This document shows, one piece after another, positions 1 through 38,075 of a DNA stretch of 38,075 bases; within the stretch, counting starts at the first letter, position 1, and each line of letters starts with the position of its first letter. A model generated the notes under the pieces. That model was not told the origin of the DNA and searched no databases. It saw only the letters and a list, made by a program, of their open reading frames with translations. The DNA comes from Ignavibacteriota bacterium (lineage in GTDB: Bacteria; Bacteroidota; Ignavibacteria; UBA10030; UBA6906), in the NCBI GenBank assembly GCA_003158475.1, contig PMJR01000089.1:8964-47038 (forward strand). Reading direction: 5' to 3'. The position numbers were made by a program, and so were the translations under genes.

Positions 1-2041
1 TCCCGTACGTCTCGTTGAGGATCGGTTCGAGCTTCGGATGGATGTGCGTGATCTTCTGCGTCCCGTGCTTGCGTGCGATGAAATCCCCGATCATCTCCAT
101 CGGTCCCGGACGGTACAGCGCGTTCATGGCGACGAGGTCGGAAATCGTGGTGGGCTTCAGCTTCCTGAGCCAGTCAGCCATGCCTGAGCTTTCGAACTGG
201 AACACGGCCACGGTATCGCCGCGAGCAAAGAGCTCAAAGGTCTTTGCGTCGTCCTCGGGGATTGCGTCCAGGTCAACGGACTCGCCGAGGTTCTCCCGGA
301 CCATCCGGAGGCAGCTCTCGAAAACAGAGAGTGTGCGGAGTCCGAGGAAATCCATCTTCAGGAGTCCGGCGGTTTCGAGGTCCTTCATGTTGTACTGCGT
401 CATGACCTCGGTCTGGGGCGTCTTGTACAGCGGGACAAAGTCGCTGATGTTCCCGGGAGCGATCACCACGCCCGCGGCATGCATCCCCGCGTTGCGGTTC
501 ATCCCCTCAAGCACCAGCGAAGCTTCGATCAGCGTCCGGATCCTGGGGTCAGTGCTCTCCGCGACCCATTTCAGGTCCGGGACGCTCTCGAGCGCCTCGG
601 CGAGGGGGCGGACCTTCCCCTGTTCCACCGGGATCTGCTTTGTGATGGACTCGAGGGTGCTGAGGGGAATGCCGAGCACCCGGCCCACATCCTTGAGGAC
701 CGCACGCGAGGAGAGAGTGCCGAACGTGATGATCTGCGATACGGAATCCTGGCCGTATTTCTCCCGGACATATTTGATCACCATCTCACGCTTGTTGTCG
801 GAAAAATCCACGTCGATGTCCGGCATGCTGATCCTGTCGGGGTTGAGAAACCTCTCGAACAGGAGGTCATACTTGATCGGGTCGACGTTCGTGATCCCGA
901 GCGAATAGGAAGCGACGCTCCCGGCCGCGCTCCCACGGCCGGGACCGACATACACTCCCATGGCACGGGCGGCCCGGATAAAATCCTGGACTATGAGGAA
1001 ATATCCCGCGTAGCCCATCCGTGTGATGACCGCGATCTCGTGCTCCAGCCTCTCGATCAGCGACTTGTTTGCTCCGGGGTACCTCCGGGCAAACCCCTCC
1101 CGGGTAAGACGCTCAAAATGCTCGTCGAGCGTCGCCGCCCCGGCACTCGCGGGGATCGGGAACTGCGGCATGTGGTTCCGGCCGAGTTCGAGCTTGAGGT
1201 TGCACTTCTCGGCCACTTCAAGTGTCGATTCAAGCGCTTCAGGGTAATCCTTGAATAGCTCATACATTTCCGCCGTCGTCCTGAAGTACGCCTGATCTGT
1301 CTGATAACGGAGTTGTGTGTAATCGGGAGTGTTCGTGCTGCTTGCATCGGGGATCAACAGCATGATATTGTGTGCGAGCGCGTGCTCGTGTTTCAGGTAG
1401 TGGACATCGTTCGTACAGATGAGTTTCAGCCCAAGGTCCCTTGCAAGCCGCGGTGCCTTCTCCCGCACGGTTTTTTCCCGGTCGATTCCATGGTTCTGGA
1501 TCTCAATGTAGAAGTCCTCCCCGAATATCGCCTTGTAGATACCGGCCGCCTCGTAGGCCTCCTCATCCCTCCCGGACGCAAGATATGCTGAGACCACTCC
1601 TCCGGCGCAGGCCGAGAGGGCGACGATTCCTTTGCTGTGCTCCCGGAGGGCATCGGTGTCGATCCGGGGTTTGTAGTAGAAGCCGTCCAGGTGGCCGATC
1701 GTGGAGAGTTTGAGGAGATTGCTGTAGCCGGTCAGGTCCTTTGCCAGAAGCACAATGTGGTGGTAGCTTGCGCGCTTGCCCCCCGATTCTGTTTCCTGGC
1801 GTGTTTTTTCGAACCGGCTCCCTTTTGTCACAATGTAGGCTTCAACGCCGATGATCGGCTTGATCCCGGCCTTCGTCGCGTTCTTGTAGAACTCGACCGC
1901 CCCGAAGAGGACGCCGTGGTCCGTCAGTGCGACTGCAGGCATGCCGTCCGCGACTGCGGCATGGACCAGGTCCTCGGTGCGGCAGGCCGCATCCAGAAGG
2001 CTGTAATGCGAGTGATTGTGCAGATGGACGAATTGTGACAT
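1..2041 (-). CDS. dnaE: DNA polymerase III subunit alpha, N-terminal ~680 residues (cut by window edge)
   Basis: Replicative DNA polymerase catalytic subunit of the C family. The frame is open from an ATG at 2041 to the window edge, so the ORF track did not list it; translated by hand. The N-terminus has a PHP domain beginning FVHLHNHSHYSLLDA with the metal-binding HxHxH pattern. The polymerase part shows YVGPGRGSAAGS and the catalytic aspartates in PDIDVDFSDNKR, followed by a conserved NALYRPGPMEMIGDF block. About 680 of roughly 1150 residues are present; the C-terminal fingers, beta-binding and OB regions lie outside. It has its own promoter just upstream and a leader of only about 15 nt with no clear Shine-Dalgarno site. 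The plus-strand ORFs at 15-908, 479-1258 and 1637-2038 are shadows of this gene. Confidence 0.96.
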   Translation of the reverse strand, partial: MSQFVHLHNHSHYSLLDAACRTEDLVHAAVADGMPAVALTDHGVLFGAVEFYKNATKAGIKPIIGVEAYIVTKGSRFEKTRQETESGGKRASYHHIVLLAKDLTGYSNLLKLSTIGHLDGFYYKPRIDTDALREHSKGIVALSACAGGVVSAYLASGRDEEAYEAAGIYKAIFGEDFYIEIQNHGIDREKTVREKAPRLARDLGLKLICTNDVHYLKHEHALAHNIMLLIPDASSTNTPDYTQLRYQTDQAYFRTTAEMYELFKDYPEALESTLEVAEKCNLKLELGRNHMPQFPIPASAGAATLDEHFERLTREGFARRYPGANKSLIERLEHEIAVITRMGYAGYFLIVQDFIRAARAMGVYVGPGRGSAAGSVASYSLGITNVDPIKYDLLFERFLNPDRISMPDIDVDFSDNKREMVIKYVREKYGQDSVSQIITFGTLSSRAVLKDVGRVLGIPLSTLESITKQIPVEQGKVRPLAEALESVPDLKWVAESTDPRIRTLIEASLVLEGMNRNAGMHAAGVVIAPGNISDFVPLYKTPQTEVMTQYNMKDLETAGLLKMDFLGLRTLSVFESCLRMVRENLGESVDLDAIPEDDAKTFELFARGDTVAVFQFESSGMADWLRKLKPTTISDLVAMNALYRPGPMEMIGDFIARKHGTQKITHIHPKLEPILNETYG

Positions 2042-2063
2042 TAGGGCTCAGACGTTAAGGGTC

Positions 2064-2092
2064 ATTCTAGAGAAGCCAGATGGAACAATCAA
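2064..2092 (-). promoter_or_regulatory. Predicted sigma70 promoter of dnaE
   Basis: On the minus strand: TTGATT, 17-base spacer, TAGAAT (five of six match at -10). The predicted start site is about 15 nt before the dnaE ATG. Seen in sequence; activity inferred. Confidence 0.6.
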
Positions 2093-2150
2093 GAGCAGGC
2101 GGGAGCAACTTATGAACATCTTGTGCAACACGACGAACGGATTGAAGTCA

Positions 2151-2170
2151 CAGACCTCACGTCAGGTCTG
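2151..2170 (-). terminator. Hairpin downstream of the aldehyde dehydrogenase gene
   Basis: Arms CAGACCT and AGGTCTG flank a 6-base loop about 50 bases past the aldehyde dehydrogenase stop and upstream of the dnaE promoter. There is no clean T-run after it, so it is at best a weak or Rho-assisted terminator. Confidence 0.3.
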
Positions 2171-2220
2171 AAAGGAGTCGACACAAGCCCTGTGAGAGTC
2201 GGGAGGTGCCCCCTTTACCC

Positions 2221-3642
2221 TCAGGAGAAATTCAGGGAGAGGAGTTTCATTTCTGTCATCTCTTCAATCGCATACCGGACCCCTTCCCTCCCCATGCCCG
2301 ACTCCTTCACGCCGCCGTACGGCATGTGGTCCACCCTGAATGAAGAGGCATCATTGATGACGACACCCCCCACCTCGAGTTCGCGATATGCATAGAACAT
2401 GTCTGAGGCGCTGTTTGTAAACACTCCGGCCTGCAATCCGTACGCGGAGGCATTGACGCGCTCCACGGCGTCACTGAACTCCGAGAACTTGTCTACTGTG
2501 AGAACAGGCGCAAATGCTTCCTGGCAGCTCACCTTCATCTCCGGAGCCACATCAACGAGCACCGTCGGTTCCAGGACCGCTCCTGTTCTGCCCCCGCCGC
2601 ACAGAACGCGTGCTCCTCCCTCAGTTGCTTCCCGGATCCAGGATTCCACCTTGCGCGCAGCCTGCTCGTCGATCATGGGGCCCACGATTGTGCGCGGATT
2701 GGTCGGATCACCGACGGCGATCGATTTCGCGAGTTTCACCAGGTGGTTCGTAAATGCCTCCGCAACAGATTCATGCACGTAGACCCGTTGGACGGATATG
2801 CACGATTGACCCGCGTTTCCAAATGCTCCCTGTACAATGCTCTTCAGGGCATGGTCCATGTTGGCGTCCGCGCAGACTATTACCCCTGCATTTCCCCCCA
2901 GTTCGAGAAGAACCTTTTTTTTCGCCGCCCGCACCTTGATCCCCCACCCAACTACCGGACTACCCGTGAAGCTGATGAGTTTAACTCTCTTGTCTGTAAT
3001 AAGTTGCTCTATCTCACTTCCCATGCAGGGTACGACATTGATCGCCCCCGGAGGGAGCCCAGTCTTTGTAAAAAGTTCTGCAAACCGAAGGGCGGTCTGG
3101 GGCGCATTGGATGATGGCTTCAGTACGACAGTGTTACCGGACGCTATGGCAGGACCGAGTTTGTGGGCGACCAGGTTTAGCGGAAAATTGAACGGCGTTA
3201 TAGCTCCAATGACACCCAGCGGAAACCGGCGGATTATGGCGGCCCGGTTCCCCGATTGCGGCACGACGTCGAGGGGGAGCACGTGTCCTTCGATCCTCCT
3301 TGCCTCCTCCGCGGAGGTTGCGATCGTGAACACCGCCCGTTCCACCTCGGCACGGGAGAAGGAGATGGGCTTCCCCGTCTCGGCCGTGATGAGCTGGGCA
3401 AACTCCTCTTTCTTTTCGGCCAGCGAGCGGGAAACGGAGTCAAGGGCGGCGCTCCGTTCATACGGCGAGAGGTTCTTTGTCAGATGAAACGCCGTCTCCG
3501 CCGACCGGATGGCGTCGTCGATGTCCCGTGAGGTGGCCTGGCAGATTTCGCCAACAGCTTTGTTTTCGAACGGATTGAACACCTGTCGCTTGATGCTTGT
3601 CTGGCGCCACTCGCCGTTGACAAGTATGTTCATGGCTTCCAT
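2221..3642 (-). CDS. NAD(P)-dependent aldehyde dehydrogenase
   Basis: Soluble aldehyde dehydrogenase superfamily enzyme oxidising an aldehyde to the acid (or acyl product) with NAD(P)+. At 473 residues it has the normal length. Visible motifs are ITPFNFPLN (oxyanion Asn near 152), the cofactor-binding lysine in VVLKPSS (175), FTGSPVVG (226-232), the general-base glutamate in LELGGNAG (247), the catalytic cysteine in GQSCIS (281) and EAFAPV (375-380). The GNAGQSCISVQRVYV block is shared by lactaldehyde/glyceraldehyde-3-phosphate-type and uncharacterised ALDHs, so the substrate cannot be fixed. The start overlaps the end of proS by 13 bases, which implies coupled translation with the synthetase upstream. 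No pathway partner is nearby. Confidence 0.93.
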   Translation of the reverse strand: MEAMNILVNGEWRQTSIKRQVFNPFENKAVGEICQATSRDIDDAIRSAETAFHLTKNLSPYERSAALDSVSRSLAEKKEEFAQLITAETGKPISFSRAEVERAVFTIATSAEEARRIEGHVLPLDVVPQSGNRAAIIRRFPLGVIGAITPFNFPLNLVAHKLGPAIASGNTVVLKPSSNAPQTALRFAELFTKTGLPPGAINVVPCMGSEIEQLITDKRVKLISFTGSPVVGWGIKVRAAKKKVLLELGGNAGVIVCADANMDHALKSIVQGAFGNAGQSCISVQRVYVHESVAEAFTNHLVKLAKSIAVGDPTNPRTIVGPMIDEQAARKVESWIREATEGGARVLCGGGRTGAVLEPTVLVDVAPEMKVSCQEAFAPVLTVDKFSEFSDAVERVNASAYGLQAGVFTNSASDMFYAYRELEVGGVVINDASSFRVDHMPYGGVKESGMGREGVRYAIEEMTEMKLLSLNFS

Positions 3643-5345
3643 TCTGGTTCCTTTGAATTGAGCGACCCTATGACAGTTTCCACCAGCTCCGCCCTCGGGA
3701 CGATCGTCCGTTTCCCCGTCTTCCTTTCCTTGATTTCGATATTGCCGTTGGCAAGGTTTTTTTCTCCCACGATCACCTGGAACGGCATGCCGAGAAGATC
3801 CGCGTCTTTGAACTTGAATCCGGGACTCGTATCCTTCCGGTCGTCGTAAAGAACATCCAGCCCGCTCGTGCCGAGTTCACTGTAGAGCGATTCGGCGGCA
3901 TCCGTCACCTGCGCGCTCCGGGCGCCCACGGCGATGAGATGGACGTCGAAGGGGGCGATCGCCCTGTCCCAGATGATGCCGTTCTCATCATGGTTTTGTT
4001 CGATGTGGCACGCAACGATTCTTTCGATACCGATGCCGTAGCTCCCCATGATGACGGCGGATTCTTTCCCGTTTTCGTCGAGGAATCTCGCTCCCAGTGC
4101 ATCGGCATATTTCGTGCCGAGTTTGAAGATGTGACCCAGTTCGATCCCCCGCACGATCCTCAGCCTCCCTTTGCCGTCCGGGGACGTTTCTCCTTCCTGG
4201 ACCGTGCGAAGGTCGTGGTACCCGTCGATTCTGCAGTCCCTTTCCAGGTCGATGTTCCTGATATGGTAGTCGTTTCTGTTCGCACCGCTGACAAGTCCGT
4301 TGGCCCCCTTCAGACGGCTGTCGGCGAGTATCGTGAAGCCTTTGAGCCCGACCGGGCCGATCGATCCGCCGTCGGCCCCGGTGAGTTCCCGGAGCTTCTC
4401 CCCTTCGATCGGGCGGACCTCAACACCGAGCACCGACATGAGCTTCGACTCGTTCAGCGAATCGTTCCCCATCATCAGTACAAGTACCGGCCGGTCTCCA
4501 CCCCAGTACACGACGGATTTTGCAAGCTGATTCGGGTCCACGTGGAGGAATGCCGCCAAGGCATCGATTGTCTTGACCCCGGGTGTGTGTATTTCCTTCG
4601 TCCCGGAATCGCCGGGGACGCGCACCGCGCCCGGGACGATCGAAGAGGCCACCTCCAGATTTGCGGCGTACGATCCGTCCTCCGATAGGGCGATAACATC
4701 CTCCCCGGAAGGGGACTCCATCATGAATTCCTGCGAGCCGGTCCCCCCCATCGCCCCACTCGAGGCGCCGACCACGAAAAAACGGAGCCCGCATCGCGTA
4801 AAAATCCGCCGGTACGCTTCCGCATGCAGGTCGTACGCACGGTCCAGCCCGTCCCATGAGCGATCAAGGCTGTAGCTGTCTTTCATCATGAACTGTCGAC
4901 CGCGGAGAACCCCGGAACGCGGACGGGGTTCGTTCCGGAATTTTGTCTGAATCTGGTACCAGATCTGCGGCATCTCCTTGTACGAAGAGATGTGGTTCTT
5001 GGCAAGCCAGCAGATCACTTCTTCATGTGTCGGGGCCAGGACGAGAGGACGGTTCTTTACGTGGAAGAGGGTGTCGCCGAATGCCTTGACGCGGCCGGTT
5101 TGTTCCCAGAGCTCGATCGGACTCAGCGCAGGGAGAAGAAGTTCCTGTCCGCCGATCCGGTCCATTTCCTCACGGACGATCCGAATGACCTTTCCGAAGA
5201 CCTTCTGCGCCAGAGGAAGAAACACGTAGACTCCCGCCGCCAGCGCGCGCACCATTCCGGCGCGGATCATCAGCTGGTGACTTGGAATTGTGGCGTCAGA
5301 GGGAATCTCTTTGACGGTGGGAACGAAACCCTGACTCAGGCGCAT
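3630..5345 (-). CDS. proS: Prolyl-tRNA synthetase, bacterial type with editing insertion
   Basis: Cytoplasmic class II aminoacyl-tRNA synthetase charging tRNA-Pro. The 571-residue product matches the long bacterial ProRS form. The N-terminal catalytic core has motif 1 around MIRAGMVRALAAGVYVFLP and motif 2 in KFRNEPRPRSGVLRGRQF. An insertion of about 160 residues in the middle (HVDPNQLAKSVVY, ADGGSIGPVGL) matches the INS/YbaK editing domain that clears Ala-tRNA-Pro. Motif 3 follows in GSYGIGIERIVA, then the anticodon-binding domain (DVHLIAVG, LDVLYDDRKDTSPGFKFKDA). The ATG at 5345 gives the usual ProRS N-terminus (MRLSQGFVPT). No Shine-Dalgarno site is obvious. The 3' end overlaps the aldehyde dehydrogenase start. 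Confidence 0.97.
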   Translation of the reverse strand: MRLSQGFVPTVKEIPSDATIPSHQLMIRAGMVRALAAGVYVFLPLAQKVFGKVIRIVREEMDRIGGQELLLPALSPIELWEQTGRVKAFGDTLFHVKNRPLVLAPTHEEVICWLAKNHISSYKEMPQIWYQIQTKFRNEPRPRSGVLRGRQFMMKDSYSLDRSWDGLDRAYDLHAEAYRRIFTRCGLRFFVVGASSGAMGGTGSQEFMMESPSGEDVIALSEDGSYAANLEVASSIVPGAVRVPGDSGTKEIHTPGVKTIDALAAFLHVDPNQLAKSVVYWGGDRPVLVLMMGNDSLNESKLMSVLGVEVRPIEGEKLRELTGADGGSIGPVGLKGFTILADSRLKGANGLVSGANRNDYHIRNIDLERDCRIDGYHDLRTVQEGETSPDGKGRLRIVRGIELGHIFKLGTKYADALGARFLDENGKESAVIMGSYGIGIERIVACHIEQNHDENGIIWDRAIAPFDVHLIAVGARSAQVTDAAESLYSELGTSGLDVLYDDRKDTSPGFKFKDADLLGMPFQVIVGEKNLANGNIEIKERKTGKRTIVPRAELVETVIGSLNSKEPEWKP

Positions 5346-5388
5346 GAAGTGTGACGTTCTTATGGGGTTTGTCGATCAGGAATAAACG

Positions 5389-5417
5389 AAGATACGAACA
5401 AATCGGAAGAGAATCCA
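5389..5417 (-). promoter_or_regulatory. Possible promoter of proS
   Basis: Minus strand TGGATT, 17-base spacer, TATCTT. The -35 match is weak (three of six). It would give a leader of about 37 nt to proS. Confidence 0.3.
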
Positions 5418-5477
5418 GACACGGAGCGGTACCCACTGCGTCGGGTAAATTCCGGAAGATCCCGATGCGGACAGGAG

Positions 5478-5783
5478 TCAGGTCACCCCGGCGGACTTCA
5501 GGCCGAGCAGTCGGGGGTACTCCACTTTTATCGCGTACTTTCTTATCTCTTCGATCTCCTTCGGCAGGAACCCGTTCACGTCCATCTTCGGGATGCCGAC
5601 CACCCTCATCTCCTCGACCGTGAAGTCGGGTTTCCCTCCCGTGGCGATGAAGTACCCCCTCACCTCGACATCGAACACGATGTCCTGCGTCGCGGTCTTC
5701 CTCTCGACTTTGAACTTGAACCGGGCCGGCACTTTCATGCCGCTCCCGGTCGCCGGTGATTTGAATCTATCGAACAATCCCAA
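5478..5783 (-). CDS. Small conserved-looking hypothetical protein
   Basis: A 101-residue acidic/basic mixed protein with no signal peptide, membrane segment or cysteine that I can see. It starts MGLFDRFKSP and carries a central segment (VRGYFIATGGKPDFTVEEM) with alternating polar and hydrophobic residues suggestive of a small beta-rich domain. I do not recognise the family. The start is TTG at 5783, supported by a strong AAGGAG Shine-Dalgarno site 6 bases upstream; an ATG lying between the two is in another frame. It sits on the minus strand between the ArsR regulator and proS, 130 bases from proS and 82 bases after the regulator, so it may be read through from either side. Confidence 0.6.
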   Translation of the reverse strand: MGLFDRFKSPATGSGMKVPARFKFKVERKTATQDIVFDVEVRGYFIATGGKPDFTVEEMRVVGIPKMDVNGFLPKEIEEIRKYAIKVEYPRLLGLKSAGVT

Positions 5784-5865
5784 GGCATTCTCCTTCCGGA
5801 TGCGCGGACCCGGTTCTCAGTGTGAGGATACTAAATCCTTCAGAGATCTGCAATTGATTGACAGC

Positions 5866-6486
5866 TCATCCACCTCCTGTGACCGACTCCGGTTCATTTT
5901 CAATGTGAGCCTGCGTCTTCTTCCCTACGCGCCAGTAGGCTCCGCCTCCCCCTTCCCTGGCCATGAACTCGTATTCTACAAGTGAACGGCGGAGCGTGGC
6001 GGTATCCGCACTGTATTTCGCAAGGATCTGGTTCACGCGCTTCTCCGGGTACTTCACCCCGGTGTCGAATTCTTCGAGTATATGCCTCAGTATGACAAGG
6101 AATTTCTTTTCCTGAACCGGAAAAGCCTTGATGCGGCCGTTGGCGTCGGAGAATGTCGCCAGGACCTTTCGATCGTAGGCATCTACGTCAATGCCGAGTG
6201 CGAGTCCCGGGAGGCTCTCTTCGTGGAGTATCTTTTTTGCCATTCCGGCGAGCGCCCCGGTCTGGAGCGCGTAGATGCTGTAATAGCCCTCGGCGCGTGC
6301 GGACACGAGCCCCGCCTGCCCCAGTTTCGAAAGATGGTGAGACACCGTCGATTCGCCGACGCGGAGTGTTGAAGCAAGTTGTTCGACCGATTGCGGTTTC
6401 TGCGCAAGGAGACCGATGATCCTGAGCCGGTTCGGCTCGGCGAGGGCCTTGAAGAAACGGACGAGTTCGTCGACCTGGTTTTCCAT
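5866..6486 (-). CDS. ArsR-type winged-helix regulator with C-terminal DUF2087 domain
   Basis: Predicted DNA-binding repressor. Residues about 8-75 form an ArsR/HTH_20 winged helix (FKALAEPNRLRIIGLL, then the recognition helix in GESTVSHHLSKLGQAGLV). Residues about 119-187 match DUF2087 (KAFPVQEKKFLVILRHI, VNQILAKYSADTATLRRSLV, ending GGAYWRVG). No cysteine metal site like that of ArsR/SmtB is visible, so the effector is unknown. The start ATG at 6486 follows GGGAG at 7 bases. The gene is divergent from mlaEFD and has an inverted repeat inside its own promoter, which suggests autoregulation and possibly control of the lipid transporter. Confidence 0.9.
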   Translation of the reverse strand: MENQVDELVRFFKALAEPNRLRIIGLLAQKPQSVEQLASTLRVGESTVSHHLSKLGQAGLVSARAEGYYSIYALQTGALAGMAKKILHEESLPGLALGIDVDAYDRKVLATFSDANGRIKAFPVQEKKFLVILRHILEEFDTGVKYPEKRVNQILAKYSADTATLRRSLVEYEFMAREGGGGAYWRVGKKTQAHIENEPESVTGGG

Positions 6487-6515
6487 GGAATCTCCCGTGT
6501 GAAATTAATATCATA

Positions 6516-6544
6516 AAGATAGAACTAATTCTACATAAATGCAA
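6516..6544 (-). promoter_or_regulatory. Predicted promoter of the ArsR-type regulator
   Basis: Minus strand TTGCAT, 17-base spacer, TATCTT. The leader would be about 22 nt. An inverted repeat (6520-6533) lies across the spacer and -10 box, the usual geometry for repressor occlusion. Confidence 0.5.
6520..6533. promoter_or_regulatory. Candidate ArsR-family operator (TAGAA-N4-TTCTA)
   Basis: Inverted repeat TAGAACTAATTCTA with perfect 5-base arms, AT-rich as is common for ArsR operators. It lies inside the regulator's promoter and upstream of mlaE. Binding by the adjacent regulator is inferred from position only. Confidence 0.45.
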
Positions 6545-6646
6545 GTCCCCTCCTGTGAGGTTTGCATCTCGATTTCGTATTCCATTCATTGTAAATCAAT
6601 CGGTTTTCGCCCGTCCAGAATCACGATCCGTCTCCCAGCCGAAGCA

Positions 6647-7459
6647 ATGGAAGTCTCCACACCGGCAGCCCGCACTCCGCGCACCCAGGGCCCCCTTGTA
6701 TTCGACGTAATCGGCCGGCATACAATCTCCTTCCTCGAACACCTGGGGATGTATTTCGGCCTCATCTGGTGGATGGTCAGGAACGTGCGGAACGCCCGGG
6801 AATCAAGCACGAATTTCTTCAGCCAGATGGTGCAGATCGGCAACGATTCGATCCCGATCGTCGTATTCGTCTCGACATTTGTGGGGATGGTGACGGCAGT
6901 CCAGTCAGCCTACCAGCTCTATTCGTGGATCCCGAGGTCGGTGGTCGGCGGGCTTGTCATCAAATCAGTCCTGCTCGAGCTCACCCCCCTCCTCACCGCG
7001 CTTGTACTGGCTGGGAAAGTCGGCGCAACCATCACGGCGGAGATCGGGTCGATGCGGGTGACGGAGCAGGTGGACGCGCTTGAAGCAATGGGTTTCGATT
7101 CGGTCTCGTTCCTCATCACTCCGCGCATACTCGCCGGAGTGGTCATGTTTCCCGTGCTTGTGGTGTTCGGAGACCTCCTCGCGGTGCTCGGGGGCCTGTT
7201 CGGTGCAGTGATCGTCGCACACATCCCCGCAGGCGCGTTCCTTGCCGGCATGAAGTCGTCGTTCCTCACGCGCGACGCACTGTTCGGACTGACGAAGGCG
7301 ACGATATTCGGCTTCACGATCACCTCCATCGCCTCTTACCAGGGCTATTATGTCACCGGGGGATCTGCAGGCGTCGGGAAAGCAACCATGGCCACCGTCG
7401 TGTTCACGTGCCTTGCCGTCGTGATCCTCGACTTCATACTCGCATCGACGCTCCTCTGA
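6647..7459 (+). CDS. mlaE: MlaE-type ABC transporter permease (phospholipid transport)
   Basis: Inner-membrane permease of an MCE lipid transporter moving phospholipids between inner and outer membranes. The product of about 270 residues has five or so hydrophobic segments. It carries the family block ELTPLLTALVLAGKVGATIT followed by AEIGSMRVTEQVDALEAMG, which contacts the ATPase. The ORF can be extended to 6539, but the extra 36 residues are unlike the family and would overlap the regulator's promoter, so I chose the internal ATG at 6647. No clear Shine-Dalgarno site precedes it. The stop abuts the mlaF start. The divergent ArsR-type gene is the likely local regulator. Confidence 0.92.
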   Translation: MEVSTPAARTPRTQGPLVFDVIGRHTISFLEHLGMYFGLIWWMVRNVRNARESSTNFFSQMVQIGNDSIPIVVFVSTFVGMVTAVQSAYQLYSWIPRSVVGGLVIKSVLLELTPLLTALVLAGKVGATITAEIGSMRVTEQVDALEAMGFDSVSFLITPRILAGVVMFPVLVVFGDLLAVLGGLFGAVIVAHIPAGAFLAGMKSSFLTRDALFGLTKATIFGFTITSIASYQGYYVTGGSAGVGKATMATVVFTCLAVVILDFILASTLL

Positions 7460-8224
7460 ATGATAACCATCAGGAATATCCGGAAGAGTTTTGACGAACG
7501 GCCGATCCTGCACGGTGTGAACATCGACGTCAGGGACAGGGAAACGCTTGTCGTGTTGGGGAGGAGCGGGGGGGGGAAGAGCGTCATGTTGAAGATGATC
7601 GTGGGCCTGCTCAAGCCGGACTCGGGGTCGATCACCGTGGACGGGAGCGACGTCCTTTCCATGACGTACCCCAGGCTGAGGGAACTCCGGTTCAAGTTCG
7701 GCTTCCTGTTCCAGGGGGCCGCCCTCTTCGACTCCCTTACCGTGGGGGAAAACGTTGCGCTGGCGCTCCGCAGGGGGCGGGCAAAGGACGAACTCGAGTT
7801 GAACGAGGTCGAGATCGCCGAGCGCGTCAGCTATGCCCTCGATGTCGTCGGCCTGAAGAACACCGAACGCGCGTTGCCGTCCAACCTGAGCGGAGGGATG
7901 AAGAAACGTGTGGGTCTGGCGCGGGCGATCGTCCCGAGTCCCCGGTACATGCTCTATGATGAACCGACGACCGGACTCGACATGGAAACCGCCGACGAAA
8001 TCAACGTACTCATCAATGACCTGCGGACGAAGCTCGGCGTGACCTCCATCGTGGTGACGCACGACATTCACAGTGCATTTGTTGTTGGTGACCGGTTTGC
8101 CATCCTTGACGGAGGAAAGACGCTCATGACCGGCACACGCGCAGAGATCGAAAACAGCACCAACGAGGATGTCCGAAAATACATCAGCAGTTCCCTCTCA
8201 ACCTCAAGGACGCGACTGACATGA
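7460..8224 (+). CDS. mlaF: MlaF-type ABC transporter ATPase
   Basis: Cytoplasmic ATPase driving the MCE lipid transporter, 254 residues. Visible: Walker A GRSGGGKS (34-41), Q-loop in FGFLFQGAALFDSLTV, signature LSGGMKKRVGLARA (143 onward), Walker B YMLYDE (163-168) followed by PTTGLD, and the switch histidine in VVTHD. The FQ(G/S)AALFDS segment is characteristic of the Mla/Ttg2A branch. It begins directly after the mlaE stop and its own stop overlaps the mlaD start (ATGA), so the three are translationally coupled. Confidence 0.95.
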   Translation: MITIRNIRKSFDERPILHGVNIDVRDRETLVVLGRSGGGKSVMLKMIVGLLKPDSGSITVDGSDVLSMTYPRLRELRFKFGFLFQGAALFDSLTVGENVALALRRGRAKDELELNEVEIAERVSYALDVVGLKNTERALPSNLSGGMKKRVGLARAIVPSPRYMLYDEPTTGLDMETADEINVLINDLRTKLGVTSIVVTHDIHSAFVVGDRFAILDGGKTLMTGTRAEIENSTNEDVRKYISSSLSTSRTRLT

Positions 8225-9132
8225 AATGGAGCAACGAAGCCCGGATAGGGGTGGGTGTGTTGGCGGCAGCCGTGATATTCATCGCAGGTATCGTGTACCT
8301 CCGCGGCATCGACCTTCGCTCCAAACAATATGCCCTCAAGGTGTCCTACCGCAACGTCAACGGCCTGAAGGAGGGGGACGTGGTGACGGTCGCCGGACTC
8401 TCGATCGGACGCGTGGAATCCATGTCGATGGTGGGAAGGGCGATCGGGGTGAGCCTCTCGATTCAGACGAAAGTGCATTTACCGAAGGACTCGAAAGCGA
8501 TTCTGAAGAGCGAAACAATCATGGGGGGAAAATTCATTGAGATTGCGCCGGGGACGGACTCGCTCATGCTTGCGAACGGTGACTCCCTGGGGGGATTGTA
8601 CGAGGCGGATCTCTCCGAGCTGACGGCAACCCTTTCCCCCATCACCTCGAACGTGCTGGGGATCCTCGAGAACGTGAATTCAACGTTTGACGAGCCGACG
8701 CGGAAACGGATTCAGAAGATCGTGGCCGAGCTTGAACGCTCGTCGACCCGGCTGGAAGAGGTCATACACGCCGGGGGAAAAAGTGCCGACGCGAGTTTTG
8801 CGGACGTTGCGGTTTTTTCTCGGGACCTTGCCAGGTTCGCCCGCACACTGGACACGATTGCGGCGGCCGAACGGTTGAACATCGACACCAGCGTGACTTC
8901 GTTTGCGCAATGGTCACGCAACATGGAGCGCGTTTCGATGAAGCTCGAAACAACGACCGAGTCGCTCAACGCGGTTCTCGCAAAGATAAAGAACGGCGAA
9001 GGGACGCTGGGGAAACTCGTCCAGGATGACCGCCTCTATAATCATATGGACTCTCTGTCGATGAATCTGAATCTGCTTGTGAAGGACCTGCGGGAGAATC
9101 CCCAGCGTTACGTGAAGCTCAGCCTTTTCTAA
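8221..9132 (+). CDS. mlaD: MlaD-type MCE-domain periplasmic lipid-binding protein
   Basis: A 303-residue protein anchored by an N-terminal membrane helix (about residues 9-28), followed by one MCE domain (about 38-115, with VSYRNVNGLKEGDVVTVAGL and the IGRVESM turn). The C-terminal part from about residue 125 is mainly helical (ATLSPITSNVLGILENVN, LVKDLRENPQRYVK), as in MCE proteins that hexamerise into a ring or tunnel. The ending NPQRYVKLSLF is typical of Chlorobi/Bacteroidota-type MCE proteins (from memory of the family). It overlaps mlaF by 4 bases. No mlaA, mlaB or mlaC follows; only the three-gene core is here. Confidence 0.92.
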   Translation: MKWSNEARIGVGVLAAAVIFIAGIVYLRGIDLRSKQYALKVSYRNVNGLKEGDVVTVAGLSIGRVESMSMVGRAIGVSLSIQTKVHLPKDSKAILKSETIMGGKFIEIAPGTDSLMLANGDSLGGLYEADLSELTATLSPITSNVLGILENVNSTFDEPTRKRIQKIVAELERSSTRLEEVIHAGGKSADASFADVAVFSRDLARFARTLDTIAAAERLNIDTSVTSFAQWSRNMERVSMKLETTTESLNAVLAKIKNGEGTLGKLVQDDRLYNHMDSLSMNLNLLVKDLRENPQRYVKLSLF

Positions 9133-9232
9133 AGGTGCATTCCATGACCGGACTTCCAAAGCGGACGCTCGCCCGGACCGGGCTCCTTGAGAAAGCTGTA
9201 AAGCGCGCGCGCGATTCCGCGAACGCGTAAAC

Positions 9233-9832
9233 TCAACCCCTCCTCCTCCGGTACGCGCGCACTCCCCAATAGACCAGCACGCCCGTCAGTGTCGTCGCCA
9301 GAATCCAGAGTGCGGCATTCGTCATCGCTTCGGGAAACGCCCGCCACTGCTCACCGAGGTAATAGCCCGCGGAGATGAAGATCCCGGTCCACAAGAGCGC
9401 ACCGGCGTACGCAAAAAGTGCGAACGTCCCGTATTCGAGGCCAGAGCTCCCGGCAACGATCGCGATCCCATGACGCACACCCGGCACGAAATACCCTATC
9501 GTCAGCGACCAGTGTCCCCATCGTTTGAACCACAAATGCAGGCGATCCACTGTTCCAGGTCCGATGTGCAGCCGCGCTCCGAATCTGTGCAGGACACGCG
9601 ACCCCCCTATCCTGCCGATGCAGTAGCTTATTGTTATGCCGAACACAGTCCCCAGGAGAGCCGATATGCAGCTCGGCAGGAGATGAAGCGTCCCGTTGAA
9701 AATAAGGTATCCTGTGAGCGCGAGGAGCGTCTCATCCGGTACGGGAAGGCCCACAATCCCTAGCATCAGGAGGAAAAAAATCGCAGGATACCCGTAGTTT
9801 GCGATCCATACCTGGAACTCATGTATTGGCAT
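9233..9832 (-). CDS. DedA-family (VTT domain) membrane protein
   Basis: Polytopic inner-membrane protein of 199 residues. DedA proteins include lipid carriers that translocate polyprenyl phosphate or phosphatidylethanolamine. It carries the N-terminal family motif GIVGLPVPDETLLALTGYL and the second re-entrant motif in GYFVPGVRHGIAIVAGSS, four or five hydrophobic stretches, and a basic tail (YRRRRG). The canonical motif reads FxRFxPxxR, whereas here the first arginine position is tyrosine (IGYFVPGVRH), a variant worth noting. The start at 9832 has no Shine-Dalgarno site. The gene is divergent from the TraR/DksA-like gene, and the two promoters share -35 bases. Confidence 0.9.
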   Translation of the reverse strand: MPIHEFQVWIANYGYPAIFFLLMLGIVGLPVPDETLLALTGYLIFNGTLHLLPSCISALLGTVFGITISYCIGRIGGSRVLHRFGARLHIGPGTVDRLHLWFKRWGHWSLTIGYFVPGVRHGIAIVAGSSGLEYGTFALFAYAGALLWTGIFISAGYYLGEQWRAFPEAMTNAALWILATTLTGVLVYWGVRAYRRRRG

Positions 9833-9855
9833 CGAAGGGTTGGATCGTTAGATAT

Positions 9856-9884
9856 TTAATATATTCGCAAATTTCTATTGACAA
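9856..9884 (-). promoter_or_regulatory. Predicted promoter of the DedA gene
   Basis: Minus strand TTGTCA, 17-base spacer, TATTAA. It shares five bases of its -35 box with the plus-strand promoter at 9878-9906. Predicted leader about 17 nt. Confidence 0.5.
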
Positions 9885-9906
9885 TTGAGTCGAAAATACA
9901 TAATAT
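9878..9906 (+). promoter_or_regulatory. Predicted sigma70 promoter of the TraR/DksA-like gene
   Basis: Perfect TTGACA, 17-base spacer, TAATAT. The predicted start is about 75 nt before the chosen ATG at 9988. Confidence 0.65.
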
Positions 9907-9987
9907 TTCTAAAAGAGCTGGCGAGAACGTCTTTGCCGGCGAGGCGTGCTAAGAGCAATCGGTTCCAGGGAACCGGGGGAGGAACTT

Positions 9988-10344
9988 ATGGCAGCGAGTA
10001 AACTCGCTATGCGGCGCGTCATCATTTCCAAGTTGTTCGAATACCTCAAACTCAACTACGATTTCGAGCGGCCCGCTGATTCGGTCCTGAGAGGCCAGAT
10101 CTCGGACCGGGAAATCGATATCGTGCTCTCGTATAAGAGCGACCACAGGCTCGGAGAGCTGCGGGAGGCTCTGGCGAGAGTAGAGAGCGGGACATACGGG
10201 TACTGCATTGGCTGCAAACGACCTCTCAGTCGCGCGGACCTGGTACAGGACCCCGCACAGCGGGTCTGCGCATCATGCGAGGAATCGTTCAACCTGTCTC
10301 GGGAGTCTGTGCACACCCACCAGTTCACCGACAGCCCACGGTAG
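9988..10344 (+). CDS. TraR/DksA-family zinc-finger protein
   Basis: Small 118-residue protein related to DksA/TraR, which bind in the secondary channel of RNA polymerase and modulate transcription initiation. The C-terminus has a four-cysteine zinc finger (YCIGCKRPL with C73/C76 and CASCEESF with C94/C97) after RVESGTYGYC, the family hallmark. The N-terminal helical region is shorter than in E. coli DksA (151 residues), and the acidic coiled-coil tip is not evident, so a DksA-like role is uncertain. The start at 9988 is set by GGGGGAGG 7-8 bases upstream; the ORF-track start at 9946 has no such site. A strong terminator follows. Confidence 0.85.
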   Translation: MAASKLAMRRVIISKLFEYLKLNYDFERPADSVLRGQISDREIDIVLSYKSDHRLGELREALARVESGTYGYCIGCKRPLSRADLVQDPAQRVCASCEESFNLSRESVHTHQFTDSPR

Positions 10345-10400
10345 TGGTGGAGCAGCCAGCGCAATCACGACACCTTTTTGAAGCAATCTACAGACGAGAA

Positions 10401-10425
10401 AGGCCCGGAATTTCCGGGCCTTTTT
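10401..10425. terminator. Strong intrinsic terminator, usable on both strands
   Basis: AGGCCCGGAA / TTCCGGGCCT arms with a minimal loop, followed by TTTTT on the plus strand; this ends the TraR/DksA-like transcript. On the minus strand the hairpin is followed by TTTCT and lies just after the tRNA 3' end, so it may also end that transcript. Confidence 0.85.
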
Positions 10426-10436
10426 CGTTGAGGATG

Positions 10437-10511
10437 TGCCCTCGGCGTGAGTCGAACACGCGACCTGCGGTTTAGGAAACCGTCGCTCTATCCATACTGA
10501 GCTACGAGGGC
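10437..10511 (-). tRNA. tRNA-Arg (anticodon CCT)
   Basis: A 75-base cloverleaf read on the minus strand. The acceptor stem GCCCTCG/CGAGGGC is perfect. The D-arm is GCTC...GAGC. The anticodon loop TTCCTAA gives anticodon CCT, which reads the AGG codon. The T-arm is GCGTG-TTCGACT-CACGC. The discriminator base is A and the terminal CCA is not encoded (CAT follows). The outermost anticodon-stem pair is A-C. Confidence 0.95.
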
Positions 10512-10558
10512 GTCTGTACCACTTGAGACCAAAGCCTCCCGCCTCCCCTCCCCGCCCA

Positions 10559-10587
10559 ATGATAAGGAAAACCCGGAATCCAATCAA
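10559..10587 (-). promoter_or_regulatory. Predicted sigma70 promoter of tRNA-Arg
   Basis: Minus strand TTGATT, 17-base spacer, TATCAT (five of six). Predicted leader about 40 nt. The rest of 10512-10747 shows nothing I can name. Confidence 0.6.
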
Positions 10588-10747
10588 GCGGTTAGTACCG
10601 CGCACCCGCTGCAAGGTCGCTGGCTTGCATCTCGAAGGATCCGAACGTACATTTGGCGATGAAATTATCGTGCCCCGGGCTTCTTGAGCGTTCAGAGACG
10701 CGCGGGCGCAGGGTTTCCCAACCTCCGGCAACCGACGCATGACACAC

Positions 10748-11542
10748 ATGGGTAAGGTATTCAAACGGTACGCTCCTGCGGCACTCTCGGAATCGCGTGA
10801 GGCCCTCGGACAGGTCGGCGGCTCAGGGGATCTTGAAGCCGACATCAGCCTCTGCGCGCAGCAGACTCTCGAGCCTGCATTCATCAGGTACCTTCCGCGT
10901 GAAGGGAAGATTCTGGAGGCCGGCGCAGGACGGGGACGCTGGGTGTTCTATCTGCGGCGTCGGGGCTATGACGTCGTCGGGATGGATCTCGCCCGCGCCG
11001 AAATCGCTGCGGCAAAAGCATTCGATCCCGATGTGCCGATCGAGTATGGAAACGTTCTCCAGACGGGGTATCCCGACCGGTCATTCGAAGCCGTGATATC
11101 ACTCGGCGTCATTGAGCATTTTGAGGAGGGACCTCAGGCGGCTCTTGCGGAAGTCCGCCGGATACTCAAGGTGGGAGGACTGTTTCTCGTCACCGTGCCG
11201 ACCCAGAATTTCATGCGCGTCGCGCTCTTCAACCGCATAAAGAATGCTCAGACCTCCCTTCGCAGAATGAGGGGGGTCGAACTGGAGTTTGAAGAATACC
11301 GGTATTCACGCCGCCAGTTCGAAGCCCGGCTGCGGGAAGCGGGGTTCCTCGTCGTGGACCGCGCACCCGACGATTTCCGTCCGCCGATGAACATGGGATT
11401 GTACGCCGATTCCCGTTTTCTCCAGCATCCGGAACGCCGATGGGAGCTCAACAATGCAGGTAAACTTATGAATGCCACGCTGAGCGCCCTCTCCCCCTGG
11501 CTTCATTGCTCGGGGACCCTCTGGGTCTGCCGGTCTCCGTAG
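10748..11542 (+). CDS. Class I SAM-dependent methyltransferase
   Basis: A 264-residue cytoplasmic enzyme with the Rossmann SAM-binding motif ILEAGAGRGRW, the acidic ribose-binding residue in VVGMDLA, and post-I motifs YPDRSFEAVISLGVIEHF and LKVGGLFLVTVP. This matches the Methyltransf_11/25 type acting on small molecules or lipids. The substrate is not determinable. Two starts are in frame (10739 and 10748); neither has a good Shine-Dalgarno site, and I use the second by default. It is a monocistronic plus-strand gene, convergent with the nadD end of the polysaccharide operon 24 bases away. It may or may not belong to that pathway. Confidence 0.85.
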   Translation: MGKVFKRYAPAALSESREALGQVGGSGDLEADISLCAQQTLEPAFIRYLPREGKILEAGAGRGRWVFYLRRRGYDVVGMDLARAEIAAAKAFDPDVPIEYGNVLQTGYPDRSFEAVISLGVIEHFEEGPQAALAEVRRILKVGGLFLVTVPTQNFMRVALFNRIKNAQTSLRRMRGVELEFEEYRYSRRQFEARLREAGFLVVDRAPDDFRPPMNMGLYADSRFLQHPERRWELNNAGKLMNATLSALSPWLHCSGTLWVCRSP

Positions 11543-11566
11543 GTACGCGGCCACGAATCGGTCATT

Positions 11567-12151
11567 TCAGAGCTCACGGTAAAGCCTGTGGCGGTCGATG
11601 TACCGGGCGACGGAAGGAGGAACAAGGTAACTTATTGTGAGTCCTTTTTGGACCCTGCGGCGGATTTCGGTCGCGGAGATATCGATAGAGGGTACAGCGC
11701 ATTGAATGACGTCTTTCGGTAATGACGGGTCTGCAGCGACACCGGCGAATCCGGGCCGGTTCATGACGATCAGCGTCGCCCTCTTCCCGATTTCCCCCGG
11801 GTCCTTCCAGGTTCGGAATTCCGCCATGTTGTCCGCACCGATCAGAAGGAAGAATTCGTCTCTGGCGTTCTCCTCTCCCATCGCACGGAGTGTGTCAACA
11901 GTGTACGAAACTCCCCCCCTCTCAATTTCCATATCCGAGACTTGAAAAAACGGGTTGGATTTGACCCCCGCCCGAAGCATTGCGAGACGGTGGGCCGGGG
12001 ACGTCATGGCGGCGTCCACTTTGTGGGGAGAGATCATTGTCGGGACGAACAAGACACGGTCAAGTCCGACGCGCTCGCGGACGTACTCGGCGACGATGAG
12101 GTGTCCGTGATGCACCGGGTCGAATGTCCCGCCGAATACACCCAGTTTCAT
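11567..12151 (-). CDS. nadD: Nicotinate-nucleotide adenylyltransferase
   Basis: NAD biosynthesis enzyme transferring AMP from ATP to nicotinate mononucleotide. The 194-residue product begins [17 protein letters not shown], the nucleotidyltransferase GxFxPxHxGH motif. It has the second motif SIDISATEIRRRV near the C-terminus and SPHK plus FFLLIGADNM in between, all standard for NadD. The ORF-track start 48 bases upstream is inside the preceding glycosyltransferase. The ATG at 12151 overlaps that gene's stop (ATGA). It is the last gene of the polysaccharide operon, a housekeeping passenger whose expression would follow the glycan genes. Confidence 0.96.
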   Translation of the reverse strand: MKLGVFGGTFDPVHHGHLIVAEYVRERVGLDRVLFVPTMISPHKVDAAMTSPAHRLAMLRAGVKSNPFFQVSDMEIERGGVSYTVDTLRAMGEENARDEFFLLIGADNMAEFRTWKDPGEIGKRATLIVMNRPGFAGVAADPSLPKDVIQCAVPSIDISATEIRRRVQKGLTISYLVPPSVARYIDRHRLYREL

Positions 12152-13239
12152 GCGAGCGACCTGTAAAGGTTTAACGTCTCTTCCGCACACCGTGCCCATG
12201 TGAAGAGCTTCGCCCTCCGAAGCCCTTTCTCCCGCAGAGAATCCCGAAGAGAGGGATCCTCGAGGACCGATTGAATCGCCCCGGCCAGTTCCCCTTCCCC
12301 CGATGGATCGATCAGGATGCCGGCGTCCCCCATCACTTCCGGCAGTGACGCAGCGTTCGAGGTGATCACCGGTGTGCCGCAGGCCATGGCTTCAAGCACC
12401 GGAAATCCAAACCCTTCATAGAGCGATGGCATCACCAACGCTGTGGCTGCGCGGTACGCCGCGATGAGATCCGGCTCGGAGAGCCACCCGAGGCTTTGCA
12501 CCCGGTCGCCGATCCCCTCGCTCTTGCACAGGGCGTGCAATGCACTATTCTCCTCGAGTCTCTCACCCACGCACACGATCCGGACGTCCGTCCGGTCCCC
12601 GAGAGCGGAAACCGACCTGATGAGGGCGGAGACGTTTTTGTGCGGTTTGAGACTCCCGACGTAGAGAAGAAACCTCTTTCCGGTATTGTGTTTCCTCCTG
12701 AATTCGTCGGCGGACGCGTTGTCCTGCGCAGGGGCGAAGTCTTCCGAAACGCCGAGCGGGATCACGTGGATCTTCTCCGGCGGGCAGGGCATGCACCGGA
12801 GGAGTTCTTTTCCTGCAAAGTCCGAATCCACGATGACCGCGTCGGCCGCAGTGCAGGCATGTCCGATCATCACTCGTGCATATGCGCGCTGGACCGGCGA
12901 GAAGTACGCGGGAAACCTGAGGTGAATCACATCGTGGATAGTGACGACACGCCGCATGGACAGCCCGAACGGGAGCGTGTAATGGGGAGCGTGGAACAGA
13001 GAGATTCCTGCCCGGTTCGCCTGGAAAGAGAGCGAGATGAGCTCCCCCAGCGAGTATTTCCCCGACCGGTTAACGATCGTCTTCCCCGTGTGAGTGCGGC
13101 TGATGAGTCCGGCGTTATCGGGAGACGCAAAGTATGTAAATCGGTCCTCATTCTGACGGTCAAAAAATGAGGAGAGATTACGGATATACGTCCCGATTCC
13201 GAAGTCGAAGTATTTCCGTGCGTCGATGCCGACGTTCAT
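12148..13239 (-). CDS. GT4-type glycosyltransferase
   Basis: A 363-residue retaining GT-B glycosyltransferase. The N-terminus [21 protein letters not shown] is typical of GT4 enzymes (mannosyl/rhamnosyl-type). The donor-binding domain shows [38 protein letters not shown] and the EX7E-like region in [19 protein letters not shown] followed by TPVITS. The ORF-track start is 94 codons too early. The ATG at 13239 overlaps the upstream gene's stop (ATGA), and the stop overlaps nadD. It probably adds a sugar to the glycan on the cytoplasmic face. Confidence 0.93.
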
Positions 13240-14081
13240 TGTGGGGACCGAAAAAGCATCGAGAGGACATTCGAAGCGATTGCGCGTTGATCCCGGTTTC
13301 CCAGGAAACGGCGGCAAAGAGACGTCGCGAACAAGTAACCCCTGATAAGCACGTTGTCGATCATGGAAGCGTGCCGTGTGTAGTACAGAAGCTGCGAGCG
13401 GCGATACTCCTTCTGGACGGAGGGAGGGATGCCCCCGGGCTGGCTTCCGCCTCCCATGTGCTCTACACGGACATCGGGGATGTAGTGTATCTCGTGTCCT
13501 GTCCTGGAAATGCGGGCACAAAGGTCGACATCATCGAAGTACATGAAGTACCGCTCATCGAAACCTCCGACCTCCTCGAACACCGTCCTCCGTACCACGA
13601 GGGCCGCACCGGACACCCAGTCCCGACGGACTGTGTCCTGCCTCTTGTACAGGTCGTGCCGCAGGCTCATGCGCCACTCGGACCAGACCGTGGGAAATTT
13701 TCCCGTTGAATACTGAACCGTTCCGTCCGGGTTGAGAAGCTGCAGGCCCGCCGCCCCGCAGGACGGGGTTCGGGCGAAATACGACTCGATGTGGGTCAGG
13801 ATTTCCGTGTGAACTCGCGTATCGTTATTAAGGAACAGGAGGAGCCCGCCGTGCGATGTCCTGGCTCCCCTGTTGTTCGCTGCGCCGAACCCCGCGTTTT
13901 CGGGATTGAAGATGACCGTGCAACCGGCAAGTTGTTCCGTGGCGGCATGGACGCCGGGAGCAGTGGATCCGTTATCCACGACGGTAATCTCGAGATCGCC
14001 CTTGTGGTGGAGCCGGAGGGATTCCACCGCGCGTTTTGTCAGGTCGGGATGGTTGAATTGAACGATGACAATGGAGATCAT
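13236..14081 (-). CDS. GT2-family glycosyltransferase (rhamnosyltransferase-like)
   Basis: A 281-residue GT-A fold enzyme. It begins MISIVIVQFNHPDLTKRAVE, has the nucleotide-binding VVDNGS, the GFGAANNRG block, the metal-binding-type FLNNDTRV and a downstream FDERYFMYFDDVDLCARI motif (acceptor/catalytic acidic residues). This is the layout of the WbbL/rhamnosyltransferase branch of GT2. It lies in the operon with 4-base ATGA overlaps on both sides. Donor and acceptor sugars cannot be assigned. Confidence 0.92.
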   Translation of the reverse strand: MISIVIVQFNHPDLTKRAVESLRLHHKGDLEITVVDNGSTAPGVHAATEQLAGCTVIFNPENAGFGAANNRGARTSHGGLLLFLNNDTRVHTEILTHIESYFARTPSCGAAGLQLLNPDGTVQYSTGKFPTVWSEWRMSLRHDLYKRQDTVRRDWVSGAALVVRRTVFEEVGGFDERYFMYFDDVDLCARISRTGHEIHYIPDVRVEHMGGGSQPGGIPPSVQKEYRRSQLLYYTRHASMIDNVLIRGYLFATSLCRRFLGNRDQRAIASNVLSMLFRSPQ

Positions 14082-15115
14082 CGTGCCCCCGGCGGCATAT
14101 CCTCAAGTGTGCGAATACCTGTCAGGCGGAAATACATGTGCGCAACGGCGTTGATGATTTTCCCGGGCGCCGACTCCCCGTTGGTAAGGTCCGACGTCAT
14201 CCAGGTTGTGACCTCCTTCTCCGGCGAGCGGCGAGCGGCGCGCACCACCCGGCGTTTCCCGGCAATCCTCACCGGATGCACGAGAAGCCACAGGTACGCA
14301 CGGAGAAGGCCCGCAAGCGAGTATTTGCGGAAGAGGAGCGAGGCTGCAAGTTTCGCACAGACGTTCAGGGCGAATAACGGGAGGAGTTTCAGGAGCGTCG
14401 GCGTGCTGAAGAAAAGGAGCATGGTGAGGAGCCTGTTCCGTTCCTGGTACATTGTCATGAGCGAAGCCTGTTGTGTGCGCGTTGTGTCGCTCCCGAGATG
14501 CCGTACCCTTGACGCGGAAGTCTGGATGACGACGCAGCCGAGAAACCGGGCGCGCAGGCTCAGGTACACGTCCTCGAGGTACAGGAAGTACTCGTCGTCG
14601 AAGGGCGCGCCCAGGATGTCACGCTTGTAGATGAGCGATGCCCCGCCCGCGAAGCACGTGTTCTCGGGTCTCTCGAACTTCCTCATGATGTTATGGCCGA
14701 GGAAATTCAGAGAGCCGTTCTTCTCATAATACTTCTCCGGAACACCCTCCGTGCGTATCAGCGACCCGGCGATGGCGACCGGCGCGGGTGCAACGGCATC
14801 GACAAGCCCCTGCAGCCAGCCATCCGCGACGATGGCGTCGTTGTTCAACAGGACAATCAGTTCTCCTGCGGCGTGACGCACCCCCTCGTTATTGCCGCCG
14901 GCGAACCCGGTGTTCCCCGTGGACCTGACGAGCGTGACACCCGGAAAATTCGCTTCGACATACACGGCACTCCCGTCGCTGGAGCCATTGTCAACCACGA
15001 TGACTTCAAAACGGTCGTACGCCTGTGAGAGCACGGCGGTCAGACAGTCGTGGAGAAGGTGCTTCCCGTTGTAGTTGACGATGATCACCGAACAGAACGG
15101 GAGGGGATGATTCAT
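14078..15115 (-). CDS. GT2-family glycosyltransferase with C-terminal hydrophobic region
   Basis: A 345-residue GT2 enzyme. The catalytic domain shows SVIIVNYNGKHLLHDCL, VVDNGSSDGS, GFAGGNNEG, LLNNDAIV and DDEYFLYLEDVYLSLRA. After about residue 235, hydrophobic stretches (LLTMLLFFSTPTLLKLLPLF, AYLWLLVHPVRIAG) suggest membrane association, as in many rhamnosyltransferase-like proteins. The start at 15115 comes 30 bases after the 4,6-dehydratase stop without a clear Shine-Dalgarno site, one of the few non-overlapping junctions in the operon. The product's specificity is unknown. Confidence 0.91.
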   Translation of the reverse strand: MNHPLPFCSVIIVNYNGKHLLHDCLTAVLSQAYDRFEVIVVDNGSSDGSAVYVEANFPGVTLVRSTGNTGFAGGNNEGVRHAAGELIVLLNNDAIVADGWLQGLVDAVAPAPVAIAGSLIRTEGVPEKYYEKNGSLNFLGHNIMRKFERPENTCFAGGASLIYKRDILGAPFDDEYFLYLEDVYLSLRARFLGCVVIQTSASRVRHLGSDTTRTQQASLMTMYQERNRLLTMLLFFSTPTLLKLLPLFALNVCAKLAASLLFRKYSLAGLLRAYLWLLVHPVRIAGKRRVVRAARRSPEKEVTTWMTSDLTNGESAPGKIINAVAHMYFRLTGIRTLEDMPPGAR

Positions 15116-15145
15116 GGGGGAGACGGCCGGCCTTTGGAAGAGGAT

Positions 15146-16090
15146 TCACCACGTAAACTTGTTCTTGTAATAGTCGACAATCCGTGCCAGCTCTTCGTCG
15201 AAATTCTTCGTGTTCTTCCAGCCGAGCTCCCGCAGGCGGGAATCATCCAGCGAATAGCGTATGTCCTCCCCCATCCGGACGTAGTTGAACTGGGCGTAGT
15301 CCTCGAGGGGAACATCCTTGCCGAAATAGCAGCGCAGGACCTTGGCAACCACCTCTTTGTTTTGCGCTTCGTAATTGCCGGACACGTTGTAAATGGTGTT
15401 CCGCTCACCATGTTCGACGATGTGCAGTATCGCCGACGCCGTGTCGTCTGCATGCAGCCAGTTTCGCACGAATGAACCGTCGCCGTGGAGAGGTATTTTC
15501 TTCCCGAGGGAGAGGTACTTGACGGCTTTGGGAATGAGTTTTTCGGGATACTGATCGATGCCGTAATTGTTTGTCGGACGGACGATGACGAACGGCACGC
15601 CGTGCGTCCGGTGCCAACCGAGTATGAGCATGTCGGCCGCCGCCTTGCTCGCGGAGTACGGGTTGCTCGGCTTCAAGGGGTCGGTTTCCCTGTGGTTCCC
15701 GGCGGTCAGATCCCCGTACACTTCGTCGGTGCTCAGATGGACCAGCACGGGCATTTCGTAGTTGCGCTTTGCGCGGACCAGCTCCAGGATGTTCTCGACC
15801 CCCATGATATTCGTGTGGAGGAAGCGTTTGCTGTCGACAATACTGTTGTCAACGTGAGTTTCAGCAGCGAAATTGAACACGATGTCCACCTCGTACAGGT
15901 GGTCCATTGTGGCAATGTCTGCTTCGAGGAATTTGAATGACTTCGAGTGCTGGAATTCTTCGAGATGCTCGGAACGGGCGGCATAGGTCTTTTTGTCGAT
16001 TCCCCATACGCGCCAGCCCCGCAGGAGACAGGCACGCGTGAAATGAGAGCCCATGAATCCAAGGCATCCGGTAACGGCGACGACTTTCAT
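15146..16090 (-). CDS. rmlB: dTDP-glucose 4,6-dehydratase-like NDP-sugar dehydratase
   Basis: Extended SDR enzyme making a 4-keto-6-deoxy NDP-sugar. The 314-residue product begins MKVVAVTGCLGFMGSHF with the NAD-binding GxxGxxG. It carries AAETHVDNSI (76-84), the STDEVYGD catalytic loop with Asp/Glu (120-127), the YSASK Tyr/Lys pair (145/149) and RPTNNYGIDQYPEKLIP, which are RmlB hallmarks. It is somewhat shorter than the usual 330-360 residues. The ORF-track N-terminus is 40 codons too long; the ATG at 16090 overlaps the upstream fusion gene's stop (ATGA). No RmlA nucleotidyltransferase is in the window, so the activated sugar must come from elsewhere. Confidence 0.9.
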   Translation of the reverse strand: MKVVAVTGCLGFMGSHFTRACLLRGWRVWGIDKKTYAARSEHLEEFQHSKSFKFLEADIATMDHLYEVDIVFNFAAETHVDNSIVDSKRFLHTNIMGVENILELVRAKRNYEMPVLVHLSTDEVYGDLTAGNHRETDPLKPSNPYSASKAAADMLILGWHRTHGVPFVIVRPTNNYGIDQYPEKLIPKAVKYLSLGKKIPLHGDGSFVRNWLHADDTASAILHIVEHGERNTIYNVSGNYEAQNKEVVAKVLRCYFGKDVPLEDYAQFNYVRMGEDIRYSLDDSRLRELGWKNTKNFDEELARIVDYYKNKFTW

Positions 16091-18072
16091 TTGCGTGGTG
16101 CTCCTGCTGAGGTGTCGGGAATAATGGTGGGAACGGGAACCGGGAGTATGAAGCCGCCTGCGTACTGCACCGCCTGGCAGCGGGCAATGATCTCTTTCTG
16201 GAAATTCCATGCGAGGAGGAGCAGGTAGTCCACCCTGGTCCCGGCCAGCTCCTGGATCCCCGCGATGCGCATGTGCGCCCCGGGCGTGAAATAACCCCGC
16301 TTTTTCGGGTTGTCATCGATGGCGACCGGAACATCGCGATCACTGATCTCGAAGAAATTCACAAGCGTGTTCCCCTTTGCGCTCGCGCCGTACGCCCAGA
16401 TCACCTTGCCGCCCGCGACTTCCCTGTCGATGAGCTCCCTGAGCTGCCGCTTGTTGAGGAGGACGCGCTCCGCGAAAGCGCGGTACGGTTCCCGGGCGGT
16501 GATGCCGAACGCGGTCTCGCGCTCGAGATACTCCGCGACCCGGGGTGTGCGCTCGTGTTCGCCCCGCCTGCACACATACGTCCGGATTGTTCCCCCGTGA
16601 AGGTCTGCGAAGTACTCCACATCGAACACATCCATCTCATGCATGCGCATCAGGGTCACCAGCGGAGTGATGCCGATGTACGAGAGATGTTCGTGATACG
16701 CCGTATCGAACTCGTTCTTCCCGATAAAGTCGAGGACGTAGGGGCATTCGATGACAAATATTCCCCGGCGGGCCAGGCAGGAGGCCACCCCTTCCACAAA
16801 CTTGTGGACATCGTCCACATGCGCAAAGACATTGGTCGCCGTGATCACCACGGGGTCGCCGAACCGCGCAGTGACGTCTTTGGCGATGGAGGGTGACCAG
16901 TAGACGTTCAGTGTCCGGATGCCCGCGGCGTTAGCTTCCGTCGCGAGGTTCTCGGCGGGATCGATGCCCACGACGCGCATGCCGATGTCCTGGAATTTCG
17001 AAAGCAGGCACCCGTCGTTGCTGGCGATGTCCATCACCATGTCTCCCGGCTTCGCCCCCGCCACCCGGCACGATGTCCGGGCGAGCTCTTCGCAATGTTT
17101 CCGGAAGGTCGCCGTTGTGGAGCTCACATACAGGTAGTTCTTGAACATCAGATCCGGGTGAACGACCCTTGTCAGTTGCGACAGGCCGCACCTGGTGCAC
17201 ACCTGGAGGGAAAGCTCCTCCCTGAACTCGGGAGAAGAAAGGTCTGTCCGTGTGACGTACGAATTTGCCAAGGGGGTCGATCCGAGGTCGAGATAGCGGT
17301 CGAGCGTGACCGACCCACAAATCCTGCACTGTGATTGGATCTTGGAGGCTGTCGTTCCTTCGGTCATCAAGTTGTTGAACCGGGTTGTGTCCATTGATGA
17401 GTCATGCGGCAGGGCATAGGTGATTGCGATGTCCCTGCGCCGGACCGGCCGCACGTCGGGATTGAATTCACTTTTGACGATGTCGAATATCGAACGGGGC
17501 ACCGGCCGGCCGACGTTGATGACGCCGGCAACGTCCTCCCTGAGCGCGAGGCGATAGATTGCTTCCGCCGCTTCGCCAATCGGCATGCGTGACGTGTACT
17601 GGTCGGTGCACCCCTGAGCAAAGTTCAGTTCCCTGTAAAATGAGGTGCGCACGATGAGGCTGTTGGCCACCAGAAGGACTGAGCATTCGCCGCCGAGCTT
17701 CGATGCCGCGTACCGGTTGACAGGCAGGACCGGCGACTCTTCCGAGTAGTCTCCCCGTTCGCCCGGGTACACGTAATCGGAGGAGATGTACACGAGCCGG
17801 GCATGATGCCGTCTGCACCAGAGGGCGACGTTTGCCGTCCCGATGATGTTGGAAAGCAGGTATCCCTCATCGGCGTCCTCGTTGAACTTGTTGGTGACCG
17901 CTCCTGCATGGATGACGACCGACACCCCCCCTTTTGCACAATACGATTCAATTGAATCGTACGAAGAGACGTCCATCTCATTCCTGGACGGCGCGAGGAG
18001 GTCACGGTCGAGCTTCAGAAGCTCCTTTGCAAGCTGCCCTGCGCCACCTGTGACGAGTATCCTATTTTGCAC
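16087..18072 (-). CDS. Fusion: RmlD-like NDP-sugar reductase + NDP-hexose C-methyltransferase
   Basis: A 661-residue two-domain protein. Residues 1 to about 225 form an SDR resembling dTDP-4-keto-rhamnose reductase (ILVTGGAGQLAKELL, VIHAGAVTNKF, YISSDYVYPG, YAASK at 121-125). Residues about 237-661 match the TylC3/NovU-type sugar C-methyltransferase: an N-terminal zinc site (C249, C252, C292, C295), the SAM motif MDIASNDGCLL (348 onward), the catalytic-type YHEHLSYIG (459-467) and a C-terminal Rossmann-like part (VIWAYGASAKGNTL). Methyltransferases of this family normally start just where the second part begins (MTEGTTASKIQSQCRICG), so two genes seem to have joined. The start is GTG at 18072, overlapping the cupin gene by 11 bases; the stop overlaps rmlB (ATGA). 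Confidence 0.9.
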   Translation of the reverse strand: MQNRILVTGGAGQLAKELLKLDRDLLAPSRNEMDVSSYDSIESYCAKGGVSVVIHAGAVTNKFNEDADEGYLLSNIIGTANVALWCRRHHARLVYISSDYVYPGERGDYSEESPVLPVNRYAASKLGGECSVLLVANSLIVRTSFYRELNFAQGCTDQYTSRMPIGEAAEAIYRLALREDVAGVINVGRPVPRSIFDIVKSEFNPDVRPVRRRDIAITYALPHDSSMDTTRFNNLMTEGTTASKIQSQCRICGSVTLDRYLDLGSTPLANSYVTRTDLSSPEFREELSLQVCTRCGLSQLTRVVHPDLMFKNYLYVSSTTATFRKHCEELARTSCRVAGAKPGDMVMDIASNDGCLLSKFQDIGMRVVGIDPAENLATEANAAGIRTLNVYWSPSIAKDVTARFGDPVVITATNVFAHVDDVHKFVEGVASCLARRGIFVIECPYVLDFIGKNEFDTAYHEHLSYIGITPLVTLMRMHEMDVFDVEYFADLHGGTIRTYVCRRGEHERTPRVAEYLERETAFGITAREPYRAFAERVLLNKRQLRELIDREVAGGKVIWAYGASAKGNTLVNFFEISDRDVPVAIDDNPKKRGYFTPGAHMRIAGIQELAGTRVDYLLLLAWNFQKEIIARCQAVQYAGGFILPVPVPTIIPDTSAGAPRK

Positions 18073-18493
18073 GACGTAACCAGTCAAACCCCATGGCCTC
18101 GACGGTCTTGCGTTCTTCGTCCGCCGGGTTATATTTGCTCGTAAGCCAGTAGAGAACAACCGCGGGTTCGTTGGTGAAATTGTAATATCCGTGCCAGATC
18201 CCGCGCGGTATGAACAGCGCACCGTCCTTGGCGCTCCGTTCGGAAGAGTAGACCCACTCCACGGTCCCCTTTTCGTGGGCCGGTGCGTTGCAGAAACCGA
18301 ATTTAAGCGCCCCTTTCACGCAGATCTGATAGTCATCCTGGAACTCATGCCGGTGCCAGGCCGACAGAGCCCCCGGATGGACGATGGTCGCATTGACATC
18401 ACCATTGCCGACCGGAAAAATGTCGTTATACCGAATGCCACGGTCGTCCTCGTGAAACCGGAGGGCGTGGCGCTTGATCAGTGAGCCGGCCAT
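18062..18493 (-). CDS. RmlC-like cupin, probable NDP-sugar epimerase or isomerase
   Basis: A 143-residue single-domain cupin. The segment WHRHEFQDDYQICVKGALKFGF and the later IPRGIWHGYYNF give the two cupin motifs seen in dTDP-4-dehydrorhamnose 3,5-epimerase and its relatives. At 143 residues it is shorter than RmlC (about 180), so it may be a 3-epimerase, 5-epimerase or 3,4-ketoisomerase instead. The start ATG follows GGGAGG by 10 bases. It lies immediately upstream of the reductase/C-methyltransferase fusion and the 4,6-dehydratase. The trio looks like a pathway for a branched 6-deoxy sugar. Confidence 0.82.
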   Translation of the reverse strand: MAGSLIKRHALRFHEDDRGIRYNDIFPVGNGDVNATIVHPGALSAWHRHEFQDDYQICVKGALKFGFCNAPAHEKGTVEWVYSSERSAKDGALFIPRGIWHGYYNFTNEPAVVLYWLTSKYNPADEERKTVEAMGFDWLRRAK

Positions 18494-18518
18494 GACGGCG
18501 GTGCCTCCCTGGATTTTT

Positions 18519-19478
18519 TCAGATTCGCCCTTCCTGCGGGAAGAGGGCGTATTTTACGTGCCAACCCGCCTCGGTGATCGTCCACCGGCAGTCGTCACCG
18601 GGTGAAAACATGTACCTGATCCGGGCCGCGACCCATCGGCGCGCAAACTGGAACGCGTAGAGCGTCCTGGTCGCCAGCGAGTAGAGGCGCCCGTGATGTT
18701 TTGTGAGGAACTTGTTGTACCCGGAGTACATCAGGCGGAGACGGTACTCCGGCACCTTGCTGAAGGACTGTCCGCCGAAATGAATAATCTCCGCAGCGGG
18801 GACATAATACAGCCGCCACCTGGTGTCGTGTTTGATGCGGTAGCAGAAGTCCGTTTCCTCGCAATAGCTGGTGTAGCGCTCATCGAAAAACCCGATCTTG
18901 CTTATCACTTCCCGTCTGATCAGCATGTCCGCCCCCGAGAGGTACTGGGCCTCCATCGGAGTCGTTATGGATTCTCCGGGGACAATGCCGATCTGCGGCC
19001 AGCGGACGAACGGGACAAGGTGCGACATACCGAAAGCTTCAGAGAACGCCTGGAGGAGACCGGGGAACGAACCGAACGACACCTGTGTCGACATATCCCG
19101 GTTGCGCAGCTTCCCCGCACATGCGCCGGCATCGGGATGGGTCTCCAGGAATTCAAGCAGGATCTTGATCGCGTTGTTCACAAGCACCATGTCCGAATTC
19201 AGCATCTGGACGTACTTTCCCTTTGCAAGGGCGACCCCCTTGTTGTAGGATTTTGCGACTCCGATGTTCGTCTGGTTGATCGTCAGGATCACGTCGGGGA
19301 ATTCCGCGCGGACCATCTCGGGGCTTCCGTCGGTCGACCCGTCATCGACGATAATGATCTCGTACGTCAGCCCCTTCGTCTTTTCATGGACGGAATGGAG
19401 GCAGTCGCGCAGCATATCGCGCACATTCCACTGCGTGAAAACTATGGAAACATCCGGATGTGACAGAGCACGGCTCAT
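18519..19478 (-). CDS. GT2-family glycosyltransferase
   Basis: A 319-residue GT-A enzyme with VSIVFTQWNVRDMLRDCL, IIIVDDGSTDGS, the conserved INQTNIGVAKSYNKG block, QMLNSDMV (metal site) and FFDERYTSYCEETDFCYRI. The sequence around YLSGADMLIRREV is the usual acceptor-side segment. The ORF-track start lies 72 codons inside the preceding methyltransferase gene; the ATG at 19478 starts 7 bases after that gene ends. It ends 25 bases before the cupin. It belongs to the glycan operon; specificity unknown. Confidence 0.92.
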   Translation of the reverse strand: MSRALSHPDVSIVFTQWNVRDMLRDCLHSVHEKTKGLTYEIIIVDDGSTDGSPEMVRAEFPDVILTINQTNIGVAKSYNKGVALAKGKYVQMLNSDMVLVNNAIKILLEFLETHPDAGACAGKLRNRDMSTQVSFGSFPGLLQAFSEAFGMSHLVPFVRWPQIGIVPGESITTPMEAQYLSGADMLIRREVISKIGFFDERYTSYCEETDFCYRIKHDTRWRLYYVPAAEIIHFGGQSFSKVPEYRLRLMYSGYNKFLTKHHGRLYSLATRTLYAFQFARRWVAARIRYMFSPGDDCRWTITEAGWHVKYALFPQEGRI

Positions 19479-19485
19479 GATCAGT

Positions 19486-20400
19486 TTACTGTCTCGATGC
19501 AGAAATGAGTGTGAACGTGCCCCCGCGGTGAAAGGCGGATTCAATGGCGGCCGCCCCGCGCGCGAGCGGACGACCCGCAAAGCGGCGTGCAACCCCCCCC
19601 GCGAAGGATCCGTTCGCCGCCACCAGGGGGACCAGACTCCCGAGGATCCCGGCCCAGTTGTGCTCCGGTGACCGCTGGAATTCCGCCTGCACATCGAAAC
19701 CTCCGGCGTCGAGGAGCTTCCGGAGCCCGCCGGGAGTAAAATGGTAAAGGTGACGCGGCACTTCCAGGTGGTACCAGCGACCGCGGAACACCCGGGCCTG
19801 GAGGCTGTCGAAATTCGGTACGGCGATAATCAGTATCCCACCGGGTTTCAGGAGAGTCCGGATTCTCTCAAGAGCCTCCACGGGACGGGGAATGTGTTCC
19901 AGGACGTGCCAGAGGGTCACGACATCAAAGGAGTGGTCCGGGAAATGGGTATTCAGGAGATCCCCTTCCGTGATGTGAACCCCCTCCTCCTTCGTTCCGA
20001 ATTCTACCGCCTCCCGGCTGAACTCGACCCCCTGTGCGGAGAATCCCGCTTTCGAGGCCTCCCGCAGGAAGAACCCCGCACCGCATCCCACGTCGAGAAG
20101 TGTGCCGGACGACCGGAACCGGCGCACAATATTGAGCTTGTCCCGTTGGGGGGGCTGTATCCTCCTCCGGTAGTACCCCGGGTCATATCCGCCGATAGGA
20201 TAGTACGAAGCAGGATAGTATCGGCCCAGTGTCCGTTCAGGAGGCCGGGGGACCGTTTGAGCGATGCCGCAATCGGTACAACGAACGACAGAAAAGGACT
20301 CGTCGGTCGTCTTGAAATTGATATCCCTGGCCGGAAACAGGAACTCTCCGGCCGTGCCGCCGCAGATACCACATTCAAACGGTGTGCCCGGTGGATTCAT
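19486..20400 (-). CDS. SAM-dependent methyltransferase with N-terminal zinc ribbon
   Basis: A 304-residue enzyme. Cysteines 10/13 (FECGICGG) and 41/44 (RCTDCG) form a likely zinc ribbon. The class I SAM motif is LLDVGCGAGFF (101-111), followed by DHSFDVVTLWHVLEHIPRPV and LKPGGILIIAVPNFDS. Proteins of this build (Methyltransf_23 with a ribbon) are common in O-antigen and exopolysaccharide clusters and probably methylate a glycan or lipid-linked intermediate. The C-terminus has a hydrophobic/arginine-rich stretch. The start overlaps the flippase gene by 26 bases, an unusually long overlap. Confidence 0.88.
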   Translation of the reverse strand: MNPPGTPFECGICGGTAGEFLFPARDINFKTTDESFSVVRCTDCGIAQTVPRPPERTLGRYYPASYYPIGGYDPGYYRRRIQPPQRDKLNIVRRFRSSGTLLDVGCGAGFFLREASKAGFSAQGVEFSREAVEFGTKEEGVHITEGDLLNTHFPDHSFDVVTLWHVLEHIPRPVEALERIRTLLKPGGILIIAVPNFDSLQARVFRGRWYHLEVPRHLYHFTPGGLRKLLDAGGFDVQAEFQRSPEHNWAGILGSLVPLVAANGSFAGGVARRFAGRPLARGAAAIESAFHRGGTFTLISASRQ

Positions 20401-21718
20401 GCGCGCGCCTTCTCAGGTGAAGAAAATATATTACACTCGACATCAAAATGCCAACGACCCCGCTGAGTGAGAATGCCACCGCCGCGCCGAGTGCCCCCAG
20501 GCGCGGGATGAATATCGCGTTCCCTGCAATCAGAGCTGCTATTCCCGCGGCCGACATTATGGGGAACACCTCGGACCGGTTCCATGCGAACAGGGTCGCA
20601 TTCAGGGGATAGGCGGCCACGACACAGAGCAATCCGATGCACATCACCCGAATCATCGTCCCGGTGCCCACGAATTTCGGGCCGAAGACAATCGCGACTA
20701 CCAGATCTGCCGACAGGGCCAGGAGAAGGATGCCGAGGCCAAACAGGCTGACGATCAGGATAGAATGACGCTGCTTTTTCCGGATCATTTCGGGAGTAAT
20801 CGCCGAAGACAGTTCGGGCAGGAGAACCGTGAGATAGGAGTTCGTCACAATCACCACGATGGAGGCAATCTTCGACGCAGCACCGTACATCCCGAGCGCG
20901 CGGGCATCGGCGAGCCCCCCCACAAAGAAGAGGTCCATGCGCCCACCGACCAGGTTGAGGATATAATACAGAGAGAGCCATTTGTTGAAGGAGAGCATCC
21001 TGCGCCTGAGCTGAGTATCGGCTTTCCTGAAGGAGATCACGTTCCTGGGTGCACACAGGTAGCTGAGTACCACCAATCCGCCTCCGGTCGCGATCTCAAT
21101 CCACAGGGCGTCCCCCACCCGGAGCGAGCTGGACATGAAGGCATAAACAAACACGACAAGGACCACCACCTTCATGAGAGGCTGGGAGATTGACACCGCG
21201 GCAAGAGTGCGGAACTGCCTGTGCGACTGGAAAATCGGAGGAAAGAATGAAGCGATCATCCCGAAAGCGACAGCGATCAGCGAAAGGAGAAAGTACGAGT
21301 TGATACTACTGTCGACATGCGTAAAGACCATGCCTACGATCGGATTGAGGAACAAGACTGCCCCGACCAGCACAATCCCCGAAAGGACGAGTTTTGCCTT
21401 GAGAGCGACGCTCAGGACCGAGCGGAAACCATTCTCATCCCCCCGTGCGATCATTTCCGACCCGAACCTGACGATCGATCCTCCGATCCCGAGGTCTGAG
21501 AGTGCCACCATCATCGTGACAATGGAAATGATGAGCGTCAGGACCCCGTATTCGTCAACTCCCAGTGTCCTTGCATACAGTCCCGACGTCACAGCCCCGA
21601 GGAGTGCACTCATGGCCGAAGCCGCCCCAACCCAGAAAGTGTTCTCCACCGTCTGGGAATGCCACGCCTTCTGCATGAAGTTCCTGACCCGTCCGGTGAT
21701 GACGTTCCCGTCGGTCAT
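20375..21718 (-). CDS. Wzx-like polysaccharide flippase (MOP superfamily)
   Basis: Inner-membrane protein of 447 residues with about 12 to 14 hydrophobic segments, matching the polysaccharide-flippase (Wzx/RfbX) family that moves undecaprenyl-linked oligosaccharides to the periplasm. Family-like features: NTFWVGAASAMSALLGAVTS, LYARTLGVDEYGVLTLIIS and GIGGSIVRFGSEM near the N-terminus, and the FVGGLADARALGMYGAASK block in the second half. The start at 21718 (MTDGNVITG) overlaps the upstream glycosyltransferase stop as ATGA; the ORF-track start is 18 codons earlier inside that gene. No Wzy polymerase or ligase is recognisable in the window. Confidence 0.9.
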   Translation of the reverse strand: MTDGNVITGRVRNFMQKAWHSQTVENTFWVGAASAMSALLGAVTSGLYARTLGVDEYGVLTLIISIVTMMVALSDLGIGGSIVRFGSEMIARGDENGFRSVLSVALKAKLVLSGIVLVGAVLFLNPIVGMVFTHVDSSINSYFLLSLIAVAFGMIASFFPPIFQSHRQFRTLAAVSISQPLMKVVVLVVFVYAFMSSSLRVGDALWIEIATGGGLVVLSYLCAPRNVISFRKADTQLRRRMLSFNKWLSLYYILNLVGGRMDLFFVGGLADARALGMYGAASKIASIVVIVTNSYLTVLLPELSSAITPEMIRKKQRHSILIVSLFGLGILLLALSADLVVAIVFGPKFVGTGTMIRVMCIGLLCVVAAYPLNATLFAWNRSEVFPIMSAAGIAALIAGNAIFIPRLGALGAAVAFSLSGVVGILMSSVIYFLHLRRRAHESTGHTV

Positions 21719-22956
21719 GGCCTTGTGCCGATATTCAGGCTTGAAAGCATCAATTCCGTAAGCGCGCGCCACGAATGCCTCCGGGCCATTTCGCGCCGGC
21801 GGTCCTGTATCTCCCCCGCCGGTTCCGCCAGGGATTCCCTGACGGCCGAAGCAAATTCCTCCTTCCCCTGCGCCAGCCGCAGGAGTCCGTCGTTTCTGAA
21901 AGTGAGGAGTTCGTGCATCGGGGTTGAGACGACGGGCTTGCCGAGGGCAAAGTACTCGAACACCTTGACGGGGTTTGTTGTCTGGGAAACCTTCCCTGCA
22001 AGGAAAGGAATCAGGCAGACATCGAAAGCGCTTATGTACCGCGGCATTTCCCCGTACTCCCTCCTGCCGATCCAGCGAAGGTTCGGTATCGTTCGAAGGT
22101 GAGCATTCCGGAACTCGAAATCGAGCGGTCCCACCATGATGAAAGAGACATCAGGCATCGTACGCGCGAGATGGCCGATGAGATCGAAGTCGAACCAGGC
22201 CCGCAACACCCCGACGTACCCCGCGATGGGGTGGCTCGCCTCCTGTATGTCAGCCGGGACCCCCCCCCCTGCAGCACAATCCTCGAACCAGTCAAGGTCG
22301 ACCCCGTTCGGAACGCGGACAATGGGACGCCCGGGAGCGATTGCGCGAAGCCTTTCTTCGAGTTTTTCAGCGGTAACGAATGTCGTCCCGGCGATATCCA
22401 GGAGGCGACGTTCGTATCCTCCGAACCTCTCGACTGAAGCGGCCCCCGAAAACAGGGTGATCTCATCCAGGCAATCATAGGCGATTGTCGTGAAATCCCC
22501 GCGCTGCAGAACAAGCCCCCAGAAGGGATTCTGCACGATGGCGATCGATTCCTCATCCTGGCCGATGAAACGGAGCACCCGACGTTTGAGAGCCTGCCGG
22601 AATATGGCAGCGTTCACATTCTCCAGCGGAGCGGAGTCCACGCGGTTCGATGGATACACCATCGGCATGGGGACAATTGAAAGCCCGGTTTCCCCGGGAC
22701 TTTGTCCCCTTCGGCGACGCGGCGCGGAAGCACTTCCGGGGATGAGGAATGAGAAGATCCCGAGGGCCTGGTACACGATCGAATACAGCACCAACCGCAG
22801 CAGCCCCTTCTTCCGGCCATGGAGATACTCGGTCAATCCGCACGGCTCAATGAACGTCACGCGGATTCCTCGCTGGACGAACTGGTCGGCAAGCTTCTGC
22901 GGGCGCTGATGAAGAAACGAATACGGGATCGGGGAGAAAAGATAAACGTGCGTCAA
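21715..22956 (-). CDS. GT-B glycosyltransferase (GT1/GT4-like)
   Basis: A 413-residue protein. The N-terminal domain starts [20 protein letters not shown], common among TuaH-like enzymes that act on teichuronic-acid or O-antigen-type glycans (from memory). The donor domain shows [47 protein letters not shown], and [15 protein letters not shown] ending in [17 protein letters not shown]. One hydrophobic stretch near residues 55-75 may associate with the membrane. It overlaps wecB and the flippase by 4 bases each (ATGA). Donor sugar unknown. Confidence 0.88.
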
Positions 22957-24092
22957 CGGTTCACACGGAGATATGTTCGCAGAGCCCGGACAATGCGGCT
23001 GCTGGATTTTCCGTCGCCGTAGGGATTATGGGCCCTGCTCATTGTGAGATACGCGTGCCGGTTCGTCAACAGGCGTTCGATCTCGTTCACGATCTTGCGT
23101 GAGGAAGTGCCGACGAGGCGGACCGTCCCCGCCTTCACCGCTTCGGGGCGTTCAGTATGATCACGCATCACGAGCACAGGTTTGCCCAGCGACGGGGCCT
23201 CTTCCTGCACGCCACCGGAGTCTGTGAGGATCAGCGTGCACACATCCATAAGAAAAACAAACGGGAGATATGGCTGGGGAGCCAGAAGATGTACGTTGGA
23301 AAGACGGCCGAGAATGGATCGCACGGGCTTCTGGACGTTTGGATTCAAGTGTACCGGGTACACGATTTCCACCTCTGGATGCCTCCGGGCGACTGTCCGT
23401 ATTGCACGGCAGATGCTCAGGAAACCCTCACCGAAGTTCTCCCGTCGGTGTCCCGTTACGAGTATCATCCGTTTTGAGAAATCGAGATCGGGGAATGATC
23501 GTTCGAAGTGTTTCGTGGATCGCGTGACAGTGGAACGGACATGAAACAGGGCGTCGATAACGGTGTTCCCGGTGACACGAATTCTTCCGGGGACGATCCC
23601 TTCGCGGAGCAGGTTTTTGCGGGCCTGCTGCGTTGGTGCAAAATGCAGGTCAGACAGATGGGTGGCAATCACGCGGTTCGTCTCTTCCGGGAACGGACTT
23701 CGTTTGTTCCACGTGCGGAGCCCGGCTTCGACGTGCCCTACGGGGACGCCGGCATAGAACGCTGCCAACGCGGCAGCCATCACCGTGGTGGTGTCACCCT
23801 GGAGAAGGATCATGTCCGGGCGCTCCCGGCTGAGCACTTCTTTCATGCCGAGAAGGACCCTCGATGTTATGCCTTCCAGAGACTGCCCCTTGTGCATGAC
23901 ATCGAGGTCATAGTGCGTCCGGATCCTGAATATCGCCAGGACCTGGTCGAGCATCTCCCTGTGCTGCGCCGTCACGCACACCCGCGTGACAAAGTCCTTC
24001 GGGTGTTTGAGCAGCTCGTGGATGACAGGCGCAAGTTTTATGGCTTCCGGACGAGTCCCGAAGACCACGAGTATTTTCTTCCGGGAACTCAC
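22953..24092 (-). CDS. wecB: UDP-N-acetylglucosamine 2-epimerase (non-hydrolysing)
   Basis: Cytoplasmic enzyme interconverting UDP-GlcNAc and UDP-ManNAc for surface glycans, 379 residues (normal length). Motifs: [81 protein letters not shown] and [20 protein letters not shown]. No UDP-ManNAc dehydrogenase is present in the window, so the product may be used directly or oxidised by an enzyme elsewhere. It overlaps the CorC/HlyC-type gene upstream and the glycosyltransferase downstream, both as ATGA. Confidence 0.96.
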
Positions 24093-25426
24093 CTGTTTGC
24101 CCGTGGTGCGGTTGACTGGGCGTTGCCTGGATCTCTTTTCCGGAGTTTTACCTGCCGGATGCGCCGCTGGCTTTTCTTCATCACGGTAAACGACAGATTG
24201 TCGTGCGTGATCTCTTCCCCGATCTCAGGAATCCTCCCGGTGAGTTTCTGGAGGAGGCCGCCTATCGTTTCGTAATCGTCCGCGGGTGGAATCTCCGCTA
24301 CGAACCTTTCGTTGAATTCCTTGACGGGCATCCGTGCGTTCACGAGGAATGTCCCGTCCGACGCCTGCTCGACATCCTTCAGGTCTTCGTCATATTCGTC
24401 ATGGATCTCCCCCACTATCTCTTCAAGAATGTCCTCCATGGTGATGATTCCGGAGGTCCCGCCGAATTCGTCAATCACGATGGCGATGTGGATCTTCCGC
24501 TGCTGTAGCTCCCGCATGAGCTGGCTGATCTTCTTGGTCTCCGGGACAAAGTAGGCGGGGCGGATCACATCCTGCAGGATGATCAGATCCCTGTATTCCA
24601 ATAGCCCGAGAAGGTCCTTGGTGTAGACGACCCCGAGAATATTGTCAATTGTCCCGCGGTAGACCGGCATCCGGGAGTACCCCTCCTCGAGGACCGTCTT
24701 GATGATCCGTTCGCGGGACATGTCCATGCTCAGCGCTACGACGTCCGGCCGCGGGATCATTACTTCTTTTGCCGTGGTATCGGTGAACTCAAAAATGCTG
24801 CCGATCAGTTCCTGTTCCGTCTTGTCGATGACGCCCCTCCGGGTTCCTTCCTCGAGGATCAGTTTGAATTCCTCTTCGGAGATGCCGGAATCTGCGTGTG
24901 TCTGACGGGTGTTGAATGGAACGAGGAGGAGGTTGCTTGCCCCGGTCAAAATCATTGCAGGATACCGGAATGCCTTCTCAACTACATGCATCGCGGGGGC
25001 TACCCGGAGGGCGACGCGCTCGACGGACCTGAGTGCAAGCGACTTTGGAACGAGTTCCCCGAATACCACCACAAGGAAGCCGAGTGATACGACGATGATA
25101 CCCAGCGACAGCCATCCGCTGGAATTTCTGACCCAGGAAATGCTGAATTCGGACAGGGATGGGACGAGATATTGCCAGCCAAGGATGGCTCCCAGGCCGG
25201 ATGCGAGAACGAGGGAAAACACGACGCCGATATGAACCGTGGCAAGAAACCGTTCCGGGGCCTCCTGGAACCCCAGGACGAGATGCGCCCTCCGTTCCCC
25301 CTCTTCAGCAAGGGCACGCATCCGGCTCCTCCGGGAGGAAAGGACCGCAACTTCGCTGGCGGAAAAGAACCCCACAATTGCGATCAGGAGGAGAACGCCC
25401 AAAATCTCGATCCAGAGGGTATCCAT
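24089..25426 (-). CDS. CNNM/CorC-HlyC family membrane protein (DUF21, CBS pair, CorC_HlyC)
   Basis: A 445-residue inner-membrane protein. An N-terminal DUF21/CNNM transmembrane domain spans about residues 5-185 ([33 protein letters not shown]). Then follow two CBS motifs ([30 protein letters not shown] with [20 protein letters not shown]) and a C-terminal CorC_HlyC transporter-associated domain ([18 protein letters not shown]). The family includes Mg2+/Na+ exporters and GldE-like proteins in Bacteroidota. Its role at the head of a glycan operon is unclear. I found no convincing promoter in the 125 bases upstream and no Shine-Dalgarno site at the start. Confidence 0.92.
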
Positions 25427-25500
25427 CAGGCCCGCTTTGGGGAGAGAACGCTGTTATTCGCTGTAATCAAGCTATTTCCACATTGATTTCCAAATACACC

Positions 25501-25522
25501 GCGGGCGGCCAGAGCCGCCCGC
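25501..25522 (-). terminator. GC-rich hairpin after nuoI
   Basis: Perfect 9-base arms GCGGGCGGC / GCCGCCCGC around a 4-base loop, 30 bases past the nuoI stop. There is no T-run, so it may be a weak terminator or an RNA 3'-end stabiliser separating the nuo and glycan operons. Confidence 0.45.
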
Positions 25523-25551
25523 AAATGTCCAAAACAGCTATTCCGGTGCTG

Positions 25552-26064
25552 CTATCTCGCCTGGCGGAGGAATTCGAGGCGTGTCTTCAAGCGGTCGGTG
25601 GACATCAGCAGCTTTTCCTTTCCGAACACCGCATCCTCTGTGTTCCGAAAGACGAGTTCATATTCATCGCTCATGATGATGGCTTCTTCCGGACAGGCCT
25701 CCTCGCAGAAGCCGCAGAAAATGCAGCGCAGCATGTTGATCTCAAACTTTATCGGATACCTCTCCTTCGGAAGGTCGGTCTCGGAGGCCTGCACTTCGAT
25801 TGCGAGGGCGGGACAGACTCGCGCGCACAATCCGCAGGCAACACACCGTTCGACACCGTCTTCTTCCACGAGGACGGGGCGTCCACGAAACGAGGCCGGA
25901 GGATTCCAGCGTTCCTCGGGGTACTGTCTCGTGAACTTAGGACGGAAGACCTGTCTGAGCGTGAGAACAAGTCCCTTGACGATCTCCAGGATATAGATCC
26001 TCTGCAGAAACGTGAGATCCTTTCTGCGGATCTGCTTCGCTGTCTCGACATTCGTAATCGGCAT
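25552..26064 (-). CDS. nuoI: NADH-quinone oxidoreductase subunit I
   Basis: Complex I peripheral-arm subunit holding clusters N6a and N6b. Two CxxCxxCxxxCP motifs are visible: [12 protein letters not shown] (C74-C84) and [12 protein letters not shown] (C114-C124), with the family lead-in [20 protein letters not shown] chose the ATG at 26064 because it follows AAGGAG (11 bases away) and gives the usual length of 170 residues. A GTG at 26100, next to the nuoH stop, is the alternative and would add 12 residues. It is the last of three nuo genes here; nuoJ and later subunits do not follow. Confidence 0.94.
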
Positions 26065-26100
26065 TCGGTCCTGTTCTCCTTCAAAGCGACGCTGCCACAC

Positions 26101-27120
26101 TCACTGCAGGATGAGGAGCCATGCGCCTGTCACAGCAATATTCAGCAGCGACAGGGGCAGCATAACCTTCCAGCCCAAATTCATCAGCTGGTCGTACCTG
26201 AACCGCGGTATCGTCCAGCGTATCCACATATAGAATACCAGCATGCATCCCACCTTGATGACGAATGCTGCGACCTGGATCAGGCTGACTGCCAGGGGAG
26301 AAAGGCCCACGTGGGAAAGGAAAGGCACCTGCCAGCCGCCGAAGAAGAGCGTTACGATGAGGGCACTCGACGTAATCATGTTTGCATATTCGGCAAGGAA
26401 AAACGTACCAAATTTCATTCCGCTGTATTCTGTGTGATAGCCTCCCACCAGTTCCGGTTCTGCCTCGGGAAGATCGAACGGCAGCCGGTTTGTCTCGGCA
26501 AAGGACGCGACCACGAATGTAATAAACCCGATCGGCATCCGCCAGAAATTCCAGAACAACCCGTCCTGCAGCTCCACGATCCGGTCAAGGCGGAGCGTGC
26601 CGGCCACCATGATGACTGCGACTACCGAGAGACCCATGGAGAGCTCATAGCTTATCATCTGGGCGGAGGACCGGAGTCCGCCGAGCAGCGAGTACTTGTT
26701 GTTTGACGCCCAGCCGCTCAGCGTGACGCCGTATACCCCCATCGACGTCATGGCGAGGATATAGAGAACGCCAATGTTGACATCGGCGATCATGAGCTTG
26801 ACGTCCTGTCCGAAGAGCGTGATCCGGTCCCCGAACGGAATTACAGCAAAGGTGGCCAATGCCACCGTGATGGAGACGATCGGTGCCAGCGTATGGATCG
26901 CCTTGTTCGCATGAAACGGCACGATGTCTTCTTTTATGAAGAGCTTCAGGACATCTGCCGGGGCCTGGAGGAGCCCCCAGGGGCCAACCCTGTTCGGTCC
27001 GATCCGGTTCTGGATAAATGCACTGATCCGCCGCTCCGCATATACGAGGTTGGCGACGGTCGTGAGTATGATCAGCAGGACCAGGACGATCTTAACGGCG
27101 GCTATGACGATGAATTCCAT
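26101..27120 (-). CDS. nuoH: NADH-quinone oxidoreductase subunit H
   Basis: Membrane subunit of complex I linking the quinone site to the proton pumps, 339 residues with about eight membrane helices. Family motifs: FIQNRIGPNRVGPWGLLQ, then APADVLKLFIKED, SGWASNNKYSLLGGLRSSAQ, and the quinone-chamber loop ETNRLPFDLPEAEPELVGGY with TEYSGMKFGTFFLAEYANM. The start is ATG at 27120, 18 bases after nuoG. It is followed directly by nuoI. Confidence 0.96.
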   Translation of the reverse strand: MEFIVIAAVKIVLVLLIILTTVANLVYAERRISAFIQNRIGPNRVGPWGLLQAPADVLKLFIKEDIVPFHANKAIHTLAPIVSITVALATFAVIPFGDRITLFGQDVKLMIADVNIGVLYILAMTSMGVYGVTLSGWASNNKYSLLGGLRSSAQMISYELSMGLSVVAVIMVAGTLRLDRIVELQDGLFWNFWRMPIGFITFVVASFAETNRLPFDLPEAEPELVGGYHTEYSGMKFGTFFLAEYANMITSSALIVTLFFGGWQVPFLSHVGLSPLAVSLIQVAAFVIKVGCMLVFYMWIRWTIPRFRYDQLMNLGWKVMLPLSLLNIAVTGAWLLILQ

Positions 27121-27138
27121 TGAACTCTCTTCCGGATC

Positions 27139-28824
27139 TCAGGCGGGCAGGGGGACCCGCAAATCCCTGCTCGTTTTCAGCAATGTTCCCCTGTTGCCGA
27201 GCTTTCGATAGGACATCCCATTGAATGCATCGACGTGCGACGCGATTTCGCCGAACACATCCTCGGAGGTCTGATATTTGAACTTGGCTCCCATGAGGAC
27301 TGCAATCCCCGCGATGATGCGCCACGGCGGACGTGCGTCGCGTTTGGGTCCCTTTGCCCACCTGTCGAATTGGGAGCCGAGCTTGTCGAGGCGGCTCATC
27401 GCAAAGCCGTCAAGGGAACGCTCCTGTTCAAGCGTTGCCACAGAAGGCCGAATGCGCTGCACACGCCCTTGGAGGTTGGTGAACGTGCCGTTTTTTTCGG
27501 CGTAGGTAGAAGACGGGAGCACGATGTCCGCCAGACGTGTCGTTTCGTTCTCAACGGAGGCCAGGACCACGAGGAACTCAAGGCGAATGAGGCTCTGCGC
27601 CACTTCGGGATCAATGGCAATATTGTCATCCGCAAGGAACAGTGCTTTTATCGATCCGTCCTTGATGCCGCGAATAATCCCTTCGGTGTTCGCGCCGTGT
27701 TCTCCGGGTTGGAGACCCACCTCCAGCGCACCCCGCGAGTTGGGAGTCCTGTCGGCGCTGATGAGGAGCTTGTCCTCGTTTCCGGGCGTGGTGTGGCGTT
27801 TGAAATCCAGGTGGCGGGTCTGAAGAACCTCCCGCGCGAATTTCTGGAGGGCGTAGTTGTCCTCGTTCGTGTCGAACGCAGATCCCAGGACCGCGACCTC
27901 CCCTTTCCGGAAAGACTTGAGCTCGGAGGCGACCCTGACCACGGCTTCGTCCCACCCCACTTCGACGACTCCTCCCTCTTTCCTCATGAGGGGACCCCTG
28001 ATGCGCGCGTCCGAGTTCACCTGGCGCAGCGTCTCCAGGCGTCCCCAATCGCACATCCAGTACTGGTTCACTTCGGCATTGTACCGGGGGGTCTGCCGGA
28101 GTATTTCGTTGTTCCTCACCCATGTGTTCATATTGCAGCCACGCGCACATCCCGGGCAGACCGTCTCCGTCGCGGACATTTCCCAGACGCGGGCCTTGAA
28201 CCGAAATTCACGGCTCGTCAATGCTCCCACCGGACAGATATCGATGACGTTCATCGAATAGGGGTTATCGAGTTTCTCCCCCGGAAATGTCGTGAGTTCC
28301 ACATGATCGCCCCGCCGGGTAAAGGTAAGCTGGGGCTTCCCGGCGATCTCGTCGCAGAACCGAACACAGCGGGAACACATGATGCACCGTTCGTTATCCA
28401 GCATGACATGCGGACCCAGTTCAACGCGCTTGGGCTTGTGGACCTTCTCTTCTTCAAACCGACTGTAGCCGATGCTATGCGTATAGGCGTAGTCCTGAAG
28501 CTTGCATTCGCCCGCTTCGTCGCAGATGGGACAATCGAGGGGGTGGTTGATGAGCAGGAATTCCATGACCGCCTGTCGGGCCTTTACGACGCGCGGATTG
28601 GCCGTGTGAACGATCATTCCGTTCGTCACCTGCGTCGAACAGGCGATGACGAGTTTGGGCATCTTCTCCACTTCGACAAGACACATCCGGCAGTTGCCGG
28701 CCACGGAGAGATTCGGATGCCAGCAGAAGTGAGGGATGTCGATGCCGTTGTTCCGGGCCGCCTGAATAATCGTCAGGTTGTTTTCGACCTCGAAAGCTTT
28801 TCCGTCTATGGTTATTGTCGCCAT
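27139..28824 (-). CDS. nuoG: NADH-quinone oxidoreductase subunit G (short form)
   Basis: Iron-sulfur subunit of complex I, 561 residues from the ATG at 28824 (GGGGAG 4 bases upstream; the ORF-track start is 13 codons earlier and lies inside the aminotransferase). An N-terminal [2Fe-2S] site (C34, C45, C48, C62) is followed by the His/Cys site HPLDCPICDEAGEC (H94, C98, C101, C107) and a [4Fe-4S] site (CIMCSRCVRFC, DICPVGAL). A CxxCxxxC-x27-C set (C223, C226, C230, C258) matches the optional N7 cluster. The molybdopterin-oxidoreductase-like C-terminal part (LADIVLPSSTYAEKNGTFTN) is shorter than in E. coli NuoG (about 900 residues). Confidence 0.94.
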   Translation of the reverse strand: MATITIDGKAFEVENNLTIIQAARNNGIDIPHFCWHPNLSVAGNCRMCLVEVEKMPKLVIACSTQVTNGMIVHTANPRVVKARQAVMEFLLINHPLDCPICDEAGECKLQDYAYTHSIGYSRFEEEKVHKPKRVELGPHVMLDNERCIMCSRCVRFCDEIAGKPQLTFTRRGDHVELTTFPGEKLDNPYSMNVIDICPVGALTSREFRFKARVWEMSATETVCPGCARGCNMNTWVRNNEILRQTPRYNAEVNQYWMCDWGRLETLRQVNSDARIRGPLMRKEGGVVEVGWDEAVVRVASELKSFRKGEVAVLGSAFDTNEDNYALQKFAREVLQTRHLDFKRHTTPGNEDKLLISADRTPNSRGALEVGLQPGEHGANTEGIIRGIKDGSIKALFLADDNIAIDPEVAQSLIRLEFLVVLASVENETTRLADIVLPSSTYAEKNGTFTNLQGRVQRIRPSVATLEQERSLDGFAMSRLDKLGSQFDRWAKGPKRDARPPWRIIAGIAVLMGAKFKYQTSEDVFGEIASHVDAFNGMSYRKLGNRGTLLKTSRDLRVPLPA

Positions 28825-28837
28825 TCCACTCCCCTGT

Positions 28838-30262
28838 TCACGCTTCTGCAGATTCCCGGACATACCGATGGTGGAATTTCTTCAACTTCACGACGAGTTC
28901 CTCAATTTCATCCTTGGGCGGGAGGAATGTCGTCCTGAAATGGAACGTCCCCGGGTACTGACCGAACCCGCTTCCTGGCACGACGCAAATGCCGGTTTCC
29001 TCAAGGAGCGCGAGGCAATAGTCGGAGTCCCGCTGATCCGTGTGCGTGGCCCGCTGCGCGGCCGACATGGATTCCGTTTCCAACCTCTCAGGAAGCTCAA
29101 AGCGCACGAACGCATACATGGCGCCCCGGGGGATATCCACAGACATTCCTTCGATTGCATTGATACCCCGGCCGAGGATTTCGGCCTTCGCTTTCAGATC
29201 CGAGAGGACCCGCTCCCGCTCGCCGGCATATATCCCGTAGCTTTCCTCGCCCGGTGTGGGAGGCGCCACCATCATGTAAATTGAAATCTGGCCGACGATA
29301 TTGGCGCAAAGGCTGATCGACTGCAACTTGACAAACTCCGCGAGCACGTCGTCAGCGATGTTCCGGAGCTCGAGATACCCTCCACGGTGTCCGCATTCCC
29401 CTAGAAAGCCCTTGGAGACGGAATGCAGGCTGAAAAGCGACACTTCCCGCTCCTGCGTCTCCCACATGACTTCCGCGAATGAGTGAAATCTGAGCGATGG
29501 ATCGTAGACATTTTCCTGGTATACTTCGTCGGCGATGATTGAAAGATTGTATTTCTTTGCAAAACGGACGACCATCCTGATGTTCTCTGCTGAGAGCACG
29601 GCGCCGGTCGGATTCCCGGGGTTGATGACGACGATGCCGACGGGGTTTACCCCGGTCGCCTTCGCCTTCGCCAGGCTTTCGGTCAGGATCCCCTCGTTCA
29701 ACTCCCATCCCGCTTGCTCATCGAGATAGTATCCGATTTGTTTGCCTCCGTACAGTGAAAGTGAGGCGCTGTAAAGAGGGTACTGCGGAATCGGGATCAT
29801 GAACCCGTCGGCTGGGGTTCGAAGAAGCGCTGTCAGGACTGCCTGCGCCCCCTTGCTCGCCCCGTCCGTAAGAATCACGTGATCCTTGTCTGCAGGAATT
29901 CCGTCACGACGGGTGATGAAGTCCGCGACCGCCTGTCGCACAAACGGGATCCCCGGACTCTGACTGTAGGCGCCCGTGCCGTGCGGGTGTTTCTGAAGGA
30001 TTGAAGTGGCACGGGCGACAATATCCCGTGGATACAGTTTCAACGTTTCCGGATGGTTCAAAAGTTCAGGGTACTCTACGAGACTCAGGATCTGACGGAG
30101 AAAAGAAAGCGGCCTCTGCTTCAGGGCCTGAGGGTTGCCGATGTTGCAGTAGATAATCTTCCGCCCCTGTTCTTCAAGCTGCTGGGCACGGAGGACGATC
30201 GGGCCCCGCACAGCATATTCAGCGGTTAATAATCGCGGATTCAAAGCGTCCTTGGATACCAT
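28838..30262 (-). CDS. Alanine aminotransferase (eukaryotic GPT-like), PLP enzyme
   Basis: A 474-residue class I aminotransferase predicted to interconvert alanine/2-oxoglutarate and pyruvate/glutamate. The build matches eukaryotic-type ALT: IIYCNIGNPQAL, HPHGTGAYSQSPGIPFVRQ, ILTDGASKGAQAVL, VVINPGNPTGAVLS, IIADEVYQENVYDP and the PLP lysine in HSVSKGFLGECGHRGGY (K284), ending GTFHFRTTFLPP. Substrate assignment rests on this resemblance. The start at 30262 has little Shine-Dalgarno support. It lies 31 bases after the M16 peptidase and 13 bases before nuoG, so it is probably co-transcribed with both. Confidence 0.9.
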   Translation of the reverse strand: MVSKDALNPRLLTAEYAVRGPIVLRAQQLEEQGRKIIYCNIGNPQALKQRPLSFLRQILSLVEYPELLNHPETLKLYPRDIVARATSILQKHPHGTGAYSQSPGIPFVRQAVADFITRRDGIPADKDHVILTDGASKGAQAVLTALLRTPADGFMIPIPQYPLYSASLSLYGGKQIGYYLDEQAGWELNEGILTESLAKAKATGVNPVGIVVINPGNPTGAVLSAENIRMVVRFAKKYNLSIIADEVYQENVYDPSLRFHSFAEVMWETQEREVSLFSLHSVSKGFLGECGHRGGYLELRNIADDVLAEFVKLQSISLCANIVGQISIYMMVAPPTPGEESYGIYAGERERVLSDLKAKAEILGRGINAIEGMSVDIPRGAMYAFVRFELPERLETESMSAAQRATHTDQRDSDYCLALLEETGICVVPGSGFGQYPGTFHFRTTFLPPKDEIEELVVKLKKFHHRYVRESAEA

Positions 30263-30293
30263 GCCTAACTGAGTTTTACGAATGTTCCGAGAT

Positions 30294-31553
30294 TCAAGAG
30301 GGACGGATGATGACGGTCGAAAACCGGTTCAGATCAAACAGGTCCACCGCAACCTTCTGGATTTGTTCAGGGGTGACGGCATCGACTTTCTTCAGGACGC
30401 TGTTGAGAGTGATGCTTTTTCTGTAATAGAGTTCGGAGCTTCCAAGACGCATCATGCGGCTCGACATGTTCTCAAGCCCGAGCATCATTGTCCCCTTGAT
30501 CTGCGCCTGAGTCCTGCCTAGTTCGGCTTTCGAGACGGGGGTCTTCTTGAGCCTTCGAAGCTCCTTGTGCACCAGCGAGATGGAATTGACGATGTTCTTC
30601 TTATCCGTCCCGATGTAAGCACCGAACAGACCCGTATCCGAGAGGAGATTGACAAATGAATAAACTGAATATGCGAAGCCGTGTTTTTCCCGTATCGTCT
30701 GATACAGCCGCGAGCTCATCCCCTCGCCCAGCAACGCGTTGAGTAGCATCAGCGGGAAACGATCCTTGTGGTGGATGCTGTACCCCACGGTCCCCATGCA
30801 AATGTGTGCCTGGCTGATCGGCCGGGGGTATTCCTTTTTCAGTGGCCGGGTCACGCGCGTCGGGCCCGGAGGACGTATTTTCTGCGTGGATCGCCGGGTG
30901 GCCTGATCAAAGTTCTTTGCTGCGAGCTTGACAAGACGGTCATGATCCACATTCCCGGCGGCCGCAACAACGATCCGGGATGGCTGGTAGTGGGCTTTGA
31001 CATGAGAGAAGAGGTCCTCTCTGCTGAAGCTCCTCAGGTTCTTCTCTGTCCCTATTATCGGAAATCCCAGTGCATGCTCTGGAAACAGGGCCTTTTCGAA
31101 GTAATCGTGTATGATATCTTCCGGATCGTCTTCCGCGTTTCTCAGCTCCTCGATCACCACCAACTTCTCTTTTTCCAATTCCTGTTCTTTGAATGTCGCA
31201 TGCGTGACAATGTCCGAAAGGACATCCATCGCTTCAGCCACGTTCGAGTCAAGCACCCGAGCATAGAAGCAGGTCTGCTCTTTGGTCGTGAAAGCATTGA
31301 GATATCCGCCCAGGGATTCAAGACTCTGTGCGATATCCCTGACGCTTCTCTTCTTCGTTCCCTTGAACACCATGTGTTCAATAAAATGGCTTATCCCGTT
31401 TTCACTCTGGGATTCATCGCGGGATCCGACGTCGGCCCACACTCCGATGGAGACTGAACGCACATGAGGGATCGATTCCGACACGACACGTATGCCGTTG
31501 TCGAGCACAGTTTTGCGATAAAGGGGGATGAGAAACGGAGAGGATTTGGACAT
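30294..31553 (-). CDS. M16-family zinc metallopeptidase
   Basis: A 419-residue protease of the mitochondrial-processing-peptidase/PqqL type. The inverted zinc motif HFIEH (HxxEH, residues 56-60) sits in NGISHFIEHMVFKGTKKRS. The downstream glutamate region is EELRNAEDDPEDIIHDYFE. The second half has the typical glycine-rich and RxxxY-like segments (GMSSRLYQTIREKHGFAYSV). No signal peptide is seen, so it may act in the cytoplasm or be exported otherwise. The ATG at 31553 is chosen because the ORF-track extension (22 residues) runs through the promoter. No Shine-Dalgarno site is visible and the predicted transcript is leaderless. Confidence 0.93.
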   Translation of the reverse strand: MSKSSPFLIPLYRKTVLDNGIRVVSESIPHVRSVSIGVWADVGSRDESQSENGISHFIEHMVFKGTKKRSVRDIAQSLESLGGYLNAFTTKEQTCFYARVLDSNVAEAMDVLSDIVTHATFKEQELEKEKLVVIEELRNAEDDPEDIIHDYFEKALFPEHALGFPIIGTEKNLRSFSREDLFSHVKAHYQPSRIVVAAAGNVDHDRLVKLAAKNFDQATRRSTQKIRPPGPTRVTRPLKKEYPRPISQAHICMGTVGYSIHHKDRFPLMLLNALLGEGMSSRLYQTIREKHGFAYSVYSFVNLLSDTGLFGAYIGTDKKNIVNSISLVHKELRRLKKTPVSKAELGRTQAQIKGTMMLGLENMSSRMMRLGSSELYYRKSITLNSVLKKVDAVTPEQIQKVAVDLFDLNRFSTVIIRPS

Positions 31554-31559
31554 ATTGGA

Positions 31560-31588
31560 AATATATCCATTTCGGTGTGGATAGTCAA
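31560..31588 (-). promoter_or_regulatory. Predicted sigma70 promoter of the M16-ALT-nuoGHI operon
   Basis: Minus strand TTGACT, 17-base spacer, TATATT (five of six matches in each box). The -10 box ends 6 bases before the M16 ATG, so the mRNA would be leaderless. Confidence 0.65.
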
Positions 31589-31598
31589 GGAATTGAAA

Positions 31599-31620
31599 AG
31601 TGTCCACAGCAGAGGACACT
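31599..31620. promoter_or_regulatory. Inverted repeat AGTGTCC-N8-GGACACT, candidate operator
   Basis: Perfect 7-base arms 10 bases upstream of the -35 box of the M16 promoter and about 80 bases before the divergent glycosyltransferase. Good position for an activator or for joint control. The binding protein is unknown. Confidence 0.4.
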
Positions 31621-31699
31621 CAAGGGGGATCATTGCATCGACGTCTTTTTTTGGGTACCATGAACGCGATTCTCACACGGCCAACAACGGTTTCATTCT

Positions 31700-32803
31700 A
31701 TGATAGTCACTCTGCTCTTCCTCTTTAGTGTAATTTACGTAGTCATGATATTGTTGTTCGCCGGTGCGGCAGCCACATCGAAGGCACGCCCGGATGAAGG
31801 CTATCGACCGTGCGTATCAGTCATAATCGCTGCGAGGAACGAAGAAGAACAGATCGGGGCGTGCCTGGATTCGATTGTCGCGCTCAATTACCCGCAAGAG
31901 CTTCTCGATATCATCCTGGTCGACGATCGATCCACAGACCGAACTTCAGAAATAGTCAACAGGTACACAGGGAATCACGCCCACATCCGCATGCTCCGGA
32001 TCGGGGCGGAAAGTGAATTTCCTCCCGGAAAGACAAACGCGGTGATGAGCGCAGTGGACATTTCAAGGGGCGAGATTCTCATGCTCACTGACGCAGACTG
32101 CCGGGTGCCGCCGAAGTGGGTTGAAAACACCGTCACCTACTACTCCGATCCTTCGGTGGGGGTGGTTGCAGGTTTCACTTCACTGGTTGGGGAGTCATGG
32201 TTCGATGAAATGCAGGCACTTGACTGGTTTGTCCTCTTCTCCGTCGCAGCGGCGACCACCAGACTCGGAATCCCGGTTACTGCGGTCGGAACGAACCTAT
32301 CCGTGCGCCGGGCAGCGTATGACTCAGTTGGCGGGTACCGGAAGATCCCTTTCAGCGTTACCGAAGACTATGCCCTTTTTCATGCAGTCACAGCATCCGG
32401 GAAATGGAAAGCCCGTCTTCCTATGGATCCCGATACGCTGGTCCAAAGCACCCCATGCAATGATGTGAAGCAACTTTACAACCAGAAGAAGAGGTGGTTC
32501 ACCGGCGGGCGAGGAATGGACGCCAAGAGCCTGCTTATTTTCGCATTCCCGTATATGTTCAATGTGTTGCTTCTTTTGGGAGTGTTTCTCTCCCCCTGGT
32601 GGGCTGTCAGTCTCGCTATTGCGACAAAGCTCGTTGTTGACTTTCTCCTCTGTTTGCCTGCAGCACTTTCATTTCGGCGCACTTCACTCCTTTTTGTATA
32701 CCCTCTCTTTGAGATCTACTATTATATGTATGTCCTCATTTTTCCAGCATTGGTTATGTTCCGCAGTGAAATAACCTGGAAAGATAGAACATTCCGGAAT
32801 TAG
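31700..32803 (+). CDS. Membrane-bound processive-type GT2 glycosyltransferase
   Basis: A 367-residue inner-membrane glycosyltransferase. An N-terminal helix (LLFLFSVIYVVMILLF) precedes the GT-A domain with VSVIIAARNEEEQIGACLDS, LVDDRSTD, the DxD in LTDADCR, TEDYAL (catalytic base region) and the QKKRW motif typical of cellulose-synthase-like and hyaluronan-synthase-like enzymes. Two or three C-terminal helices follow (YMFNVLLLLGVFLSPWWAV and beyond). The product may be a lipid-linked or glycolipid sugar rather than a long polymer. No Shine-Dalgarno site is visible at the ATG. It is monocistronic, divergent from the M16 operon, and ends at a hairpin terminator. Confidence 0.9.
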   Translation: MIVTLLFLFSVIYVVMILLFAGAAATSKARPDEGYRPCVSVIIAARNEEEQIGACLDSIVALNYPQELLDIILVDDRSTDRTSEIVNRYTGNHAHIRMLRIGAESEFPPGKTNAVMSAVDISRGEILMLTDADCRVPPKWVENTVTYYSDPSVGVVAGFTSLVGESWFDEMQALDWFVLFSVAAATTRLGIPVTAVGTNLSVRRAAYDSVGGYRKIPFSVTEDYALFHAVTASGKWKARLPMDPDTLVQSTPCNDVKQLYNQKKRWFTGGRGMDAKSLLIFAFPYMFNVLLLLGVFLSPWWAVSLAIATKLVVDFLLCLPAALSFRRTSLLFVYPLFEIYYYMYVLIFPALVMFRSEITWKDRTFRN

Positions 32804-32831
32804 CGCTTTGTTGGGGAGGGACAGAAAATGG

Positions 32832-32862
32832 AAAAGCCCTCGGGTTTCCCCGGGGGCCTTTC
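32832..32862. terminator. Hairpin terminator between convergent genes
   Basis: AAAAGCCCTCGGG pairs with CCCGGGGGCCTTT around a short loop (one mismatch, one G-T pair), with A- and T-tracts at the ends. It separates the GT2 gene and the AAA+ regulator and can act in both directions. Confidence 0.65.
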
Positions 32863-32885
32863 CGTTGAAGAGGTTGCGGCTGCGT

Positions 32886-33911
32886 CTAGGCGCGTGCGCG
32901 CGCGCTCGCTATGCCAAGCCTCTTGAGCTTATACCGGAACGTTTGTTCTGTCATTCCGAGAAATGCGGCAGCCTTTGATTGGTTGAAGCCGAACTTCTCA
33001 AGAGAGCGTTCGATGATCCCCTTTTCTATGACATCCAGAGATTTGTCGAGTACAAACTCCTGGCCTGCCATGATATTGTTGATCATCTTCACGACTTCTG
33101 TCTTCTCGTCAACCAACTCCGGCGGAAGCATGAACCGGCCATCGTTGGAGAAGAGGACGCACTTGTCCACCACTGCCTTCAGTTCGCGAATATTCTCGCG
33201 CCAGGGTTGACGCACAAGGACATCGATTGCGTTGATGTCGATAACGAGGTCCGCCAGGCCGAGTTCCCTGCAGATATCGCCCGCAAAATGCTTCACGAGG
33301 AGGGGAATGTCCTCGGGCCGCATACGTAGCGGAGCAACCTCGATCTTCTCGAATTCAAGGATCTTCCCGTACAGATCTTCCAGAAGCTTTCGCTTCTCGA
33401 CGAGTTCGGCAGGTTCTGCCTTCATCGAAACGATCAGGCGAATGTCGACAGGCTCGCCTGTCTCCCCGCCGATTCGCCGGGTCTTCCGCTCGTTCATGAA
33501 GTTCAATATCTTCATCTGATTGCGGAAGCTCGCCTCTTCGATTTCCTCGATGAGAACTGTGCCGCCATTTGCCAGCTCAAAAAGCCCGCGCTTCGAAGTG
33601 TACGGAAGTCCCTCAACACCTCTGTCAAAACCGAACAAGACCGATTCGAGCTCCTTGTCATCAAGAACGGAAAGATTGATGGACATGAAGGGCTGCTCGT
33701 TGAGGCCCGTCTTGCTCTGGAAGTAAATGTTCTTCGCGATCGCGCCCTTCCCGACGCCGGCTTCACCGATTATCACGACGTCCTTGCGCGTCTTCGCAAG
33801 ACGGCCAATCTGCTTGATCAGCTGCTCGACAGACTTGCTTTTGCCAACGATCGGATAGTCGTTTGAGGAGCCCGCCTTCTTCTCCTCAGCCTGCTGCGTC
33901 TTGTGTTCCAT
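32886..33911 (-). CDS. Degenerate sigma54-activator-like AAA+ regulator with Fis-type HTH
   Basis: A 341-residue cytoplasmic protein with a central AAA+ domain of the NtrC class and a C-terminal Fis helix-turn-helix (about 305-335: NQSKAAAFLGMTEQTFRYKLKRLGI). No receiver, PAS or GAF domain precedes it. Walker A is GEAGVGKG (49-56). The sigma54-contacting GAFTGA loop is replaced (DRGVEGLPYTSKRG, 97-109), and Walker B reads TVLIEEIEE where LFLDEI is usual. The sensor-2-like WRENIREL is retained. It therefore probably does not remodel sigma54 holoenzyme. The start follows GAGGAA, and the gene lies 56 bases downstream of the membrane protein gene, likely in the same transcript. Confidence 0.85.
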   Translation of the reverse strand: MEHKTQQAEEKKAGSSNDYPIVGKSKSVEQLIKQIGRLAKTRKDVVIIGEAGVGKGAIAKNIYFQSKTGLNEQPFMSINLSVLDDKELESVLFGFDRGVEGLPYTSKRGLFELANGGTVLIEEIEEASFRNQMKILNFMNERKTRRIGGETGEPVDIRLIVSMKAEPAELVEKRKLLEDLYGKILEFEKIEVAPLRMRPEDIPLLVKHFAGDICRELGLADLVIDINAIDVLVRQPWRENIRELKAVVDKCVLFSNDGRFMLPPELVDEKTEVVKMINNIMAGQEFVLDKSLDVIEKGIIERSLEKFGFNQSKAAAFLGMTEQTFRYKLKRLGIASARARA

Positions 33912-33967
33912 CAGTTCCTCGATAGATTGAAATTCGTTTTACCGCGCTTGCAGCGTTTCTAAACTTG

Positions 33968-35116
33968 TTACTGTCTCCGATTCGGCGAAACAAACATCCT
34001 GCCCAGAATCAGTTTACGATTGAAAAACTTCTCGACGACAAGGTTGTCAAGCGAATCCCTCCAGCGCGTGATTGTAGAGGGACGGATAGCCAGTTCTTGC
34101 TCGTAGAACTCTCCTTTGACCGACGTAATGAATCTCAAGCGCATTGAGAAGGCCCCAGCAAGGAGCGCCAAGACTACGTTCGAGACGTTGAGACCGACCG
34201 TCCAGATAGAGCTTGATGCTGACCATTCAACTTCTTTCATCGCGGTCCAAAGATGGAGCGCCTCCAGACTGCAAAAGACCAGCAAGAGAAACATTATCTT
34301 CTCAATGTAAGCCCCTTGTGGGGGGTCCTTCATGTAGAGATACCCGAAAAACAAAAGTATGAACCCGATAGATACGACAGCCATTCGCAAGGCATCCGAG
34401 TAGAGTGGCTTAAATACAAGCACGGGCCAGTTGTCTGGTAGATACGCGTAAAGAGCGTTTGCTCTCACCAGTTTCTCTTCTGGGAACAAGAGGCCTGTCT
34501 TGATCCCGTCTTTCCACGAATACATCTCGGTGATATCGGCGAGTGTCTCCGGAGTTGGAGCCTGGCCGACTTCGTTTACCCATTCGTCATAGCTAGTAGC
34601 AAGTGTCTTGTAATCTAAGACATCGGCTGTATGGTGGAGGTATTTTGGATCATCAAAATACGGGGCGTAGTAAAATCCGAAAAACGTCAACGCTATTCCG
34701 ATACTAGCAGCGTATTTCTGATAAGTGTGGAAGTCCCGAAACAGGACATCCACAGTCAAATAGATGATAGCGAAGGCTATGAACAAGAAGTAAGCCCCGA
34801 AGAAAATATATTCGCCAAGGAAGAATCTGAGAAATGGTTGGTTAGAGAAAAACTCTCCTCCCTTGCCGACAAATGGATAGAGGTGATCCAAGAAAGAAAA
34901 TGCGAAAAGGACCGCGAAATTCACGAAGATAAATTTGTTCTTACGAATTGGTTCATGACGAACTATGTAAACACTAATGACAAACAGGAGGGCCTGTATT
35001 GAATAACTTAGAAACCCGGGTAATGAGACTCGATCATGCTGCAAGCACAGAAGCGTTGCAGCAAATAGCGAGAGGATGGCCAGCCACCAATAGAATACCT
35101 TTTTTGATAGTCTCAT
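33968..35116 (-). CDS. Unrecognised polytopic membrane protein, possible sensor
   Basis: A 382-residue protein with about eight predicted membrane helices (near 8-26, 35-52, 61-80, 98-122, 136-152, 243-262, 272-291, 304-326). A polar loop of about 90 residues (153-242) is probably extracytoplasmic and contains repeated aromatic/acidic residues. A basic cytoplasmic tail of about 55 residues follows (RLRFITSVKGEFYEQE onward). I do not recognise the family. The topology resembles a membrane sensor without an attached kinase. The start has AAGGA 10 bases upstream. It is co-directional with the AAA+ regulator and has a near-consensus promoter. The coding sequence is clearly more AT-rich than the upstream half of the window. 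Confidence 0.7.
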   Translation of the reverse strand: MRLSKKVFYWWLAILSLFAATLLCLQHDRVSLPGFLSYSIQALLFVISVYIVRHEPIRKNKFIFVNFAVLFAFSFLDHLYPFVGKGGEFFSNQPFLRFFLGEYIFFGAYFLFIAFAIIYLTVDVLFRDFHTYQKYAASIGIALTFFGFYYAPYFDDPKYLHHTADVLDYKTLATSYDEWVNEVGQAPTPETLADITEMYSWKDGIKTGLLFPEEKLVRANALYAYLPDNWPVLVFKPLYSDALRMAVVSIGFILLFFGYLYMKDPPQGAYIEKIMFLLLVFCSLEALHLWTAMKEVEWSASSSIWTVGLNVSNVVLALLAGAFSMRLRFITSVKGEFYEQELAIRPSTITRWRDSLDNLVVEKFFNRKLILGRMFVSPNRRQ

Positions 35117-35152
35117 GTTCTGAGTATCCTTAGTGATTGCTTCTACGCCACG

Positions 35153-35181
35153 AATATATACAGCAGGGGCAGCGAAGTCAA
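35153..35181 (-). promoter_or_regulatory. Predicted sigma70 promoter of the membrane-protein/AAA+ pair
   Basis: Minus strand TTGACT, 17-base spacer, TATATT; both boxes are identical to those of the M16 operon promoter. Predicted leader about 30 nt, with AAGGA before the ATG. Confidence 0.65.
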
Positions 35182-35254
35182 TATCAACCGCAAATTCTTT
35201 TGAAAAAGCGCGGTTTTAGTGCCGTAAGTCACATAATCGAGGGGTAAGGAAGTT

Positions 35255-35267
35255 TGAAGAATCTTCA
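35255..35267. promoter_or_regulatory. Palindrome TGAAGAATCTTCA, candidate regulator site
   Basis: A 13-base odd palindrome (6-base arms, one central base) 8 bases upstream of the -35 box of the peptide gene and between the two divergent promoters. Fis-type HTH dimers bind such sites; a link to the AAA+ regulator is inferred. Confidence 0.4.
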
Positions 35268-35275
35268 TTTTTCCC

Positions 35276-35304
35276 TTGACATTAGTTCACCACTTGAGTA
35301 CATT
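35276..35304 (+). promoter_or_regulatory. Predicted sigma70 promoter of the repeat-peptide gene
   Basis: Perfect TTGACA, 17-base spacer, TACATT. The leader to the peptide ATG would be about 250 nt, unusually long. It contains a hairpin (35388-35412) and a possible 12-codon leader ORF. Confidence 0.55.
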
Positions 35305-35379
35305 TTTAGCGAAATCAGTACCGAATCCGCGAAATCCGATCTTTGAGATCTAGAGCCTACAGGGGAAGACTTGAAAGGG

Positions 35380-35418
35380 ATGAACAGGTTCGGCAAGCAA
35401 CGTCGGCCGAACGGATGA
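35380..35418 (+). other. Possible 12-codon leader ORF with overlapping hairpin
   Basis: ATG at 35380 to TGA at 35418 encodes MNRFGKQRRPNG inside the long leader of the peptide gene. The stem GTTCGGC/GCCGAAC (35388-35412) lies within it. An attenuation-like arrangement is possible. The Shine-Dalgarno support is poor, so it could be chance. Confidence 0.2.
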
Positions 35419-35560
35419 GAGAACCAGAACAACGAGTTTGTCAGTAGCCCTGAATTGTTTAGGAAGGCCTGCTTCGAGTTTGGGTGAGAAGCCAAAACCA
35501 GAACTGACCCAGACATTCTCAGAAATCTAATTGAATCACACTCTACCAGGAGAGAAGAAC

Positions 35561-35722
35561 ATGTCACTCATTGCGAAGCGAATCCGCTCACTTGTGGTAA
35601 CCGTCATTGCGATCGCAGTTGCCAACATCGCAATTTCCTACGCGAGTGGCATGCCTATTATCCCCGACTCCCCGAAGCCCAAGAGCGGGATGCCGATTAT
35701 TCCGGATTCCCCCAAGCCATAA
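35561..35722 (+). CDS. Small secreted peptide precursor with two identical 12-13-residue repeats
   Basis: A 53-residue protein. Basic N-terminus (MSLIAKRIRS), hydrophobic helix (LVVTVIAIAVANIAIS) and an SYA cleavage-type site are followed by two direct copies of SGMPIIPDSPKP, the first ending in an extra K. If cleaved after SYA at residue 28, the mature part consists only of the two copies; cutting after the lysine would give two near-identical peptides. The start at 35561 is set by AGGAG 8 bases upstream; the ORF-track start is 10 codons earlier. A strong terminator follows. I know of no family with this sequence; pheromone, toxin or structural roles are all possible. Anchoring by the hydrophobic helix instead of cleavage cannot be excluded. 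Confidence 0.8.
   Translation: MSLIAKRIRSLVVTVIAIAVANIAISYASGMPIIPDSPKPKSGMPIIPDSPKP
35645..35719 (+). repeat. Tandem coding repeat (39 + 36 bases) with only synonymous differences
   Basis: Codons of copy 1 (35645-35683) and copy 2 (35684-35719) encode the same 12 residues. Eight of the 12 codons differ and every difference is silent (for example agt/agc, ggc/ggg, cct/ccg, gac/gat). This points to an old duplication kept under amino-acid selection. Confidence 0.9.
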
Positions 35723-35729
35723 TTGGACC

Positions 35730-35749
35730 CGAGGATTGCTCGATCCTCG
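35730..35749 (+). other. Hairpin in the 3' untranslated region of the peptide gene
   Basis: CGAGGAT / ATCCTCG arms (7 bases) with a 6-base loop, directly after the stop codon. It has no T-run, so it may protect or pause the transcript ahead of the main terminator. Confidence 0.45.
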
Positions 35750-35775
35750 CGCTGAGTTACTAGTTTGCCGCTGAA

Positions 35776-35815
35776 GACATGCTCACGGTTGATGGCCGTG
35801 AGCATGTCCTTTTTT
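35776..35815 (+). terminator. Strong intrinsic terminator of the peptide gene
   Basis: Perfect 13-base stem GACATGCTCACGG / CCGTGAGCATGTC with a 7-base loop, then C and six T. It isolates the peptide transcript from the site-2 protease gene. Confidence 0.88.
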
Positions 35816-35867
35816 GGGACTTTCCTAGCTCGCCTCACTATTTGGCGATAGTCCTTCGTGTTCGCAT

Positions 35868-35896
35868 TTGTGGCTGATGCAAGGAAAAAGTAGATT
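35868..35896 (+). promoter_or_regulatory. Possible promoter of the site-2 protease gene
   Basis: TTGTGG, 17-base spacer, TAGATT; moderate match. The predicted leader is about 35 nt. It fits the need for a separate promoter after the strong terminator. Confidence 0.3.
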
Positions 35897-35936
35897 CCAT
35901 AAATCGAGTCATTACTCTTCAAGGATATACGGATCA

Positions 35937-36872
35937 ATGAAATCACGGAATCTGGCTCTGCATGTTGGGTTGGTTCTGCTCACGTTTATCACTGTGACAT
36001 TTGCGGGGGTCCAGTGGCTAAATAAAGATCCATTCGAACTGGGATCCTTCTCATTGGGTTTCACATACGGCGTGCTCGTAATCGCATTCCTTGCTGCACA
36101 TGAAATGGGGCATTATTTTGCGGCTCGTATTCACGGCGTTGAAACAACACTACCTTACTTCATTCCTTTCCCTCCGTTCTTCGGATTCATGCCGTTTGGA
36201 ACCCTCGGCGCAGTAATCCGGATCCGATCGGAGCTCCGAGATAGGAAGACCCTCTTTGACGTAGGATCAGCTGGTCCAATATCCGGATTCATCGTCTGCG
36301 TCTTCATATTAATTTGGGGGATGACTCACCTTCCCCCGATTGAATACCTTTACAATGTGCATCCCGAATACAGGAATTTGGCACAACTTCCTACCGAAGG
36401 GCTAACCTTTGGAAAACCCTTGCTTTACAAGCTTGTTGAATTGTTGGTAGCTCCTTCGTCTGCCTTTCTGCCGCCCATGAATGAAGTGTATCACTATCCC
36501 TTCTTGTGTGTCGGATGGTTTGGAGCGTTTGTAACTGCGCTGAACCTGCTACCAGTTGGACAACTTGATGGGGGGCACATCGCCTATGCGATGTTCGGTT
36601 CGCGTTCACACCTGCTCGCGAGGGTTGTGCTCGTTGTGCTAATGCTTTTGGGAACGGCCGGGATACTCCCCTTGCTGGGATTTCAATTCGCGTATGGGTG
36701 GGCAGGTTGGCTATTGTGGAGTGTGGTACTCGGCCTCTTAATGAGGAACAAGCGTTTCAGACATCCTCCACTAGAGGATATTCAAGAACTTGGTGTGGTT
36801 CGAGAATGGATTGGTTGGATTTGCGCTATCGTCTTCATCCTTACCTTCGTGGTTGTACCCATCGCACCATGA
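35937..36872 (+). CDS. Site-2 protease family (M50) intramembrane zinc metalloprotease
   Basis: A 311-residue membrane protease with six to eight helices. The zinc site HEMGH (residues 55-59, HExxH) lies in a helix, followed by a PYFIPFPPFFGFMPFGTLGA loop and the third ligand region in NLLPVGQLDGGH (Asp 211), an EGY-like/Rip-like layout. Such enzymes cut transmembrane segments of anti-sigma factors, receptors or leftover signal peptides. The start at 35937 has AAGGA 11 bases upstream; the ORF-track start is an upstream TTG. The neighbouring peptide precursor, with its hydrophobic helix, is an obvious candidate substrate (inference). It is convergent with the CHAT gene 36 bases away, with no terminator seen between them. 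Confidence 0.9.
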   Translation: MKSRNLALHVGLVLLTFITVTFAGVQWLNKDPFELGSFSLGFTYGVLVIAFLAAHEMGHYFAARIHGVETTLPYFIPFPPFFGFMPFGTLGAVIRIRSELRDRKTLFDVGSAGPISGFIVCVFILIWGMTHLPPIEYLYNVHPEYRNLAQLPTEGLTFGKPLLYKLVELLVAPSSAFLPPMNEVYHYPFLCVGWFGAFVTALNLLPVGQLDGGHIAYAMFGSRSHLLARVVLVVLMLLGTAGILPLLGFQFAYGWAGWLLWSVVLGLLMRNKRFRHPPLEDIQELGVVREWIGWICAIVFILTFVVVPIAP

Positions 36873-36908
36873 GCTACTGTCCACCCCACCAAGCCTGATA
36901 CCTCAATG

Positions 36909-38075
36909 CTAGAATGGAATCCTCACAATTCGATGACGGTTCCTCACGACGATGATCCACAAAATGCAAGCAGCGGAAAGACCGGCAATTGCTGAAATGA
37001 AGACAGGTGTCCCGGCGAGTTCGCCATGCGAATCACCAATTGAAACTTTATCACCTTCTCCGCAGAGAATAAACGCACCCCAGTAAAAGGGATCAGATCG
37101 ACCAGATTTGATCATGTCCAGCTTTGCATTCCTCAATGCCTCCGCTCTGCCGGCACCATTCTTCAGATACGTGTAGAAGGTCTCCATCAAGCTAGCGGTA
37201 ACCTCATCGTCTACGTTCCACAAACTTGCTATCACACTTGGTACACCAGAGATCATGATTGAACTCGTCATCCCTACCGATCCAGATTGCGATGACAATC
37301 TCCCGGTGTTGCATCCACTTAGGACCACTAAATCTGCATTCAGGTGAATAGAAAGAAAATCAATTGCACGTAGTCCATTCGAACCACCATCGTCCGCGTC
37401 GTTCGACAAAGCTATCATGGAGTACAACGGGCGCGATTCATCGAAGTCGACGTGAGCAGCAAGGTGCAGTATACGATACTGCGATGCCTCGAGATTAAAC
37501 CTCTTCGTGGTCGCATTGGATCTCGACAGCACGGTAGCTTCATTCCCAAAAATATTCCGGATCGCTCCCAATTCACGTCGAACCCCCGGAAAAGATCGAG
37601 GCTGTCCTGAGATCGGGTTTTCTACCTTGGATGTAGCTGACCTTCCAGCCGACTGCGTTGTCCTATCTGAAGTGACCGCATCACCGATCGCAAGAATCAA
37701 CTTTGGGGCATGGCGAACCTGATTGCATAGATTCAGATCGGTGGATGCAGAAAGCGAATAATTGATATCGTACTTACCAATTACAAACCGGGGGCAGACG
37801 TGGGTTATGGAATCAGCCCAACTAGACCATCCACTTACAAGGATTTCAAACGGCAGATTTGACAAAACGCCATCAGTGACAATCGTCAAAGAGGTTGATT
37901 CGCCAGACATTGCAATTGCACGCTGGAAAAGGAGTTCATATGCTTCATGTAGTCCTTCCAGATCAAAGTCAGCAATTGCAGCATTCATGACTGGAAGACC
38001 TTTGACTCCCTCCGAATACACCTTGCTGCTCCGCCGCAACAACTCACGGAGAGCACGTTGAGTCACTTTGATTGT
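36909..38075 (-). CDS. CHAT-domain (caspase-like) protease with C-terminal membrane anchor, N-terminus cut off
   Basis: At least 388 residues; the frame stays open to the window edge, so the GTG listed at 38066 is probably internal and an N-terminal part (often TPR repeats in this family) is missing. The CHAT domain has the catalytic pair His205 in ILHLAAHVDFD and Cys252 in LVVLSGCNTG (numbered from that GTG), then SVIASLWNVDDE and DPFYWGAFILCGEG, all family-typical. A single helix near the end (TPVFISAIAGLSAACILWII) plus a basic tail (RNRHRIVRI) would anchor it in the membrane. CHAT proteases act in defence, cell death or signal cleavage. The partner is unknown; the site-2 protease is convergent. 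Confidence 0.9.
   Translation of the reverse strand, partial: TIKVTQRALRELLRRSSKVYSEGVKGLPVMNAAIADFDLEGLHEAYELLFQRAIAMSGESTSLTIVTDGVLSNLPFEILVSGWSSWADSITHVCPRFVIGKYDINYSLSASTDLNLCNQVRHAPKLILAIGDAVTSDRTTQSAGRSATSKVENPISGQPRSFPGVRRELGAIRNIFGNEATVLSRSNATTKRFNLEASQYRILHLAAHVDFDESRPLYSMIALSNDADDGGSNGLRAIDFLSIHLNADLVVLSGCNTGRLSSQSGSVGMTSSIMISGVPSVIASLWNVDDEVTASLMETFYTYLKNGAGRAEALRNAKLDMIKSGRSDPFYWGAFILCGEGDKVSIGDSHGELAGTPVFISAIAGLSAACILWIIVVRNRHRIVRIPF

Follow-up and report, generated by a model that had tools for sequence, protein, structure and literature searches.

The question raised by this locus is whether one gene joins a nucleotide-sugar ketoreductase (KR) to a sugar C-methyltransferase (MT) and, if so, what such a protein would make. 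The window, by which we mean the whole stretch of 38,075 nucleotides analysed, comes from an Ignavibacteriota bacterium. Most known methyl-branched deoxysugars come from antibiotics, with a few from lipopolysaccharides; one of the latter is Coxiella virenose, for which no 4-ketoreductase of the TDP route could be confidently identified (PMC3539893). We propose, with a probability of about 80%, that the fusion is a bifunctional deoxysugar enzyme that would C-methylate and 4-reduce an NDP-4-keto-6-deoxyhexose for a surface glycan, a reading that draws on sequence and on a structural model.

One reading frame and two domains

The first-pass annotation placed the fusion at 16087–18072, which is correct, and we add that the gene lies on the minus strand. 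Read from 18072 to 16087, the frame runs uninterrupted for 661 codons on reverse translation, and Pfam domains are found in both halves: RmlD_sub_bind at residues 4–145, Methyltransf_13 at 249–310, Methyltransf_23 at 327–475 and Methyltransf_14 at 491–646. An in-frame join of two complete domains, an RmlD-like SDR ketoreductase (residues 1–236) and a sugar C-methyltransferase (245–653), is thus borne out, and the intervening stop that had been named as a possible refutation is absent. The gene and its parts are:

16087–18072, minus strand: KR-MT fusion gene, 661 aa, GTG start at 18072 and TGA stop at 16089–16087
17365–18072, minus strand: compact RmlD-like SDR ketoreductase domain, residues 1–236, from PF04321, RmlD profile and fold matches
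17329–17364, minus strand: junction, residues 237–248, right behind the non-conserved Met236
17143–17328, minus strand: zinc-binding part (Methyltransf_13), residues 249–310, with C249-x2-C252 and C292-x2-C295
16135–17112, minus strand: SAM-binding core and C-terminal domain, residues 321–646, from Pfam and the TcaB9 residue alignment

That the N-terminal half is a ketoreductase, as first suggested, is supported by Pfam, profile and fold matches and by conserved catalytic residues, and these point to a predicted RmlD-like enzyme. The domain scores 98.2 bits against PF04321 (gathering cut-off 27) and 90 bits against the NCBIfam rmlD equivalog (cut-off 224), and because it misses the latter we call it RmlD-like rather than RmlD. 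The fold search with the AlphaFold model also matched this half to RmlD. Similarity wanes past residue 145, and among the RmlD structures matched by profile only the shortest, 2ggs, covers the whole domain (residues 4–234). The KR shares with the dTDP-4-dehydrorhamnose reductase RmlD its Pfam family, its fold and its catalytic residues (S/T-D-Y at 98–100 and YxxxK at Y121 and K125, both invariant among 24 fused or split relatives), whereas it is about 50 aa shorter, falls far under the equivalog cut-off, is fused to an MT and belongs to a clade split from ordinary RmlD with 100/100 support. One alternative assigns the SDR half to the NDP-sugar epimerases or to reductases of another position, such as 3-ketoreductases, in which case the product would still be a C-methyl sugar. 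The distance from the rmlD equivalog and the waning similarity after residue 145 fit this alternative, as do the epimerases that belong to this SDR class and appear among the lower-ranked profile matches. We consider it unlikely, given that RmlD reductases are the best matches in both sequence and fold, that the separate KR clade carries the RmlD catalytic residues and that stand-alone KRs (see below) adjoin RmlC-type genes.

The glycine motif of the KR had been described as GGAGQLA, with its final glycine replaced by alanine, and this is accurate: the full GxxGxxG pattern is absent, since each of the six cellular fusions has Ala or Ser at the last position, where the phage relatives have Gly. 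We read this distribution as a lineage trait and see in it no sign of a dead enzyme. It also bears on the idea that the KR half is a non-catalytic scaffold and that the MT carries out the reduction, as reported for MtmC. The Ala or Ser found in every cellular fusion and the bifunctionality reported for MtmC would suit a scaffold, but none of the catalytic SDR residues varies and the Gly is retained in phage relatives, leaving this a very unlikely explanation and the KR a candidate 4-ketoreductase.

By sequence and model, the C-terminal half clearly falls in the sugar C-methyltransferase family to which it had been assigned. It has a zinc domain with two CxxC motifs, a SAM core and Methyltransf_14, in that order, and the scores for Methyltransf_13, 23 and 14 (65.6, 36.7 and 148.8 bits respectively) are all above cut-off. 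The zinc cysteines C249, C252, C292 and C295 are invariant over 24 relatives. Its nearest solved structures by sequence are MtmC (4rv9, E 6e-84), then TcaB9 and KijD1, and the AlphaFold model aligns with the three at TM 0.93–0.96 of target length. Active-site residues Y76, H181, Y222, E224 and H225 of TcaB9, selected as those probed by mutant crystal structures, align with Y313, H418, Y459, E461 and H462 of the fusion, Y313 lying just before the SAM core. A first model from six sequences (pLDDT 68) was replaced by this one, made from 49 sequences with a mean pLDDT of 90. Its pTM of 0.68 makes the arrangement of the domains untrustworthy as a guide to channelling. Sequence and model together establish a single open reading frame, both folds, conserved catalytic residues and a conserved operon.

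The junction does fall, as had been noted, where stand-alone enzymes of the family start; the methionine of 'MTEG' is residue 236, adjoins the junction and precedes the first zinc-motif cysteine by about 10 residues. An ATG at this point raises the possibility that two separate proteins are made, by initiation at ATG236 or by cleavage, and a split of this kind has parallels in phages, where a separate MT gene begins at the equivalent point, and in one genome, G462, in which the MT occurs alone. Against this, Met236 is not conserved across the six aligned fusions (LMTE or LMTD within the genus, L-ESE in G032, MIESS in G036 and G026), no Shine-Dalgarno-like sequence was seen upstream of it, and the frame has stayed open across divergence to 60% identity. 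Since the methionine varies and a ribosome-binding site is not visible, expression mainly from the internal ATG, the other refutation that had been envisaged, is unlikely; we reject ATG236 as an internal start and regard production of two proteins by either route as very unlikely.

Distribution and gene neighbourhood

A search of 41 related genomes and then of 98 genomes of the order recovered the full-length fusion in five other genomes, so that the architecture spans three families at 60–88% identity: 87–88% in two members of the same genus (G002 and G003), 63% in family f3 (G032) and 60–61% in family f2 (G036 and G026). G001, of the window's genus, has no fusion. The fusion genomes all appear to be draft assemblies in many contigs, as might be expected if the join were an artefact of assembly or binning. 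In six independent genomes from three families the two halves are nevertheless joined at the same point; this conservation rules out assembly error and reduces the probability of any such artefact to a negligible level. A genome-contig scan, whose narrow patterns detect close relatives only, matched fen MAGs labelled Ignavibacteriae and one MAG labelled Bacteroidota. No further fusion was found at E below 1e-100 in 396 genomes drawn across the phylum, which indicates that close relatives are rare. A Nonomuraea plasmid match covering 99% of the query was set aside, as it consists of two pieces across about 2.7 kb and probably represents separate genes.

The fusion lies in a glycan cluster and is immediately followed by a 4,6-dehydratase gene, in keeping with the surface-glycan setting first proposed. 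The neighbours considered are:

15146–16090, minus strand: NDP-sugar 4,6-dehydratase, RmlB-like, 314 aa, its ATG overlapping the fusion TGA (ATGA)
18062–18493, minus strand: small cupin, 143 aa, weakly like dTDP-sugar 3- or 3,5-epimerases
18519–19484, minus strand: GT2 glycosyltransferase, whose linkage to the fusion holds in all six genomes
19486–20400, minus strand: SAM methyltransferase gene, with relatives near the fusion in f2 and beside the G462 MT
20375–21772, minus strand: putative flippase-like (Wzx-type) membrane protein of the glycan cluster, named from sequence appearance and conserved in the genus

The stop of the fusion and the start of the dehydratase share the ATGA (strand letters TCATTTGCG), and the dehydratase follows the fusion directly in all six genomes, at 75–94% identity. 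It matches RmlB structures over nearly the whole chain (best 2hun, E 1e-71), yet with 318.7 bits it stays below the 365.1-bit cut-off of the NCBIfam dTDP-glucose 4,6-dehydratase equivalog, is only RmlB-like and forms a sub-family of its own tied to the fusion; a more typical RmlB paralogue of the same genome is about 40% identical to it. A dehydratase search of the fusion-less genomes G001 and G462 found no close copy, only RmlB-like paralogues at about 40% identity. This association with the fusion supports the proposed pathway.

The GT2 gene is 84–87% identical within the genus and 53–58% elsewhere, and lies upstream of the fusion in the window and downstream in f2 and f3. Relatives of the methyltransferase at 19486–20400 occur near the f2 fusions (45–46%) and adjoin the unfused MT of G462 (34%). 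The cupin gene, which shares its last 11 nt with the start of the fusion, is next to the fusion in the window's genus only, and its product weakly resembles 3-epimerases of the D-allose pathway (E 4e-4). The window's own genome carries a canonical RmlD elsewhere and partial rmlA-like matches at contig ends; from these, the organism probably has a normal rhamnose pathway alongside that of the fusion. By sequence appearance, a CDP-sugar-like set (RfbH-, RfbF- and RfbG-like) and an RmlC-like gene lie upstream of the fusion in G032 (L023, 3165–6887). Other stand-alone C-methyltransferases of the order (L049–L053) are 28–38% identical, are often found beside cytidylyltransferase- or CDP-glucose dehydratase-like genes and apparently belong to a separate C-methyl sugar pathway. 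Elsewhere in the window, an open reading frame at 36909–38066 on the minus strand looks, from its sequence, like a CHAT-type peptidase domain with a hydrophobic stretch C-terminal to it.

Beyond what the first-pass annotation had recorded, we observed stand-alone KRs, an MT without a KR, and fused and split pairs in contigs of tailed phages. Across the phylum the KR profile gave two peaks. The fusion of the window falls in the first (E 1e-76 or better) together with four stand-alone proteins, each about 240 aa long, and all remaining matches form the second (E 2e-31 or weaker). The four proteins are:

Stand-alone compact KRs of Bacteroidota-phylum genomes: L178, 7656–8378; L179, 8323–9057; L180, 7753–8481; L181, 8028–8741

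Each adjoins a gene named as RmlC-type from its sequence appearance, and in two of the four clusters an RmlB-like gene is no more than about 5 kb away. The RmlC-type neighbours support a 4-ketoreductase role for the KR. These stand-alone proteins are also the group that the cellular fusions join in the KR tree (83/70, and 92/87 in a smaller set), but the AU test does not reject a tree that unites all fused and split KRs in one clade (p-AU 0.168). G462 presents the converse case: its MT, 66–67% identical to that of the fusion, begins as a free-standing protein. No KR ortholog was found in this genome, where only about 100 bp separate the MT from the end of its contig and a neighbour could have been lost; the best KR-profile match was rejected as the missing partner because it is an ordinary RmlD. 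In the careful tree the G462 MT nests among the cellular fusions, with weak branch support (96/76, then 86/65), and this placement suggests that the KR was lost from a formerly fused MT. Retention of a 66% identical MT where no KR ortholog was found also suggests that the MT can work without a fused KR, a point against the bifunctional reading.

A proposed pathway and its known counterparts

In enzymes of the TylC3/TcaB9 type, a 4-ketone activates the adjacent carbon, so that the order of events is dehydration, C-methylation and 4-reduction. We suggest the same order here. The adjoining 4,6-dehydratase would make an NDP-4-keto-6-deoxyhexose, probably dTDP-4-keto-6-deoxyglucose; the zinc-containing, SAM-dependent MT half would methylate the carbon next to the ketone; the compact RmlD-like SDR half would then reduce the 4-ketone with NAD(P)H; and the linked GT2 would place the branched deoxysugar in a surface glycan. 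Methylation would precede reduction because it depends on the ketone being present. The methylated carbon is more likely to be C3 than C5, as the closest characterised relatives, in a comparison with MtmC, TcaB9 and KijD1, methylate C3. The reactions, their order, the nucleotide and any advantage of channelling are what we infer. Both equivalog cut-offs are missed (90 vs 224 and 319 vs 365 bits), for which reason the substrates may differ from those of RmlD and RmlB, and the CDP-sugar-type gene set that appears to lie near the G032 fusion weakens the assignment of dTDP as the nucleotide. Channelling of the keto sugar by the fusion is plausible, and that phages keep the pair either fused or as overlapping genes supports joint use of KR and MT.

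The fused MT has the zinc motif, SAM core and C-terminal domain of TcaB9, KijD1, TylC3/EryBIII and NovU, and TylC3, EryBIII and NovU are enzymes that we take to be its stand-alone kin. Such stand-alone C-methyltransferases lack a KR domain and a separate gene supplies that activity, whereas the fusion has its own. MtmC, the mithramycin D-mycarose 3-C-methyltransferase/ketoreductase, is the best solved match to the MT in the fold alignment (4rv9; 37% identity, TM 0.94). MtmC is reported as a bifunctional ketoreductase-methyltransferase (PMC5103430). It consists of one chain of C-methyltransferase type, about 420 aa long; the fusion instead carries a separate SDR domain, and in its one chain both domains are complete. 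By analogy, with MtmC as the functional precedent, the fusion may solve the same task by the addition of a dedicated SDR domain. For Coxiella virenose, a dual-function TylCIII-type enzyme has been suggested, as no separate 4-ketoreductase of the TDP route is obvious (PMC3539893). In the libraries searched, outside which most subscription papers lie, we found neither a name nor a paper for the two-domain KR-MT fusion. Its conservation marks KR and MT as partners and offers a sequence signature for branched sugars in uncultured bacteria.

Fused and split pairs in phage contigs

A scan of viral contigs (IMG/VR) with the fusion alignment yielded 80 loci. Thirteen open reading frames (12 distinct) of 638–674 aa encode a fused KR-MT, with 34–40% identity per domain (L077–L088 and L103, with L082 and L083 matching in the same manner). 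A further eight loci (six distinct) have split pairs in overlapping genes, with a KR of 232–246 aa and an MT of 403–417 aa (L119, L121, L123, L130–L132, L134 and L151). In these the MT starts inside the KR gene, 57 nt before the KR stop (25 nt in L121) and in the -1 frame, at the position that corresponds to the join of the fused proteins. With fused, split and single versions, nature offers a series for a direct test of substrate channelling. In the MT tree the three forms are intermixed within a phage clade (100/100) in which the split pairs make one group, a pattern compatible with the splitting of ancestral fusions or with recurrent change.

Neighbouring genes include those for major head protein, head closure, head-tail adaptor, portal, connector and capsid, as well as head maturation protease, terminase, tape-measure and major tail proteins; from these neighbours, many of the contigs belong to uncultured tailed phages. 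A head- or tail-type gene lies within 3 kb in seven of the 12 distinct fused loci, and glycosyltransferase genes flank several of the KR-MT pairs. When a dehydratase/epimerase profile was run on 18 phage records, the largest of them 236, 122 and 121 kb and the remainder possibly fragments, the KR itself was the sole match in 17 and one had no match. With the KR as the only dehydratase-like SDR in these 17 records, the phages probably tap dTDP-4-keto-6-deoxyglucose, the intermediate of the host's rhamnose pathway. We tentatively put forward, at somewhat less than even odds, that the KR-MT of the tailed-phage head region is a module that takes the host keto sugar and makes a C-methyl deoxysugar, transferred by phage glycosyltransferases to the virion or host surface, and that the bacterial fusion is a cellular relative with its own dehydratase. 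Capsid and tail glycans of mycobacteriophages are known (cited in PMC12619734), and the phage KR-MT resembles other phage glycosylation genes in lying among head genes beside glycosyltransferases. From this location we suggest that unusual sugars are made or remodelled by phages, perhaps as a shield for the virions. The literature searched, which lacks most subscription papers, contained no description of a phage-encoded C-methyl deoxysugar pair.

Two other viral proteins were noted. An open reading frame of about 867 codons in a 642-kb uncultured phage (LR756502.1; L157, 8092–10695) appears to combine a GalE-like epimerase part, a cupin-like part and a C-methyltransferase of the type found in the KR-MT pair, and was rejected as a KR-MT, being a different fusion. 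The top viral fold match, a 743-aa Klosneuvirus protein (BFVD A0A1V0SJ68; 21% identity, rmsd 22), covers both domains and raises the possibility of a comparable two-domain protein in a giant virus.
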